From NCBI GenBank assembly GCA_029238215.1, contig JAQWGN010000007.1, positions 62,001 through 126,000 on the forward strand: a stretch of 64,000 bases of DNA, in the 5' to 3' direction. This DNA is from Flavobacteriaceae bacterium. Its GTDB lineage: Bacteria > Bacteroidota > Bacteroidia > Flavobacteriales > Flavobacteriaceae. The notes under the pieces were generated by a model. The model did no database searches and had not been told where the DNA came from. It saw only the letters and a list, made by a program, of their open reading frames with translations. Made by a program: the position numbers and the translations under genes. This document shows, in pieces, positions 1-64,000 of the stretch; the first letter of the stretch is position 1; every line of letters begins with the position of its first letter.

Positions 1-1161
1 AAAGAGTCTGCAACCTATACCATTTCTATTACTGCTTCCCTAGATGGTAAAGAAGATGTGTCAATTAGCAAAGAATACTCCGTTGTTTACGTAGACACCT
101 CAGTTCAAGAGCCTGAAGCTAGTGGACTTTATGATAACTTTGAAGGTGGCGGAAACATTGACTGGAAAGGCGATGGCACAATCATTGACGCTTCATTTGC
201 CAACCCGTACAAAACAGGCAATGATACTTGTGGTGTGTTAAAATATGTAGACGATGGTGGTCAATATGCCAATGTAGGGTTTAATGTATCGCCAAACTTT
301 GACTTAAGCGAAGATGCTGTGTTTTCGATTATGGTATATGTTGAATCAAGCAGTATTACGGGTTCACAACCGAACCAAATTTCACTTAAGTTGCAAAATG
401 GTGATTTGGCACAGTTTTGGACTACTCAAACTGAAATCATAAAGCCAGTGGTTTTGGATCAGTGGCAAGAGATTACGTTTGACTTTGCAAACGATACGTT
501 TGTAAATGCTGGTAGCTCAGACGACCCAGTTGATAGAACAGATTTAAATAAAGTGGTAATCCAGTTCAATAGCGAAAACAATACTGACAAGGTTACTGCG
601 TATTTGGATGAATTTTTATACGGAACTAAGCCAGAAGTAACTGGTGCTTATGCCAATGACGATTTTGAAGGATGTGATGGTATTGCTTCATTGAAAGGAG
701 ATGGCACAACAATTGATGCATCTTTTCCTAATCCTTACTCTGGAGGAATTAACACTTCTGCAAATGTCTTAAAATATGTAGACGATGGTGGTCAATATGC
801 CAATGTAGGGTTTGATGTATCGCCAAACTTTGACTTAAGCGAAAACGCTACCTTTAAAATTAAGGTATATGTTGAATCAAGCAGTATTACAGGTTCACAA
901 CCGAACCAAATTTCACTTAAGTTGCAAAATGGTGATTTGGCAGAGTTTTGGACTACTCAAACTGAAATCATAAAGCCAGTGGTTTTGGATCAGTGGCAAG
1001 AATTTACGTTTGACTTTGCGAACGATACGTTTGTAAATGCTGGTAGCTCAGACGACCCTGTTGATAGAACAGATTTAAACAAAGTAGTGATTCAGCTCAA
1101 TAGCGAAAATAATACTGACAAGGTTACTGCGTATTTGGATGATTTGGTTTACGAAGAGTAA
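1..1161 (+). CDS. PKD/CBM-type surface glycan-binding protein, 3' part
   Basis: The reading frame is open from base 1, so this is the C-terminal 386 residues of a longer protein; the GTG at 58 is internal. The first ~30 residues look like the end of a PKD/Ig-like beta domain. Two tandem modules follow, about residues 38-205 and 214-386, each with the YDNFEGG/NDDFEGC opening, a GQYANVGF motif and a VTAYLDE ending, which resembles beta-sandwich carbohydrate-binding modules. No catalytic motif is visible. In flavobacterial laminarin PULs a PKD-containing protein often follows susCD, so a role in holding glucan at the cell surface is inferred. A strong hairpin terminator follows, so this gene probably ends an upstream susCD transcript. 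The two modules are nearly identical at DNA level. Confidence 0.75.
   Translation, partial: KESATYTISITASLDGKEDVSISKEYSVVYVDTSVQEPEASGLYDNFEGGGNIDWKGDGTIIDASFANPYKTGNDTCGVLKYVDDGGQYANVGFNVSPNFDLSEDAVFSIMVYVESSSITGSQPNQISLKLQNGDLAQFWTTQTEIIKPVVLDQWQEITFDFANDTFVNAGSSDDPVDRTDLNKVVIQFNSENNTDKVTAYLDEFLYGTKPEVTGAYANDDFEGCDGIASLKGDGTTIDASFPNPYSGGINTSANVLKYVDDGGQYANVGFDVSPNFDLSENATFKIKVYVESSSITGSQPNQISLKLQNGDLAEFWTTQTEIIKPVVLDQWQEFTFDFANDTFVNAGSSDDPVDRTDLNKVVIQLNSENNTDKVTAYLDDLVYEE
240..1142 (+). repeat. Intragenic tandem duplication, unit offset 531 bp
   Basis: Bases 240-611 and 771-1142 are almost identical at nucleotide level, in the same frame and 531 bp (177 codons) apart. Most differences fall in a block of about 20 bases near 321/852 and at scattered third positions. 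This is a recently duplicated or gene-converted binding module. Confidence 0.9.
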
Positions 1162-1192
1162 ACTATTTTTGAAAAATAACAAGCTTATTGTT

Positions 1193-1228
1193 AAACACCA
1201 CTAGAAATTAATTTCTGGTGGTGTTTTC
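1193..1228 (+). terminator. Rho-independent terminator after the CBM protein
   Basis: Arms 1194-1207 and 1212-1225 form a stem of about 13 pairs (AACACCAC with GTGGTGTT, AGAAA with TTTCT) around a TTAA loop, ending in TTTT. It separates the upstream transcript from the next gene at 1253. Confidence 0.8.
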
Positions 1229-1252
1229 TAAAAGTAGGATTAAACATAAAAT

Positions 1253-4200
1253 ATGAATATGAGAAACAACATTTTAAAAGTACTCTTCTGCCTGCTTACG
1301 TTTTCGGCATTTTCCCAAGTGGAGGTTATGCAAAACAACAACGAGGCAAAACTCGTTGTTAATGGCGAAGACTTCATTGTCAATGGTATGAATTGGGATT
1401 ACTTTCCAATTGGAACCAATTATAGCTTTAGCTTATGGAATCAATCAGACGATTTCATTAAAGCTGCATTAGATACCGAGATGGGTCTTCTTAAAAATAT
1501 GGGGGTAAATACCATTCGTGTTTATACAGGAATGCAGCCTCGTTGGATTCAATATGTTTATGAAAAATACGGAATTCACACAATGCTAAACCACCCATTT
1601 GGCCGATATGGACTTACCATAGATGGCGCTTGGGTACCAGTAACAGATTACAGCAACCCCAAAGCAAAAGAGCTTCTTATTTCTGAGGTAAAAGCCATTG
1701 CGGAGGAATATAAAAACACACCAGGTTTACTGTTGTTCCTTCTTGGAAACGAGAATAACTACGGGTTGTTTTGGGCTGGTGCTGAAACGGAAGATTTTCC
1801 GGATGAAGAAGACCAACGAAGAGCTGTTGGTGAGAATCGAGGCAGACCGATGTACAAGCTCATGAATGAGGCGGCTAAGTTAATTAAAGGAATAGACGGG
1901 TCTCACCCAGTTGCGATTTGTAATGGGGACTTACTCTTTTTAGACATCATAGCTGAAGAATGTACAGACGTTGATATTTACGGGACAAACATGTATCGTG
2001 GTATTTCTTTTGGTGATACGTTTGATCGCGTTAAGAATGAATATGGCAAGCCTGTGCTTTTTACTGAGTTCGGTTCGGATGCCTTCAACGCACGATCTAA
2101 TAAAGAAGATCAGAAAGCTCAAGCTGACTATATGGTCGGTCAATGGGAAGAAATTTATGCTAATGCAGCGGGTCTCGGAAAAGCAGGCAATTCGATTGGT
2201 GGATTTACATTCCAATTTAGTGATGGTTGGTGGAAATATGGGCAAACAGATAACCTTAGTGTTCATGACAACAATGCCTCATGGTCTAATGGTGGATACC
2301 AATTTGACCATCAGGAGGGCTTGAACAATATGAATGAAGAATGGTTTGGAATTTGCGCTAAAGGGCCAACCGATGCACGTGGATTATACGATTTATATCC
2401 TAGAGCTGCATATTATGCACTGAAGCAAGCACATTCGCTTAACCCTTACGAAGATGGTGTTGATGCTGCATTTGTAGCCAATCACTTTGATAACATTCAA
2501 ATGATGGACGCAGTACTACGCGCAAGAGGCGATAAAGCGGCTCTTGGTGGTGGGGAAAAAATTCGTCTTAGCAACCTAAGGGCTGAAATTTCAACCTTTA
2601 ACACAGGAGGTAGCTTGATTACCACTCCAGATACTGCTAGTTCTGATGAAACGGTTTATCCGAATCAATTAGGATTCGATAATATGGAGTCTTATTTTAT
2701 TGGAGTTGAAGCAAGTCCTGCACCAGGAATGCGCGCAGAGGTAAACGTTAATGTATTAGGTAATGTTGCATCAAACCCAATAGATGAAATCTTCTACGAA
2801 AATAGGGGTAGATCACAGCAAGTGATGACAAAAGATGGTTATGCCACAATAAACCCTAATAGAGTTCAGGTGTACAATGCAGCCTTTGAATGGAACGCAA
2901 AGGACTTTGATGCACGCGGATTTTATAGAACAGGGCACTACCACTGGGCCTATGAGGGAGATGTTTTCAACCTTTATCCTGAAGCGAATTACGGTCCGAA
3001 CTTAGATATTTACAGTGGTGAAATACTAGGATTAGAAGTAGATGCCAAAGGAGCCTTACAAGGGCTCAAAGTGGCTTTTGGACCACAATTGTGGTGGGGA
3101 GCCAATCCAACAACCTTATTAAAATATTCTAAGAATATTCATAAATGGGATGTAACGGCTATTTACCACAGAGACCTGAACACAGAAGCAGAGTTTGATG
3201 CTAGTGGACGTCGTGTGTTGGATCAAAATCAAGTTTCTTCAGGTGTTATTCCTGCTTGGCCAACCGAGCGCGCTACACTTGCGTTTGAACGAAAGCTTGG
3301 AAACTTTGACCTTACTCTTGGCGCAATTTGGGCAGGGAGCCCACTTAACGGAAGCAAATTCCAAACAGTTGATGATGATTTTCATATAGTTCTTGAGGAC
3401 AAAGTCAACAAGGAAGACAACTGGGGTGGAAAGGCTAAAGTCGAATATGCCAAAGGTAAATTTATGTGGTATGCTCAAGGCTCTTACATGGGCTTAGTTG
3501 CCAACGGAGGTGCCGATCAAACCCAGACATTTACAGGATGGAAGCTTAAAGACTCTGGAAGCGGAAATATGACGAATGTACTTTCTGGATTTGCGTATCT
3601 TTTAGGAGACTTGCAAATTGCACCTAACTTTTTGTATCAAAAACCTTTAGTAGATCCAATGCCGAATACTTCATTTGGTCCTGGTCGCTTACGTAATGTT
3701 ATTGATGATCCGTTTGCGGTTCGTGGGGGCAACAGAGAAACCTTTGGAGCTGAATTGTTATTTACATTCGACCCCACACCAGGTACTTGGATGTATGAAT
3801 GGAACAATGATGTAATGGAAGATGCGAAGTTTGCTGTAAGTGCAGGCTTTGTCTTTAGACACTTGCCTACCACTCAAGATGCACACATAGGATTTTTAGC
3901 AAACCGTCAATTTTTTGCCTTTGCAAATTCTGCACCTGCAGAGGATTTATGGGAAGCACATACACGAGTTGTTTCTAAACTAAGCCCTGAACTTGGGCTT
4001 ATTGGTAATTTCTATTACGGAAACGGTCAAGGAAATGGCGACAATACAAGAACAATCACTCGTTTTGGTGGTGATGTTCGCATGATTCACAAAAAGATGA
4101 TGCTTATGACTCACGTTAAGGTAAACGACTGGGGTCCTTTTGACTACCATCGCGATTTTAACTTAACATACCCACTTCAACTGATGTTGGATGTTTCTAC

Positions 4201-4408
4201 ATCGCTTGGAAAGCCTGATTGGTTTTTACTGCCAAACACAAAAATTGGTATCCGTGGAACTTGGAGAACATTAAATCAATACTCTCCACGTTTCTCGCCA
4301 ATGCAGGCGGCAGAATTCTCTTCTGAACCTATCATAAGTCCTGTTGGATTTCCTGATGGTACTGAGTGGGAAATCAGAACCTATATTCACATAAACATTG
4401 GTAAATAA
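1253..4408 (+). CDS. Glycosidase (clan GH-A) fused to an outer-membrane beta-barrel
   Basis: The protein has 1051 residues with an N-terminal signal peptide (about residues 1-21, hydrophobic core then FSQ). Residues ~25-400 are a TIM-barrel glycosidase: LLGNEN supplies the probable acid/base E167 and LFTEFG the probable nucleophile E272, the layout of clan GH-A (GH2, GH5 and GH72-like). The exact family is not assigned. Residues ~430-1051 contain no catalytic motif. They consist of long alternating, aromatic-rich strands with short turns and a final strand ending HINIGK, as in porin-like outer-membrane barrels. The gene sits between two surface glycan-binding protein genes, with the next gene 13 bp downstream, so a glucan-acting enzyme displayed at the outer membrane is inferred. 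Such a fusion is unusual. Alternatively the C-terminal part could be a non-membrane beta-rich domain. Confidence 0.75.
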   Translation: MNMRNNILKVLFCLLTFSAFSQVEVMQNNNEAKLVVNGEDFIVNGMNWDYFPIGTNYSFSLWNQSDDFIKAALDTEMGLLKNMGVNTIRVYTGMQPRWIQYVYEKYGIHTMLNHPFGRYGLTIDGAWVPVTDYSNPKAKELLISEVKAIAEEYKNTPGLLLFLLGNENNYGLFWAGAETEDFPDEEDQRRAVGENRGRPMYKLMNEAAKLIKGIDGSHPVAICNGDLLFLDIIAEECTDVDIYGTNMYRGISFGDTFDRVKNEYGKPVLFTEFGSDAFNARSNKEDQKAQADYMVGQWEEIYANAAGLGKAGNSIGGFTFQFSDGWWKYGQTDNLSVHDNNASWSNGGYQFDHQEGLNNMNEEWFGICAKGPTDARGLYDLYPRAAYYALKQAHSLNPYEDGVDAAFVANHFDNIQMMDAVLRARGDKAALGGGEKIRLSNLRAEISTFNTGGSLITTPDTASSDETVYPNQLGFDNMESYFIGVEASPAPGMRAEVNVNVLGNVASNPIDEIFYENRGRSQQVMTKDGYATINPNRVQVYNAAFEWNAKDFDARGFYRTGHYHWAYEGDVFNLYPEANYGPNLDIYSGEILGLEVDAKGALQGLKVAFGPQLWWGANPTTLLKYSKNIHKWDVTAIYHRDLNTEAEFDASGRRVLDQNQVSSGVIPAWPTERATLAFERKLGNFDLTLGAIWAGSPLNGSKFQTVDDDFHIVLEDKVNKEDNWGGKAKVEYAKGKFMWYAQGSYMGLVANGGADQTQTFTGWKLKDSGSGNMTNVLSGFAYLLGDLQIAPNFLYQKPLVDPMPNTSFGPGRLRNVIDDPFAVRGGNRETFGAELLFTFDPTPGTWMYEWNNDVMEDAKFAVSAGFVFRHLPTTQDAHIGFLANRQFFAFANSAPAEDLWEAHTRVVSKLSPELGLIGNFYYGNGQGNGDNTRTITRFGGDVRMIHKKMMLMTHVKVNDWGPFDYHRDFNLTYPLQLMLDVSTSLGKPDWFLLPNTKIGIRGTWRTLNQYSPRFSPMQAAEFSSEPIISPVGFPDGTEWEIRTYIHINIGK

Positions 4409-4421
4409 TAAAACTAAAACA

Positions 4422-5843
4422 ATGAAAAAAATTAATTTCAAAACACAAGTTGCATTTGCTTTTGTAGGGTTTCTTGCATTAGCACTAGTAAGTTGTGAAA
4501 GAGGATTTTCAGACGAGATCACTTTGGCGACCTATCCTGAAACCCCAGAAGTATTTACTGATTTTCCTGTTGGTTTGACAGATGCTTTTTTTGTATCCTT
4601 TGACCCCGCAGGCGGAGCTAACGTTAATGGCTTTGGAACAGATGAAAATGAGGCCTATAAAGGGAACTCTTCTATTAGAATTGACGTTCCTGATTCAGGT
4701 GATCCAGAGGGTAATTATATTGGAGGTATTTTTCTTGACAGAGGAAACGGTAGAGATTTAACCAACTATGATGCCTTAACATTTTGGGCTAAAGGAGCGA
4801 TAACAGCAGAAGTCGGATTATTTGGATTTGGAACAGATTTCCAAGGTGACAAATATGCTGTTGGATTAAATAACATAGCACTTTCTACAGATTGGAAACA
4901 GTACACAATTCCAATTCCAGATCCTACAAAGCTGGTACAAGAAAAAGGCATGTTTATTTTTGCCGCAGGGACAGCAAGCACTAACGGATTGGGTTATACC
5001 TTCTGGATAGACGAGATTAAGTTTGAAAAGCTAGGTACTATAGGTCAGGTAAGAAACTCAATTTTTAGCGGGGAAGATGTATCTATGTCATCTTTTAATG
5101 ATGCAATTATTCAAATAACGGGTATTTCACAAACCCGAAATCTAGGCGATGGTACGGATGTTACAGTAGATATTGCAGCGGGTTATTTGGATTATGAATC
5201 CTCTGATTTAACTGTTGCTAAAGTTAATGAGTTAGGTCAGATTACCATAGTTGGCGCGGGGAACGCTGTAATTACTGCATCAGCTTACGGAATTGAAACC
5301 GCAGGGTCTTTAACATTAACTTCACTTGGAGATTTTACTTTACCTACAGCACCAACACATGCTGCAGCTGATGTGATTTCAATATTTAGCGATGTATATA
5401 CAAATGTTAATATTGATTTTTATAATGGATATTGGGAGCCCTGGCAAACCACTACCTCAAATGATTTTGATATAAATGGTGATAATATCCTCAGTTATGA
5501 TTCCTTCAATTTTGTAGGGCATCAATTTTCTGACCCCACAGTTGACGCATCGGACATGACGCATTTCCATATGGATGTTTATATCCCGGGAACATTAGCT
5601 GCTGGAGCTAAATTAAAAGTAACGATTAAGGACTTTGGCGCAAATAACGAAGATGGTGGAGGAGATGACACAACTCAGACATTTACAATCTCCGGCGCAG
5701 ATCTTTCTGGAGATGCTTGGAGTAGCATTGATGTAGCGTTAAGCTTGTCTTCAAAAACCAGAGTAGGACAATTTGTTTTTGAAAATGATGGGTCAGACCT
5801 CACAAAGCTATACATGGACAACGTGTATTTCTACAAACAATAA
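4422..5843 (+). CDS. Surface glycan-binding lipoprotein with Ig-like (Big_2) domain
   Basis: The protein has 473 residues from the ATG at 4422; an in-frame TTG at 4398 would overlap the upstream gene and is less likely. A lipoprotein signal ends in LVSC. The order is: an N-terminal CBM-like beta-sandwich (roughly 30-205, with YDALTFWAKG and FWIDEIKFEK strands), a bacterial Ig-like Big_2 domain (about 215-300, motif VAKVNELGQITIVGAGNA), and a second CBM-like sandwich (about 320-473, ending LYMDNVYFYK). No catalytic residues are seen. It lies 13 bp after the fusion glycosidase and 15 bp before the GH16 gene, so it is very probably co-transcribed and acts as a cell-surface glucan-binding protein of the PUL. 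Confidence 0.75.
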   Translation: MKKINFKTQVAFAFVGFLALALVSCERGFSDEITLATYPETPEVFTDFPVGLTDAFFVSFDPAGGANVNGFGTDENEAYKGNSSIRIDVPDSGDPEGNYIGGIFLDRGNGRDLTNYDALTFWAKGAITAEVGLFGFGTDFQGDKYAVGLNNIALSTDWKQYTIPIPDPTKLVQEKGMFIFAAGTASTNGLGYTFWIDEIKFEKLGTIGQVRNSIFSGEDVSMSSFNDAIIQITGISQTRNLGDGTDVTVDIAAGYLDYESSDLTVAKVNELGQITIVGAGNAVITASAYGIETAGSLTLTSLGDFTLPTAPTHAAADVISIFSDVYTNVNIDFYNGYWEPWQTTTSNDFDINGDNILSYDSFNFVGHQFSDPTVDASDMTHFHMDVYIPGTLAAGAKLKVTIKDFGANNEDGGGDDTTQTFTISGADLSGDAWSSIDVALSLSSKTRVGQFVFENDGSDLTKLYMDNVYFYKQ

Positions 5844-5858
5844 TCATAAAATTAGAAT

Positions 5859-6698
5859 ATGAATTTTAAAAATTTAAGAGAATCAAGTCCAATCCAACAA
5901 CTATCTCTATTGGGACTGGCAGTTGTGTTTGGTGTTTTTACAACCAGCTGCAACCCTGATGAAACTCAAGTGGTAGCCAATTTCACATCTACAATAACCC
6001 TTCAAGAAGAGTTTGATGTTGATCTTAATGACTCCATTTGGGGTTATGAAGAAGGCACAGGAACTGACGGCTGGGGAAATAATGAACTTCAGCATTATAC
6101 AAAACGCGCGGACAATGTAGTAATTGAGGACGGAATGTTGAAAATTACGGCGATTAAAGAATCGTATGAGGGTGCAGAGTATACCTCAGCCAGAGTGCTA
6201 ACAAAAGGAAAATTTGAGCAACAATACGGACGTGTTGAAGCACGAATCAAATTGCCTTCAGGAAAGGGACTTTGGCCTGCATTTTGGATGCTTGGCTCAA
6301 ATTACGATGTCGTAGGCTGGCCACAATGTGGTGAGATTGATATTATGGAAAACAAAGGTTCTGAGCCTACTATTGTTGCAGGTAGTTTGCATGGCCCTGG
6401 ATATTCTGGGGGTAATCCCGTAACTAAGCAGTTTCAGCTAACCGACAATCGTTTTGATAGTGATTTTCACATTTTTGGTATCGAATGGACCAAAGATTAT
6501 GTAAACCATTATGTTGACGGTGTATTGTATAATCATATCACACGTGATGATGTTCCTGGCGAATGGGTTTTTGATCAGCCGTTTTATATCATTTTAAACC
6601 TTGCTGTTGGGGGTAATTTTGATGGCGCACCAACCGACGCTACTGTATTTCCAAATCATATGCTGGTTGATTACATAAGAGTATACGCCGCTAAATAG
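5859..6698 (+). CDS. GH16 endo-beta-1,3-glucanase (laminarinase), lipoprotein
   Basis: The protein has 279 residues, a lipoprotein signal ending TTSC and a single GH16 domain. The catalytic motif GEIDIMEN places nucleophile E159, helper D161 and acid/base E164. LWPAFWMLG before it and the DFHIFGIEWT strand after it are typical of bacterial laminarinases. The length matches a catalytic domain without accessory modules. It probably cuts internal beta-1,3 bonds of laminarin at the cell surface, releasing oligosaccharides for the TonB-dependent importer. The neighbouring GH17, GH30 and GH3 genes support laminarin rather than agar or carrageenan as the substrate. Confidence 0.9.
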   Translation: MNFKNLRESSPIQQLSLLGLAVVFGVFTTSCNPDETQVVANFTSTITLQEEFDVDLNDSIWGYEEGTGTDGWGNNELQHYTKRADNVVIEDGMLKITAIKESYEGAEYTSARVLTKGKFEQQYGRVEARIKLPSGKGLWPAFWMLGSNYDVVGWPQCGEIDIMENKGSEPTIVAGSLHGPGYSGGNPVTKQFQLTDNRFDSDFHIFGIEWTKDYVNHYVDGVLYNHITRDDVPGEWVFDQPFYIILNLAVGGNFDGAPTDATVFPNHMLVDYIRVYAAK

Positions 6699-6810
6699 AC
6701 AGGTTTTTCAAAGTAGATTGTGTGTTTATTAGATTGCTGTTTAAACGATAGTAATGCCCCCAAATCTGTCAACACTTAATTGCTAAAAATTAATTTATAA
6801 CAATAGTACA

Positions 6811-9800
6811 TTGCAAAACATTAAAGAACCTTTTACTAAAGACGACGCTATATTCTTAGGGGATTACTCTAGTCAATTTTCAACAAAAGAAGTACGCGGA
6901 GAACAAATTACAAGAAACGGGGAAATATTTTATAAGATTTCCAACGTAGATGCCATGCGCCCATTTTTTATGAGCATCGTAAGTAATTCAAACCATTGGA
7001 TGTTTATCTCTAGTAAAGGGAGTTTGTCGGCAGGGAGAAAGGATAGCAATAATGCCTTATTTCCGTACTATACGGACGATAAAATAACAGAAGCAGCAGC
7101 AATAACAGGAAGCAAAACACTGTGTATTGTTGCTACCGCTCAAAAAAAATACCTTTGGGAGCCTTTTTCTGACAGATACGAAGGAGTTTATAGCCTGACT
7201 AGAAACTTGTATAAAAATTCTTACGGGAATAAAATCATTTTTGAAGAAATTAATCACGACCTCAAAACGTCGTTTACTTACGAATGGAATTCAAGTGATA
7301 AGTTTGGCTTTGTACGAAAATCATCGTTAAATAATATAGGCTCAGAACCCCTGACAATCAACGTGATTGACGGGATTCAAAACATCTTGCCTTATGGCGT
7401 AGAAGAAGCACTGCAGAATAGCAGTAGTAATTTGGTTGATGCCTACAAAAAGTGTGAATTAGAGGCCGATACAGGGCTTGGAATTTATTCACTTAGTGCT
7501 ATAATCGTTGATAAGGCTGAACCTAGTGAAGCCTTAAAAGCGAATGTAGTTTGGTCGCTTGGACTGGATCATTCCAAAAAATTAATTTCTTCCCTGCAAC
7601 TAGACGCCTTTAGAAAAGGGCATCCTATTTCACAAGAAGAAGACATACGAGCTGAAAAAGGCGCTTATTTTTTATGTGATGAATTTACCTTAGCTGCAGA
7701 TTCATCCAAAAAATGGATGCTTGTTGCCAATGTTAATCAGACGATATCAGATATCGTTCAAATTAAAGAACAGCTACTAAACAATGAATCGCTTGCTGAT
7801 GAAGTGGCATATGATGTTGAAAACGGTTCAAAACATTTGGTCGAGCTTGTTGGTGCTTCCGATGGAATTCAACTAACCAATGACCGCCTTCGTAATATTC
7901 GACACTTTGCCAATACCATGTTTAACATCATGCGAGGAGGTATTTTTGACAAGAACTATCAAATTGAAAAGGCAGACTTTACCCAATACATAGCAAAGGC
8001 AAACCGAAAAGTATTTAAAAAGAAAGCACCGCTCTTAGAGACCTTACCTGAATTGTTTGACGCACATCACCTAAAAGAATTGGCTGCTAACGACGATGAT
8101 CAGAATTTTAAACGTCTTTGTTTTGAATATTTACCCTTAAAATTTAGCCGTCGCCATGGAGATCCTAGCCGCCCGTGGAACAAGTTTTCTATCAATACAC
8201 GTACTGAAGAGGGAACAAAAATTTTAGATTACCAAGGAAACTGGCGTGACATCTTCCAAAATTGGGAAGCATTGGCGCTTGCCTATCCCGAGTTTATTGA
8301 GGGAATGATCCATAAATTCCTTAACGCCACCACTTTTGACGGATACAACCCCTATCGAGTGACTAAAGATGGGTTTGATTGGGAAACTATTGAACCAGAC
8401 AATCCATGGTCGTATATTGGATACTGGGGCGATCATCAAATTATCTACCTCCTTAAATTCTTAGAGTTTATTGAAGCCTATTACCCAAATAAATTAGGAG
8501 AATACTTCAACCAAGATTTATTTGTGTACGCTAACGTGCCTTATCGTATTAAGAGCTATCAAGAAATTTTAAAAGATCCAAAAAACACCATTGATTTTGA
8601 TTTTGAAAACGAAGAACGAATTCAATTAAAACGCGATGAAATTGGCGTGGATGGTGCGTTATTAAGAGATCAGTCGGTCTTTATATATAAGGTAAACTTT
8701 ATAGAGAAAATATTAGCGACAGTTTTGGCAAAAATGTCAAACTTTATCCCTGAGGGTGGCATCTGGATGAACACCCAACGCCCTGAGTGGAATGACGCCA
8801 ATAATGCCCTTGTGGGCAACGGGGTGTCTATGGTTACGTTATATTATTTAAGAAGATTTTTGCGATTCTTCGAAAATGTAGTAACTAATACCGCCTGTGA
8901 TGATGTGGCTGTTTCTAACGAGCTTGCTGTGTTTTTTAATAAAATTTCATCAGGACTAGCACAACACAAACCCTTACTCAACGGCAGTATTTCTAATGAA
9001 GATAGAAAACAAATTATGGACGTTTTGGGAGAAGCGGGAAGTAACTACAGAAGTACGATATACAAAAACCGATTCTCTGGCGATAAACAAACAATTTCAA
9101 AACAAGATCTTATTTCGTTTATGTCAAACGCCACAGCATTTTTGGAGCACGCAATTGATGCAAATAAGCGCAATGACAACCTTTATCATGCGTATAATTT
9201 AATGACGCTTGAAAGCGATAAGGCTGTGCGTATCTCGCACCTTTCGGAAATGCTAGAAGGTCAAGTAGCCGTTCTTAGCTCGGGGTATCTTTCTGCCAAG
9301 GAAGCTTTAGAAGTTCTCGATGGATTAAAAGCAAGTGCGTTGTTTAGAGAAGATCAGTACAGCTATATTTTATATCCAAATAAAGAACTTCCACGCTTTG
9401 TAAATAAAAATACCATTCCACAAGATAAAGTGGAAGCTTCTGGGCTTTTAACAAAGTTGCTTGCGGATAAAAACACGGCAATTATTTCGAAAGACAAGAG
9501 AGGGGAATACCACTTTAACGGGAACTTTAATAATGCCAATAGTTTGCAGGAAGCACTAAAGTCTCTACCTAAAAACTACACGGATTTAGTTCAAAAAGAA
9601 ACCACTTACATTGAGCAACTTTTTGAAGCTATTTTTGATCATAAGTCATTTACAGGACGTTCTGGAACTTTTTACGGATACGAAGGTTTAGGGTCTATTT
9701 ATTGGCATATGGTATCCAAGTTGCTTTTAGCAGTTTATGAAATCACTGAAAAGGCTATTGCAGATAATGAGGATACTACGTTGATAGGTAGGCTATTTGA

Positions 9801-10293
9801 TCATTATTTTGAAATTAATGCCGGTATTGGTGCACATAAGTCTCCCGAACTTTACGGGGCATTTCCAACCGATCCATATTCACACACGCCAGGTGGAAAA
9901 GGAGCACAACAACCAGGGATGACCGGACAGGTAAAAGAAGATATTTTATGCCGCTTTGGCGAGCTGGGTGTTCGTGTACAAAACGGGGTTTTAGGATTTG
10001 ATCCGACCATTTTACGAAGCGAAGAGTTTTTACAAGAACCTCAAGTTTTTCACTATGTAGATGTAACCAATACAGCGAACACAATTCAATTAGGAAAGGA
10101 TACTTTGGCTTTTACATATTGTCAAGTGCCTGTTGTTTATAAGAAGGCGACAGAACCCTCAATTGAAATTAGTTTCAATTCGGGGGAGTCTAAACACATT
10201 ATTGGAAATCAGCTTACTAACGAATTAAGTACTGCTATTTTTAAACGAAAAAACAGCATTAATAAAATCACAGTTTCCGTAGTAAAGGACTAA
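6811..10293 (+). CDS. GH149-like beta-1,3-glucan phosphorylase, cytoplasmic
   Basis: The protein has 1160 residues and no signal peptide. The start is TTG at 6811: an in-frame TAA at 6784 closes the frame upstream and no ATG occurs before 6952. Length and layout fit GH149 (GH94-related (alpha/alpha)6 phosphorylases of about 1100 residues). The segment GGIWMNTQRPEWNDANNAL includes D662 in WNDAN as the likely general acid by analogy with GH94. GH149 enzymes phosphorolyse beta-1,3-gluco-oligosaccharides to glucose-1-phosphate. Position between GH16 and GH17 genes agrees. It would act on imported oligosaccharides in the cytoplasm and save ATP. Family assignment is from recall of the motif pattern and context, not a search. 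Confidence 0.7.
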   Translation: MQNIKEPFTKDDAIFLGDYSSQFSTKEVRGEQITRNGEIFYKISNVDAMRPFFMSIVSNSNHWMFISSKGSLSAGRKDSNNALFPYYTDDKITEAAAITGSKTLCIVATAQKKYLWEPFSDRYEGVYSLTRNLYKNSYGNKIIFEEINHDLKTSFTYEWNSSDKFGFVRKSSLNNIGSEPLTINVIDGIQNILPYGVEEALQNSSSNLVDAYKKCELEADTGLGIYSLSAIIVDKAEPSEALKANVVWSLGLDHSKKLISSLQLDAFRKGHPISQEEDIRAEKGAYFLCDEFTLAADSSKKWMLVANVNQTISDIVQIKEQLLNNESLADEVAYDVENGSKHLVELVGASDGIQLTNDRLRNIRHFANTMFNIMRGGIFDKNYQIEKADFTQYIAKANRKVFKKKAPLLETLPELFDAHHLKELAANDDDQNFKRLCFEYLPLKFSRRHGDPSRPWNKFSINTRTEEGTKILDYQGNWRDIFQNWEALALAYPEFIEGMIHKFLNATTFDGYNPYRVTKDGFDWETIEPDNPWSYIGYWGDHQIIYLLKFLEFIEAYYPNKLGEYFNQDLFVYANVPYRIKSYQEILKDPKNTIDFDFENEERIQLKRDEIGVDGALLRDQSVFIYKVNFIEKILATVLAKMSNFIPEGGIWMNTQRPEWNDANNALVGNGVSMVTLYYLRRFLRFFENVVTNTACDDVAVSNELAVFFNKISSGLAQHKPLLNGSISNEDRKQIMDVLGEAGSNYRSTIYKNRFSGDKQTISKQDLISFMSNATAFLEHAIDANKRNDNLYHAYNLMTLESDKAVRISHLSEMLEGQVAVLSSGYLSAKEALEVLDGLKASALFREDQYSYILYPNKELPRFVNKNTIPQDKVEASGLLTKLLADKNTAIISKDKRGEYHFNGNFNNANSLQEALKSLPKNYTDLVQKETTYIEQLFEAIFDHKSFTGRSGTFYGYEGLGSIYWHMVSKLLLAVYEITEKAIADNEDTTLIGRLFDHYFEINAGIGAHKSPELYGAFPTDPYSHTPGGKGAQQPGMTGQVKEDILCRFGELGVRVQNGVLGFDPTILRSEEFLQEPQVFHYVDVTNTANTIQLGKDTLAFTYCQVPVVYKKATEPSIEISFNSGESKHIIGNQLTNELSTAIFKRKNSINKITVSVVKD

Positions 10294-10335
10294 TGATTTT
10301 ACGACAAAAGAAATTAATCAGGTTGCTAGAATAGC

Positions 10336-11616
10336 ATGAACACTTTAAGAAATATCGGACTTTTTGGTTTTTTCTTAAGCATTCTATTTATTGTTGCTTC
10401 CTGTACTACACAGCATTCAAACATGAAAGACAACACCATTACAGCTGCGGATATTTTGGGAAATCCTGATTACCCTGCAATTTCTTATGGAGGATACAGA
10501 GGAAAAACAAGGGATATTCAACCAACTATTGAGGAACTAAAGGAAGACTTAAAAATCCTATCTGCAATGGGAATCCGTATCCTTAGGACGTATAATGTGC
10601 AATTGCCACATGCATCTAATATTCTTAAGGCTATTAAAATACTTAAAAGTGAAGACCCCGATTTTGAGATGTATGTTATGTTGGGCGCATGGATTGATTG
10701 TTTAAACGCTTGGACGAATCAGGTAGTAAATCATTACGTTGAAAGTCCAAATAATGCCGATGAGATTCAACGCGCAATTGTTTTGGCGAATGAATATCCC
10801 GATATTGTAAAAGTTCTTGCCGTAGGCAATGAAGCCATGGTCAAATGGGCAACTAGCTACTATGTGCAAGCAGATGTGATTTTGAAATGGGTTAACCACC
10901 TTCAACAGCTAAAACAGGATGGTTCATTACCCCAATCCTTGTGGATTACAAGTTCTGACAATTTTGCTTCTTGGGGTGGCGGAGATAGCGAGTATCACAA
11001 TGCGTCACTAGAAGCCTTGGTAGCTGCTGTAGATTATATTTCTATGCATACCTATCCGTTTCACGACACCCACTATAATGCTGGATTTTGGGAAGCTAAC
11101 CCTGAGGATGTTGAGGGACAGTCTCAACTCGAACAAATTCAAACCGCTATGTTGAATGCACGGGATTATGCCATTGAGCAATACACGAGCGTTAAAAATT
11201 ACGTTGAAAGTTTAGGAATAGAAAAACCAATTCATATTGGAGAAACAGGGTGGGCAACTATATCTGGTGGTTTTTATGGCCGTAAGGGCTCACATGCCGC
11301 AGATGAGTACAAGCAAGCATTGTATTATAAGTTTATGAGAACCTGGACCAATGAAAACAACATCGCATGTTTCTTTTTTGAAGCCTTTGATGAGCGCTGG
11401 AAAGATGTCAACAACTCGAAAGGATCTGAAAACCACTTTGGACTATTTACGATTGACGGTAAAGCAAAATACGCTCTTTGGGATCTAGTTGATAAAGGGG
11501 TGTTTGATGGGCTTAACAGAAAGGGAAACCCTATTACTAAAACCTTCAAAGGAAGTACAGAAAATCTGTTTGTTTCGGTTATTCCTCCTATACTTTTAGA
11601 ACCAAATCTCAATTAA
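10336..11616 (+). CDS. GH17 beta-1,3-glucanase lipoprotein
   Basis: The protein has 426 residues with a lipoprotein signal ending VASC. The GH17 barrel shows AVGNEAMVKW with acid/base E166 and HIGETGWAT with nucleophile E303; YGGYRGKTRDI and ILRTYN near the N terminus are also typical. It is inferred to be surface or periplasmic and to act on linear beta-1,3-glucan or GH16 products, as exo- or endo-enzyme. It lies 42 bp after the phosphorylase and 9 bp before the GH30 gene. It belongs to a different GH17 subgroup from the two later GH17 domains in this locus, being longer and secreted. Confidence 0.85.
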   Translation: MNTLRNIGLFGFFLSILFIVASCTTQHSNMKDNTITAADILGNPDYPAISYGGYRGKTRDIQPTIEELKEDLKILSAMGIRILRTYNVQLPHASNILKAIKILKSEDPDFEMYVMLGAWIDCLNAWTNQVVNHYVESPNNADEIQRAIVLANEYPDIVKVLAVGNEAMVKWATSYYVQADVILKWVNHLQQLKQDGSLPQSLWITSSDNFASWGGGDSEYHNASLEALVAAVDYISMHTYPFHDTHYNAGFWEANPEDVEGQSQLEQIQTAMLNARDYAIEQYTSVKNYVESLGIEKPIHIGETGWATISGGFYGRKGSHAADEYKQALYYKFMRTWTNENNIACFFFEAFDERWKDVNNSKGSENHFGLFTIDGKAKYALWDLVDKGVFDGLNRKGNPITKTFKGSTENLFVSVIPPILLEPNLN

Positions 11617-11625
11617 AACTGTCAC

Positions 11626-13104
11626 ATGAAAAAAAGCATCCTTTTAACACTATTTATTATGACGTTTTCATGCACATCAAATAAACCTAAAATTGAAGTT
11701 TATGAAACTTCTGAAAGCGGCAATAAATTAACGTTAGTCTCTGCTTTCGAAGCGGAAGAAAATGTCACGACAATAGCCCTAGATATAACTACTGAATTGC
11801 AAACCATTACAGGCTTTGGAGGGGCTTTTACTGAGTCTTCAGCTTACCTTTTAAATCAAGTGAGCAAAGAAAACCGAACACGTATTTTAAACGCATATTT
11901 TGCCAAAGAAGGTGCCAGATATTCGCTCACTAGAACTCACATGAACTCTTGTGACTTTTCACTTGATAATTATTCCTACACGCCTATTGCTGGGGATAAA
12001 AACTTAGAACATTTTTCTATTGAAGAAGATAGAGAAGATCTCATCCCCATGATAAAAGAGGCAATGGCTATTTCAGAAGACGGATTTCGCTTGTTTGCTT
12101 CTCCTTGGACAGCAGCTCCATGGATGAAAGATAACAACAAATGGGTAGGCGGGAAATTACTTCCTGAGTATTATGATACTTGGGCATTGTTTTTTTCCAA
12201 GTACGTAGATGCTTACAAAGCTGAAGGCATTGATATTTGGGGATTTACTGTAGAAAATGAGCCTCATGGAAATGGCGAAAATTGGGAAAGCATGCATTAC
12301 TCCCCGGCAGAAATGACTCATTTTGTTCAACATTATTTAGGGCCCAAGCTTGAATCAGAGGGCAAAGGAGCGATTAAAATTTTGGGATATGATCAAAATC
12401 GTAGCGGTGTTTCAGAATGGGTAGATGCTATGTATAAAGACGAAGCATCATCTAAGTATTTTGCGGGAACCGCCGTGCATTGGTATGACAGCACTTACGA
12501 TTATTTCCCAGAAGCCTTACAGTATGCTCACCAAAAAGCACCTGATAAATTGTTGATTCAAACCGAAGCCTGTATAGACGCCGAAGTTCCTGTATGGGAA
12601 GACGATAAGTGGTATTGGAAAAAAGAAGCAACCGATTGGGGATACGATTGGCGTGAAGCTGAAAAAAAATACTTACACCCTAAATATGCACCTGCCAATC
12701 GCTATGCTCGGGATATTATTGGTTGCCTAAACAATTGGGTAGACGGCTGGGTTGATTGGAATATGGTTTTAGACACCAAGGGAGGGCCAAATTGGGCAAA
12801 CAACTGGTGTATAGCCCCTGTAATTGTTGATACAGATAAAGATGAAGTTTACTTTACGCCACTTTATTACATTATGTCACATTTTAGTAAGTTTATTCGC
12901 CCTGGCGCAAAAATAATTGATTCAAAAATTTCTGACCCTCAACTTATGGCAGCAGCAGCAAAGAACCCCGATGGGAGTATTGCAGTTGTTGTTTTTAATG
13001 AAAGCAAGACTCGAAAAAGTTTCAAACTAAACCTAAATCAGCTTAGCAAAAACATAACAATAGAACCCCAAGCAATACAAACGATTGTGATAACCGATCT
13101 CTAA
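11626..13104 (+). CDS. GH30 beta-1,6-glucanase/glucosidase, lipoprotein
   Basis: The protein has 492 residues with a lipoprotein signal ending FSC. The TIM barrel carries the acid/base E212 in FTVENEPHG and nucleophile E314 in IQTEAC; ITGFGGAFTE near the N terminus is the GH30 entry motif. The C-terminal ~70 residues form the usual side beta-sandwich (PDGSIAVVVFNES). GH30 enzymes of this type in flavobacterial laminarin PULs remove or cut beta-1,6-linked glucose branches, which fits branched laminarin. It ends 10 bp before the transporter gene. GH30_1 or GH30_3 membership cannot be decided by eye. Confidence 0.85.
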   Translation: MKKSILLTLFIMTFSCTSNKPKIEVYETSESGNKLTLVSAFEAEENVTTIALDITTELQTITGFGGAFTESSAYLLNQVSKENRTRILNAYFAKEGARYSLTRTHMNSCDFSLDNYSYTPIAGDKNLEHFSIEEDREDLIPMIKEAMAISEDGFRLFASPWTAAPWMKDNNKWVGGKLLPEYYDTWALFFSKYVDAYKAEGIDIWGFTVENEPHGNGENWESMHYSPAEMTHFVQHYLGPKLESEGKGAIKILGYDQNRSGVSEWVDAMYKDEASSKYFAGTAVHWYDSTYDYFPEALQYAHQKAPDKLLIQTEACIDAEVPVWEDDKWYWKKEATDWGYDWREAEKKYLHPKYAPANRYARDIIGCLNNWVDGWVDWNMVLDTKGGPNWANNWCIAPVIVDTDKDEVYFTPLYYIMSHFSKFIRPGAKIIDSKISDPQLMAAAAKNPDGSIAVVVFNESKTRKSFKLNLNQLSKNITIEPQAIQTIVITDL

Positions 13105-13114
13105 AACCGAAACC

Positions 13115-15469
13115 ATGAAAAATCAACCACATACTGCTCATGCTACTAAAGTTCCTATGGGTCAAAAAATCGCCTTTGGTTTTGGAATGTTGGCGAATCA
13201 GATGTTTCCTGCCATATTGGGAATTTTTATGGTTGTTTTGGTTCAAGACTTAGGATTTCCAGGGTGGATGTGGTCACTAATTTATTTTTTCCCAAGAATA
13301 TTCGATTCTATAACAGACCCAATTATGGGCTTTATCTCTGATAATACAAAATCGAAATGGGGGCGTCGTAGACAATATGTTTTCTTAGGTGGACTCTTGA
13401 TGGGTATTGCATATATTTTTATGTGGCAGTTGTTTAAAGAAAATTCACTCAACTTTAATTTCTGGTACTTCTTTCTTTGGTCAGTGATTTTTTACTTAGG
13501 CCTTACCTTGTTTAGCGTACCCTACGTAGCTATGGGCTATGAGATGAGTGATGATTTTCACGAACGTACAAGTATTATGGCTATTGCTCAATGGATTGGT
13601 CAATGGGCTTGGGTTATTGCTCCTTGGTTTTGGGTCATTATGTATGACCCCGAATGGTTTCCTTCGGCTGAAGTGGCCGTGCGTGAACTGTCTATATGGA
13701 TAGCGATTCCATGTGCCATTTGTGCAATGATTCCTGCATTTTTTATCAAAAGCAAGTCAACCCTAAACGAAAACTATGAGCCTCTCAACAGGGCTAACAT
13801 AGGGAATAGTTTAATGAAGATTTACTACAGTTTTGTAGCGGCCTTTAAAATTAAAGAGTTTAGAAAACTATGTGGAGCTACCTTTTTAATTTTTAACGCA
13901 TTTAACACTGTTGCAGCACTAACTTTTTTTGTGATTGTATTCAAACTCTTTAATGGAGATGCTGAGGCAAGCGGTATATGGGTTTCATTATTTGGATGCT
14001 TGGGTGCCTTGGGGACCACCTTCATTGTTATCCCTGTAATTACTAGGATGTCAAAAAGATTTGGCAAGAAAAAAGCGTTTTTATTATCACAAAGTATTTC
14101 TATCATTGGCTATATTATGCTTTGGTTCTTATTTGTACCTGGCAAACCATGGATGTACATAATTGCCCTTCCATTTTTCTCCTTTGGAATAGGCAGCTTG
14201 TTTACCATTATGATGTCTATGACTGCAGACGTAATTGATGTGGATGAGTTGAATACGGGTTTGCGTAGAGAAGGTCTTTTTGGTGCAATTTATTGGTGGA
14301 TGGTTAAGGTTGGCTTTGCTATTGCAGGAGCACTTAGTGGAGTGATTATCGCATTAGTTGGTTTTAATCCAGATTTAGCAACAACCGATCAACAATCAGC
14401 AGTTGATGGCTTACATGCATTTTTCTGCTTCTTTCCATTAGTAGGAACACTTATTGCAATGTACATCATGCGCGACTACAACATTGATGAAGAGCGCTCA
14501 AACGAAATTAGAGTACAGCTTAGAGAACGAAAAACCACCCAGAAATCGCTTACTTCTTTTTATCAAGTCAGAAAATTACAACAACTGACAGGCGCCAATT
14601 TCAATAATGCATTATCCTCAGATACAGACTTTAGCCGTATCGAAAGTGTACAACAAGCCAAGCTGTTCAAGGAAACCTTGGACAAAGGACTGCATGGATT
14701 ATGTTTTAGCCCATACACAGAAAACCAAAATGTTGGGGACACGCTTACAGATGCCCAAGTCAAGAAACGTATGGATATTGTTGCACCCTATACCAAATGG
14801 ATTCGCTCGTTCTCCTGTACACATGGAAATGAGCTTATTCCCAAAGCAGCAAAGGCAAGAGGATTAAGTACTATGGTTGGTGCTTGGATTGGCAAAGATA
14901 CCGAGGAAAACGAAAAAGAAATAAAAGCGTTGATAAATCTCGTTAGCCAGAATCTAGTAGACATCGCTGTTGTGGGAAATGAGGTATTAATGCGCGATGA
15001 ACAAAGTGAGGAGCAAATAATTGAATATATAGCACAAGTAAAGAAAGCAAACCCTAACGTTACAGTAGGTTATGTAGATGCCTATTATCAATATATCCAA
15101 CGTCCAAAACTAGTCGAAGCTTGTGACGTGATTTTAATAAACTGTTATCCTTTTTGGGAAGGATGCAAAATCGAATCATCAACGGCTCACCTTAAAGAAA
15201 TGTATGCGGCAACAAAAAATGTAGCTAATAACAAACCAGTTATCATCACAGAGACTGGATGGCCAAGCGAAGGCAATAGTGTGGAAGCTGCTAACCCATC
15301 TAAGGTAAACTCCATGCAGTATTTTGTAAATGCCAATGGTTGGGCAGAAAAGGAAGGGGTGTCAGTATTCTACTTTTCTTCATTTGATGAGTCTTGGAAA
15401 GTGCATCATGAAGGAGATGTTGGAGCGCGTTGGGGCATTTGGGATAAAAATGAAAAATTAAAATATTAA
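13115..15469 (+). CDS. MFS (GPH-type) sugar transporter fused to a C-terminal GH17 domain
   Basis: The protein has 784 residues. Residues 1-455 show 12 hydrophobic segments and the cytoplasmic loop DNTKSKWGRRRQ typical of glycoside-pentoside-hexuronide:cation symporters. Twelve segments and the positive loop put both ends in the cytoplasm. A charged linker (about 456-505) leads into a complete GH17 domain (about 510-784) with acid/base E623 in VVGNEVL and nucleophile E713 in ITETGWPS. The hydrolase is therefore predicted on the inner face of the membrane, where it could act on beta-1,3-oligosaccharides as they enter. No stop or frameshift lies between the halves. The GH17 part is a paralogue of the next gene, 4 bp downstream. 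Confidence 0.85.
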   Translation: MKNQPHTAHATKVPMGQKIAFGFGMLANQMFPAILGIFMVVLVQDLGFPGWMWSLIYFFPRIFDSITDPIMGFISDNTKSKWGRRRQYVFLGGLLMGIAYIFMWQLFKENSLNFNFWYFFLWSVIFYLGLTLFSVPYVAMGYEMSDDFHERTSIMAIAQWIGQWAWVIAPWFWVIMYDPEWFPSAEVAVRELSIWIAIPCAICAMIPAFFIKSKSTLNENYEPLNRANIGNSLMKIYYSFVAAFKIKEFRKLCGATFLIFNAFNTVAALTFFVIVFKLFNGDAEASGIWVSLFGCLGALGTTFIVIPVITRMSKRFGKKKAFLLSQSISIIGYIMLWFLFVPGKPWMYIIALPFFSFGIGSLFTIMMSMTADVIDVDELNTGLRREGLFGAIYWWMVKVGFAIAGALSGVIIALVGFNPDLATTDQQSAVDGLHAFFCFFPLVGTLIAMYIMRDYNIDEERSNEIRVQLRERKTTQKSLTSFYQVRKLQQLTGANFNNALSSDTDFSRIESVQQAKLFKETLDKGLHGLCFSPYTENQNVGDTLTDAQVKKRMDIVAPYTKWIRSFSCTHGNELIPKAAKARGLSTMVGAWIGKDTEENEKEIKALINLVSQNLVDIAVVGNEVLMRDEQSEEQIIEYIAQVKKANPNVTVGYVDAYYQYIQRPKLVEACDVILINCYPFWEGCKIESSTAHLKEMYAATKNVANNKPVIITETGWPSEGNSVEAANPSKVNSMQYFVNANGWAEKEGVSVFYFSSFDESWKVHHEGDVGARWGIWDKNEKLKY

Positions 15470-15473
15470 TAAG

Positions 15474-16391
15474 ATGTCTTACAGGGAAGGAAAAGTATTT
15501 CACTTAGATGAACTAGAACAAAAACCCGACAAAGGAGTTGGTGTTTTTTTTGATAAATCCAATGAAGATGAACTAAAGGAGCTTTGGAGAAAGACCCTAA
15601 TGTCTGGCATGCACGGTATTTGCTTTAGTATGTACGAAGATTCGCAAAAACCCGGGGATACCATTTCCGAAGCACAAGTAGAACGCCGCATAAAGATTTT
15701 AAAACCATACACAAACTGGATTCGTTCTTTTTCATGTATTGAAGGGAATGAACATATACCTATTCTTGCAAAAAAATACGGTCTTAAAACATTAGTAGGT
15801 GCTTGGCTAAGTGATGATAAAGACAAGAACGAGGAAGAAATCGAAGCGCTTATCCAAATGGCAAATGAAGGTTACGTAGATATTGCCGCGGTTGGAAACG
15901 AGGTCTTATATCGAAAAGAACTTACTTTAGAGGAATTACTGGCCTACATGAAGCGTGTACGTAAAGCAATACCCTCACATATTGATGTTGGCTATGTGGA
16001 TGCGTATTACGAGTTTTCAGTACACCCAGAGTTGGTTGAAAATTCTGATGTTATTTTGTCTAATTGCTATCCTTTTTGGGAGGGATGCCCCGAAGAATAT
16101 GCACTAAATCACATGCAACAAATGTATGGACAAGCCATGGCCGCAGCCAATGGCAAAAAAGTAATTATTACCGAAGCTGGATGGCCTAGCAAGGGCGAGG
16201 CCTTTAAAGGGTCGATTCCTTCAGAAGCTAATGCGATGAAATACTTTATTAATTCTCAAAGATGGGCTAAGGCAACAAATATTGAGTTGTTTTATTTTTC
16301 ATCATTTGATGAGTCTTGGAAAGTTGGTCCCGAAGGCGAGGTTGGTGCATATTGGGGGCTCTGGGATAAAACAGAGACGCTTAAGTTCTAA
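15474..16391 (+). CDS. Cytoplasmic GH17 beta-1,3-glucosidase/glucanase
   Basis: The protein has 305 residues, no signal peptide and a single GH17 domain. Acid/base E143 lies in AVGNEVL and nucleophile E234 in IITEAGWPS. Its closest relative in the window is the C-terminal domain of the preceding fusion protein: both share WIRSFSC, GYVDAYY, NCYPFWEGC, FYFSSFDESWKV and a WDK-x-E-x-LK end. This points to tandem duplication followed by fusion of one copy, or loss of the fusion from the other. It probably degrades short beta-1,3-oligosaccharides in the cytoplasm with the GH149-like phosphorylase. Transfer activity is also possible for GH17. Confidence 0.8.
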   Translation: MSYREGKVFHLDELEQKPDKGVGVFFDKSNEDELKELWRKTLMSGMHGICFSMYEDSQKPGDTISEAQVERRIKILKPYTNWIRSFSCIEGNEHIPILAKKYGLKTLVGAWLSDDKDKNEEEIEALIQMANEGYVDIAAVGNEVLYRKELTLEELLAYMKRVRKAIPSHIDVGYVDAYYEFSVHPELVENSDVILSNCYPFWEGCPEEYALNHMQQMYGQAMAAANGKKVIITEAGWPSKGEAFKGSIPSEANAMKYFINSQRWAKATNIELFYFSSFDESWKVGPEGEVGAYWGLWDKTETLKF

Positions 16392-16416
16392 TAATAATTA
16401 TCATCTTTACCACTGT

Positions 16417-18432
16417 ATGAAAACAACACATCTCCTTTCAGCTTTAGTGGTTTTATCGTTTTTTACCAGCTGTTCTTTACCATCAAAAAAACAGAACGAA
16501 AAAGTAATTTCCGAAAAAGTTACACGTATTTTAGAGCAAATGACCCTCGAAGAAAAAGTTGGTCAAATGACTCAAATTGATGTGCGGTTGTTGGACGATA
16601 TTCAAGACATTAAAACCTATCATATTGGTTCTATTTTAAGTGGCGGAGGTTCAGTTCCAAAAATCAACACACCCAAAGGCTGGCTCGACATGGTAAATGG
16701 ACTTCAAGCAATTGCTTTAAATGGCCGTCTTAGCATTCCCCTTATCTATGGTATAGATGCCGTTCACGGACACAACAATGTATTAGGAGCTACGGTTTTT
16801 CCACACAATCTTGCCCTTGGTGCTGCCAACGATGCTGATCTTGTATATCGAGTTAACAAGGCAACAGCTATTGAAGTCGCAGCAACCGGAATTCACTGGA
16901 CATTTTCGCCTTGCATTACCATTCCTCAAGATCCACGTTGGGGTCGTTTTTATGAAGGCTTTGGTCAAACAACAGAAAGAGTAAATGGACTTACCAAAGC
17001 TGCCGTTTTAGGGTATCAAGATCGATTGACTGAAGTACAAAACAAGCAAGTGGCTGCCTGCGCCAAACACTTTATTGGTGATGGTGCAACGGTATGGGGA
17101 TCAGGAACTCGTTTAGACGGTATACACACCTACATGCTAGACCGAGGTGATGTACAGCTTGACGACGAAACACTTCGTGAAATTTACCTTCCTCCTTATC
17201 AAACAGCGATTGCCGCTGATGTAAAAACTATAATGGCTAGTTTTAATAGTATACTAGGGGAAAAGTGCCATGGGAGTTCATACATATTGACAGATTTATT
17301 GAAAGATGAGCTTGGTTTTAAGGGCTTTGTTATTTCCGATTGGGCTGGTATCGATGAAATTCCTGGTGATTATAAATCGGATGTGATAAACGGAGTAAAT
17401 GCAGGGATTGATATGGTTATGGTTCCGGGTGTTATGAAAGGGCAAAACCAAAAACACTATAAACTTTTTATCCAATTCCTTATTGAAGCTGTGAATGAAG
17501 GCAGTGTCTCCATAGAAAGAATAAACGATGCCGTACGACGTATTTTAAAAGTAAAAATGGAGATTGGATTGTTTGAAGACCCTTATATGGAGGATACGTC
17601 ACTTGATAAAATTGGCTCTAAAGAACACCGTGCCCTTGCTCGCGAAGCAGTGCAAAAATCAACGGTACTTCTAACAAATAACAACATACTTCCATTGGCT
17701 AAAAATGCTTCTATTACCGTTGTGGGATCAGGAGCAAATAATCTCGGTGTGCAAAATGGAGGATGGACTACCGAGTGGCAGGGATTCTTCACCCCAGACT
17801 TTCCCTTTTTAGATATTAATGCTGATGGTGTACTTACGTTGAAAGAATACAACGGTCAACTCCAAAAAATTTATGAAGGAAAATTCGAAGTGAATAGCTG
17901 GTCTGCTTACTTTGAAGAAATAGATTTGGATGGTGATGGAAAAGTTTCGAATATGGACTTTACTAGCTTTATGCGTCACCGTCCGTTACAACCCAATGGA
18001 ACGACCGTGTTGGAAGGATTGCGTGAGGTTGCTCCTGATGCTATTATTACTTATGACCCCAATGGTCTAGCCATTCCCAAAGGCGATATTGTAGTAGCTG
18101 TAGTAGGTGAGTACCCCTATGCAGAAGGTTTTGGAGACGATGCTGATTTGCGAATGAATAAATCGGATTTAGCGGCTATAAAACGCATACAGGAAGCAGG
18201 AAATCCAGTGGTTGTGCTGATGCTTTCAGGACGTCCATTAATGGTACATGAACAGCTTGAGCATTGGGACGCTTTTGTTGCTTCTTTTTTGCCCGGTATG
18301 GCGGGTGAAGGATTGGCAGATGTTATATTTGGAGAATTCAACCCACAGGCAACACTTGGATTTACATGGCCTTCTAGCCCCAATGGAGATGGGGTATTAT
18401 TTAAACAGGGAAGTGGCTTAAACTACAACTAG
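16417..18432 (+). CDS. GH3 beta-glucosidase lipoprotein with inserted EF-hand pair
   Basis: The start is taken at ATG 16417, where a lipoprotein signal ending FTSC begins; the frame is open to 16282 but that stretch overlaps the GH17 gene. The protein has 671 residues. The N-terminal barrel carries the GH3 nucleophile D308 in VISDWAG, and KHFIGDG is the substrate-binding loop. In the second domain, between GGWTTEWQG and GTTVLEGL, where exo-glucanase-type GH3 enzymes normally have a short loop, lie two calcium-binding-type loops, DINADGVLTLKE (from residue 466) and DLDGDGKVSNMD (from residue 503). It is inferred to be a periplasmic or surface exo-beta-glucosidase that frees glucose. Confidence 0.85.
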   Translation: MKTTHLLSALVVLSFFTSCSLPSKKQNEKVISEKVTRILEQMTLEEKVGQMTQIDVRLLDDIQDIKTYHIGSILSGGGSVPKINTPKGWLDMVNGLQAIALNGRLSIPLIYGIDAVHGHNNVLGATVFPHNLALGAANDADLVYRVNKATAIEVAATGIHWTFSPCITIPQDPRWGRFYEGFGQTTERVNGLTKAAVLGYQDRLTEVQNKQVAACAKHFIGDGATVWGSGTRLDGIHTYMLDRGDVQLDDETLREIYLPPYQTAIAADVKTIMASFNSILGEKCHGSSYILTDLLKDELGFKGFVISDWAGIDEIPGDYKSDVINGVNAGIDMVMVPGVMKGQNQKHYKLFIQFLIEAVNEGSVSIERINDAVRRILKVKMEIGLFEDPYMEDTSLDKIGSKEHRALAREAVQKSTVLLTNNNILPLAKNASITVVGSGANNLGVQNGGWTTEWQGFFTPDFPFLDINADGVLTLKEYNGQLQKIYEGKFEVNSWSAYFEEIDLDGDGKVSNMDFTSFMRHRPLQPNGTTVLEGLREVAPDAIITYDPNGLAIPKGDIVVAVVGEYPYAEGFGDDADLRMNKSDLAAIKRIQEAGNPVVVLMLSGRPLMVHEQLEHWDAFVASFLPGMAGEGLADVIFGEFNPQATLGFTWPSSPNGDGVLFKQGSGLNYN

Positions 18433-18451
18433 TTTTTAGCAGGTAAACGCT

Positions 18452-18459
18452 TATCTTTA
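18452..18459 (+). promoter_or_regulatory. -7 box (TATCTTTA) of the small lipoprotein gene
   Basis: Seven of eight bases match TAnnTTTG and the box ends 3 nt before the ATG at 18463. It suggests a promoter separate from the PUL and an almost leaderless transcript. Confidence 0.4.
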
Positions 18460-18462
18460 CAT

Positions 18463-18939
18463 ATGCGTTTTATAATCTTTTCTTTTCTAATTCTTATTAT
18501 CGCTTGTACGCAGCCAAAACAAATTGCTTCAAGGACTGATGTAGTAGATACGCATGTTATTGATTCTATAATTAATTCCGTGGTTCCGCATCAACTCATT
18601 GAAGATGAGACAATTAATTGGGCAAATCTTGTAGGTCTGTTGGAATCATTAAATGATGTGCCTTATGAGCAACGCGAAGTGGCTCTAAAAAGCATTAAAG
18701 ATGAAGCGGTCACTCTTTCAAATCAATCTTGGCCTGAGCGCTTCAATACAAATCCGATTCGATCACGTTTCAATGTATTTGTTACCTATGCAAGCTTAGC
18801 AGCGGATCAACGATTTAGTACGAATCCTTCCCTAGAGCAAGCGCGTGCGATTGCTAAAATGAAACAAAGCTGGAATGATTTTGCAAATCGAATCGAGAAC
18901 AGTCTCGAACTACCCGTCTTGAATACGGCAATTCGGTAG
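18463..18939 (+). CDS. Small lipoprotein of unknown function
   Basis: The protein has 158 residues with a lipoprotein signal ending IIAC. I do not recognise the family. The mature part is predicted mostly helical (WANLVGLLESLND, REVALKSIKDEAV, ARAIAKMKQSWNDF). It has a promoter-like box just before the start. It lies 30 bp after the GH3 gene on the same strand, so it may belong to the PUL or be independent. Its 3' end overlaps the convergent epimerase gene by 30 bp. Confidence 0.65.
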   Translation: MRFIIFSFLILIIACTQPKQIASRTDVVDTHVIDSIINSVVPHQLIEDETINWANLVGLLESLNDVPYEQREVALKSIKDEAVTLSNQSWPERFNTNPIRSRFNVFVTYASLAADQRFSTNPSLEQARAIAKMKQSWNDFANRIENSLELPVLNTAIR

Positions 18940-19728
18940 TTGATAGTGATGCCCCAGTAAGTCTTCACTTTTTGTGTCTAAGACCTTTTTTGTTCTTGTG
19001 CTTTCCTCTTGACTAAAACCAGGCTCGGCTAAGTTATTTTCTAAACATTCTCGAGTGTAATAAGGAGCTCTTTCCGTATCGGTAGGACTAACACAATGAA
19101 GCGTGTCCCCCCAATGATTTCCTTGAATTAATTTCACTAAAAATGAAACTACATCTTTTTGATGCACTAGGTTTATTGGGGCTTTTGGCGCCGAAATAGT
19201 TGTCTTTCCTGCAAGTTGTCTTGCTGGGTGCCGTCCATCGCCTACTAGCCCTCCTAAGCGTACTACTGTCGCTAGCGCACTAAAGTTTTTAATATATGTT
19301 TCTGCTTGTAGCAATGCATTGCCTACAAATGATTCTGGCTTTGGAATGCTATCTTCTGTAACAATTCCTTGAGTTAAACCAAAAACACCAATACTACTCA
19401 AGTGGATTATTTTGCCATTGAAATTTTTTGGAATAGCACTCAAAACATGACTTACACGGGCTGCATAATCTGCATTTAAATCGCGTCTCATGCCCGGTGG
19501 AAAGGCAAGAATTAGAACATCCATGTCTTCTAGTAATGGCGGAAGTTCCCCAAAAACGCCATCATTATTAAGTTTAATTATATAGGGAACAACCCCTAAC
19601 GCTTTTAGTTCAACTAGATTGTGTTTTTGGGTAGTGCTTCCATGTACAATAAACCCCTCATTTAGAAGTGCTCTGGCCAATACTTTCCCAAGCCAACCGC
19701 ATCCAATTATCGAAATCTTCTTTTTCAT
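18910..19728 (-). CDS. NAD(P)-dependent epimerase/dehydratase, YeeZ-like SDR
   Basis: The protein has 272 residues. It begins with a Rossmann fold: IIGCGWLG is the GxGxxG dinucleotide-binding motif at residues 7-14. IHLSSIGVFG follows near 130, but the classical YxxxK of SDRs is not clear, as in YeeZ-type atypical SDRs. The substrate is unknown. It is monocistronic by position and faces the lipoprotein gene tail to tail with a 30-bp overlap. Confidence 0.7.
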   Translation of the reverse strand: MKKKISIIGCGWLGKVLARALLNEGFIVHGSTTQKHNLVELKALGVVPYIIKLNNDGVFGELPPLLEDMDVLILAFPPGMRRDLNADYAARVSHVLSAIPKNFNGKIIHLSSIGVFGLTQGIVTEDSIPKPESFVGNALLQAETYIKNFSALATVVRLGGLVGDGRHPARQLAGKTTISAPKAPINLVHQKDVVSFLVKLIQGNHWGDTLHCVSPTDTERAPYYTRECLENNLAEPGFSQEESTRTKKVLDTKSEDLLGHHYQLPNCRIQDG

Positions 19729-19778
19729 TTGTGTAAAAGTATTCTTTTTAAGAGAAGTTTGATAAAAATAATTTTTTG

Positions 19779-19786
19779 TATCTTTT
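19779..19786 (+). promoter_or_regulatory. -7 box (TATCTTTT) of the CBS-domain gene
   Basis: Seven of eight bases match TAnnTTTG, 18 nt before the ATG at 19805, within the 76-bp divergent gap to the epimerase gene. Confidence 0.45.
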
Positions 19787-19804
19787 GTTCAATAATACAT
19801 AAAC

Positions 19805-20269
19805 ATGCCTATAAAAAGTTTTCAAGCAGCACGACAAAAACTTGTTCCCAAAAAAAAGAATTCTTTGTTGGTACGAGATTATATGACGCGTAATTTGATT
19901 ACTTTTTCTCCACAACAATCTATTCTGGAAGTTATGCGTATTTTAATTCGCAATAAAATTTCAGGAGGTCCAGTTATGGATGATTTGTCTCGATTAGTTG
20001 GTGTCATTTCTGAAGCCGACTGCATCAAACACCTGTCAGAAAGTAAATATTTTAATCAACCTTTTTTTGATAGAAAAGTAGCAGATAGCATGAGTGAGAA
20101 CGTTGACACCATTGAAATAGATAAAACCATTTTTGATGCTGCTACGTTATTTCATGAAACCAATAGAAGACGGCTTCCCGTTTTGGATCGAGGTAGACTA
20201 GTAGGACAAATTAGTAGGCAAGATGTTGTTAAAGCTGCCCTGTTGTTGCGAAGTCAACGCTGGCGTTAA
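19805..20269 (+). CDS. CBS-domain pair protein
   Basis: The protein has 154 residues and consists of a basic N terminus followed by two CBS domains (about residues 25-80 and 95-150). Typical features are VRDYMTRNLITF, GGPVMDDLSRLVGVISEAD and RRLPVLDRGRLVGQISRQD. No other domain is present, so it is probably a small cytoplasmic adenine-nucleotide sensor or partner protein. The target is not evident. It is followed 30 bp later by an ssb-like gene on the same strand. Confidence 0.8.
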   Translation: MPIKSFQAARQKLVPKKKNSLLVRDYMTRNLITFSPQQSILEVMRILIRNKISGGPVMDDLSRLVGVISEADCIKHLSESKYFNQPFFDRKVADSMSENVDTIEIDKTIFDAATLFHETNRRRLPVLDRGRLVGQISRQDVVKAALLLRSQRWR

Positions 20270-20299
20270 TTATAAGGTAACCTCTTATTCCCCTTAATC

Positions 20300-20626
20300 A
20301 TGAATACAATCCAAAATCACGTCCAACTTATCGGTCATCTAGGAGATGATCCAGAAGAAATCCAATTAGATAACAATAAAAAACTGGCTAAATTTTCACT
20401 AGCTACAAACCTTAGGTATAAAAATAAAGATGGAGAAAGCGTAGAAAACACGCAGTGGCATCGAGTAGTAGCCTGGAACAAACTCGCTGATGTTTGTTTG
20501 GGAAACCTCAAAAAAGGAAGCCATGTAGCTTGTCTGGGACGCTTGGTCTATAGAGAGTATGAATCCAAATCTGGAGATAAACGGCAAGCAACAGAAATTC
20601 ATTTGGATGAGTTATTAATGTTGTAG
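20300..20626 (+). CDS. Single-stranded DNA-binding protein, short form without acidic tail
   Basis: The protein has 108 residues and is a single OB fold: NHVQLIGHLGDDPE at the start, TQWHRVVAWNKLAD in the middle and GSHVACLGRLVYREYE after it. It ends right after the fold (HLDELLML) and lacks the Gly/Gln linker and the DDDLPF-type acidic tip by which canonical SSB recruits partner proteins. The canonical copy is at 62481. It abuts the convergent HDAC-family gene with no gap. A specialised role is inferred. Confidence 0.85.
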   Translation: MNTIQNHVQLIGHLGDDPEEIQLDNNKKLAKFSLATNLRYKNKDGESVENTQWHRVVAWNKLADVCLGNLKKGSHVACLGRLVYREYESKSGDKRQATEIHLDELLML

Positions 20627-21529
20627 TTACTCAAATATGGATGAAGCAACACGGTAGGTATTAGCATGTGCTTCAACAATAAGGTTAACATCAGGCGCAT
20701 AACCACCACCCATGCTGCACTGAATGGGTATGTCTTGCTCATAACATGCTGAAAGGACCATTTCGTCTCGTCTTTTTGAACCTTTTAGTGAAAGGGAAAG
20801 ACGTCCAAGTTTGTCTTCTTTTAAAACGTCTACACCAGATAGATAAAACACAAAGTCAGGGCGTACCCTTTCAAATAAATTTCCTAGATGTTTCTCAAGT
20901 AGCTTTAAGTAGCTTTCATCATCTGTATTATCAGGCAAAGCTACATCTAGGTCACTTCGTTCTTTTTGAAACGGATAATTTGATTTTCCGTGCATAGAAA
21001 AGGTAAAAACCTGTGGGTTGTTTTCAAAGAGTGCTGCAGTCCCATTTCCCTGATGCACATCTAAGTCAATGATCAGAATTTTCGAAGCTTTTTTGGTGTA
21101 AAGCAAGTGGTTTGCAGCAATAGCTTGATCATTGAGTAGACAAAAGGCTTCACCACGGTCATAAAAAGCATGATGGGTGCCACCAGCAATATTGAATGCA
21201 ATGCCATTTGATAAGGCATATTCACACCCCATAAGGGTTCCTTGTGCGATGACATGCTCGCGTAAAATGAGATTTTCTGAGACTGGAAACCCAATACGCC
21301 TCGCTTCTTTTTTAGAAAACTTTAGGGTGTTAAGTTTTTCAATATAAGCTTCGCAATGGGTAAGTAAAATTGTTGCGTTGTCAAGTTTCGTTGGGCTAAA
21401 AAACTGTGCTGGGATACAGGTCCCTTCTCGTTTTAATTGCTCTGGGAGCAATTCGTATTTAAGCATTGGAAATCGATGTCCCTCCGGTAGAGGGTGCGCA
21501 TACAATGGGTGCTGAGCAATGCGAATCAT
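20627..21529 (-). CDS. Histone-deacetylase family protein
   Basis: The protein has 300 residues of the HDAC/acetylpolyamine amidohydrolase superfamily. The catalytic region shows GGTHHAFYDRGEAFC with the histidine pair, DLDVHQGNG with the zinc-binding Asp/His, and DVLKEDKLGRLSLS near the C terminus. Bacterial members deacetylate small acetylated amines or proteins; the substrate here is unknown. A TATCTTTG box ends 5 nt before the ATG, predicting a leaderless transcript. Confidence 0.85.
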   Translation of the reverse strand: MIRIAQHPLYAHPLPEGHRFPMLKYELLPEQLKREGTCIPAQFFSPTKLDNATILLTHCEAYIEKLNTLKFSKKEARRIGFPVSENLILREHVIAQGTLMGCEYALSNGIAFNIAGGTHHAFYDRGEAFCLLNDQAIAANHLLYTKKASKILIIDLDVHQGNGTAALFENNPQVFTFSMHGKSNYPFQKERSDLDVALPDNTDDESYLKLLEKHLGNLFERVRPDFVFYLSGVDVLKEDKLGRLSLSLKGSKRRDEMVLSACYEQDIPIQCSMGGGYAPDVNLIVEAHANTYRVASSIFE

Positions 21530-21534
21530 GCATG

Positions 21535-21542
21535 CAAAGATA
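21535..21542 (-). promoter_or_regulatory. -7 box (TATCTTTG) of the HDAC-family gene
   Basis: A perfect TAnnTTTG match on the minus strand lies 5 nt before the start codon at 21529. Confidence 0.6.
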
Positions 21543-21546
21543 CATC

Positions 21547-21765
21547 TTATGCGTGTTTAATGTTTTTTACTACCAAGCTTAGTATACATAGTTTGATTCC
21601 AATTGCCAATGCGGTGCACAATACCCCTTCTATATGATTTAATTTATAAACAGAATTGAAAAATTCAACGGTTTCAATTTCATAAATTATTAAAATGGGA
21701 AGCATGGTAATAATTAAAGAAAGACCAAATGCAAAGAGCGCTTTATAAAGTGGAAATTTATTCAT
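21547..21765 (-). CDS. Small membrane protein, unknown function
   Basis: The protein has 72 residues with two predicted membrane helices (about 7-28 and 47-66). I do not recognise a family. A perfect -7 box lies 20 nt upstream, which supports it being a gene. Confidence 0.55.
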   Translation of the reverse strand: MNKFPLYKALFAFGLSLIITMLPILIIYEIETVEFFNSVYKLNHIEGVLCTALAIGIKLCILSLVVKNIKHA

Positions 21766-21785
21766 AGTTGTAAAATTTGGAGCAA

Positions 21786-21793
21786 CAAAACTA
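21786..21793 (-). promoter_or_regulatory. -7 box (TAGTTTTG) of the 72-aa membrane protein
   Basis: A perfect TAnnTTTG match on the minus strand, 20 nt before the ATG at 21765. Confidence 0.5.
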
Positions 21794-21846
21794 TGAAAAC
21801 AGATTGATGTTTAAGGGAAAGAAACCTGTCAACGTAAAAAATTTGT

Positions 21847-23520
21847 TTAAGGCATTAGTTTAGCTTGTTGAATTTCAATTATACCATCCTCAATTTTTTC
21901 AAAAAGTAATGATGCTTCACCTAGATTGTGATTTGTTGGAATTAATGATACTTTGTTCACATCTTCCCATCCCGTATTTGGATTTAATTTAAGCATCGAT
22001 TGAAGCTTTTCTGCAGTATGCGGTAAAAAAGGTTCTGAAACAATGGCCAAGCCAGCTACTAGCTGAATGGCAGTATACATAATGGTAGCGACACGTTCTG
22101 GATTTGTCTTTATAAGCTTCCAGGGCTCTTCATCTGCCAAATACTTATTTCCTATTCGAGCAAGTTGCATCATTTCTTGACTGGCTGCTCTAAATTTGTA
22201 TTCTTCCAACAAATCAGCAATTCGTGTTGGTGATTCTGAAAGGGCTTGTAAGGCATCTTTGTCTGCTTTAGTATATGAGTTAGGTTCTGGTACTACGCTG
22301 TCATAGTATTTATACATGAGTACCATTACTCGATTTACAAAATTTCCAAAGATGGCCACAAGTTCGCTGTTGTTTCGTGTCTGAAAGTCAGCCCAAGTAA
22401 AGTCGTTGTCTTTGGTTTCTGGTGCGTTAGCAGTTAACACATACCGAAGTACATCTTGTTTATTTGGAAACTCCTCGAGGTATTCGTGGAGCCAAACCGC
22501 CCAGTTTTTTGAAGTAGATAATTTCTGGCCCTCAAGGTTTAAAAATTCATTTGCAGGCACGTTTTTGGGCATAATGTAGTCTCCCATTGCCTTTAGGATC
22601 GCTGGAAAAATAATACAATGAAAGACAATATTATCTTTTCCAATAAAGTGCACTAGTTCAGTATCAGTATCTTGCCAGTACGGTTTCCAATCATTCCCCG
22701 TTTTTGTAGCCCATTCCTTGGTAGCCGATATATATCCAATAGGCGCATCGAACCAAACATACAGCACTTTATTTTCTCCTCCTGGAACGGGAACGGGGAT
22801 TCCCCACGATAAATCACGTGTAACCGCTCTAGGTTTAAGCCCATCATCTAACCAAGATTTCACTTGACCTAGCACATTTGTCTTCCAGTCGTCCTTGTGA
22901 CCTTCCAATATCCATGTGCGTAAAAATGTTTCGTAACGATTTAAGGGTAAATACCAATGCGTAGTTTCTTTCATGCTTGGTGTTTCACCCGACAGTGCCG
23001 ACTTAGGTTCGATAAGGTCGGTAGCGTTTAATGAACTACCACAAGCTTCACATTGATCGCCGTATGCTTCGTCGTAGTTACATTTTGGACAAGTACCTAC
23101 CACATAGCGGTCAGCTAAAAATTGATCTTCTTTAGCGTCATAAAGTTGGTTTGTAGTTTGCGTTTCAAAACAATCAGTATCATGTAATTTTTTGAAAAAT
23201 GATTGTGCAGTCTCACGGTGTATATCGCTAGAAGTCCGTCCGTAATAATCAAAGGATATTCCAAAGGCATCAAACGAATCCTTGATAAGGTGATGATAGG
23301 TGTCGATAACCTCTTTGGGAGTAATGCCTTCTTTTTTGGCTTTCATTGAGATTGCAACTCCATGTTCATCACTACCGCAAATAAATAGGACTTCTTTCCC
23401 CCTAAGACGTAAGTAACGTGCATATATATCCGCAGGAACATAAACGCCCGCCAAATGCCCAATGTGAATAGGTCCGTTGGTGTAGGGAAGTGCTGCGGTA
23501 AGGGTATAGCGTTTGCTCAT
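21847..23520 (-). CDS. metG: Methionyl-tRNA synthetase without C-terminal tRNA-binding domain
   Basis: The protein has 557 residues and charges tRNA-Met with methionine. The class I signatures are HIGHLAG near residue 20 and KLSTSKNW (KMSKS-type) in the second half. A four-cysteine zinc knuckle, [17 protein letters not shown], lies near residues 144-160. The anticodon-binding helical domain follows, and the protein ends at [10 protein letters not shown]. Most Bacteroidota MetRS that I know continue for ~130 residues into an EMAPII/Trbp111-like tRNA-binding domain; here a stop and an 81-bp gap follow, and no remnant is visible. A -7 box lies 16 nt upstream. Confidence 0.93.
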
Positions 23521-23536
23521 AAATGAATTTTCGGCA

Positions 23537-23544
23537 CAAAAATA
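23537..23544 (-). promoter_or_regulatory. -7 box (TATTTTTG) of metG
   Basis: A perfect TAnnTTTG match on the minus strand, 16 nt before the metG start at 23520. Confidence 0.6.
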
Positions 23545-23602
23545 GGGATTTTATATCCGCATACCCATTAGATTTTTTACCTTTCCATTGCCCTAAACAG
23601 TT

Positions 23603-23962
23603 ATGATGAATACCCACAACAAAGGAATGCTCGGCGAGGATCTTGCCAGTGCCTATTTAAAGAAGCATGGTTATGGAATTATGGCACGCAATTTTTTTTA
23701 TCAAAAAGCAGAAATTGATATCGTTGCATGCAAAGCAGATGTCCTTGTAATTGTTGAAGTAAAATGGAGAAAATCGGATATTCATGGAAAACCTCATGTT
23801 TTTGTTACGCCAAAAAAACGGAAGTTACTTGCACGTGCAGCACAGCAATTTATTGAACGCCACAATTGGCAGGGAGAGACTAGATTTGATATCATCAGTA
23901 TTTTGGGAGATGAAAATAATTATACGATACAACACATAAAAGCTGCATTTTATTTTTTCTGA
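23603..23962 (+). CDS. YraN family (UPF0102) endonuclease-like protein
   Basis: The protein has 119 residues. GMLGEDLASAYLKKHGY at the start and AEIDIVA...LVIVEVKWR in the middle give the restriction-endonuclease-like D-(E/x)xK core of the YraN family. The fold suggests nucleic-acid binding or cleavage, but the cellular role is unclear. It is divergent from metG with an 82-bp gap. A second in-frame ATG directly follows the first (23606). Confidence 0.88.
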   Translation: MMNTHNKGMLGEDLASAYLKKHGYGIMARNFFYQKAEIDIVACKADVLVIVEVKWRKSDIHGKPHVFVTPKKRKLLARAAQQFIERHNWQGETRFDIISILGDENNYTIQHIKAAFYFF

Positions 23963-23999
23963 CAATGTTATTTTTATAACATTTTGTTAATTTTTTAAA

Positions 24000-24007
24000 T
24001 ATCTTTG
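24000..24007 (+). promoter_or_regulatory. -7 box (TATCTTTG) of the ACT-domain gene
   Basis: A perfect TAnnTTTG match, 17 nt before the ATG at 24025. Confidence 0.6.
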
Positions 24008-24024
24008 TTGTGTAAAATACTCAT

Positions 24025-24684
24025 ATGACAACTATAGCATCTGCCGTAGAGGCCTATATAAAGTCCAAACCATTTTTAATTAGTGCACTTACCCAGGGAA
24101 TTATCAACCTTACCTCCTTGTCTCGTATCATGCAAGAAGATATTCAGGCGCAAATTCAAAAGCCTGTTCGAACAGGAGCGATAGTAATGGCGCTAAAACG
24201 GTTATCAACTGATTTAGAGTTCCGATATTCTCATAAAATCATCAAGACTCTAAAAAATATTGGTGATATTACCGTTCGCTCATCCCTAATGGATTATAGT
24301 TTTAAAGTTTCCGACACCCTTTTGGCGGCACAAGCCAAACTCTTGGCACAATTACAGCTATCTAGTGAAAATTTTTATACTTCTTCACGCGGTGTCCACG
24401 AATGTAATATTGTTGTTAGCGAGCATTTGTCGCCCTTGGTGGACACCTATTTAGCAAAAGAAGAATGCTTACACAAACAAAATAATTTATCTTCAATTAC
24501 ATTAAAGTTGCCTACTGAAAATGTGGCAATTCCTGGAATATATTATTTTGTATTTCAACGTCTTTCTTGGGAAGGAATTAATATTTGTGAAGTAATATCA
24601 ACGTCTAATGAGTTCACAATTTTGGTCAATGATGAGCAAGTAGACAAGGCTTTCCGTGTGGTTAAGGACCTCAAGCAACTGTAG
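24025..24684 (+). CDS. ACT-domain protein, likely amino-acid-responsive regulator
   Basis: The protein has 219 residues. The N-terminal ~100 residues are helical and resemble a small winged-helix arrangement (LTSLSRIMQEDIQ, TGAIVMALKRLSTDL). The C-terminal ~60 residues match the ACT fold as found in aspartate kinases: IPGIYYFVFQRLSWEGINI, then EVISTSNEFTILV. ACT domains bind small molecules, often amino acids. No catalytic domain is present, so a sensor or regulator is inferred. Its 3' end overlaps convergent mfd by 14 bp. The nearby aspartate kinase gene is suggestive only. Confidence 0.65.
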   Translation: MTTIASAVEAYIKSKPFLISALTQGIINLTSLSRIMQEDIQAQIQKPVRTGAIVMALKRLSTDLEFRYSHKIIKTLKNIGDITVRSSLMDYSFKVSDTLLAAQAKLLAQLQLSSENFYTSSRGVHECNIVVSEHLSPLVDTYLAKEECLHKQNNLSSITLKLPTENVAIPGIYYFVFQRLSWEGINICEVISTSNEFTILVNDEQVDKAFRVVKDLKQL

Positions 24685-27600
24685 GTTGTTTTAGTTTACT
24701 AAGCAGTTGTAGTGCTTTTGTCAATGACGAGACTTGCTCAATCACCAATACAAGTTTAGGTCCTTCTTTGGTAGTTTTTTCTTTCAGTTGTGCTTTGCCT
24801 AAGGACCCCATTTTGCCCAACATATATTGGAACGCTTCTTCTTGGTAAAATACACTTTCGGGATCGGCCAAAAAAGAACAAATACATTTTTGTTTTTTTA
24901 AGATGATTTTTTCAAACCCAAGTTCTGTCCCCAGCCATTTTAAACGCACACTTTCAAATAGTTCATCAGCAGCTTCAGGTAGTGGTCCAAACCGATCTAT
25001 TAGTCCGGTGCTAAATGCATCTAATTCTTTTGCTGTTTTTAACGTTGCTAGTTCTTGGTATTGTGTTAATCGTTCTGTTACATTATTGATGTAATCTGTT
25101 GGGAAAAAGACTTCAAAGTCAGTATCTAATACCAGTTCTTTTTGACGTGGTTTTTGGCCAGGATACAATGTTTTAAACTCATTATGTTGCAGCTCTTCAA
25201 TCGCATCTTTTAGTATTTTTTGATAGGTTTCAAATCCGATATCATTTATAAATCCACTTTGTTCCCCTCCCAATAAATCTCCGGCTCCTCGAATCTCTAA
25301 GTCTTTCATAGCAATCTGAAATCCTGATCCAAGTGCTGTATACTGGCTTATGGCCTCCATGCGTTTTCGCGCATCTTCAGTGAGGACAGAAAATGGAGGG
25401 GTTATAAAGTAACAAAACGCTTTTTTGTTACTACGCCCAACGCGCCCCCGCATTTGGTGCAAATCGCTTAGCCCAAAATTATTGGCGTTATTTATAAAAA
25501 TAGTATTTGCATTAGGGACATCTAATCCACTCTCGATAATCGTTGTTGCTACTAAAATATCGTATTGCCCATCAACAAAGCCAAGCATTAATCCTTCAAG
25601 TTTGTTTCCTGGAAGCTGCCCATGTGCAGTTGCAATTCGTGCATCTGGAATAAGTCGTTGCAGCATACCAGAAACCTCTCCAATATTTTCAATTCGGTTA
25701 TGTACAAAAAACACTTGTCCACCACGTTGTAATTCGTAAATAACAGCATCGCGAATTTGGGCTTCATTCCATGAAAGCACCTGACTTTCGATAGGGTACC
25801 GATTGGGTGGCGCCGTGTTTATTACTGACAAATCCCTAGCAGCCATTAAACTAAACTGCATGGTTCTTGGGATCGGAGTAGCAGTTAGGGTAAGCACATC
25901 AACATGCGCCTTTAACGAACGAAGTTTTTCTTTTACACCAACACCAAATTTTTGTTCTTCGTCTACAATAAGCAACCCCAAATCCTTTAGTTTAACCGAT
26001 TTGCCAACCAATTGATGGGTACCAATAACAATGTCTAATGCACCGCTTTCTAATCCTTCCAAAACCTCTTTTCGTTGTTTGGCTGTTCGAAAACGGTTGA
26101 GATAATCTATCGTAACTGGAAATTCTTTTAAGCGCTTTTCAAAGGTGTTAAAGTGTTGGAATGCTAAAATTGTAGTTGGCACCAAAACAACAACTTGCTT
26201 GCCGTTGTCAACAGCCTTAAACGCCGCACGGATAGCAACTTCTGTTTTTCCAAAGCCAACATCGCCACAAATTAATCGATCCATGGGTTTTAAGCTCTCC
26301 ATGTCCTGCTTAACGGCGGCAGTTGCCGTACGTTGATCTGGAGTGTCTTCAAACAAAAAGGAAGCCTCTAGCTCGTGTTGCAGGTATGTATCAGGACCAC
26401 ATGCAAACCCTTTATTCATACGGCGTTTTGCGTATACATTAATTAGGTTAAAGGCAATTTCCTTGACTCTTTTTTTGGTCTTTTGCTTAATCTTTTTCCA
26501 AGCACCAGAACCTAATTTGTAAACTTTGGGTGCAGCACCATCTTTTCCGTTGTATTTGGATATTTTATGAAGCGAATGAATACTGACATATAAAATGTCT
26601 CTGTCTCCATAAAATAGTTTTATGGCTTCTTGAGTTTTTCCTTCAACATCAATACGTTGTAACCCTCCAAAAGTCCCGATACCGTGATCGATATGGGTAA
26701 CATAATCGCCAACCTCTAATTGCGTTAACGCCTTTAATGATATCGCTTGCTTTTTGGTATATCCATTTTTTAATCGAAACTTATGATAGCGTTCAAATAA
26801 TTGATGATCAGTATAGCATACAAGTTGTTCATCCTCATCAATAAATCCTTGGTATAGTGGGGCAACCCAGCAGCTAAATGCAATGTTTGGCGCAAGCTCT
26901 TCGATAATCTGTAAAAGCCGTTCTTTTTGTGTTTCAGATGCACAAAAAATATGGTTTGTCCGTTGTTGGTCCGTATTTTCACTTAAGTGCTCAACAAACC
27001 AATCAAACTTGCGTTTAAAATGTGGTTGAGGCTGGCAATTAAATGCAATCGTGTTTTCTGAGTTGCTTCCAGAAAAGTGTATGCTTTTGTGCGCGCTTAA
27101 CCCTTCAGAAAAGGCATGAGCTTTAATAAATAATTCGTCAGGAGGCAATCTGCGAACTTCGCCTTCCAAGCCTTTATGAATTTTATCAGCATGATCAAAA
27201 AGTTTATCTAGCTCTGCACAAATAAGCGCTTCATTTTGTACACACACAAGTGTATCCTTGTCTAAAAAAGAAAGTAAAGACTGTCGTGTTTCCTTCTCTG
27301 TCTTTTGTTCAATATTTGCCAATACTTTAATAGCATTCAATGAGCCAATAGATCGTTGCGTAGTGACATCAAAACTTCGTATGGTATCTATTTCATCTCC
27401 AAAAAACTCGATACGAAAAGGATGGTCGTTACTAAATGAGTGTACATCTAAAATGCCTCCTCGCACGGCAAATTCTCCGGGCTCTGATACAAAATCTACT
27501 CGGTTAAATCCAAAATCGAATAGCGTTTCATTGACAAAATCAATACTTAGCTTGTCTCCAATTTGAATGTTTAACGTTTTACTTTGTAGCGCTTTGGCAG

Positions 27601-27985
27601 TTAATACTTTTTCAAACAATGCTTCAGGATACGTTACTACAAGCTGTTGCTTTTGTTCTTTTAGCTGTTGAAGTGTTTCTGCACGGAGTAATACATTGGC
27701 ATTATCAGTTTCTTCATTACTATAGGGACGTCGGTAGCTAGAAGGGAAAAATAAAGGGGCTTGCGAAGAGAGCACTTCTAAGTCATTAAAAAAATAGGCA
27801 GCTTCTTCTCGATCGGAAAGAACCCATAACACCGTTTTTTTATGTTGTTCAAAGATGCTACGCACTAAAAACGAATGCTTTGAACCGATAATTCCAGAGA
27901 CCGTAACCTTACCCATAGCACTAGCGCTTTCATATACCGCTTTAAATTGCGGGTGATTTTGATAAAGAACAGGAAGTTCGGTCAC
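24671..27985 (-). CDS. mfd: Transcription-repair coupling factor Mfd
   Basis: The protein has 1104 residues with the GTG start at 27985. It removes RNA polymerase stalled at DNA lesions and recruits UvrA. Domains in order: UvrB-homology region (about 1-350), the RNA-polymerase-interacting CarD-like domain (QLEVGDYVTHIDHGIG, near 425), the RecG-like translocase with Walker A GDVGFGKTE and DEEQ box VDEEQKFG, helicase motif VI around QMRGRVGRS, and the C-terminal TRCF domain. Length is normal for the family. A -7 box lies 13 nt upstream. Confidence 0.95.
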   Translation of the reverse strand: MTELPVLYQNHPQFKAVYESASAMGKVTVSGIIGSKHSFLVRSIFEQHKKTVLWVLSDREEAAYFFNDLEVLSSQAPLFFPSSYRRPYSNEETDNANVLLRAETLQQLKEQKQQLVVTYPEALFEKVLTAKALQSKTLNIQIGDKLSIDFVNETLFDFGFNRVDFVSEPGEFAVRGGILDVHSFSNDHPFRIEFFGDEIDTIRSFDVTTQRSIGSLNAIKVLANIEQKTEKETRQSLLSFLDKDTLVCVQNEALICAELDKLFDHADKIHKGLEGEVRRLPPDELFIKAHAFSEGLSAHKSIHFSGSNSENTIAFNCQPQPHFKRKFDWFVEHLSENTDQQRTNHIFCASETQKERLLQIIEELAPNIAFSCWVAPLYQGFIDEDEQLVCYTDHQLFERYHKFRLKNGYTKKQAISLKALTQLEVGDYVTHIDHGIGTFGGLQRIDVEGKTQEAIKLFYGDRDILYVSIHSLHKISKYNGKDGAAPKVYKLGSGAWKKIKQKTKKRVKEIAFNLINVYAKRRMNKGFACGPDTYLQHELEASFLFEDTPDQRTATAAVKQDMESLKPMDRLICGDVGFGKTEVAIRAAFKAVDNGKQVVVLVPTTILAFQHFNTFEKRLKEFPVTIDYLNRFRTAKQRKEVLEGLESGALDIVIGTHQLVGKSVKLKDLGLLIVDEEQKFGVGVKEKLRSLKAHVDVLTLTATPIPRTMQFSLMAARDLSVINTAPPNRYPIESQVLSWNEAQIRDAVIYELQRGGQVFFVHNRIENIGEVSGMLQRLIPDARIATAHGQLPGNKLEGLMLGFVDGQYDILVATTIIESGLDVPNANTIFINNANNFGLSDLHQMRGRVGRSNKKAFCYFITPPFSVLTEDARKRMEAISQYTALGSGFQIAMKDLEIRGAGDLLGGEQSGFINDIGFETYQKILKDAIEELQHNEFKTLYPGQKPRQKELVLDTDFEVFFPTDYINNVTERLTQYQELATLKTAKELDAFSTGLIDRFGPLPEAADELFESVRLKWLGTELGFEKIILKKQKCICSFLADPESVFYQEEAFQYMLGKMGSLGKAQLKEKTTKEGPKLVLVIEQVSSLTKALQLLSKLKQPTVA

Positions 27986-27998
27986 GAATAATTTTTGG

Positions 27999-28006
27999 CA
28001 AAAATA
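27999..28006 (-). promoter_or_regulatory. -7 box (TATTTTTG) of mfd
   Basis: A perfect TAnnTTTG match on the minus strand, 13 nt before the GTG start of mfd. Confidence 0.55.
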
Positions 28007-28103
28007 CGAAGTACATTCGCTGTGATGCGTAACAAACGTTATTTTTTAAACAAAATTGAATTGTCTTGTGTTAGTTTTACCTATTGGTTTTGTACATAGT
28101 TAG

Positions 28104-28111
28104 TACATTTG
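28104..28111 (+). promoter_or_regulatory. -7 box (TACATTTG) of the GNAT-lysC operon
   Basis: A perfect TAnnTTTG match ending 6 nt before the ATG at 28118; a TTGG at 28084 may serve as the -33 element. It implies a leaderless or nearly leaderless mRNA and argues against the in-frame TTG at 28109, which lies inside the box. Confidence 0.65.
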
Positions 28112-28117
28112 CTCTCG

Positions 28118-28612
28118 ATGAAAAATGCCATAATTCGAAAAGCGGTTGAATCGGATGTGCCAAGTATATTAGCACTTATTCGCGAGCTCGCGCACTTTGA
28201 ACGTGAACCAGAAGCAGTTGCTGTCACTGAGGCTGAGTTACTTCGCGATGGTTTTGGCGAGCTAACACATTTTCAATGTTTTGTTGCTGAATTAGATCAA
28301 GTTATCGTTGGAATCGCGTTGTTTTACCCATGCTATTCCACATGGAAAGGAAAATCATGGCATTTAGAAGACTTAATAGTAACCGAGTCACAACGGGGTA
28401 AAGGTATAGGGTTTGCTTTATTAAAAAAATTCATTGCCTTTGCAAATTCTTCTGGAGTAAGACGTATTCAATGGGTCGTTTTAGATTGGAATACTTCAGC
28501 CATTAGTTTTTATCAAAAACAAGGGGCAAAGACTTTTACAGAATGGAATATTACCCAAATGACAGCCAGTGACATGCAAACATTTATAGCAAACAATCAT
28601 GCGAGTATTTAA
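28118..28612 (+). CDS. GNAT family N-acetyltransferase (diamine/spermidine acetyltransferase-like)
   Basis: The protein has 164 residues from ATG 28118. IRKAVESDVPSILALIRELAHFEREPEAV at the N terminus resembles SSAT-type amine acetyltransferases. The acetyl-CoA loop reads SQRGKGIGFALL (R/Q-x-x-G-x-G/A type) after LEDLIV. A polyamine or small amine substrate is plausible but unproven. It overlaps the aspartate kinase start by 14 bp, so the two are translationally coupled. Confidence 0.85.
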   Translation: MKNAIIRKAVESDVPSILALIRELAHFEREPEAVAVTEAELLRDGFGELTHFQCFVAELDQVIVGIALFYPCYSTWKGKSWHLEDLIVTESQRGKGIGFALLKKFIAFANSSGVRRIQWVVLDWNTSAISFYQKQGAKTFTEWNITQMTASDMQTFIANNHASI

Positions 28613-29849
28613 ATTTGGAGGAGCGTCTGTAAAAGATGCGGAAGGTGTAAAAAATGTAGCTCATGTATTGAAAGAAATGGGTCACGAAAATACAGTAGTT
28701 GTTATTTCTGCCATGGGAAAAACTACAAATGCCATGGAAGAAGTGGTCGCCAATTATTTTGATGATACCAAATCGCACCTTTCGACCCTAAAAGAAATAG
28801 AGGATTTCCATTTAACGATTACCTCAGCCTTATTTGAAGGAAGTCAGCCGCCTGTTGTAAAGCAGGTTAAAACCCTTATTGCAGAATGCAATACGTTCTT
28901 AACCAATAACAGGTCACCACATCCAGCTTTTGTGTACGATCAAGTGGTAAGTTTTGGCGAATTACTTTCAACGTCTATTGTATGTGCATATTTAAATCAT
29001 GTTGGTATTGCTGCTGAATGGATTGATGCCAGAAGCTGCGTGAAAACGGATAGTTTTTATCGCAGTGCTCATTTAGATTGGGATCGTACCCAAAAAGCAA
29101 TTCATGAGCAAGTAAAAGGCCCCGTTTTAAAAATTTCACAAGGATTCATAGGATCGGATGACAATAATTTCACAACGACATTGGGAAGAGAAGGTTCGGA
29201 TTATTCTGCAGCTATTTTTGCGTATTGTTTAGGGGCTACAGATGTTACCATTTGGAAAGACGTCCCTGGTGTATTAAATGCCGACCCTAGAGTGTTTGAT
29301 AAAACCCAACTCTTACATCATATTTCCTATCAAGAAGCCATTGAGTTAGCATTTTATGGCGCATCAGTTATCCATCCGAAAACCTTACAACCCTTACAAC
29401 GTAAAGAGATTCCATTGTTTGTAAAATCATTTTTGCATCCAAAAGAGGCAGGCACACAAGTAGGAAAAGGAGTGCGTATGCGCCCCGAAGTTCCTTGCTA
29501 TATTGTAAAAAAGGAATTGTCGTTATTGCGTTTATCTACTCGCGATTTTTCCTTTGTTATGGAAGACAATATCAGTGAAATTTTTAAGTTGTTACACGAT
29601 CATAAAATGTCTGTCGATTTAATTCAAAATTCAGCCATTAGCTTTTCGGTTTGTGTAAAAGACAAGTACCATAATATGGATGCGATGCTACATACCCTAC
29701 GTGCTCGTTTTGATGTGGAACACACGCCAGAAGTCTACCTGTATACAATTCGCCATTTTGAGGAAAACTCTGCCGACGCACTGCTTAAGTCACATGAGTT
29801 AGTACTTGAACAACGGAGTGAAACCACGCTTCAGTTAGTGATGAAATAA
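28599..29849 (+). CDS. lysC: Aspartate kinase
   Basis: The protein has 416 residues and phosphorylates aspartate, the first step towards lysine, threonine and methionine. MRVFKFGGASVKDAEGV is the nucleotide-binding start, and TTLGREGSDYSAA and WKDVPGVLNADPR are substrate/ATP motifs of the kinase domain. The C-terminal ~110 residues carry the regulatory ACT-type region (SLLRLSTRDFSF). It is monofunctional, with no homoserine dehydrogenase fused. The start overlaps the acetyltransferase gene. Confidence 0.92.
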   Translation: MRVFKFGGASVKDAEGVKNVAHVLKEMGHENTVVVISAMGKTTNAMEEVVANYFDDTKSHLSTLKEIEDFHLTITSALFEGSQPPVVKQVKTLIAECNTFLTNNRSPHPAFVYDQVVSFGELLSTSIVCAYLNHVGIAAEWIDARSCVKTDSFYRSAHLDWDRTQKAIHEQVKGPVLKISQGFIGSDDNNFTTTLGREGSDYSAAIFAYCLGATDVTIWKDVPGVLNADPRVFDKTQLLHHISYQEAIELAFYGASVIHPKTLQPLQRKEIPLFVKSFLHPKEAGTQVGKGVRMRPEVPCYIVKKELSLLRLSTRDFSFVMEDNISEIFKLLHDHKMSVDLIQNSAISFSVCVKDKYHNMDAMLHTLRARFDVEHTPEVYLYTIRHFEENSADALLKSHELVLEQRSETTLQLVMK

Positions 29850-29891
29850 CAGGGATTAAACTTCAATCGTTGATCGCTACGTGCATTAGTT

Positions 29892-30311
29892 TTACAAATG
29901 TGTATTGACAAACCTTTCGCAATAGTCTTTGATTTCGTTGCGTGTAGCAGCAAATGCTTGGTGGATTTTTTTTTCGTCTTTGGAGTTTAGTTTTGAGGGG
30001 TCCGAAAAATTGTGATGCCAGCGCTGTGCATTTTTACTTGGAATATAAGGGCAGTTTTCTTTGGCGTGATCGCACACTGTAATAATGTGATCAAATTCTA
30101 CTGTGGCATACTCATCAACGTGATTTGAAGTGTTCTTGCTAATGTCAATTCCCGCTTCTAGCATAATACTTACAGCACGTGAATTAAGTCCATGGGTTTC
30201 GATTCCTGCACTGTAAACAGTAACATTTTTTCCTCCAAAAAAGGCTATAAACCCATGTGCCATTTGGCTGCGACAGGAATTCCCTGTACAAAGAATTAAA
30301 ATATTTTTCAT
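29892..30311 (-). CDS. Arsenate reductase / low-molecular-weight phosphatase family protein
   Basis: The protein has 139 residues. LCTGNSCRSQMAH gives the CX5R catalytic loop (C8 to R14) and DPS near residue 104 supplies the usual Asp. It resembles thioredoxin-coupled arsenate reductases (ArsC/Wzb superfamily). ITVCDHAKENCP includes cysteines that could form the redox relay. No arsenite pump or ArsR is adjacent, so arsenic detoxification is not proven. Confidence 0.82.
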   Translation of the reverse strand: MKNILILCTGNSCRSQMAHGFIAFFGGKNVTVYSAGIETHGLNSRAVSIMLEAGIDISKNTSNHVDEYATVEFDHIITVCDHAKENCPYIPSKNAQRWHHNFSDPSKLNSKDEKKIHQAFAATRNEIKDYCERFVNTHL

Positions 30312-30336
30312 AAGTTCAAATCACGGGAATAAGTAT

Positions 30337-30344
30337 CAAACATA
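30337..30344 (-). promoter_or_regulatory. -7 box (TATGTTTG) of the ArsC-like gene
   Basis: A perfect TAnnTTTG match on the minus strand, 25 nt before the ATG at 30311. Confidence 0.5.
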
Positions 30345-30363
30345 AGTTTCTATAATGTTAAGA

Positions 30364-31299
30364 TTAAGACACCATTAAGGCTTTAATTTTAGCGACAATA
30401 ACTTCACTTAACTTGCGATGGCTTTGTTGGGTCCATCCTGCTACATGGGGTGTGAATAGCACCTTAGGATGCTTTGACAGGTAGGACCATTCTTCAGACG
30501 GCTCAAGCGTTGCATCAAAAGCTTTAGATTCACTGTCAAGTACGTCTAAACAGGCTCCTTTGATAGCCCCAGCTTCCAATCCCTTTTTTAGGCTTTTCAT
30601 AACGACCTGATTTCCTCTAGCGGTATTGATGAGCCAAAATGCTTTTTGCATTTGATCAATAAATGGTTCATTCACATATTCAAAAGTGCTATCGTTTAAG
30701 GGTAGGTGGAGGCTTAGTATATCGGCTTCTGCTTGGAGTTGTTCAAGAGCCACTTGCTTTGCGAAGCCATCTCCAATATTTGGAAGAATATCATGACACA
30801 ATACCGTTACATCAAAGCCAGATAGCATTCTAGCAAACTGTTTCCCAGTGTGGCCATAGCCAACAATCCCCACTGTTTTTCCGCCAAGTTCCTCTCCTCT
30901 ATTTTCCTCACGTTGCCAGAGGCCATTTTGAACCTCTTGATGTGCTTTTGGGATGTTGTTAAACAAGCTTAGCAACATGCCTATAGCGTGTTCGCCTACC
31001 GCAGGGCTGTTTCCTTCTGGAGCAGCGATTATGGCAATGCCCATCTTTTGAGCAGTTTTCACATCAATGTTTTCAAGACCAGAACCAACCCGAGCAATAA
31101 AGCGAAGGTTTTTAGCCTTGCTCAAAAAAGATTTATCAATGGGAAACCGACTACGGATAACAAGCCCGTGATACTGCTCAATTTCTTGTTCAATTTCATT
31201 TTTAGATGAACTTGTATCAAGGATACTTTCAAAACCTATGGCTGAAAGTCCCTCTATAAGGCTTGTGTGATTACAATCCACATGAAGAATACGTATCAT
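30364..31299 (-). CDS. D-2-hydroxyacid dehydrogenase (SerA-like)
   Basis: The protein has 311 residues, an NAD-dependent dehydrogenase of the phosphoglycerate dehydrogenase family. VGIVGYGHTGKQFAR is the nucleotide-binding motif, INTARGNQVV includes the substrate Arg, and FTPHVAGWT the catalytic His. The C-terminal ACT domain of some SerA proteins is absent. The natural substrate is unknown. It is the last gene of the tight minus-strand run from pth, 1 bp after mgtE. Confidence 0.85.
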   Translation of the reverse strand: MIRILHVDCNHTSLIEGLSAIGFESILDTSSSKNEIEQEIEQYHGLVIRSRFPIDKSFLSKAKNLRFIARVGSGLENIDVKTAQKMGIAIIAAPEGNSPAVGEHAIGMLLSLFNNIPKAHQEVQNGLWQREENRGEELGGKTVGIVGYGHTGKQFARMLSGFDVTVLCHDILPNIGDGFAKQVALEQLQAEADILSLHLPLNDSTFEYVNEPFIDQMQKAFWLINTARGNQVVMKSLKKGLEAGAIKGACLDVLDSESKAFDATLEPSEEWSYLSKHPKVLFTPHVAGWTQQSHRKLSEVIVAKIKALMVS

Positions 31300-31300
31300 C

Positions 31301-32659
31301 TTAAAACCCTAAAATAATTTTGGCAATGTAGAAGAAGAGAAAAATTCCAAAAATATCATTACTGGTGGTAATAAATGGTCCCGTTGCAATAGCAGGATCG
31401 ATATCATTTTTATCCAAAATAATAGGAACAAAAGTGCCAATCAAGGCCGAAACAACAATTACACAAAGCATTGATATGGCAATCGTAAAACTAATAGCCA
31501 TGTCAAGTCCAGAAAAATAACCAAAAAGCAGCAGCAGCCCTCCAAGAGCCAGACCGTTAATGAGACTTAATCCAACTTCTTTAAGAAGGCGGTTTAGTAG
31601 ACTCCCCTTTACAATATCATTTGCCAAACCTTGAACGATAATCGCCGAAGATTGCACACCGACATTTCCTGCCATTGCCGCAATAAGTGGTGTGAAAAAG
31701 AAAAGTGTTTTGTAGGAAGGATGGAGCATGACCTCTTCAAACCCCTCGAGGATAAAAACACTACCCAACCCACCGATAAGCCCCAAGATGAGCCAAGGTA
31801 AACGCGCACGTGTAAGTTCTAGAATACTGTCATCTGCCTCTACATCAGTAGCAATACCAGCCGCTAACTGATAATCTTTATCGGCTTCTTCCTTAATAAA
31901 ATCTACGATATCATCAATAGTGATGCGTCCTAAAAGCGTTTTTTCATCATCAACAACCGGAACGGCTTCCAAGTCATACTTAGCCATGAGTTTGGCAACT
32001 TCATCGCCCTCTTCGTTTACATTTACATAGTCTACTTTTGGAATATAAACGGATTTTATTTTGGCCTTGTCCTTTGCTGTAAGTAGATCTTTTAAAGACA
32101 ATCGACCCAATAAAACATCGTTATCATCAACTACATAAATGGAGTGAACCCGTTTTACCTCACTTGCTTGTAGGCGCATTTCTCGTACGCATTTTGTGAT
32201 GGTCCAGTTTTCATTTACCTTGACCAATTCTTTAGCCATAAGTCCTCCTGCGGAATCTTCATCATAAGTTAAGAGTTCCTGGATATCTTGTATGCGTTCA
32301 GCATCTTCTATTTCGGCAAGGACTTCTGCCTGACGCGATTCGGGAAGTTCAGCAATTAAGTCTACCGCATCATCGGTATCTAATTCTTCTATCTCTTCGG
32401 CAATTTCTTTTACAGAAAGCAGCTCTAAAATACCCTCTCTGATATCTTCGTCTACTTCTGTAAGAACATCTGAAGTCTTCTCCGAGTCAAGAAGTTTGAT
32501 TAAGTATACGCCATCTTCGACACTTAGTTCATCTACAATTTCTGCAAGGTCAGCATAATGGTATTCGCTGGTACGTTTTTTCAGGGCAAGTGCATTGCCT
32601 TGCTCAATATCGCGTTTTATTTGCGCGAGTAATTCATCATTGAGTTGAAAGGGTGTCAT
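31301..32659 (-). CDS. mgtE: Magnesium transporter MgtE
   Basis: The protein has 452 residues. The N-terminal MgtE_N helical domain (about 20-130) is rich in acidic residues. A CBS pair (about 135-255) includes [20 protein letters not shown] and [19 protein letters not shown]. Five membrane helices follow in the C-terminal part, with the channel motif [13 protein letters not shown]. It imports Mg2+ through the inner membrane and is gated by Mg2+ binding to the CBS/N domains. The start overlaps the end of rsmA by 23 bp. Confidence 0.93.
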
Positions 32660-33419
32660 CAGCTATTTTTTGAGTCAGCAAAACAAATTCCGATACACCC
32701 AAGCGTTCTGGGCGTTCATCAAAGATACTATCTTCTTTTAAACTAGTCGATAATCCAAATATTTTTAAACTGTTTCTCAGTGTTTTACGGCGCTGTTGAA
32801 AGGACGTTTTTACCACACGGAAGAACAAAGCATCATCACAGGGGAGTTCCAATTCTTTTTTCCGTGTAAGCCGAATCACCCCAGACGCCACTTTTGGTGG
32901 TGGATTAAATACAAACCGCGATACACTAAAAAGGTATTCTGCATCGTAAAAAGCTTGAGTTAGTACAGAAATAATTCCATAAGCTTTACTGCCTGGTTTT
33001 TCACAAATCCGTTCAGCGACTTCTTTTTGAAACATCCCTGCAAATTCTGGAACCAGTGTACGTTGTTCAATAACTCGAAATAATATTTGACTCGAAATAT
33101 TGTATGGGAAATTTCCAATAATGGCTACCTGTCCGTCAAAATATTCTTTCAGTTTAATTTTTAAAAAATCTGCTTCTATAATACGGTTTTCCAATAATGG
33201 AAAGTTTTCTTTTAGATAGCCAACAGATTCGGTGTCAATTTCGATAACACTTGTGGTAAATGCTTTAGGAAGTAAATATTGGGTGAGTACACCCATTCCA
33301 GGTCCGATTTCTAGGACTTCATTGTACGTAGTAGATTGAAGCGCATCGGCAATGTTTTTCGCAATACTTAGATCGGTCAAAAAATGCTGCCCTAAATGTT
33401 TTTTTGGACGAACATTCAT
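32637..33419 (-). CDS. rsmA: 16S rRNA adenine dimethyltransferase RsmA (KsgA)
   Basis: The protein has 260 residues and dimethylates two adjacent adenines near the 3' end of 16S r[14 protein letters not shown] is the family start, [10 protein letters not shown] binds S-adenosylmethionine, and GNFPYNIS is the NxPY-type catalytic motif. Length is normal. It overlaps the DUF4286 gene by 4 bp and mgtE by 23 bp. Confidence 0.95.
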
Positions 33420-33733
33420 GAATAGGTTTTCAAAAATTCTAATCTACTAGCAAATGCAACCCAATCTTTAGGAAATACGCGATACAACTTTTGCAGCACA
33501 AGCGGGTGTCCAATTTCTTTGACCCAAGTCAGTTGTTCTGCCTCACGACAGTAAAACTGCATGCTAAATGTACTTCCGTCTATTGGCTCGATTCCTTCTT
33601 CTAATTCTACACGCAGCAGGTCTATTTGTTGTACATTTTTAGCAAGTTCTGGCAGCAGTTCCTTATCTACATGTGTAGCCCAGGCTTGTTCTATACTTGG
33701 TTCAACAATAAAGGTGATGTTGTAAATCTGCAT
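33416..33733 (-). CDS. DUF4286 family protein
   Basis: The protein has 105 residues. [15 protein letters not shown] at the start and a two-half beta-alpha layout match the Bacteroidota DUF4286 family, whose function is unknown. It sits between serS and rsmA with a 1-bp gap and a 4-bp overlap, a neighbourhood commonly seen for this family. Confidence 0.8.
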
Positions 33734-33734
33734 A

Positions 33735-35006
33735 TCAATTGATTAGTTCAAATCCTGTATAAGGCACCAATGCTTTTGGGATACGAATACCTTCTTTTGT
33801 TTGATGATTTTCAAGAATTCCTGCAACAATTCGCGGTAGCGCAAGCGAGCTTCCATTCAGTGTATGTGCAAGCTGTTTTTTACCATCACTTCCTTTAAAA
33901 CGAAGTTTTAGTCGATTGGCCTGGAACGACTCAAAATTGGATACCGAACTAACTTCCAACCAACGGCTTTGAGCTGTAGAATATATTTCGAAATCGAAAG
34001 TTAATTCAGCAGTAAAGCCTAGGTCACCTCCGCATAAACGAAGGATTCTGTAGGGTAATTCTAAGGATTCAAGCAGTTTACTTACATGAGCCACCATCGT
34101 ATCGAGTGCCTTATAGGAATGGTCAGGGTGCTCAATTCGTACAAGTTCTACTTTGTCAAACTGATGCAATCGGTTAAGCCCTCTAACATGCGCGCCATAA
34201 CTCCCTGCCTCACGTCGAAAACACGGTGTGTAAGCAGTAAGTTGGATGGGTAAATTCGATTCTTGAAGTAGCGTATCTCTATAAATATTTGTTACGGGGA
34301 CTTCGGCAGTAGGAATAAGGTATAAATCATCTTCTGTTGCATGATACATTTGACCTTCTTTGTCAGGAAGTTGTCCTGTTCCAATTCCAGAGGCTTCATT
34401 AACCATATGAGGCACTTGTACTTCGTTGTAACCTGCGGCAGTATTATAATCTAAAAAATAGTTGATAAGCGCACGTTGAAGTTTCGCGCCTTTTCCCATA
34501 TAAACAGGAAAACCAGCCCCAGTTATTTTTGCTCCCAACTCAAAGTCGATGAGATTGTATTTTTTTGCAAGCTCCCAGTGGGGTAATGCCCCTTCATCAA
34601 GACTAGGTATGCTTCCTTTTTGGAATATTTCCTCATTGTCTTCTTCAGAACTTCCTTTGGTTACACTCTTATGGGGAATATTGGGCAGTTGATATAACAG
34701 CTCTTGCAGTTTTTCCGTGCTTTCTTGAAGTGTGTTTTGAAGTTCTTTAGACGTGTTTTTTAGTTGCGCAGATTCTTCTTTTTTTTCATTGGCTTCTGCA
34801 ATAGCCCCTTTTTTAAACAATTGCCCGATTTCCTTAGCAATAGCGTTCCCCTTAGCAAGTGTTTCGTCTAGCGCAGCTTGGGATGCTCGACGTTGTTCAT
34901 CCAATGCAAGTAAACGCTCAAGGTCGGACTTGGCGTTGAGGTTTCTTTTTTCAAGCGCTGCAACTACTTGGTCAAAATGAAGACGAACGTACGAAGGGAT
35001 TAACAT
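33735..35006 (-). CDS. serS: Seryl-tRNA synthetase
   Basis: The protein has 423 residues, a class II synthetase. The N-terminal ~110 residues form the long antiparallel coiled coil that holds the tRNA-Ser variable arm. Motif 2 is seen around TPCFRREAGSYG and LNRLHQFDKVE, and motif 3 near LNGSSLALPRIV. Length is normal. It charges the tRNA-Ser found at 48627, among others. It lies 11 bp after ribF. Confidence 0.95.
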   Translation of the reverse strand: MLIPSYVRLHFDQVVAALEKRNLNAKSDLERLLALDEQRRASQAALDETLAKGNAIAKEIGQLFKKGAIAEANEKKEESAQLKNTSKELQNTLQESTEKLQELLYQLPNIPHKSVTKGSSEEDNEEIFQKGSIPSLDEGALPHWELAKKYNLIDFELGAKITGAGFPVYMGKGAKLQRALINYFLDYNTAAGYNEVQVPHMVNEASGIGTGQLPDKEGQMYHATEDDLYLIPTAEVPVTNIYRDTLLQESNLPIQLTAYTPCFRREAGSYGAHVRGLNRLHQFDKVELVRIEHPDHSYKALDTMVAHVSKLLESLELPYRILRLCGGDLGFTAELTFDFEIYSTAQSRWLEVSSVSNFESFQANRLKLRFKGSDGKKQLAHTLNGSSLALPRIVAGILENHQTKEGIRIPKALVPYTGFELIN

Positions 35007-35017
35007 AATCGTATTTT

Positions 35018-35953
35018 TTACAAAGGTAAAGTTTTGTAGGCAGTCGCAATAGACTCCTTGTCTTTTTCCAATTGGTTTTTTAATGTTTCAAGGGAGTCAA
35101 ATTTTATTTCATCCCGAATACGGTTTAAAAGGGCAACCTCCAGAGTTTGGTTATATAGATCACCAGACCAGTCAAAAACATGTACCTCAATACTTGTTTG
35201 ATGCCCATTTACTGTCGGGTTCGTGCCGATATTCATCATGCCTAGGTGCGCCTTGTTTTTTATGCCAACCCTTACGGCATACACGCCTTGCTTGGGGATT
35301 ATTTTATCCACAGATGCAACGGCAATATTTGCTGTTGGAAAACCAATTGTCCTCCCTTTTTGTTTTCCTTCAACAACCTTTCCCGAAAGCGTGAATGAAT
35401 GTCCCAAAAAAGCGTTAGCCATTGCAACATCCCCTTCTTTAAGTGATGTTCTAATTTTAGTTGAACTGATAGAAATATTATTCAATGCTTCTGCATCGAT
35501 TTGAGTGACAGAAAATCCAAATTGCTCTCCAAAACGTTTTAAATCACTAACGTCCGCTGTTCGGTTTTTCCCAAACCGATGATTATGACCTATTATGATT
35601 TCTTCTACATTCAGTAGATTGACCAAGATTTCTTGGACGTATTTTTTAGCACTATACTGAGAAAATGCGCGTGTAAAGGGTTGAACAACAAGATGTGTTA
35701 ATCCCAATTTGGCAAGGGTTTTGGCGCGTTCTTCTAGGGTTTGTATCAATGCAACTGGAGCATCGGGTTGAAGTACTTTTCTTGGGTGTGGGTCGAATGT
35801 AAGTAGCGTGGCTTCACACTCTTTTTCTTGGGCTTTTGTCACAAGTTGCTCAATGATTTTTTGATGTCCACGATGAACTCCATCAAAAGTACCTACGGTA
35901 ACGATTGTTTTTTTCTTTGGATGGAACGATACGCTATTTTTAATGATGCTCAT
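35018..35953 (-). CDS. ribF: Bifunctional riboflavin kinase / FAD synthetase
   Basis: The protein has 311 residues. The N-terminal nucleotidyltransferase half has VTVGTFDGVHRGHQ and an ISSTKIR motif near residue 155. The C-terminal flavokinase half (about 180-305) includes GRTIGFPTANI and GVYAV. It turns riboflavin into FMN and then FAD. It overlaps pth by 1 bp and belongs to the same minus-strand transcript. Confidence 0.94.
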   Translation of the reverse strand: MSIIKNSVSFHPKKKTIVTVGTFDGVHRGHQKIIEQLVTKAQEKECEATLLTFDPHPRKVLQPDAPVALIQTLEERAKTLAKLGLTHLVVQPFTRAFSQYSAKKYVQEILVNLLNVEEIIIGHNHRFGKNRTADVSDLKRFGEQFGFSVTQIDAEALNNISISSTKIRTSLKEGDVAMANAFLGHSFTLSGKVVEGKQKGRTIGFPTANIAVASVDKIIPKQGVYAVRVGIKNKAHLGMMNIGTNPTVNGHQTSIEVHVFDWSGDLYNQTLEVALLNRIRDEIKFDSLETLKNQLEKDKESIATAYKTLPL

Positions 35954-36531
35954 TAGGAATCACGGGTGTTACCATTAAACGTATTCATGGTAGTTTGAAT
36001 GCCACTAGTCACAAAACACGCTGCAGCTTGTGCAGCTTTATCTACCGCAAAGGGGAGTTCTTGTTTTTCTTCGCTATTCCATGGTTGAAGTACAAAATCA
36101 ACTTGCCTGCCTTTGCTAAAACCAGCACCAATACCGAACCTCAGCCTAGCATAATCGAGCGTGTTTAGCTGAACACAAATGTCTTTTAAGCCGTTGTGCC
36201 CCCCTGCGGAACCTTTAGCACGCGAACGTAAATACCCAAAATCTAAGTGAATATCATCGGTTACTACAAGGATATTTTGAAGCGGTATCTTTTTTTGCTG
36301 CATCCAATAGCGGACAGCTTTTCCACTGCGATTCATAAAAGTATTGGGTTTGAGCAAGTAAACGGTTTTGCCCTTTTGTCGAAACGAGGCTAGGTCACCA
36401 AGGCGCAAGGTTTCAAAGGCTGCTTCTTTGTCGGAAGCTAGGGCGTCTAGAACATCAAAGCCAATATTATGCCTTGTGCCTTTGTACTCGGCACCAATGT
36501 TACCAAGACCAACAATTAGATAGGATTTCAT
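35953..36531 (-). CDS. pth: Peptidyl-tRNA hydrolase
   Basis: The protein has 192 residues from the ATG at 36531 (an ATG at 36537 is possible); the frame is open to 36612, but that extension crosses the prs-rplY terminator. YLIVGLGNIGAEYKGTRHNIG includes the catalytic His, NTFMNRSGKAV the Asn loop and DIHLDFG the Asp. It releases peptides from tRNAs dropped by ribosomes. It heads the compact run pth-ribF-serS-DUF4286-rsmA-mgtE-dehydrogenase. Confidence 0.94.
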   Translation of the reverse strand: MKSYLIVGLGNIGAEYKGTRHNIGFDVLDALASDKEAAFETLRLGDLASFRQKGKTVYLLKPNTFMNRSGKAVRYWMQQKKIPLQNILVVTDDIHLDFGYLRSRAKGSAGGHNGLKDICVQLNTLDYARLRFGIGAGFSKGRQVDFVLQPWNSEEKQELPFAVDKAAQAAACFVTSGIQTTMNTFNGNTRDS

Positions 36532-36589
36532 AGCCATTTCTTTTTTCGTGGCAGATGAAAAAAAAGGGAAATAACATTTCATCAGGATG

Positions 36590-36628
36590 TAAAAATAAAA
36601 AAAGCATCTCACTGTGAAGCGAGATGCT
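36590..36628 (-). terminator. Rho-independent terminator of prs-rplY
   Basis: AGCATCTC (36603-36610) pairs with GAGATGCT (36621-36628). Read on the minus strand, the stem is followed by a long T-rich run, a strong terminator for rplY. Confidence 0.85.
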
Positions 36629-36651
36629 CTAAATTATCTAAAAAATAGTAT

Positions 36652-37281
36652 TTATTCTGCAGCTTCTTCTGTTGCTTCTTCGCCTTCAGCACCAGTTTCT
36701 TCGCCTTCTTCACCTTCATCAACTTTCAATGAAGTTCTAGAAGTACGCACTTGACATACTACGGTGTTGTCTGGGTGTAAAAACTTAAAACTTTCATCAG
36801 CTAACTCGGTTACATAAAGCTTACTTCCTAGCTCAAGCGAGGAAATATCTGCTTCAATAACATCGGGCAAGTTTGCAGGAAGCGCACGTACGCGAAGCTT
36901 ACGTTTGTTTCTACTCAAAACACCACCAGAGTTTAAAACTCCAGGAGCTGCTCCTTTAATAATGACCGGAATATTCATTGATACTTCCTTGTCATCAAAT
37001 AATTGATAAAAGTCTATGTGAAGAATTTTATCTGATACAGGGTGAAACTGAATATCCTGTAAAATGGCATTAAACGTAACGTTATCGCCTAAGTCGATAA
37101 CCACCGTATGCGCATTGGGGGTATACACTAGCTTTGCAAACACACGTTCGTCTGCTGCAAAATGTACTGGTTCTTCCCCTCCGTATAACACGCAAGGAAC
37201 CTCTCCAGCATTACGTAAGGCTTTGGTAGCTACCTTGCCCACGCTTTCTCTTTTAGATCCGTTGATGGTAATTGATTTCAT
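36652..37281 (-). CDS. rplY: 50S ribosomal protein L25/general stress protein Ctc
   Basis: The protein has 209 residues. The N-terminal L25 domain (about 1-90, with PCVLYGG and [15 protein letters not shown]) binds 5S rRNA. The C-terminal Ctc (TL5) beta domain follows to about 185. A Glu-rich tail of about 25 residues ends the protein. It lies 12 bp after prs, and both end at the hairpin at 36603-36628. Confidence 0.94.
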
Positions 37282-37293
37282 ATTTTATATTTA

Positions 37294-38235
37294 TTACATA
37301 ACAAACTTGCCTGAGATCGATTCATTGTGGTGTACATTATACATGACCTCGGCAAACAATTGAGCACAGCTCAATACTTTAATTTTTTTACTTTCTTTTT
37401 GAAGTGGAATCGAATCGGTTACGATTAACTCTGTGAGCTTTGATGCTTCAACACGCTCATAAGCTTCACCTGATAATAAGGGGTGCGTACATACAGCACG
37501 AACACTTTTTGCGCCACGCTCGATCATAAGATCAGCCGCATGAGTAAGTGTTCCAGCGGTATCAACCATGTCGTCTACAAGGACTACATTTTTCCCTTTT
37601 ACTTCTCCAATAAGTTCCATGTGCGAAATGATATTCGCTTTTTTGCGCTGCTTATAACAAATCACTACATCGCTTTCCAAATATTTTGAATAGGCATACG
37701 CACGCTTAGAACCTCCCATGTCGGGCGAGGCAATCGTTAAATCTTCAATATTGAGCGAACGTAAATAAGGCAGAAACAATGTAGAAGCAAACAAGTGATC
37801 TACAGGTTTTTCGAAAAATCCTTGAATTTGATCGGCATGCAAATCCATGGTAATGATGCGTGTTGCACCTGCAGTTTCAAGAAGCTTTGCAATAAGTTTT
37901 GCTCCAATGGGAGCTCGTGGTTTGTCTTTTCTGTCTTGACGTGCCCATCCAAAATAAGGCATTACGGCAGTAATGTGGCGTGCAGATGCGCGCTTGGCAG
38001 CATCGAGCATAAGCAACATTTCCATCAAGTTTTCTGACGAAGGATTCGTAGAGCCAATAAGGAAAACTCGAGATCCTCGTACAGATTCTTCGAAAGAAGG
38101 TTGGAATTCTCCATCACTATAACGTGAAAATAATATGTTCCCTAAAGGCACGCCGTATTGCTTGGCAATATCCTTAGCCAAAACAGTACTTTGCGTACAG
38201 GCAAATATCTTCGAATCTATAGTTGTTTTTCCCAT
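37294..38235 (-). CDS. prs: Ribose-phosphate pyrophosphokinase
   Basis: The protein has 313 residues and makes PRPP from ribose 5-phosphate and ATP for nucleotide, His and Trp synthesis. Typical motifs are RYSDGEFQPSFEESVRG, YFGWARQDRK (flexible loop) and VVLVDDMVDTAGTL (PRPP-binding loop). Length is normal. A -7 box lies 20 nt upstream. It is co-transcribed with rplY. Confidence 0.95.
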   Translation of the reverse strand: MGKTTIDSKIFACTQSTVLAKDIAKQYGVPLGNILFSRYSDGEFQPSFEESVRGSRVFLIGSTNPSSENLMEMLLMLDAAKRASARHITAVMPYFGWARQDRKDKPRAPIGAKLIAKLLETAGATRIITMDLHADQIQGFFEKPVDHLFASTLFLPYLRSLNIEDLTIASPDMGGSKRAYAYSKYLESDVVICYKQRKKANIISHMELIGEVKGKNVVLVDDMVDTAGTLTHAADLMIERGAKSVRAVCTHPLLSGEAYERVEASKLTELIVTDSIPLQKESKKIKVLSCAQLFAEVMYNVHHNESISGKFVM

Positions 38236-38255
38236 GTCTTTTTATGCGGGTTGCA

Positions 38256-38263
38256 AATGTAGG
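38256..38263 (-). promoter_or_regulatory. -7 box (TACATTTG) of prs
   Basis: A perfect TAnnTTTG match on the minus strand, 20 nt before the prs start at 38235. Confidence 0.6.
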
Positions 38264-38326
38264 AATTTATTTTAGCCTACATAGTTGTTGGATTCAATTT
38301 TCTTGTGAAGCAAAAAAATTATTGGT

Positions 38327-38334
38327 TACATTTG
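38327..38334 (+). promoter_or_regulatory. -7 box (TACATTTG) of the tRNA-Leu gene
   Basis: A perfect TAnnTTTG match, 10 nt before the tRNA; a TTG at 38303 is about one -33 spacing upstream. Confidence 0.65.
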
Positions 38335-38344
38335 CCATCCAATT

Positions 38345-38426
38345 GCCTTGGTGGCGGAATTGGTAGACGCGCTGGATTCAAAATCCAGTTCTTTCGAGAG
38401 TGTGGGTTCGATTCCCACCCAAGGTA
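38345..38426 (+). tRNA. tRNA-Leu (anticodon CAA)
   Basis: It spans 82 nt. Acceptor arms GCCTTGG and CCAAGGT pair with one G-U closing pair. The D arm holds GGTAGACGC, the anticodon stem CTGGA/TCCAG encloses TTCAAAA with anticodon CAA, a long class II variable arm follows, and the T loop is GTTCGATTC. The CCA end is not encoded. Confidence 0.95.
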
Positions 38427-38427
38427 C

Positions 38428-38452
38428 AAAACCCTCCTTAGTGGAGGGTTTT
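38428..38452 (+). terminator. Terminator after tRNA-Leu
   Basis: AAAACCCTCC (38428-38437) pairs with GGAGGGTTTT (38443-38452) around a 5-nt loop, directly after the tRNA. Its symmetry lets it also serve the opposing lipoprotein gene. Confidence 0.8.
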
Positions 38453-38480
38453 GCATTTTGCACGAAGTCGCTAAAACTCG

Positions 38481-39008
38481 TTATTGTGCTTTCTTTCCGT
38501 CCAATTCAAATTGATTTAGATCTCTGTGGGTAATCCAAAACGCACGAACCTTTCCGTTTTGAATGTATGCATCAAAATTTTGATTCACATACACACTTGA
38601 ATCTCCTTGTTGTAGCGTCATTTCAGCGACAGCTAACACCATGCTTCCATTTTCATCGTCAGCTTCCTTTACCGAGGTTCCCCAAATAGGATTCCACGCA
38701 GGGTTAACACCCGATTCAAACCATTCCTCAAGAAAGGCGATATGCTTGTCGTTTCCAAAAATAACATTTCCGGATGCGTCGGATATAAAAATACTATCGT
38801 GATTCATTTCACGGATTCCTTCCAGGTCTTTTTTGTTGTGTAGGTCTAAATATGCAAGCCATGTGTCTACGTCTGCTTGATTTCCGATGACCATGCCATT
38901 TTCGAAAGCATTAATCGTTGAAAACCCTACTGCATTGGATGTTTTTGTAGGTGAGCTACACCCTACAACGAGCCCGATAATTACAACTGTGGTGATATAT
39001 TTTTTCAT
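38481..39008 (-). CDS. NTF2-like (SnoaL-type) lipoprotein
   Basis: The protein has 175 residues with a lipoprotein signal ending VVGC. The mature part resembles the NTF2-like cone fold: WLAYLDLHNKKDLEGIREM, a middle segment with GNDKHIAFLEEWF, and a final strand pair VNQNFDAYIQNGKVRAFWITHRD. Enzymatic activity is not evident. A -7 box lies upstream at 39023-39030. Confidence 0.7.
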   Translation of the reverse strand: MKKYITTVVIIGLVVGCSSPTKTSNAVGFSTINAFENGMVIGNQADVDTWLAYLDLHNKKDLEGIREMNHDSIFISDASGNVIFGNDKHIAFLEEWFESGVNPAWNPIWGTSVKEADDENGSMVLAVAEMTLQQGDSSVYVNQNFDAYIQNGKVRAFWITHRDLNQFELDGKKAQ

Positions 39009-39022
39009 TATTTAAATTTTAA

Positions 39023-39030
39023 CAAAAGTA
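39023..39030 (-). promoter_or_regulatory. -7 box (TACTTTTG) of the NTF2-like lipoprotein
   Basis: A perfect TAnnTTTG match on the minus strand, 14 nt before the ATG at 39008. Confidence 0.55.
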
Positions 39031-39117
39031 AAAATATTTTCTGATTAGTAATTTCTGAATTTTTGAGATGATTTGAAGTGGAAATTTAAGTTTTTCTAAA
39101 ATTAAGTACTTGTTAAA

Positions 39118-40251
39118 TTACCACCACACGGAATTGGGTTCAGGCAATTTCTCAATTCTAATGGGTGCGCCTATTTCTGGTGTCACCAAAGGAATGCCTA
39201 GTGCTGCGGCTTTTTTACGAATCCGAAGTATGGGCGCTGTCCAGGAATGCATGGACAATTTGAAAGCACCCCAATGAATAGGCATAATCGTTTTAGCGTT
39301 TAAGTCCAATCCTGCTTGCGCACTTTCCTCAGGGAACATATGAATGTCTGGCCACATGGCATTGTATTGACCACATTCAATTAACGCAAGATCAAAAGGA
39401 CCGTGACTTTCGCCAATTTGAGCAAAGTGCTTTCCATAACCACTGTCTCCGCTAAAGTATATGTTTGCATCCTTAGATTTTATCACCCATGAACTCCATA
39501 ATGTACTTTTGCGATTGTTGAATTTCCTGCCCGAAAAATGTTGTGCTGGCGTACATGTCAATTGCATGTTTTTAAAAGACGTTTCTTCCCACCAATCTTT
39601 TTCATGGATTTTGGCACTGCTGATCCCCCAAGCTTCTAAATGAACGCCAACTCCCAGTGGCACAAAATAAGCGCCTACCTTGTCTTTTAACTTTAAAATA
39701 GACACATAGTCTAAATGATCGTAGTGGTCGTGCGAGATAATTATGGCATCTATCTTTGGTAAACTTTCAATCTCAATAGGCAATTCATCACTAAAGCGCT
39801 TGCTACCTAGCCATGGGTGTGGCGCAGGAACCTCACTAAGCATGGGGTCAATAAGAATGACAGTGCTATCGATTTGCATTAAAAATGTGGAATGTCCAAA
39901 CCAATACAATCTCGTTCCACCCTCAAAAGCTGTAATGTCAGCTGGATCTAGCTTTCGAACAGCGATGTCTTTTTCAGGAATTCCATTTTCCACATGCTCG
40001 AAAAAGAATTTTTGGAATATTTTTAGAACTTTATTAAGACTAAAGTCTTTGGCACGGCTCCTGTTTTGATTTTGAAAAGTGCCATGCTCAAACTGCTCTG
40101 AATCTACATACAGCTCTTGTCGTTTCTTGGTCACATCGCCCCCAAAAGAGGGATAATAAGCAACAAACAACGGAATAGCAATCACCAGTACCAATAGCAA
40201 TACACCAGCATATAATCCTACACGGCCTATTTGTCTTTTTATTTTTTTCAA
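39118..40251 (-). CDS. MBL-fold metal-dependent hydrolase (UlaG/NAPE-PLD-like), membrane-anchored
   Basis: The protein has 377 residues. One membrane helix (about 10-32) anchors it. The metallo-beta-lactamase fold follows: WFGHSTFLMQIDSTVILIDPM, the metal motif SHDHYDHLD (HxHxDH), YFSGDSGYG with the bridging Asp, and MPIHWGAF near the C terminus. It resembles NAPE-PLD/UlaG-type lactonases or phosphodiesterases of the periplasm; the substrate is unknown. Confidence 0.82.
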   Translation of the reverse strand: MKKIKRQIGRVGLYAGVLLLVLVIAIPLFVAYYPSFGGDVTKKRQELYVDSEQFEHGTFQNQNRSRAKDFSLNKVLKIFQKFFFEHVENGIPEKDIAVRKLDPADITAFEGGTRLYWFGHSTFLMQIDSTVILIDPMLSEVPAPHPWLGSKRFSDELPIEIESLPKIDAIIISHDHYDHLDYVSILKLKDKVGAYFVPLGVGVHLEAWGISSAKIHEKDWWEETSFKNMQLTCTPAQHFSGRKFNNRKSTLWSSWVIKSKDANIYFSGDSGYGKHFAQIGESHGPFDLALIECGQYNAMWPDIHMFPEESAQAGLDLNAKTIMPIHWGAFKLSMHSWTAPILRIRKKAAALGIPLVTPEIGAPIRIEKLPEPNSVWW

Positions 40252-40303
40252 TTCGGAGTACTTGTTTGCAGGGTTTTAATTCCTGCTAAGATAATCAAGT
40301 ACA

Positions 40304-40353
40304 TTATACCGCCTTCAATACATGGGTTACAATGCCCCAAATGATAAGCTTAT
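40304..40353 (-). pseudogene. Relic of a umuD 3' end
   Basis: Read on the minus strand this stretch encodes NKLIIWGIVTHVLKAV and a stop, matching the last residues of the intact UmuD at 41497 (NELIIWGIVTHVLKAL). At DNA level the two ends are about 78% identical, with differences mostly at third positions. No upstream part of umuD remains: the match stops at about 40353, where the next open reading frame ends. It is the tail of a second, diverged umuD. Confidence 0.8.
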
Positions 40354-40560
40354 TTAGTTTAAAATATATGTAAGTCCTATTGTAGGTCCAATTCCTGTAT
40401 ACAAAGTATTTACTTTTTCAGATGTTATATTTTTTGTGAAGTGTATAATAGTCGAAGTGTCAATTTTGTTAGATTCAACTTCTGCTCCATTTTTGTCAGA
40501 CGATATTTTCCCACAAGCGTTCAAAATAGCTGTCAATATTATGTAAATGTGTCGTGTCAT
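40354..40560 (-). CDS. Possible small lipoprotein
   Basis: The reading frame encodes 68 residues with a lipoprotein-like signal ending LNAC. I do not recognise the family. Its stop lies exactly at the junction with the umuD relic and its start lies a few bases after the hairpin element at 40567-40621. It could be a small accessory gene or chance. Confidence 0.35.
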   Translation of the reverse strand: MTRHIYIILTAILNACGKISSDKNGAEVESNKIDTSTIIHFTKNITSEKVNTLYTGIGPTIGLTYILN

Positions 40561-40566
40561 AAATTT

Positions 40567-40621
40567 GCGCCTAACGGTGAGTATAAAATGCGTTTCAATG
40601 CATTTTTACAACTTGTTGCGC
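40567..40621 (-). repeat. Nested inverted-repeat element (attC-like folding)
   Basis: The outer arms GCGC-CT-AAC (40567-40575) and GTT-GCGC (40615-40621) pair with a two-base bulge. A perfect inner stem, AAAATGC (40585-40591) with GCATTTT (40600-40606), encloses an 8-nt loop. The left arm contains GCCTAAC, a match to the integron core RYYYAAC; the right arm GTTGCGC misses GTTRRRY at one position. It lies 16 bp downstream of the GIY-YIG gene. Confidence 0.5.
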
Positions 40622-40637
40622 TCAGGCATTAATTTAC

Positions 40638-41408
40638 TTACTCATTTTGAATGTTGCTAATCCATTCTCTTAGTGTTTCGGGGTATATGGTAGGATAGCC
40701 ATAACCTCTTGGCTTAATCCCTTTTATACTCTTATTAAGATATCTATGCCGCACATTTTCCCCTGCTACTGTCCCATTGAAGCCATAGCCCATATACATT
40801 TTGCCATTCTTATCAGGACGTTCTTTGGAGTACCATTCATCAACCTTAAATACTTCACGAATCAGACCACGATATTCACTCAGTACATAATCATATCTTG
40901 CTGGCCTCCAATCAGCCATTTTCCATGTTTCTTTTGTGGCAGTGTATATAGCTTCTGCTCCAGATCCTTTTTTATAGGTTGCATTAATGTTGATTATCAT
41001 ACAGTCCTTATCAATTGTATTCAATAATTTAGCATTGTAAATGGAAATAATCTCGTTTGAAGACATTAAGCCTTTTTCAATCGAATTATATCCTCCTTGA
41101 ATATTTCCTCTTGCGAACTTGTTAAATGAGGGAATATACCTGAACGTATCAATCAAGCTAGCTTCGACTGCTAAGGCCGCGGATTTACTTAATCCATGCC
41201 TTACTATTATATGTTCCACATTCTTAGCACCAATACGCTGTATTTCCTGATACTTAAGATTTTCATTCCCCTCTTCAATATCTTGATTTATATGAGCAAA
41301 TACTCTATCGCCTTGTCCTTTACCAACATAAAAAGGCTCGCTATTTTCAGGATCAATTAATAAATAGACATAGTGCTTTAAATTTTCCTTTGTGTTTTCA
41401 TCAAACAT
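40638..41408 (-). CDS. GIY-YIG nuclease-domain protein (LEM3-like)
   Basis: The protein has 256 residues. The N-terminal ~95 residues fit a GIY-YIG fold: HYVYLLIDPENSEPFYVGKG has the paired YVYLL and FYVGK strands, with RVFAHI after it and EASLIDTF as the likely metal-binding Glu helix. This is the LEM3/ankle1-like subgroup. The C-terminal ~150 residues are unrecognised and aromatic-rich (DNA-binding or target-recognition, inferred). It sits alone between umuD and a umuD relic, flanked by hairpins, so it looks like accessory cargo of a mobile or recombined segment. Confidence 0.7.
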   Translation of the reverse strand: MFDENTKENLKHYVYLLIDPENSEPFYVGKGQGDRVFAHINQDIEEGNENLKYQEIQRIGAKNVEHIIVRHGLSKSAALAVEASLIDTFRYIPSFNKFARGNIQGGYNSIEKGLMSSNEIISIYNAKLLNTIDKDCMIININATYKKGSGAEAIYTATKETWKMADWRPARYDYVLSEYRGLIREVFKVDEWYSKERPDKNGKMYMGYGFNGTVAGENVRHRYLNKSIKGIKPRGYGYPTIYPETLREWISNIQNE

Positions 41409-41460
41409 GTATTACATATTTAGTTTTCTTCTATTGAGTACAGCGGTCTTGTATAACCGT

Positions 41461-41483
41461 CAGTAACGGATTTTAAGTTACTG
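41461..41483. repeat. Inverted repeat CAGTAAC/GTTACTG downstream of umuD
   Basis: CAGTAAC (41461-41467) and GTTACTG (41477-41483) form a perfect 7-bp stem with a 9-nt loop, between umuD and the GIY-YIG gene. No T run follows on the minus strand, so a terminator is doubtful. Confidence 0.5.
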
Positions 41484-41496
41484 GTTTTCGGTTTAG

Positions 41497-41931
41497 CTAC
41501 AAAGCTTTGAGCACGTGGGTTACGATTCCCCAGATGATAAGTTCATTATCTTCGGTTACTTGTAAGGGCTTGTACCGATTGTTTTCGGGCATCAGCCACA
41601 CACAATCATCGGCTACTTTGAGTCGTTTTACGGTAAACTCCCCATCAACAAAACACACGGCAATTTTACCGTCTACAGGCTCTAGGCTACGGTCTATCAC
41701 CAACAAATCTCCGTCGTCTAGGCCTGCTCCAATCATGGATTGCCCCGCAACACGTGCATAAAAAGTGGCGGCTTTGTTTTTAACTACGGCCCTATCTAGG
41801 CTTATCCGCACCTCCTTAAAATCATCGGCAGGCGAGGGGAATCCTGCTGAAATGCCATCACCGGCTAGCCATACATCGGCTTTGTTACTTGTGTCGGGAC
41901 TGTAAAAATGTAAGGTCGTTGCTTTTTTCAT
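41497..41931 (-). CDS. umuD: UmuD-like S24 peptidase, DNA polymerase V subunit
   Basis: The protein has 144 residues. The self-cleavage site is Ala-Gly (A29-G30) in ISAGFPSPADD, with catalytic S65 in GQSMIGAG and K102 in FTVKRLK. After RecA-stimulated self-cleavage UmuD' joins UmuC to form the error-prone polymerase V. It overlaps the end of umuC by 4 bp and lies downstream of it, the reverse of the familiar umuD-umuC order. Confidence 0.92.
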   Translation of the reverse strand: MKKATTLHFYSPDTSNKADVWLAGDGISAGFPSPADDFKEVRISLDRAVVKNKAATFYARVAGQSMIGAGLDDGDLLVIDRSLEPVDGKIAVCFVDGEFTVKRLKVADDCVWLMPENNRYKPLQVTEDNELIIWGIVTHVLKAL

Positions 41932-43187
41932 CGTACGGTAATAATGTCTTGAATATCGGTTGTGTAGCGCGGCGATAAGTGCGCTTGTTTCATCTTGAAT
42001 GTTCGATTTAGATCTTGGTTGGCGAGTTTTATTTTATGGGGTCCAAACTTGCGGTGTAAGCTGTCTATTTGCTGCATTAGGGCATCGTGACGGCTGTCTT
42101 CGCCGTCAAATAAAGTGAGTTGTTGCACCGTTTTAGGCACAATTCCCGTGACCATAACGCCTGCCTTTTTGTATTGAATTCCGCTTTTATAAATCTGTTC
42201 TAAACCGTTTAATGCGTACTTGCTGATGGTTAGGCTGGACTGTGAAGCAAAGGGCATTCCTATAAGTGTTCCGTTTCGATATTGAGGCAAATCAGCAATA
42301 AAGGGATTGCTTCGTACAAATACATACACCGCATGGCAACTGCTGCCTTGTGCACGCAATTTTTCTGCGCAAAGTGTTGCATAGGTTGATATCCGCTCGC
42401 GCATTTCCTCATACGAATGGGTCATGGTTTCAAAACTACGGGTGGTAGCAATGGCCTTTTTGGGTGAGGGGAGCAATTCCATGGGAATCGTTGCCGTTCC
42501 TTCCAAATCTTTTTTGAGTCGCAGGCCTACAACGCTCATGTGTTTACGGACCCATTCGTCGCTTAGTTGGGTAAAGTCGTATGCCGTTTTCACCTCATTA
42601 AAAGCAAGGCGCCGTGCGTGTTGTCTGCCAATTCCCCATACATCGGCAATAGGCAGCCATTTTAGGGCTTTGATGCGTTTTTCGTCTGAGTCAATAACGT
42701 AAACCCCTTTGGTTTTGTCGGCAAATTTTTTGGCCACACGGTTGGCTACTTTGGCCAGTCCCTTGCTTGGGCCGAGTCCGACACTTACAGGCATGCCTGT
42801 CCACTTGCGTACACGCTTGCGCATTTGTTGTGCATAGGCGTTCATGTCGTATTGATCAAATCCCTCAAAATGTAAAAAGGCCTCATCAATACTATACACT
42901 TCTAGCTCAGGGGTAAATTGCCGCAACACCTCCATTACGCGCTGACTCATGTCGCCATATAGCGGATAATTGGATGAAAACACTTGTACATTGTGTTGCT
43001 TAAAAAAAGAAGAAAATTTATGTGCTGGCGCACCCATAGGAAGTCCCAAAGCTTTGGCTTCATTGCTGCGCGCAATAACGCAACCATCATTGTTAGATAA
43101 AATGGCAATGGGCTTGCCTTCTAATGTGGGTTGGAAAATACGCTCACAAGAAGCGTAGAAGTTATTACAGTCGACTAAGGCAAACAC
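41928..43187 (-). CDS. umuC: UmuC-like Y-family DNA polymerase
   Basis: The protein has 419 residues from the GTG at 43187 (FALVDCNNFYASCERIF); a TTG two codons earlier lies inside the -7 box. Catalytic features are ALVDCNNFYASCE in the palm, VYSIDEAFLH with the second acidic pair, and the helix-hairpin-helix region around LPIADVWGIGRQHARRL. A UmuC C-terminal domain with the beta-clamp-type motif QLTLFDG is present. It carries out translesion synthesis with UmuD'. It is divergent from sucA across about 110 bp. Confidence 0.92.
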   Translation of the reverse strand: MFALVDCNNFYASCERIFQPTLEGKPIAILSNNDGCVIARSNEAKALGLPMGAPAHKFSSFFKQHNVQVFSSNYPLYGDMSQRVMEVLRQFTPELEVYSIDEAFLHFEGFDQYDMNAYAQQMRKRVRKWTGMPVSVGLGPSKGLAKVANRVAKKFADKTKGVYVIDSDEKRIKALKWLPIADVWGIGRQHARRLAFNEVKTAYDFTQLSDEWVRKHMSVVGLRLKKDLEGTATIPMELLPSPKKAIATTRSFETMTHSYEEMRERISTYATLCAEKLRAQGSSCHAVYVFVRSNPFIADLPQYRNGTLIGMPFASQSSLTISKYALNGLEQIYKSGIQYKKAGVMVTGIVPKTVQQLTLFDGEDSRHDALMQQIDSLHRKFGPHKIKLANQDLNRTFKMKQAHLSPRYTTDIQDIITVR

Positions 43188-43190
43188 ATT

Positions 43191-43198
43191 CAAAACTA
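43191..43198 (-). promoter_or_regulatory. -7 box (TAGTTTTG) of umuC-umuD
   Basis: A perfect TAnnTTTG match on the minus strand, 3 nt before the GTG start at 43187. Confidence 0.5.
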
Positions 43199-43265
43199 CA
43201 TTTTTTTACTATACATAAAAAGACTTTTTTTTCCACGAAAACAAGCCTCAATAAATGCAAATGCA

Positions 43266-43282
43266 GTACATTTGTTTTGTAC
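43266..43282 (+). promoter_or_regulatory. sucA -7 box (TACATTTG) within a GTACA-N7-TGTAC palindrome
   Basis: TACATTTG at 43267-43274 matches TAnnTTTG, 21 nt before sucA. It lies inside an inverted repeat with arms at 43266-43270 and 43278-43282, a possible operator for sucA or for divergent umuC. Confidence 0.5.
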
Positions 43283-43295
43283 AACTACACCTTCA

Positions 43296-46034
43296 ATGGA
43301 CAAGTATTCGTTTCTCAATGCAGCCCATACAGCGCATTTTGCTCAGCTGTATGACCAGTATCTTATCAATCCAGATAGTGTAGAGCCTAGTTGGCGTGCT
43401 TTTTTCCAAGGTTTTGATTTTGGTGTAGAACAAGGCAATCAACAGTCAGATACTGCCATTCCAGAAAGTGTACTCAAAGAATTTAGGGTTGTCAAACTTA
43501 TTGATGGCTATCGCGGAAGCGGGCACTTGTTTACCCGTACCAATCCCGTTCGTGAACGTAGAAAGTACAAGCCCACACTTGCAATTGAAAACTTTGGATT
43601 GTCACACGACGATCTGCATATTGTGTTTTCGGCTGGAGAAATTATCGGAATTGGCCCTGCTACACTCGCTGACATTATCGTTCACCTAGAGCGCATATAC
43701 TGTGAATCTATAGGAATAGAGTATATGTTTATTCGTCACCCAAACCGCGTGGCATGGATTCAGAATTGGATTAATAAGAATGGGAATCACCCAAATTTTA
43801 ATCCTGAAGAGAAAAAGCATATTCTAAAAAAATTAAACGAGGCCGTAGCTTTCGAAAACTTTTTACACACCAAGTATGTAGGACAAAAACGCTTTTCCTT
43901 AGAAGGAGGAGAGTCCCTGATTCCTGCACTTGACGCACTTGTAGAACAAGCAGCCAAAGATGGCGTAGAAGAATTTGTTGTTGGAATGGCTCACCGTGGT
44001 CGGTTGAATACGTTAACCAATATTTTTGGAAAGCCTGCACAAGATATTTTTAGTGAATTTGACGGTAAGGATTACGAAGAAGAGGTTTTTGATGGCGATG
44101 TTAAGTATCATCTAGGTTGGACCTCAAAACGATTAACGGATGGTGGCTTTCAGGTAAACATGAATATCGCCCCAAACCCCTCACACCTAGAAGCTGTAAA
44201 TGCTGTGGTAGAAGGGATTGCACGTGCAAAACAAGATAAAAATCATCAAGGGAAATCTCGTAAAGTAATGCCCATTCTTATCCACGGGGATGCTGCTATT
44301 GCGGGTCAAGGGGTTGTATACGAGGTAGTCCAAATGGCACAATTGGATGGCTACCGAACTGGGGGTACCATTCATATTGTAGTAAATAACCAAATTGGAT
44401 TTACAACCAACTATTTAGACGGACGTTCAAGCACCTATTGTACCGATATAGCTAAGGTTACTCTTTCGCCAGTATTGCATGTTAATGCCGATGACGCCGA
44501 AGCAGTCGTTCACGCGATGCATTTTGCATTGGCCTATAGAAACCATTTTTCGCGTGATGTGTTTGTAGATTTGTTGGGGTATAGAAAGTACGGACACAAC
44601 GAAGGCGATGAACCTCGTTTTACACAACCCAAGCTTTATAAAGCTATTGGTAAACATCAAAACCCTCGTGATATCTACGCAGCCAAATTGATGGCCAAAG
44701 GGATTATTACACAGGAGGATTTGACACAGATGGAAGCGGTTTATAAGCAAACCTTAGAACAAAAACTGGAAGATGCACGCCAAGCGTCAAACACGACCAT
44801 TACTCCATTCATGCAAGATGAGTGGGGAGGATATCAGCGAGCTAAAGGAGATAAAATGCTTGAACCAGTAGATACAAGCTTTGCGTTAGAAAAACTTGAT
44901 AAGGTTGCCAAAACGCTTACAGATCTTCCTGCGAACAAGAAGTTTTTACGTAAAACAACCCGCTTGGTTGATGATCGTCGCGCCATGTATTTTGAGCGTA
45001 ATAAATTGGACTGGGCGATGGGTGAGTTACTTGCTTATGGTTCTTTGCTAGAAGAATGTCACGATGTTCGTATTTCAGGGCAAGATGTTGAACGCGGAAC
45101 CTTTTCACACCGTCATGCGGTAATGAAAGTAGAAGACTCTGAAGAGGAGGTTGTATTGCTCAACACAATTGATAAAAATCAGGGGGCTTTTCATATATAC
45201 AATTCATCATTGTCAGAATATGGAGTAATGGGCTACGACTATGGTTATGCAATGGCCAGTCCAAACACACTAACTATTTGGGAAGCACAGTTTGGTGACT
45301 TTAGCAACGGAGCGCAAATTATGATTGATCAATATTTGTCTTCGGCTGAAGATAAATGGAAGATGCAAAATGGATTGGTATTATTTTTACCGCATGGCTA
45401 CGAAGGTCAGGGTGCCGAGCACTCCTCTGCAAGGATGGAACGCTACCTGCAACTTTGCGCAAAAGACAATTTGTTTATCGCTGACGTAACCACTCCAGCG
45501 AATTTATTTCACCTGCTGCGGCGTCAGTTAAAATCAACTTACCGCAAACCCTTGGTGGTATTCACTCCAAAGAGTTTATTGCGCCATCCCAAGGCAGTTT
45601 CTTCTAAAGAAGATTTAGCAAACGGACAGTTTATGCCACTTATTGGTGATGCTGACGTTAAGGCTTCGGATGTAACAACGGTAGTCTTGTGTACAGGAAA
45701 GTTTTATTACGATTTATTGGATGCTAGAGAACAAAAACAGCGCAACGATGTTGCTTTGGTTCGACTAGAACAACTTTTTCCATTACCCAAAAAAGAATTG
45801 CAAGCAGTGTACGACACCTATGTCAATGCCGAAGTAGTTTGGGCACAGGAGGAACCACGTAATATGGGTGCTTACAGCCATTTGCTTTTACATTTGCCAG
45901 AAGCTCGTAATTTCCGTGTAGCCTCAAGGCGTTTTTACGCGGCACCTGCAGCAGGAAGTTCTACGCGATCGAAGCGTAGACACCAAGAAATTATTGAATA
46001 TGTATTTGACAAAACCAAAGACAACATGCGGTAA
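43296..46034 (+). CDS. sucA: 2-oxoglutarate dehydrogenase E1 component
   Basis: The protein has 912 residues from ATG 43296; the frame opens at 43272 but upstream codons overlap the promoter. It decarboxylates 2-oxoglutarate with thiamine diphosphate. MDKYSFLNAAHTAHFAQLYDQY starts the N-terminal E2-contact segment, GMAHRGRLNTL is the active-site motif, and IHGDAAIAGQGVVYE carries the GDA of the thiamine-diphosphate site. The C-terminal transketolase-like half includes LPHGYEGQGAEHSSAR. It lies 17 bp before sucB; no E3 gene is in the window. Confidence 0.95.
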   Translation: MDKYSFLNAAHTAHFAQLYDQYLINPDSVEPSWRAFFQGFDFGVEQGNQQSDTAIPESVLKEFRVVKLIDGYRGSGHLFTRTNPVRERRKYKPTLAIENFGLSHDDLHIVFSAGEIIGIGPATLADIIVHLERIYCESIGIEYMFIRHPNRVAWIQNWINKNGNHPNFNPEEKKHILKKLNEAVAFENFLHTKYVGQKRFSLEGGESLIPALDALVEQAAKDGVEEFVVGMAHRGRLNTLTNIFGKPAQDIFSEFDGKDYEEEVFDGDVKYHLGWTSKRLTDGGFQVNMNIAPNPSHLEAVNAVVEGIARAKQDKNHQGKSRKVMPILIHGDAAIAGQGVVYEVVQMAQLDGYRTGGTIHIVVNNQIGFTTNYLDGRSSTYCTDIAKVTLSPVLHVNADDAEAVVHAMHFALAYRNHFSRDVFVDLLGYRKYGHNEGDEPRFTQPKLYKAIGKHQNPRDIYAAKLMAKGIITQEDLTQMEAVYKQTLEQKLEDARQASNTTITPFMQDEWGGYQRAKGDKMLEPVDTSFALEKLDKVAKTLTDLPANKKFLRKTTRLVDDRRAMYFERNKLDWAMGELLAYGSLLEECHDVRISGQDVERGTFSHRHAVMKVEDSEEEVVLLNTIDKNQGAFHIYNSSLSEYGVMGYDYGYAMASPNTLTIWEAQFGDFSNGAQIMIDQYLSSAEDKWKMQNGLVLFLPHGYEGQGAEHSSARMERYLQLCAKDNLFIADVTTPANLFHLLRRQLKSTYRKPLVVFTPKSLLRHPKAVSSKEDLANGQFMPLIGDADVKASDVTTVVLCTGKFYYDLLDAREQKQRNDVALVRLEQLFPLPKKELQAVYDTYVNAEVVWAQEEPRNMGAYSHLLLHLPEARNFRVASRRFYAAPAAGSSTRSKRRHQEIIEYVFDKTKDNMR

Positions 46035-46051
46035 CGCATAAATGAGTAGTT

Positions 46052-47254
46052 ATGATTCTAGAAATGAAAGTCCCTTCACCGGGCGAGTCAATAGCCGAAG
46101 TAGAAATAGCCGAATGGCTTGTTAGTGATGGAGACTATGTAGAAAAAGATCAAACCATTGCAGAGGTAGATTCCGATAAAGCAACGCTTGAGCTTCCCGC
46201 TGAAGAAAGTGGGATAATCACACTCAAAGCTGAAGAAGGTGATGCCGTAGCGGTTGGCGCTGTAGTTTGTCATATTGACACCGCTGCTGCTAAGCCCGAA
46301 GGACAGGCTGCTGCTATATCTGCTAAAACAGTAGTTTCTACTAAGGAAACTTCTCCAGTACAAAGTGCGAATACTACTTACGCTAGTGGTACTGCTTCCC
46401 CAGCAGCACGTAAAATTATTGCTGAAAAAGGGATGGACTCAACAGCTGTTCAAGGAACTGGTCGCGATGGCCGTATCACAAAAGAGGATGCTGTTAAAGC
46501 GGTACCTTCAATGGGTACGCCTGCTGGAGAACGCCCAACTACTCGCAAGAAAATGTCCATGCTTCGCAGAAAAGTTGCTGAGCGCTTAGTGGCTGCTAAA
46601 AATGAAACGGCGATGCTTACCACCTTTAATGAGGTAGATATGTCTCCGATTTTTGCGCTACGTGCACAACACAAGGAAATTTTCAAACAAAAACATGGCG
46701 TAGGTCTTGGATTCATGAGCTTTTTCACCAAAGCTGTTGTACGTGCTCTTAAAGAATTTCCTGATGTGAACTCCATGATTGATGGTAATCAACAGATTTT
46801 ACACGACTACTGCGACATTAGTGTGGCAGTTTCTGGACCTAAGGGACTGATGGTTCCAGTGGTGCGTAATGCTGAAACATTGAGCTTTAGAGAAATTGAA
46901 GACGAAATTAAACGGCTGGCCATTCGTGCACGTGATGGTCAAATTACGGTAGATGACATGACAGGTGGAACATTTACAATTTCAAATGGTGGTGTTTTTG
47001 GCTCGATGTTGTCTACGCCAATCATCAACCCACCACAGTCAGCAATTTTGGGAATGCACAATATTTTGCAGCGTCCGATTGCGGTTGATGGTAAGGTTGA
47101 AATACGCCCCATGATGTATGTGGCACTGTCTTATGACCACCGTATTATTGACGGTAGAGAAAGTGTTGGGTTTTTGGTTGCAGTAAAAGAAGCATTAGAA
47201 GATCCAATTGCGTTGCTTATGAATGGCGATGTTAAAAAAGCCTTGGAGCTTTAG
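46052..47254 (+). CDS. sucB: Dihydrolipoyl succinyltransferase (2-oxoglutarate dehydrogenase E2)
   Basis: The protein has 400 residues. One lipoyl domain (about 1-75) carries the lipoyl lysine K43 in [11 protein letters not shown]. An Ala/Thr/Ser-rich linker follows, then a peripheral subunit-binding domain ([12 protein letters not shown]...[13 protein letters not shown]) and the catalytic core with H363 and D367 in [11 protein letters not shown]. It transfers succinyl groups to CoA and forms an operon with sucA. Confidence 0.95.
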
Positions 47255-47270
47255 AATTCTGACCAAGCGT

Positions 47271-47296
47271 CAAGCACACTTTCCAAGCACACTTTC
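47271..47296. repeat. Perfect 13-bp tandem repeat
   Basis: CAAGCACACTTTC occurs twice with no gap (47271-47283 and 47284-47296) in the short gap between sucB and the protease gene. No hairpin is formed and no function is evident. Confidence 0.8.
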
Positions 47297-47328
47297 TGTA
47301 GGGCCTGTAAATACCTAGTCAAAATGGG

Positions 47329-47769
47329 TTACTTATATAGGTACAACCCATTGCGACGGTAGTCCAAAACAGCTTTAGCTTTATGAAACAAGTCTGCTCC
47401 TAAAATACCATCTACTGGGGCAACTTCAAATTGCTCTAAAGCTGCATCAACAGACGATAAGTCGATTAAAACAATATCTTGATTTTGCCGTTCCCAACTG
47501 CCTAGTTGGATGTGATTACCCTCACTATGTTTGGTGTCTACTCCTTGACTACTTGCTGTAGCAGCCTGTTGTTCGGAAATGGTTGCGTTAAGCTTAAAAT
47601 AGGCCTCTTTATCCCACGCTACACAACTGTGCGAAGCTCCTGTATCTATAATAAAGTTGCCAGACACACCATTAAGAATAACGGTACATATATAATGACC
47701 AGAAGCTACTTTGGTAAGCGGTAAGCGGATGTACCCTTTTTTTCGCAGTAAAGAAGAAAGCCGTTGCAT
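47329..47769 (-). CDS. Retropepsin-like aspartic protease
   Basis: The protein has 146 residues from the ATG at 47769; the frame is open to 47877 but that extension would cross the tatD start and promoter. FIIDTGASHSCV carries the aspartic-protease DTGAS motif and VDGILGADLFHKAKAVLDY is the usual second-half signature. One such domain must dimerise to act. No signal peptide is evident. The substrate is unknown. Confidence 0.8.
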   Translation of the reverse strand: MQRLSSLLRKKGYIRLPLTKVASGHYICTVILNGVSGNFIIDTGASHSCVAWDKEAYFKLNATISEQQAATASSQGVDTKHSEGNHIQLGSWERQNQDIVLIDLSSVDAALEQFEVAPVDGILGADLFHKAKAVLDYRRNGLYLYK

Positions 47770-47796
47770 AATGAACAAAGATACGAGGCATTGATG

Positions 47797-47804
47797 TATT
47801 TTTG
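47797..47804 (+). promoter_or_regulatory. -7 box (TATTTTTG) of tatD
   Basis: A perfect TAnnTTTG match ending 4 nt before the ATG at 47809, so the transcript is predicted to be leaderless. Confidence 0.6.
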
Positions 47805-47808
47805 CGCC

Positions 47809-48573
47809 ATGCTGATTGATACACATACACATCTTTATGTTTCTGAGTTTGACGATGACCGTGATGTTATGATCCAACGTGCGTTAGATTCCGGAGTATC
47901 ACAGTTTGTGTTACCTGCCATTGATGCTGAAACAACTGAAGCAATGCATGCCTTAAAACGGGACTATCCAAACAACATGCATTTAATGATGGGCTTGCAT
48001 CCTACGCATGTAAACGCAAATTATAAAGAGGCATTAAACCATGTTTACCAGCAATTAAAGACCCATAATTTTGTTGCGGTAGGGGAGATTGGCATGGATT
48101 TATATTGGGACAAAACCTATCAGAAAGAACAACAGCAGGCATTTGCACAACAAATTGAATGGGCTTTATCGTTTGACTTGCCCATTGTAATTCATTGTAG
48201 AGAAGCTTTTGATGAAATTTTTGAAGTATTAGAAAATGTTAAGGATAAACGCCTACGTGGCATTTTTCATTGTTTTACTGGAAATGCTTCACAGGCACAA
48301 CGCGTGATAAGTCATAATATGCTCCTTGGTATTGGAGGTGTGGTTACCTTTAAAAATAGTGGACTTGCCGAAACGCTGGCTCAAGTTCCACTTAATCATA
48401 TTGTTTTGGAAACAGACTCTCCCTACTTGGCACCAGTTCCGTATCGCGGTAAGCGAAATGAATCATCTTATTTAGCATGTATTTCCGCTAAAATTGCGAA
48501 GGTCTATGGAATTAGTGAAGAAAATGTAGCTAAAATCACAACACAAAACGCAAAACAGCTGTTTAACATTTGA
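47809..48573 (+). CDS. tatD: TatD family deoxyribonuclease
   Basis: The protein has 254 residues. The start is ATG 47809 (MLIDTHTHL); an upstream in-frame TTG at 47764 lies before the promoter box. Metal ligands are in DTHTHL, GEIGMDLYW, IVIHCREA and LETDSPYLAP. TatD enzymes are metal-dependent 3'-5' exonucleases linked to DNA repair and RNA quality control. It lies directly before tRNA-Ser. Confidence 0.92.
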   Translation: MLIDTHTHLYVSEFDDDRDVMIQRALDSGVSQFVLPAIDAETTEAMHALKRDYPNNMHLMMGLHPTHVNANYKEALNHVYQQLKTHNFVAVGEIGMDLYWDKTYQKEQQQAFAQQIEWALSFDLPIVIHCREAFDEIFEVLENVKDKRLRGIFHCFTGNASQAQRVISHNMLLGIGGVVTFKNSGLAETLAQVPLNHIVLETDSPYLAPVPYRGKRNESSYLACISAKIAKVYGISEENVAKITTQNAKQLFNI

Positions 48574-48626
48574 TTTATGAATACATTTTTTTAGGGGTAT
48601 TTTTTTTCGATATTAGCGCTTTAATT

Positions 48627-48715
48627 AGAGAGGTGGCCGAGTGGTCGAAGGCGCACGCCTGGAAAGTGTGTATTCCGTTATCGCGGAATCGAGGGTTCGA
48701 ATCCCTTCCTCTCTG
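48627..48715 (+). tRNA. tRNA-Ser (anticodon GGA)
   Basis: It spans 89 nt. Acceptor arms AGAGAGG and CCTCTCT pair perfectly. The D arm includes GGCCGAGTGG, the anticodon stem CACGC/GTGTG encloses CTGGAAA with anticodon GGA, a long class II variable arm follows (TATTCCGTTATCGCGGAATC region) and the T loop is GTTCGAATC. The discriminator base is G, as expected for serine. Confidence 0.95.
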
Positions 48716-48785
48716 CAATAACATTAAGTATTTTTCATATATTTAGCGTCATTATTTAACCTTTATTAAAATAAACACATTTTAA

Positions 48786-49583
48786 ATGAAACGTTTTTTT
48801 TCCCTAACTGTCTTAGTTTTCTTTCTTGTTGCAACTCAATCAATAGTAATTGCGCAAGAATCTGACACACAAACTGCCCAAGAAACTGAAGTAGCTGTTG
48901 AGACTCCAGCTGAAGTGGCACAAGAACAACCACAACCTGCTGATGCACCTAAAGCGAGCTTTACGCAAGAACTTAAAAAGAGATTTATTGAAGGAGGCCC
49001 AGGATTTATGGGCATCGTTCTATTGTGTTTAATTTTAGGACTTGCTATTGCTATTGAGCGGATTATCTTTTTAAATCTAGCAACGACAAACACAGCTAAA
49101 CTCACAGAATCTATTGAGGAAGCACTCTCTTCTGGAGGTGTTGAGGCTGCAAAAGAAGTTTGTAGAAACACCAAAGGACCTGTAGCATCTATTTTTTATC
49201 AGGGACTTGATCGTTCTGGTGAAGGGGTTGAAAGCGCTGAAAAGGCAGTTGTTGCTTATGGAGGTGTACAAATGGGTCAATTGGAGAAAAACGTATCATG
49301 GATATCATTATTTATAGCTTTAGCTCCAATGCTTGGGTTTATGGGTACTGTTATTGGTATGATTCAAGCCTTTGATAAAATTGAAGCTGCTGGCGATATG
49401 CAACCATCACTTGTTGCTGGAGGTATTAAAGTAGCGCTTTTAACAACCGTTTTTGGTCTTATTGTCGCAATCATCCTTCAAATATTTTACAACTACATCA
49501 TTGCTAAAATTGATAGTATTGTAAATGACATGGAAGATGCATCAATCACATTGATTGACCTTCTTGTGGCAAATCAAAAATAA
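48786..49583 (+). CDS. exbB: MotA/TolQ/ExbB proton channel family protein
   Basis: The protein has 265 residues. It begins with a signal-like hydrophobic stretch followed by a Glu/Ala/Pro-rich segment (about 24-58), then three membrane helices: GFMGIVLLCLILGLAIAIE, WISLFIALAPMLGFMGTVIGMIQAF and VALLTTVFGLIVAIILQIFY. The latter two form the ExbB core. With ExbD it uses the proton gradient to energise TonB, needed for the PUL importer. It is first in a four-gene operon. Confidence 0.9.
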   Translation: MKRFFSLTVLVFFLVATQSIVIAQESDTQTAQETEVAVETPAEVAQEQPQPADAPKASFTQELKKRFIEGGPGFMGIVLLCLILGLAIAIERIIFLNLATTNTAKLTESIEEALSSGGVEAAKEVCRNTKGPVASIFYQGLDRSGEGVESAEKAVVAYGGVQMGQLEKNVSWISLFIALAPMLGFMGTVIGMIQAFDKIEAAGDMQPSLVAGGIKVALLTTVFGLIVAIILQIFYNYIIAKIDSIVNDMEDASITLIDLLVANQK

Positions 49584-49601
49584 TTCATAAACATACATAT
49601 T

Positions 49602-50048
49602 ATGGATATTCAAAAAATAACAAAAATCGTGGTACTTGTTCTTGGAGTATTGGGCTTGGTTTTTCAAGTTACCATACTCTCTAAAGGAGATGATGCCATT
49701 GAATTAAATAGTTACGCAGGTGATTTTTCATCGGTATCTCCCATGATTACATTGGCTATAGTCATTCTTATTGTAGTTGTGGCAATAACACTTGTTTCCT
49801 CGTTAGCGACACTAGCGTCTAACCCAGAAAAACTCAAAAAGGCACTGCTGTCAGTTGCTGCTTTTGTTTTGGTGGTATTACTTTCTTTCGTTCTTTCGGA
49901 CGGATCAGAAACACCACTTAAAGATGGTGAAGTATTATCAGCTTTTGGTTCACGTTTGGTAGGAACAGGATTACGCACCTTTTACTTTTTAGCAATAATT
50001 GCTATAGGAAGTATGTTGTTTTCTGGTGTTAAGCGATTTATAAAATAA
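49602..50048 (+). CDS. Conserved membrane protein of the exb operon
   Basis: The protein has 148 residues with about four membrane helices (7-25, 47-70, 84-103, 124-142). I do not recognise a characterised family. It lies 18 bp after exbB and 6 bp before exbD, so a role in the proton-driven complex is inferred from position only. Confidence 0.7.
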   Translation: MDIQKITKIVVLVLGVLGLVFQVTILSKGDDAIELNSYAGDFSSVSPMITLAIVILIVVVAITLVSSLATLASNPEKLKKALLSVAAFVLVVLLSFVLSDGSETPLKDGEVLSAFGSRLVGTGLRTFYFLAIIAIGSMLFSGVKRFIK

Positions 50049-50054
50049 GATATT

Positions 50055-50678
50055 ATGGCAAAAAGATCTGCACCAGAAGTAAATGCAGGGTCAATGGCCG
50101 ATATTGCTTTCTTGTTACTTATTTTCTTTTTGGTAACAACAACGATTGAGACCGACTCGGGGCTTAACCGTAAGTTGCCGCCTATGGAAGATGTGGTTGA
50201 CCCCCCAATTATCAAGGAACGTAATATTTTCACTGTAGTCGTAAATAAAAACAACGACCTGCTTGTCGAAGAAAAACCCATGGAAATTTCCAGATTACGA
50301 GAGGCAGCAGTTGCCTTTTTGGATAATGGAGGTGGAAAGGGAGAAGACGCATGTGATTTTTGTCAAGGCGCTCGAGATGCAAGTTCTTCCGACAACCCTG
50401 ACAAGGCAATTATTTCCCTTAAAAACGACAGAGAAACGGATTACAAAGTTTATATCGCTGTTCAGAATGAATTGGTAGCTGCGTATAATGTATTACGTAA
50501 CCGTGAGTTTGCACGACTTAATCCAAACATAGGGTTAACTTTTGTAGAAGCGGATCGTAAATATTCAGATCCACGAACTTCAAGCACTGAAAAAGCAGCA
50601 TTAAAACCTAAAATAAATGTGGTTAAGTTGCTTTTTCCACAGAAATTATCTGAAGCAGAACCCTCAAAAACGAATTAG
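50055..50678 (+). CDS. exbD: ExbD/TolR family biopolymer transport protein, first copy
   Basis: The protein has 207 residues. One membrane helix near the N terminus follows NAGSMADIAFLLLIFFLV, whose Asp is the proton-carrying residue of ExbD/TolR. The periplasmic domain is longer than in E. coli ExbD and contains a CDFCQGARD segment with two cysteines. It works with ExbB and with the second ExbD that starts 1 bp after its stop. Confidence 0.88.
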   Translation: MAKRSAPEVNAGSMADIAFLLLIFFLVTTTIETDSGLNRKLPPMEDVVDPPIIKERNIFTVVVNKNNDLLVEEKPMEISRLREAAVAFLDNGGGKGEDACDFCQGARDASSSDNPDKAIISLKNDRETDYKVYIAVQNELVAAYNVLRNREFARLNPNIGLTFVEADRKYSDPRTSSTEKAALKPKINVVKLLFPQKLSEAEPSKTN

Positions 50679-50679
50679 T

Positions 50680-51162
50680 ATGTCTAAGTTTAAAAAGAAA
50701 AAAGGCGGGGAATTACCCGCAATATCTACAGCATCATTGCCTGATATTGTTTTTATGTTGTTATTCTTTTTTATGGTAGCAACTGTGATGCGCGATAGCT
50801 CACTTATGGTTGCCAATACACTCCCTGCTGCTGACCAAGTGCAAAAGCTCGATAAAAAAGATCGTGTTATGTATATCTATGCTGGAAAACCTAGCGATCG
50901 TTATCAAGAAAAACACGGTTCGCAACCAAAAATTCAATTGAATGATAAATTTGCTACTGTACAAGATGTAGGAGCATTTGTTTTAGCAGAGCGTGCGTCT
51001 AAGCGACAGGAGTTGCAGAATGTACTTACTACAGCTTTAAAGGTTGACGGAGAAACCAATATGGGATTGATAAGCGACATTAAGCAAGAGTTACGAAAAG
51101 TAAATGCCTTAAAGATCAATTACACTACACGAAGTGGCGATTATACGCAAAACTTAAATTAA
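50680..51162 (+). CDS. exbD: ExbD/TolR family biopolymer transport protein, second copy
   Basis: The protein has 160 residues from the ATG at 50680 (the frame is open to 50617, inside the previous gene). A basic N terminus MSKFKKKKGGE precedes the helix with STASLPDIVFMLLFFFMV, where the Asp is the conserved proton carrier. The periplasmic domain ends the protein. It closes the exbB operon; a terminator follows at 51187-51228. Confidence 0.88.
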   Translation: MSKFKKKKGGELPAISTASLPDIVFMLLFFFMVATVMRDSSLMVANTLPAADQVQKLDKKDRVMYIYAGKPSDRYQEKHGSQPKIQLNDKFATVQDVGAFVLAERASKRQELQNVLTTALKVDGETNMGLISDIKQELRKVNALKINYTTRSGDYTQNLN

Positions 51163-51186
51163 CTCCAGTTAAAGGAAATAATAATT

Positions 51187-51228
51187 AAACATCCATTGCT
51201 CTAAATTAGAGAGATGGGTGTTTTTTTT
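51187..51228 (+). terminator. Terminator of the exbB-exbD operon
   Basis: AACATCCAT pairs with ATGGGTGTT and the inner CTCT with AGAG around an AAATT loop, followed by eight T residues. Confidence 0.88.
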
Positions 51229-51244
51229 CGTTTATATTTATACC

Positions 51245-51901
51245 ATGAGGTTTTTTGTATTATTTGTGTTTTTTAATATTTCGAATGCGCTATTTGCTCA
51301 AGATTCAGCGCCGAGTTTTAGAGAAGATCAAATATACTTGAGTGTTGGATACCCTTTTTTTTCAGAATCTTCAGAAACCCTTATTCAAAACAAGCTTTCG
51401 TATGCACTTTCTTTTGGGTTTGTTCGTGACATGCCCATTAATAAATCACGCACCTTGGCTTTAGGTATGGGCTTGGGTTGGGATATGGCCACGTTATTTA
51501 CCAATACGCGCTTTTTTAATACGTCAAATTCGATTACTGCAAGTATCATTGAAGAAGATTACCAACAGAATTATATTTCAGTCCAGTCTTTAGCCATTCC
51601 TTTTGAGTTTCGATGGCGTAATGCTACGGAAACTAACCACGCCTTTTGGCGTATCCATGCGGGTGTGAGTTTACACGTCCCTTTGAAACTCAGTTCTTTT
51701 TATAAGGATGCCAATGGCGTATCGAGTCGTATTAGCCTTCCTAGTAATAGCACTGTTTTCCGCCTAAATGTTCACTTTGGCTTTAACACTTGGAATATCA
51801 GTTTGACACACGATTTGCAACCTTGGACCCAAACAGAGGGCTTAGTAGACAATATAAATATGAGATTCTCAAGAATAGGCTTTATTTTCTATGTTTTTTA
51901 A
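51245..51901 (+). CDS. Outer-membrane beta-barrel protein, unknown function
   Basis: The protein has 218 residues from ATG 51245, with a signal peptide (FFVLFVFFNISNALFAQ). The mature part has amphipathic strands (YALSFGFVRDM, FRLNVHFGFNTWNISLTHDLQ) and ends in FSRIGFIFYVF, an aromatic C-terminal strand like outer-membrane barrels of about eight strands. The family is not recognised. It lies after the exb terminator. Confidence 0.65.
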   Translation: MRFFVLFVFFNISNALFAQDSAPSFREDQIYLSVGYPFFSESSETLIQNKLSYALSFGFVRDMPINKSRTLALGMGLGWDMATLFTNTRFFNTSNSITASIIEEDYQQNYISVQSLAIPFEFRWRNATETNHAFWRIHAGVSLHVPLKLSSFYKDANGVSSRISLPSNSTVFRLNVHFGFNTWNISLTHDLQPWTQTEGLVDNINMRFSRIGFIFYVF

Positions 51902-51950
51902 TCATATTCGTAACTACATTTCCTAAAAAATATGGTAATTAAAAAAATAA

Positions 51951-51958
51951 TATCTTTA
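51951..51958 (+). promoter_or_regulatory. -7 box (TATCTTTA) of the first TonB receptor gene
   Basis: Seven of eight bases match TAnnTTTG, 25 nt before the ATG at 51984. Confidence 0.45.
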
Positions 51959-51983
51959 CGGCTTAAACAAAACTATACTAACT

Positions 51984-54902
51984 ATGAAATTATTTCTTCA
52001 AGTTTTAGTGTTATTTCTTTCAACGACTGTAATAGCACAAACCCAATTATCGGGAACTGTTTCCGATAGTAGCGGGCAGCCTATACCAGGCGCCAACATA
52101 GTAATTAATAATACAACGGGTACCGTTACCGATTTTGACGGAAACTTTAGTCTGTCAACGGATAAAAATCCTCCGTTTACAGTAACGATATCTAGCGTTG
52201 GACTAGCCTCTAAGTCTATTGAGGTAACTTCAGCAACGCAATCTTTAAGTGTAGTGCTTGATGAAAGTACAACCCAACTTGATGAGATTGTAGTATCTGC
52301 ATCGCGATTTGCTCAACGTATTTTTGAGTCTCCAATTACTGTTGAGAAGTTTGGTCTGCAACAGATTAAAGAAACACCTGCAGCTGACTTTTTCAATGGT
52401 TTGGAAAACCTAAAGGGAATACAATTGTCTCAGGGTGGTTTTTTATTAAATCAAGTAATTACACGTGGTTTCGGTACTGTTTATAACGAAGGGTTTGTAA
52501 CGCTTGTTGATGGTATGAATAACATGTCTCCTCTATTCGGATTTGCCATGGGTAACCTTATTGGTCTTGATGAATTGGATGTTCAAAGTATTGAAGTAAT
52601 ACCTGGTCCTGCTTCTGCCCTTTATGGTGCTGACGCATACAAAGGAATTATGTTCTTAAATAGTAAAAACCCATTTGAGCACGAAGGAGTTAGTGCTTAC
52701 TACAGAACTGGGGTTACTGAACAAGATGCTGCAGGCACTAATGATTTTACTCAAATTGGAATCCGAATGGCAACCAAGATAGGTGATAAATTTGCCATTA
52801 AAGCTTCATTGTCTCATAAAGAAGGAACTGAATGGGGTGCTGCGGAATATTCGCATCAACCAATGGTAGGTGGAGAGGTTGACCCTACATATTCAACGAG
52901 TGCTCCTGATTATAATGGGTTAAATATCTATGGAGAACGCGCTTTTCCAAGCTCTAGCACATGGGGTTTACTTGGACTTTTAGATCCTGCAACAGCAGCC
53001 TTGGCCGCCGCCGCTCCTAACTATTTTGATGATGTAGTTACAACAGGATATAAAGATAAAGATCTTGTTAGTGATAACGCTCAAAATACCAAAGGTAATT
53101 TTGCTATGCATTACCGCCCTGATGAAAAAACGGAGATTGTATTATCTTCTTTGATTGGTAGTGGAGAATCTCCTTTACAAGGTTTTGGAAGGTATGCCAT
53201 GAAGGGGATTAAAATCCAACAACATAAATTTCAAGTAGACCATGGGAGACTAAATTTCAAAACCTATTACACGCGCGAGCAAGATGGAGATAGTTATTCT
53301 ATTTCTGCAGCAGCAGCATTACTTGCGAATGCACCAAACTCGAATATTGCTGATTTGAGCGCATTAGGGTTGCCTTCTTTCACAGGTTACGGAGGCTGGT
53401 TTGCAAATTATAATTTAACTTATTTGGGAACTCTTGCTGGGGCTAATGGACTTACAGCTGATATTGCAGGAATTACTAGTCTACTTGGGATTATAGGTGG
53501 AGATATTATGACGGGCGGACAATCAATTAATAACCTTGCTGCTTTTGCTCCATTAGGGGGTAATACACAGTTTGCACACAATGCTGCTCGCTCTAATGCT
53601 GATCTAGGAATCAACCCCTTCACAGCTAATCCAGTAGGAATGTTAGTTCCTGGAACCGACGCCTACATTGCTACTTTAGCTCAAGCGACTTCAAGCAACT
53701 TACCAGTTGTTAATGGTGGATCTGGAATATTTGATGATACTGAAACTTACAACTTTGAGTTAAATTATGATTTAACTGACGTAACTGATTTTGCTGATTT
53801 CTTAGTTGGTGCTTCATACAGAATGACTGAATTGAACTCAGGCGGTACTATATATTCTGACCAAGATGGTCCAATTGAATACTATGAATACGGAGCTTAT
53901 GTTCAAGGGGTTAAGAAGCTTCTTAACGATAAGTTGAGTCTGACTGCTTCGATGCGAATTGATAAATCTGAATTTTTTGATGCGAACTATACACCAAGAC
54001 TTGCAGGTTTGTATAATATTGACGAGAATCAAAATGTAAGATTCTCATTCCAAACAGGTTTTAGAAATCCAACAAACCAAGATCAATATATTGGTTTATT
54101 TGCTGGAGATGTAACATTGTTAGGTACTTCGCCTGATAATATCGGCAGATACAATGGTACTGTTGTACTAACTAATGGAAATGTGGCTACGTTTACTGGA
54201 GATTATGTTTTCAATAACGCCTTGAATGAGGCTGGAACATCAGCTAATCTTAAATATGTAACTCCGGAGAGAGTTACTTCGTATGATTTAGGATATCGAT
54301 TTAAGTCTCAAGGACTAACAGTAGATGTTTCTGCATATTACAGCGATTATGAAAATAAAATCGGGTCAACAGACGCATATGTGCCTTATCTAGACAATAC
54401 TGCTGCTACACCCATAACTCTTAGCAATTACAGAGCATTAGGTTCGTATGCTATTTATCAAGCAGATTCAAACTCTGATGAAGATTTAAAAACATATGGT
54501 ATAAGTGCAGAGGTCACTCAAGCACTTTCATCTAAACTATTAGTCAATGTAATATATGATTACAATAAACTTGATTTTTCACCAGACCCAAACTCAAGTT
54601 TTGAGGCTGCATTTAACACGCCAGAACATACTATTAAAGCGGGTCTTTTAGGTAAATTTGGTATTATGTCATTTAATGTTTCAGCACGAAACACTTCAGA
54701 ATATTACTATGAAGCTTCATTTATTGACGGTATGATAGATGCTAGAACCGTTCTTGACGCTCAGGTGTCCTTCGATATCGCTCCATTAAACGCAGTACTT
54801 AAGTTTGGTGGTAATAATATTGGTGGTGATGAATATCAAAGTGTATTAGGTGGTGGGAACATTGGTTCTGTATACTACTCTTCTATTAGCTTCGATTTAT
54901 AA
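51984..54902 (+). CDS. TonB-dependent receptor with carboxypeptidase-like N-terminal domain
   Basis: The protein has 972 residues with a signal peptide (VLFLSTTVIAQ). A CarboxypepD_reg-like domain (about 20-105, with PGANIVINNTTGTVTDFDGNF) precedes the plug domain (QLDEIVVSASR as TonB-box-like region; SIEVIPGPASALYGADAYKG) and a 22-strand-type barrel ending SVYYSSISFDL. No SusD partner is adjacent, so it is not an obvious SusC. The ligand is unknown. It has its own promoter and terminator. Confidence 0.9.
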   Translation: MKLFLQVLVLFLSTTVIAQTQLSGTVSDSSGQPIPGANIVINNTTGTVTDFDGNFSLSTDKNPPFTVTISSVGLASKSIEVTSATQSLSVVLDESTTQLDEIVVSASRFAQRIFESPITVEKFGLQQIKETPAADFFNGLENLKGIQLSQGGFLLNQVITRGFGTVYNEGFVTLVDGMNNMSPLFGFAMGNLIGLDELDVQSIEVIPGPASALYGADAYKGIMFLNSKNPFEHEGVSAYYRTGVTEQDAAGTNDFTQIGIRMATKIGDKFAIKASLSHKEGTEWGAAEYSHQPMVGGEVDPTYSTSAPDYNGLNIYGERAFPSSSTWGLLGLLDPATAALAAAAPNYFDDVVTTGYKDKDLVSDNAQNTKGNFAMHYRPDEKTEIVLSSLIGSGESPLQGFGRYAMKGIKIQQHKFQVDHGRLNFKTYYTREQDGDSYSISAAAALLANAPNSNIADLSALGLPSFTGYGGWFANYNLTYLGTLAGANGLTADIAGITSLLGIIGGDIMTGGQSINNLAAFAPLGGNTQFAHNAARSNADLGINPFTANPVGMLVPGTDAYIATLAQATSSNLPVVNGGSGIFDDTETYNFELNYDLTDVTDFADFLVGASYRMTELNSGGTIYSDQDGPIEYYEYGAYVQGVKKLLNDKLSLTASMRIDKSEFFDANYTPRLAGLYNIDENQNVRFSFQTGFRNPTNQDQYIGLFAGDVTLLGTSPDNIGRYNGTVVLTNGNVATFTGDYVFNNALNEAGTSANLKYVTPERVTSYDLGYRFKSQGLTVDVSAYYSDYENKIGSTDAYVPYLDNTAATPITLSNYRALGSYAIYQADSNSDEDLKTYGISAEVTQALSSKLLVNVIYDYNKLDFSPDPNSSFEAAFNTPEHTIKAGLLGKFGIMSFNVSARNTSEYYYEASFIDGMIDARTVLDAQVSFDIAPLNAVLKFGGNNIGGDEYQSVLGGGNIGSVYYSSISFDL

Positions 54903-54924
54903 AAATCAAGAACTTTATTTTAAC

Positions 54925-54956
54925 AAAACGGCATCCCTAAATGGATGCCGTTTTTT
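54925..54956 (+). terminator. Terminator of the first TonB receptor gene
   Basis: AAAACGGCATCC (54925-54936) pairs perfectly with GGATGCCGTTTT (54943-54954) around a 6-nt loop, followed by TT. Confidence 0.9.
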
Positions 54957-54992
54957 GTTGATAAATACCGTAGTTCTTCCCCATATTTCATT

Positions 54993-55000
54993 TATATTTG
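54993..55000 (+). promoter_or_regulatory. -7 box (TATATTTG) of atpD-atpC
   Basis: A perfect TAnnTTTG match, 53 nt before atpD, right after the upstream terminator. Confidence 0.5.
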
Positions 55001-55035
55001 CATCCAAATTTAAGTGTCCTATTGGACGCATTTAG

Positions 55036-56571
<1,536 letters not shown>

Positions 56572-56576
56572 TTCAC

Positions 56577-56855
56577 ATGGTTTTAGAAATTGTCAGTCCT
56601 GAAGCAACATTATTCCAAGGGGAAGTAACTTCGGTTGTTGTCCCTGGAACACAAGGTTCTTTTCAAGTGCTTAATAACCATACACCTATCGTTTCTACTT
56701 TAGCCTCAGGTGAGGCTAAAATTGAAGGAAAGCTTGATATTGCTCCTGCCTTTCAAGCGTATTTTACTCAAAAAGATTCTGAAACTTTTCTTGCACTTAA
56801 CAATGGCGGGACACTAGAAATGCGCAACAATAAGGTCATTTTGTTTGTAGACTGA
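56577..56855 (+). CDS. atpC: ATP synthase F1 subunit epsilon
   Basis: The protein has 92 residues: only the N-terminal beta-sandwich of epsilon (LEIVSPEATLFQGEVTSVVVPGTQGSFQVL). The C-terminal helical hairpin that inhibits ATPase activity in other bacteria is absent, which is usual in Bacteroidota. It lies 5 bp after atpD. Confidence 0.93.
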   Translation: MVLEIVSPEATLFQGEVTSVVVPGTQGSFQVLNNHTPIVSTLASGEAKIEGKLDIAPAFQAYFTQKDSETFLALNNGGTLEMRNNKVILFVD

Positions 56856-56860
56856 CACAA

Positions 56861-56868
56861 TACTTTTG
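56861..56868 (+). promoter_or_regulatory. -7 box (TACTTTTG) of the BtuB-like receptor gene
   Basis: A perfect TAnnTTTG match; TTTTG at 56839-56843 fits a -33 element 17 bp upstream. Confidence 0.55.
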
Positions 56869-56905
56869 ATACATTTACCGCGCCAAATCTTTTTAAATTA
56901 TTTCT

Positions 56906-58699
56906 ATGATAAAGCAGGATGTATTTCATTTAATATTAGTTGCATTATTTTCAATAAATGCCATTGCACAAACAACACTAGATGAGGTTGTTGTCTCTTC
57001 TCCTAGATTGGACATTCCATTTTCTGAAAACTCTAAGTCGGTAACTGTTATTACCGCTGAACAAATTGCTGCAACTCCTGTAACAAGCTTTGCAGATCTC
57101 TTACGCTTTCAGGCAGGACTCGATATACGTCGCCAAGGGGTAGAGGGCGCACAAGCCGACGTGTATTTGCGTGGAGGTACATTTGACCAAGTGTTGTTGC
57201 TTATTGACGGAATCCGTGTCGATGACCCTCAAACAGGACACCACACCCTAAACAGCGCGCTTCCACTTGAAGTAATTGAGCGTGTTGAAATAGTCAAAGG
57301 TCCATCCGCACGTATATATGGACAAAATGCCTTTACGGGGGCGATTAATATTGTCACGAAAAGAGCCGCTGAAAATAAAACGACACTATATGAGCGAAGA
57401 GGGAGCTATAACACCAATCAGCTGGGTATTACGCATCAACTAGCAAATGATAACAGCCAGCACATTGCACATGCTTCGTATAACAGCAGTGACGGCTATC
57501 GGTATAACACCGACTTTAGGAACCTTCATTTTTTTACGCATAGCAGCTTTGGAACTACCCAGAAGTATAAGCTGATTACCATGTTTAACGAGCGAAAGTT
57601 TGGAGCTAATGGGTTTTATGGAGTTACTAGTGCTGAAGATCAATATGAAGAAACGCAAAGCAGTTTGGTTGCGCTAACTACTTCTGTAACGTCTAAAAAC
57701 ACAAGCTTTACACCTCGAATTTTTTGGAAACGAGGACAAGACGAATACATCTACGTTCGAAACAATCCTGGAGTATATCGAAATGTTCATATCAATAATA
57801 AAATTGGTGTTTCTTTAGACACAAAAATTGCCCATACCAATGGGAATCGTACTGGATTTGGTGCAGAACTTTCAACAGTCGCCATACAGAGTAATAATTT
57901 GGGACAGCATAGTAGGACCATAGCCCACCTATTTTTCGAACATCGAATTTCATTAAATCGTTTAAGTCTTACACCAGGCTTTGCATTAAGCCATTTTTCT
58001 GATGTAGCCACATTTTTTTATCCGGGATTAGATATTGGCTATGCGCTTAATAATGCATCAAAACTGACTTTTAACACAGGGTATACCTATCGCGTACCAA
58101 CATACAATGATTTGTATTACAACGGCCCTCAGGCCATTGGCAATGCCAATTTAAAGCCAGAAAAAGCACTGAGTTACGAACTCGCATACCGCCATGCTTC
58201 ATCGAACTGGTCTATAGAAGCAGCTTTGTTTCAACGCAATAGTGAAAACCTGATTGACTATGTTGAAGTGACTCCTGGTGATCCAAAGTGGTTGGCTTCC
58301 AACGCACAAGAGGTATCAACTTTTGGTGGAGAGTTTATTTCTTCCTTTGCTTTTGATATCGGAAAATACCAACAACAACTTACGTTGTCTTACGCCTATG
58401 TTAAAGATGATTATACCAAAACAGTTGTTTCGCGTTATGCCTTAAATGCATTGAAGCACAATGTCAATATTCAGCTATTGAAAAAATTTACATCACGTTG
58501 GTCATCTTCCACATCCTATCGCTACGCTGCACGTGCATTAGGCGGAAATTATCAAGTGGTCAATGCGCAGTTGGCATATACGGCAGGAGATTGGGGCATT
58601 CAATTACAGGGGCGTAATTTATTTAATGCAGATTATGTAGAAAATCTTATTCCGATGCCTAAAGCACACGGAGTAATTTCGCTACAACACTCGTTTTAA
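56906..58699 (+). CDS. TonB-dependent receptor, BtuB-like
   Basis: The protein has 597 residues with a signal peptide (LILVALFSINAIAQ). TTLDEVVVSS is the TonB-box region. The plug carries GGTFDQVLLLIDGIRVDDPQ and VIERVEIVKGPSARIYGQNAF, as in vitamin B12/small-siderophore receptors. The barrel ends with HGVISLQHSF, whose terminal Phe is an outer-membrane insertion signal. The ligand is unknown; no cobalamin riboswitch was recognised upstream. It ends in a 4-bp overlap with convergent recX. Confidence 0.88.
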   Translation: MIKQDVFHLILVALFSINAIAQTTLDEVVVSSPRLDIPFSENSKSVTVITAEQIAATPVTSFADLLRFQAGLDIRRQGVEGAQADVYLRGGTFDQVLLLIDGIRVDDPQTGHHTLNSALPLEVIERVEIVKGPSARIYGQNAFTGAINIVTKRAAENKTTLYERRGSYNTNQLGITHQLANDNSQHIAHASYNSSDGYRYNTDFRNLHFFTHSSFGTTQKYKLITMFNERKFGANGFYGVTSAEDQYEETQSSLVALTTSVTSKNTSFTPRIFWKRGQDEYIYVRNNPGVYRNVHINNKIGVSLDTKIAHTNGNRTGFGAELSTVAIQSNNLGQHSRTIAHLFFEHRISLNRLSLTPGFALSHFSDVATFFYPGLDIGYALNNASKLTFNTGYTYRVPTYNDLYYNGPQAIGNANLKPEKALSYELAYRHASSNWSIEAALFQRNSENLIDYVEVTPGDPKWLASNAQEVSTFGGEFISSFAFDIGKYQQQLTLSYAYVKDDYTKTVVSRYALNALKHNVNIQLLKKFTSRWSSSTSYRYAARALGGNYQVVNAQLAYTAGDWGIQLQGRNLFNADYVENLIPMPKAHGVISLQHSF

Positions 58700-59166
58700 C
58701 TAGCTGTTAACCTGTCAAGCTGTTCATAGATTAAGTGCGTTTCCCAACCTCGATAAGCGAGGTACTGAAATAGTTTTTGTTTGCGGATTTGTGTGCTGTG
58801 ACGACTAAGCTGTTCCCATTTTTTTTCACTTATCTCATTTATTTTTTTTAGGTAAGTTGCGTCATCAATTTTCTTTAGAGCAAGTTTTATATCGTAAGCA
58901 GAAACTTTTCTAAATTTTAGTTCTCTTGTGATTCGGAGTTTCCCCCAATGCTTAATTGAAAATTTACCATGCGCAAACTGCTGTGCAAATCGACTCTCAT
59001 TTAGATACCCTTCGTTAACTAAGGTTCCCATCACTTGTTCGATTACTTGTGGGATCATCCTCATGGAATATAGCTTGTCTTTTACATCTTTATGACAACG
59101 TTCTTGATACGCGCAATAGTGGCGCATTTTTTCAAGAGCTTCGGAAACGGTAAATGTTTTTTTCAC
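58696..59166 (-). CDS. recX: Regulatory protein RecX
   Basis: The protein has 156 residues. Three-helix repeats of the RecX family are visible: SEALEKMRHYCAYQERCHKDV, LVNEGYLNESRFAQQFAHGK and KLFQYLAYRGWETHLI. RecX limits RecA filament extension. recA is not adjacent. It is separated from the RNase G gene by a terminator. Confidence 0.88.
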   Translation of the reverse strand: MKKTFTVSEALEKMRHYCAYQERCHKDVKDKLYSMRMIPQVIEQVMGTLVNEGYLNESRFAQQFAHGKFSIKHWGKLRITRELKFRKVSAYDIKLALKKIDDATYLKKINEISEKKWEQLSRHSTQIRKQKLFQYLAYRGWETHLIYEQLDRLTAS

Positions 59167-59180
59167 AAGGGCTAAAATAA

Positions 59181-59206
59181 AAAAAGCGGCACTAAGGCCG
59201 CTTTTT
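59181..59206 (-). terminator. Terminator between recX and the RNase G gene
   Basis: AAAAAGCGGC (59181-59190) and GCCGCTTTTT (59197-59206) form a perfect 10-bp stem with a 6-nt loop. On the minus strand the stem ends in T residues directly after the RNase G gene. Confidence 0.88.
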
Positions 59207-59210
59207 GTTT

Positions 59211-60761
59211 TTAAATATGTATCACTTTACCTTTTCCATCAAAGAAACGGTAATGTAAATAGGTATATGCATCGCGTGGCATCACTTTGATCCACTTGTT
59301 GTACTCAAAATACCACTTCATACGCTCTGACTTCATTCCCTTAGCGACATAAGCCGCAATAAAAGGGTGTAAGTGCAACACAATTTTTTTCTTTTTGTGT
59401 TTCGGATTTGCTAAAATCTTTTCTAAGTCAGATTTGATTTTGTCAATTAATACAATAGGTGCTTCAACCTCTCCATTAATGTTGGGGTTTGGCTCACTTG
59501 TTTTAATATCCATTTCAGGTCGTACGCGTTGTCGCGTCATTTGAATCAGTCCGATTCTACTTGGAGGTAAAATCTTATGTTTTGCACGATCACTTTCCAT
59601 TTCTTTTCTGAAGTGTTCGAAAAGCTTTTTCCTGTTTTCTTGACGTATCATGTCAATGAAGTCAATAACAATAATCCCACCCATATCGCGTAAGCGCAGC
59701 TGGCGAGCTATTTCTGTGGCAGCAATCATGTTTACCTCTAATGCGGTATCTTCTTGATTCTTCGCTTTGTTAGAGCGGTTGCCACTATTGACATCTATAA
59801 CGTGAAGGGCTTCGGTATGCTCAACAATTAAATAAGCGCCTCTATTCATAGAGACTGTACGTCCAAAGGACGCTTTAATTTGTCGTTCAATACCAAAGTG
59901 TTCAAAAATGGGAATGTCACTTTTATAGAGTTTGGCAATTGATGCCCTTTCAGGAGCAATTTGCTCTAAATACTCTTTTACTTCTGTTAGAAGTTCAGGG
60001 TCGTCTACATGTATGCCTGTAAATTCATCGTCAAAGATATCTCTCAAAATAGAAGAGGCTCTATTGAGCTCACTCAGTACTCTAGAGGGATAATCAGCTT
60101 TTTGGATTTTTTTACACATTTGAACCCAACGATTATAAAGATCTTCTAAATCTTTATCGAGTTCGGCTACTTTCTTGCCTTCAGCCACGGTTCTAATAAT
60201 AACACCAAAACCTTTTGGCTTAATACTCATCACAAGCTTCTTTAAGCGGTTCTTTTCTTCACGTGTAGAAATTTTTTGTGACATGGATACACGGTCCGAA
60301 AAAGGAACTAATACCAAATACCTTCCCGCCAAGGACAATTCCGAACTAATACGGGGTCCTTTGGTAGAAATAGGTTCTTTGATAATTTGAACAAGTAGAG
60401 ATTGATTGGCCTGAATAGCGTCAGTAATGACACCATCTTTACTAATTTCAGGCTCTAGCGGATAGTTCTTTAATGAAAAGTCTTTGACTTTTCCTGAACT
60501 GGCACGTTTGATAAATTTTAAGAGCGTGGCTACTTTAGGGCCTAAGTCATGATAATGCAAAAAAGCATCTTTTTCATATCCTACGTTAACAAACGCAGCA
60601 TTTAAACCCGAAAGGGTTTTTTTAACTTTTGCTAAAAAAATATCACCTACGTGAAATTTGTTGTCTTCAATTTCTTTGTGAAACTCAACGAGCTTTCCGT
60701 CTTTGAGTAAGGCAAAATCAACTGCAGAGGATCGTGAACGAATAATTAGTTCTTTACTCAC
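59211..60761 (-). CDS. rng: Ribonuclease E/G family protein (RNase G-type)
   Basis: The protein has 516 residues. The N-terminal S1 RNA-binding domain (about 35-130) includes VGDIFLAKVKKTLSGLNAAFVNVG. The catalytic DNase-I-like region carries the metal-binding Asp residues in HVIDVNSGN and IVIDFIDM. No long C-terminal degradosome scaffold is present, as in RNase G. It cleaves single-stranded RNA, with roles in rRNA processing and mRNA decay. A perfect palindrome lies in its leader. Confidence 0.92.
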   Translation of the reverse strand: MSKELIIRSRSSAVDFALLKDGKLVEFHKEIEDNKFHVGDIFLAKVKKTLSGLNAAFVNVGYEKDAFLHYHDLGPKVATLLKFIKRASSGKVKDFSLKNYPLEPEISKDGVITDAIQANQSLLVQIIKEPISTKGPRISSELSLAGRYLVLVPFSDRVSMSQKISTREEKNRLKKLVMSIKPKGFGVIIRTVAEGKKVAELDKDLEDLYNRWVQMCKKIQKADYPSRVLSELNRASSILRDIFDDEFTGIHVDDPELLTEVKEYLEQIAPERASIAKLYKSDIPIFEHFGIERQIKASFGRTVSMNRGAYLIVEHTEALHVIDVNSGNRSNKAKNQEDTALEVNMIAATEIARQLRLRDMGGIIVIDFIDMIRQENRKKLFEHFRKEMESDRAKHKILPPSRIGLIQMTRQRVRPEMDIKTSEPNPNINGEVEAPIVLIDKIKSDLEKILANPKHKKKKIVLHLHPFIAAYVAKGMKSERMKWYFEYNKWIKVMPRDAYTYLHYRFFDGKGKVIHI

Positions 60762-60775
60762 AATTATGATTTTTT

Positions 60776-60793
60776 GTTCCGTAACTACGGAAC
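60776..60793. repeat. 18-bp near-perfect palindrome in the rng leader
   Basis: GTTCCGTA (60776-60783) and TACGGAAC (60786-60793) are exact inverted repeats around AC, 14 bp before the RNase G start. On the minus strand the stem is followed by A rather than T residues, so it is not a terminator. Confidence 0.7.
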
Positions 60794-60891
60794 AGATTGA
60801 ACAATTTATGCTGTGGAAATTTTTTTAGAGGGAACAATTCTAAAATAAATCTCATGTCAATGAACTTGAATGTTCAGGGGGTTAAGAAGTG

Positions 60892-60981
60892 TTACTTTTT
60901 CTTATGTCGATTAGCACGACTTCTTTTTTTACGCTTGTGCGTGGCTACCTTGTGTCTTTTACGTTTTTTACCACTTGGCAT
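60892..60981 (-). CDS. 29-aa Lys/Arg-rich protein, AURKAIP1/COX24-like
   Basis: The protein has only 29 residues, starting MPSGKKRKRHKVATHKRK and ending NRHKKK; 19 of them are Lys, Arg or His. It matches the short AURKAIP1/COX24 (mS38-like) proteins conserved in Bacteroidota, which suggests a small ribosome-associated protein. This is from recall. It lies between HU and RNase G, both on the same strand. Confidence 0.75.
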   Translation of the reverse strand: MPSGKKRKRHKVATHKRKKRSRANRHKKK

Positions 60982-61016
60982 ATGTTATGTTCTAAATAAT
61001 TAATATAATGTGATCG

Positions 61017-61307
61017 TTATTTGACGGCCACGTTTTTTTTCACTTGCTCCAAAAAATCCTTTGCAGGTTTAAATGAAGGTATATTGTGTGCTGGTATATC
61101 TATGGTAACGTTTTTTGAAATATTACGCCCTTTTTTAGCTTTTCGTGTTTTAATCACAAAGCTACCAAAACCGCGTAAATATACGTTTTTACCAGATTCT
61201 TGCGCACCTTTAACTTCTTTCATGAAATGATTTACAATTGCTTGCACATCATTCTTTTCTACTCCCAGTTTATCGGAAATGTTTGATACAATTTCGGCTT
61301 TTGTCAT
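61017..61307 (-). CDS. HU-family DNA-binding protein
   Basis: The protein has 96 residues. MTKAEIVSNISDKLGVEK begins the dimerisation helices, LRGFGSFVIKTRKAKKGRN is the conserved core with the start of the DNA-binding arm, and IPSFKPAKDF closes it. It bends and compacts DNA. A -7 box lies 36 nt upstream. Confidence 0.95.
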   Translation of the reverse strand: MTKAEIVSNISDKLGVEKNDVQAIVNHFMKEVKGAQESGKNVYLRGFGSFVIKTRKAKKGRNISKNVTIDIPAHNIPSFKPAKDFLEQVKKNVAVK

Positions 61308-61343
61308 CCTTAAATTCTTGTGTGGTTGTAAATTTTAGGTGTG

Positions 61344-61351
61344 CAAATATA
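61344..61351 (-). promoter_or_regulatory. -7 box (TATATTTG) of the HU gene
   Basis: A perfect TAnnTTTG match on the minus strand, 36 nt before the HU start at 61307. Confidence 0.5.
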
Positions 61352-61408
61352 AAAATTTAATTGATACCTAATGTCTCACTTTAGCATACATAACTCATTC
61401 ATTGCATG

Positions 61409-61416
61409 TATTTTTG
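61409..61416 (+). promoter_or_regulatory. -7 box (TATTTTTG) of mutY
   Basis: A perfect TAnnTTTG match ending 5 nt before the ATG at 61422, predicting a leaderless mRNA. Confidence 0.6.
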
Positions 61417-61421
61417 CCTAG

Positions 61422-62456
61422 ATGAACACATTTACTTCAAATTTGCTTGTTTGGTACCATTCAAACAGACGTCAGTTACCATGGCGTAAGACTAAGGACC
61501 CCTATGCGATTTGGCTGTCAGAAGTTATCATGCAACAGACGCGTGTAGCTCAAGGAACACCATATTTTGAGCGTTTTCTATCGAACTACCCTACGGTCGA
61601 TGATTTGGCTCAAGCAAACGAAGATGATGTTCTAAAACTTTGGCAAGGATTAGGATATTACTCTAGGGCAAGAAATTTACATAAAACCGCAAAAGAAGTT
61701 TCTATTAACTTAAATGGCATATTTCCATCTTCATACAATTCCTTATTAAACTTGCCAGGCGTTGGTGTATATACAGCAAGTGCAATTGCTTCAATATGTT
61801 TTGATGAACCCACTGCTGTAGTTGATGGAAACGTTTATCGAGTTCTGGCACGTTATTTTGATATAGATACTCCAATAAACCAATCACAAGGAATCCGTCT
61901 TTTTCAAGAGCTAGCACAAACCCTCATTGATCTGCATAATCCAGGGGAATACAATCAGGCTATTATGGAGTTTGGAGCCCTACAATGTACTCCCAAGCAG
62001 CCTCTGTGTACAACATGCCCTGTTGCAAGCACTTGCCAATCGTTACAAAACAACTCCATAGCAGAGCGCCCTCAAAAAATAAAGGCAAAGCCTGCTAAAA
62101 AGCGATTCTTCCACTACTTGATTCCATTTGATAAAAACAATAACACCTTGTTAATTAAAAGAAAAGGAAAGGACATTTGGGAAGGTCTTAATGAATTTCC
62201 TCTCATAGAAGGAGCTTCTCTACTGAAAGAGAAAGAACTCAAAGCACATCCTGATGCACCAAGTTGGTCAACACTGGCTAAATGGACGTTATTTGAAGAA
62301 ACAGCAGTAGTACACAAACTTTCTCATCAAACAATCTATACCCACTTTTGGATTTTAGAGGATGTTCCTCGGTCGTTTCCTTTACCATGGAGTGCTATTA
62401 ATGATTATGGGGTTCCCCGCCTGATTGAACGCTTTTTGCAGAAGTTCAACCGATAA
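61422..62456 (+). CDS. mutY: A/G-specific adenine glycosylase MutY
   Basis: The protein has 344 residues and removes adenine paired with 8-oxoguanine. LPWRKTKDPYAIWLSEVIMQ contains the catalytic Glu, LPGVGVYTASAI is the helix-hairpin-helix and VVDGNVYRVL the catalytic Asp. The 4Fe-4S loop reads CTPKQPLCTTCPVASTC (C-X6-C-X2-C-X5-C). The C-terminal ~110 residues form the NUDIX-like domain that recognises 8-oxoG. It heads the conserved order mutY-ssb-gldE. Confidence 0.95.
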   Translation: MNTFTSNLLVWYHSNRRQLPWRKTKDPYAIWLSEVIMQQTRVAQGTPYFERFLSNYPTVDDLAQANEDDVLKLWQGLGYYSRARNLHKTAKEVSINLNGIFPSSYNSLLNLPGVGVYTASAIASICFDEPTAVVDGNVYRVLARYFDIDTPINQSQGIRLFQELAQTLIDLHNPGEYNQAIMEFGALQCTPKQPLCTTCPVASTCQSLQNNSIAERPQKIKAKPAKKRFFHYLIPFDKNNNTLLIKRKGKDIWEGLNEFPLIEGASLLKEKELKAHPDAPSWSTLAKWTLFEETAVVHKLSHQTIYTHFWILEDVPRSFPLPWSAINDYGVPRLIERFLQKFNR

Positions 62457-62458
62457 TG

Positions 62459-62466
62459 TACATTTG
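62459..62466 (+). promoter_or_regulatory. -7 box (TACATTTG) of ssb
   Basis: A perfect TAnnTTTG match directly after the mutY stop, 14 nt before the ssb ATG, so ssb can be transcribed on its own. Confidence 0.55.
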
Positions 62467-62480
62467 ATGTAAAATCTATC

Positions 62481-62918
62481 ATGAGCGGAACACTAAATAA
62501 AGTAATGTTAATAGGACACCTAGGCGACAACATTAAAGTTACCTATTTTGAAGGTGGTAACTGCCTTGGGAGATTTCCCATAGCAACCAACGAAACCTAT
62601 ACGAGTAAGCAAACAGGTGAAAAGGTAACCAATACAGAGTGGCATAATGTAGTGGTTAGAAATAAAGCTGCAGAAATTTGTGAGAAGTATACAAAAAAGG
62701 GAGATCGCATCTATGTAGAAGGACGTATCAAGACTCGAAAATGGCAAGGAGAGGACGGAAAAGATCGTTATTCTACGGAAATTCACGTAGATGATTTTAC
62801 ATTCCTTACCCAAAGACCTACTGACAGCCAAGCTGCGGCATCTCCTTCTCAAGAACCCCCACAACAACAGCCTTCTCAGGCTAGCCAGTCTTCAAGTGAT
62901 GATGACTTGCCATTTTAA
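62481..62918 (+). CDS. ssb: Single-stranded DNA-binding protein, canonical
   Basis: The protein has 145 residues. The OB fold covers about 1-112 (LNKVMLIGHLGDNIKVT, TEWHNVVVRNKAAEICEKY, GDRIYVEGRIKTRKW). A Gln/Ser/Pro linker and the acidic tip DDDLPF follow, the partner-binding tail missing from the short paralogue at 20300. It protects single-stranded DNA in replication and repair. Confidence 0.95.
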   Translation: MSGTLNKVMLIGHLGDNIKVTYFEGGNCLGRFPIATNETYTSKQTGEKVTNTEWHNVVVRNKAAEICEKYTKKGDRIYVEGRIKTRKWQGEDGKDRYSTEIHVDDFTFLTQRPTDSQAAASPSQEPPQQQPSQASQSSSDDDLPF

Positions 62919-62928
62919 AGCTTAATTG

Positions 62929-64000
62929 TTGGACATACCCTATTTGGTTTTTAGTTTTGAAACAGTAGAAACAGCAAAAATATTTTTGTTGCTTATACTT
63001 CTTATTTGTTCAGCCCTTATATCTGGATCAGAGGTCGCTTTTTTTTCTCTATCCCCCTCTTTTATTAAGGAAGCCTCAACGGCATCCAATAAGTCGGAGC
63101 GTATTATTGCACACTTGCGAAAAAATCCAAGAAGGTTATTAGCGATTATTCTATTGCTGAATAATTTGATTAATATCGCAACAGTACTTGTTTTTGCTTC
63201 ACTCACCTCATTACTTTTTGAAGCTATTTCACAACCGTGGCTTCAATTTTTATTAGAAATCGGAATTATCACTACAGTAGTGCTTTTGTTTGGAGAAATT
63301 TTACCTAAAGTATACGCGAATAAGAACCCCGAAGGATTTGCCAGACGAATGGCATTGCCCATTTACGCACTTGATCAGTATGTGTTTTTTGCACTCACCT
63401 ATCCCATGAGTTACATCACATTTATCCTTCAAAAGCGTTTAGCGAATACAGCAACAAATATATCTGTAGACCACCTTTCTCAAGCCCTTGAAATGACCGA
63501 TGTTGGGGAAACAACAAAAGATGAGCAAAAAATTCTGAAAGGCATTGTTACTTTTGGCACTACAGAGACCAAACAAGTGATGTGCCCCAGAATTGATGTC
63601 TTTGCCCTTGAAGAGCAAACGACATTTGTTGAAGTGATACAGCAAGTAGTTGATAAAGGATTTTCAAGAGTCCCTATTTATCGTGAAACCATTGATTCTG
63701 TTATAGGAGTTTTGTATGTAAAAGACTTACTTCCCTATTTGGAAGAAGAAAACATGGATTGGACTAGTCTCCTGCGAGAGCCTTACTACGTGCCTGAAAA
63801 TAAAAAGTTAGATGATTTACTGGAAGAGTTTCAATCCAAGCGTATTCACTTGGCAGTTGTTGTTGATGAATATGGAGGTACTTCTGGAGTTATTTCTCTT
63901 GAAGATGTTATTGAACAAATTGTAGGAGATATCAGTGACGAATTTGACGAAACAGACGTAAGCTATTCAAAACTTAATGATAGTACTTATGTGTTTGAGG
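62929..64000 (+). CDS. gldE: Gliding motility-associated protein GldE, 5' part (TTG start)
   Basis: The frame is open from a stop at 62923 to the window end and contains no ATG near its start; TTG 62929 (DIPYLVFSFE) is the best start, with TTG at 62926 and 62944 as alternatives. At least 357 residues are present. A DUF21/CNNM membrane domain (about 15-185, with SGSEVAFFSLSPS and LLFGEILPKVYA) is followed by a CBS pair (KQVMCPRIDVFAL..., GFSRVPIYRETIDSVIGVLYVKDL, HLAVVVDEYGGTSGVISLEDVIEQIVGDI) and the start of the transporter-associated domain. In Flavobacterium johnsoniae mutY-ssb-gldE-gldD are neighbours, so this is GldE rather than a plain hemolysin-type CorC. Confidence 0.85.
   Translation, partial: MDIPYLVFSFETVETAKIFLLLILLICSALISGSEVAFFSLSPSFIKEASTASNKSERIIAHLRKNPRRLLAIILLLNNLINIATVLVFASLTSLLFEAISQPWLQFLLEIGIITTVVLLFGEILPKVYANKNPEGFARRMALPIYALDQYVFFALTYPMSYITFILQKRLANTATNISVDHLSQALEMTDVGETTKDEQKILKGIVTFGTTETKQVMCPRIDVFALEEQTTFVEVIQQVVDKGFSRVPIYRETIDSVIGVLYVKDLLPYLEEENMDWTSLLREPYYVPENKKLDDLLEEFQSKRIHLAVVVDEYGGTSGVISLEDVIEQIVGDISDEFDETDVSYSKLNDSTYVFE

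Follow-up and report, generated by a model that had tools for sequence, protein, structure and literature searches.

An MFS-GH17 Fusion in a Flavobacteriaceae Laminarin Utilization Locus, Very Probably an Orthologue of FbGH17B

Gene Content of the Locus

The window analyzed here, a stretch of 64,000 nucleotides from the assembled genome of a marine Flavobacteriaceae bacterium, carries a gene on its + strand (13115..15469) that joins an MFS transporter and an enzyme of glycoside hydrolase family 17 (GH17) in one protein of 784 amino acids. The surrounding genes begin upstream with a Y_Y_Y/Reg_prop regulator, SusC, SusD, lipoproteins that match no Pfam family, and a protein whose match to GH2 is weak; then come GH16, GH149, GH17A, GH30, the fusion itself, a separate GH17, and GH3, all of these enzymes being encoded on the + strand. 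The GH16 lipoprotein (5859..6698; PF00722, with a lipobox) is of the laminarinase type, and the GH149 beta-1,3-glucan phosphorylase (6811..10293) scores 1811 bits against NF058639, for which the cut-off is 1150, and has no visible signal peptide. Next come a GH17 lipoprotein (10336..11616; PF00332, lipobox Cys23), by position and family an endo-laminarinase like FbGH17A and MlGH17A, and a GH30 enzyme (11626..13104; PF02055, E 6e-73, lipobox-like Cys16), which by analogy with FbGH30 is of the beta-1,6-glucosidase type. Beyond the fusion gene lie the separate GH17 (15474..16391) and a GH3 lipoprotein (16417..18432; PF00933 and PF01915) with a lipobox after the ATG at 16417, its likely start. Inspection of the locus proteins for signals found lipoprotein-like ones on GH16, GH17A, GH30, and GH3, none on GH149 or the separate GH17, and none of the lipoprotein kind on the fusion protein. 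The spacers near the fusion measure 9, 10, and 4 bases, the last of them in front of the separate GH17, which suggests a single operon. By its gene content this is a laminarin utilization locus, and the company that the fusion keeps (GH17A, GH30, and SusC/SusD) is that of a laminarin locus of the FbGH17B type.

Two other features of this region deserve mention. Positions 1253-4408 of the window encode a 1051-aa protein in which a weak match to a GH2 TIM barrel (residues 72-283) is followed by a long region resembling an outer-membrane beta-barrel, possibly a second fusion of an enzyme to a membrane protein within the locus. Upstream of the window (L153:1731-5294, contig C17), sulfatase and formylglycine-generating-enzyme-like genes adjoin the laminarin locus on the opposite strand.

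The Fusion Gene and Its Transporter Half

The MFS-GH17 fusion as read from the window is confirmed as real. Its frame runs from ATG to TAA over 784 codons without an internal stop, and MFS_2 (PF13347) matches residues 21-459 (E 2e-61) while Glyco_hydro_17 (PF00332) matches residues 697-784 (E 1e-10), which is the order of domains in an FbGH17B-type polypeptide. Full-length homologues occur in 35 loci, the window's own included. Since the architecture recurs at 78-82% identity in five further genomes of its genus, and also in many other families, the fusion is not an assembly accident. The original prediction of a complete transporter and a complete GH17 domain with both catalytic Glu residues in a single frame is therefore upheld by the open reading frame, the Pfam matches, the structural matches, and the alignment. 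Both halves appear to be under purifying selection, with dN/dS of ~0.02-0.04 for the transporter and 0.06 for the GH17 domain, values that come from few usable pairs with dS near saturation. An internal promoter or terminator between the halves was rejected, because a scan of the region gave 6 promoter-like sites (7.1 expected by chance) and 1 terminator-like site (2.4 expected), the latter beyond the stop codon. One copy from the same genus (G719:C10:12552-14875) has a frame break near residue 683 that may reflect decay or an assembly error.

Residues 1-480 (13115..14554, +) form a symporter domain of the GPH/MelB type (TC 2.A.2) according to PF13347, the MelB fold, and the loop charges, although the match to TIGR00792 (E 6e-52) scores 176.8, below the strict cut-off of 231.35. 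The sequence aligns with the solved MelB structures 4m64 and 8t60, and a Foldseek search of the PDB with an AlphaFold2 model returned MelB with a TM-score of 0.83 (over MelB). Hydropathy gives 11 clear helix peaks which, with the Asp-bearing helix 2, make 12 membrane helices, in agreement with the model. D64 and D68 of helix 2 (13304..13318, +) are equivalent to MelB Asp55 and Asp59 in the alignment to 4m64, K398 aligns with K377, and all three residues are invariant among 33 fused proteins. Asp55 and Asp59 belong to the cation site of MelB, and the invariance of the aligned residues makes cation symport the likely energy source, so that the transporter half likely takes up sugar in this way. 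The sugar-site residues Asp19 and Asp124 of MelB align with Gln29 and ~Ser134, in line with a different sugar. The fusion thus shares with MelB (4m64, 7l16, 8t60) the fold, the 12 helices, the Asp pair, and the Lys, and differs in its extra C-terminal enzyme.

The positively charged residues of the loops are distributed unevenly, with a mean of 21.5 K+R on the side of the N terminus and 3.7 on the other, and the bias has the same direction in 33/33 homologues. By the positive-inside rule this bias and the 12 helices predict that both termini, and with them the GH17 domain, are cytoplasmic. The placement of both ends in the cytoplasm, as proposed originally, is borne out at the level of prediction by this rule, the helix count, and the MelB fold.

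The GH17 Half and the Neighboring Paralogue

The AlphaFold2 model, built from 33 fused homologues (pLDDT 84.3, pTM 0.65), shows long membrane helices as far as residue 452, followed by a short helix at 459-476, a poorly ordered linker at ~476-510, and then a TIM barrel; at a pTM of 0.65 it does not fix how the two halves are placed relative to one another. The variable linker, taken as residues 481-510 (14555..14644, +), has a pLDDT <50 in parts and evolves fast, being 38-41% identical within the genus where the transporter is 85-88% identical. The remaining residues, 511-784 (14645..15466, +), form the GH17 domain. Its closest solved structure is the beta-1,3-glucanosyltransferase RmBgt17A of Rhizomucor miehei (4wtp, E 3e-30, residues 534-776), and in the Foldseek search 4wtr of the same enzyme gave a TM-score of 0.86 (over RmBgt17A). 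In addition to the TIM barrel, the domain has the two conserved catalytic Glu residues of family 17, the acid/base E623 in a VGNE motif (14981..14983, +) and the nucleophile E713 in a TETGW motif (15251..15253, +), each invariant in 35/35 fused proteins.

The separate GH17 encoded directly downstream is 53% identical to the fused domain, and its closest characterized match in kind is MlGH17B of Muricauda lutaonensis (WIW39500.1; PMC11005184), an unfused transglycosylase. Both are stand-alone enzymes without a signal peptide, predicted to be cytoplasmic in the window's case, and both keep a Tyr-Trp-Glu acceptor triad. The Tyr of this triad (Tyr136 in MlGH17B, Tyr102 in RmBgt17A) is required for transglycosylation and is replaced by Met in FbGH17B (PMC11005184). 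The window's fused domain also has Met at this position (M626, 14990..14992, +) and keeps the other two residues as Trp681 and Glu682. RmBgt17A, which is fungal and has no transporter fusion, therefore shares with it the fold, the catalytic residues, and the acceptor-site Trp and Glu, and differs at Tyr102.

The contrast between fused and separate copies extends well beyond the window. In a first set of loci, position 626 of the fused domains is M in 7, L in 17, H in 6, Q in 2, F in 1, and Y in 2 (33/35 non-Tyr), whereas Tyr is present in 26/26 separate copies from unfused loci and 27/34 from fused ones (53/60 in total), the seven exceptions being Leu (five Burkholderiales, two Bacteroidota). 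A second set, which may have species in common with the first, has L in 20, M in 13, H in 1, and Y in 4 fused domains (34/38 non-Tyr) and Y in 59 and L in 7 separate ones (Tyr in 59/66). Residue 626 is not a strict marker, because two and four fused domains of the respective sets retain Tyr and some separate enzymes have Leu. Moreover, because the fused copies form one clade, the contrast amounts to roughly one clade-level difference, modified afterward by some reversals or parallel substitutions. Nevertheless, the loss of Tyr from most fused copies and its retention in most separate ones is an addition to the published picture, and as a residue pattern it supports, short of proof, a fused domain that hydrolyzes and a separate GH17 that transfers.

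Distribution and History

The fusion of these domains is not a discovery. FbGH17B from Formosa sp. Hel1_33_131 (FORMB_24740, AOR29491.1), cloned by Unfried et al. in 2018, has the same order of transporter and GH17 in one polypeptide, and its gene lies in a laminarin locus, directly behind those of GH17A and GH30; the authors proposed that uptake and hydrolysis are coupled and called the fusion common in marine Flavobacteriia (PMC6246565). Papers on MlGH17B discuss FbGH17B again (PMC11005184, PMC13188888). The window's protein is very probably its orthologue, an inner-membrane transporter-enzyme of Bacteroidota laminarin loci. It belongs to a different species, and the identity of 66% that we report is to the copy of a Formosa sp. 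MAG (L008), not to the FbGH17B record itself; likewise, the separate GH17 directly after the fusion is established for the window's side of this comparison. Looking more widely in the literature for other fusions of a transporter to a glycoside hydrolase yielded no relevant hits, and none of the papers found contained a test of whether the fusion couples uptake to cleavage or pulls transport, the idea of the original prediction that Unfried et al. had already put forward.

The one-frame fusion is present in 35 of 81 loci (80 from a genome collection in which many records are MAGs, plus the window's own), a fraction that is not a frequency because this protein served as the query for the collection. 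Carriers are mostly Flavobacteriaceae, with others in Cyclobacteriaceae, Flammeovirgaceae, Microscillaceae, Saprospirales, and Chitinophagaceae, and beyond the phylum in a Balneolaceae MAG (Balneolota) and five Burkholderiales. Frames of at least 600 aa with this GH17 were present in 15/395 genomes of a phylum sample and at least 26/397 of a family sample. The view that transporter-hydrolase fusions are rare is consequently wrong for this pair of domains, which is both published (PMC6246565) and widespread in our survey; the fusion goes back further and occurs more widely than previously described. Within the window's genus, 6/17 genomes (its own included) have an intact fusion, and others have the transporter alone, ending at about residue 475-490, or broken copies, with the absences uncertain because completeness is under 90%. 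In many relatives the transporter and a separate GH17 are adjacent yet unfused. The same transporter occurs in many close relatives without any GH17 domain, so transport probably does not depend on this domain.

The five Burkholderiales loci (L022, L023, L026, L043, and L064, mostly MAGs) have the fusion beside other beta-glucan genes, and their separate GH17 enzymes also carry Leu at the Tyr position. These fusions look like the result of transfer between phyla, and the Hydrogenophaga MAG L026, in which GH16, GH17, and GH30 genes accompany the fusion, indicates that locus context travels with it.

Quick IQ-TREE runs with SH-aLRT support give different pictures for the two halves. The 35 fused domains group together as a single clade of the GH17 tree (SH-aLRT 96), and the separate genes beside fused and unfused transporters intermix outside it. 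In the transporter tree fused and unfused proteins are mixed, requiring 20 changes, at least 12 of them forced by well supported branches. No free-standing member of the fused clade was seen in the loci examined; in the second set (69 loci), no fused-type GH17 lay in a short stand-alone frame, and those outside long frames were cut by a locus edge. The simplest reading of these trees is a single ancient fusion whose GH17 domain the transporter then lost repeatedly, together with at least one more recent fusion; exchange of transporter halves is an alternative. In L094 (G042) the GH17 joined to the transporter is of the separate type and bears the Tyr, apparently the product of a second and independent fusion event. 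An origin of the separate GH17 by fission of a fusion was rejected, because separate genes from beside fused transporters and from beside unfused ones are interspersed in the tree, with the fused clade apart from both; on the phylogeny, 15474-16391 is a paralogue.

Proposed Function and Alternatives

We regard as probable that the fusion is an FbGH17B orthologue that imports laminari-oligosaccharides and carries a tethered cytoplasmic hydrolase, followed by a separate transglycosylase and then GH149. SusC/SusD, GH16, GH17A, and GH30, at the outer membrane and in the periplasm, would turn laminarin into short unbranched beta-1,3-gluco-oligosaccharides, which the MelB-like half, judged by its fold and conserved Asp pair, would import by cation symport. 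The GH17 half would hang on a flexible linker from the cytoplasmic C terminus and trim the oligosaccharides at the exit, where tethering would raise the enzyme concentration. Having lost the acceptor-platform Tyr, the fused domain should mainly hydrolyze, the separate GH17 would mainly transglycosylate, and GH149 would phosphorolyze what remains. The symport, the substrate size, the benefit of tethering, and the division of labor are what we infer here. As a counterpoint, a hydrolase beside GH149 would squander the energy of a bond that phosphorolysis conserves, a cost that would make sense if oligosaccharides were cut to a size that suits GH149 or if the exit had to be cleared quickly. A further counterpoint comes from close relatives, including members of the same genus, in which the transporter lacks GH17, which shows the tether to be dispensable.

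Two alternatives concern the form and the location of the protein. It is very improbable that internal initiation, cleavage, or an assembly frame error makes two products of the two halves: the bare transporters that stop near residue 475-490 and the frame-broken G719 copy would fit, but no in-frame ATG or GTG occurs between codons ~456 and 548, the lone TTG at codon 522 falls inside the first GH17 helix, and the architecture is repeated in many independent assemblies. A periplasmic C-terminal domain that supplies the transporter with glucose would accord with the coupled hydrolysis and product uptake of which the available text of Unfried et al. speaks without fixing the side (PMC6246565), yet the twelve helices, the charge bias, the MelB fold, and the missing signal sequence make this most unlikely.

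Other alternatives leave the topology intact and concern what the domain does. That it is an MlGH17B-like transglycosylase, building longer or branched chains unable to leave the cell, is unlikely: its 53% identity to the paralogue, its nearest solved relative being a glucanosyltransferase, and the retention of Trp681 and Glu682 speak for transfer, and against it stands the change of Tyr to Met, as in FbGH17B, for which others have published in vitro hydrolysis of debranched laminarin oligosaccharides to glucose. Closer to our own reading, and only somewhat short of probable, is that the fusion fixes stoichiometry and location and leaves transport kinetics unaffected, a proposal that is compatible with FbGH17B identity and differs on why the fusion has been kept. 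The adjacent but unfused genes of many relatives, the repeated gain or loss of the domain on the transporter tree, and the fast-evolving linker would all be expected from it. In contrast, the persistence of the fused clade across phyla, never free-standing in the loci examined, suggests that the tether matters for this version of the enzyme. More tentatively, the fused clade may have become a hydrolase that depends on the transporter and keeps its exit clear, with the free paralogue still a transglycosylase; such a lasting division of labor would have been carried to other phyla along with the locus, and the tethered copy lost repeatedly from the transporter. Laminarin is a major marine carbon store and the fusion sits where its fragments enter Bacteroidota cells; with fused and unfused forms in close relatives and a paralogue for internal comparison, it provides a natural system well suited to the question of whether a tether speeds uptake.

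The GH17 complement of these loci includes one more member. A third, divergent GH17-like gene (~320 aa; NEACVD, PVWEY, and TEAGW motifs) was not seen in the window but often lies behind the separate GH17 elsewhere (L018:3750-4715, L020:4278-5237, L032:5465-6412, L077:9990-10982, and L043:8968-9954). Its copies group as a clade of their own, and their Tyr position is occupied by Val.
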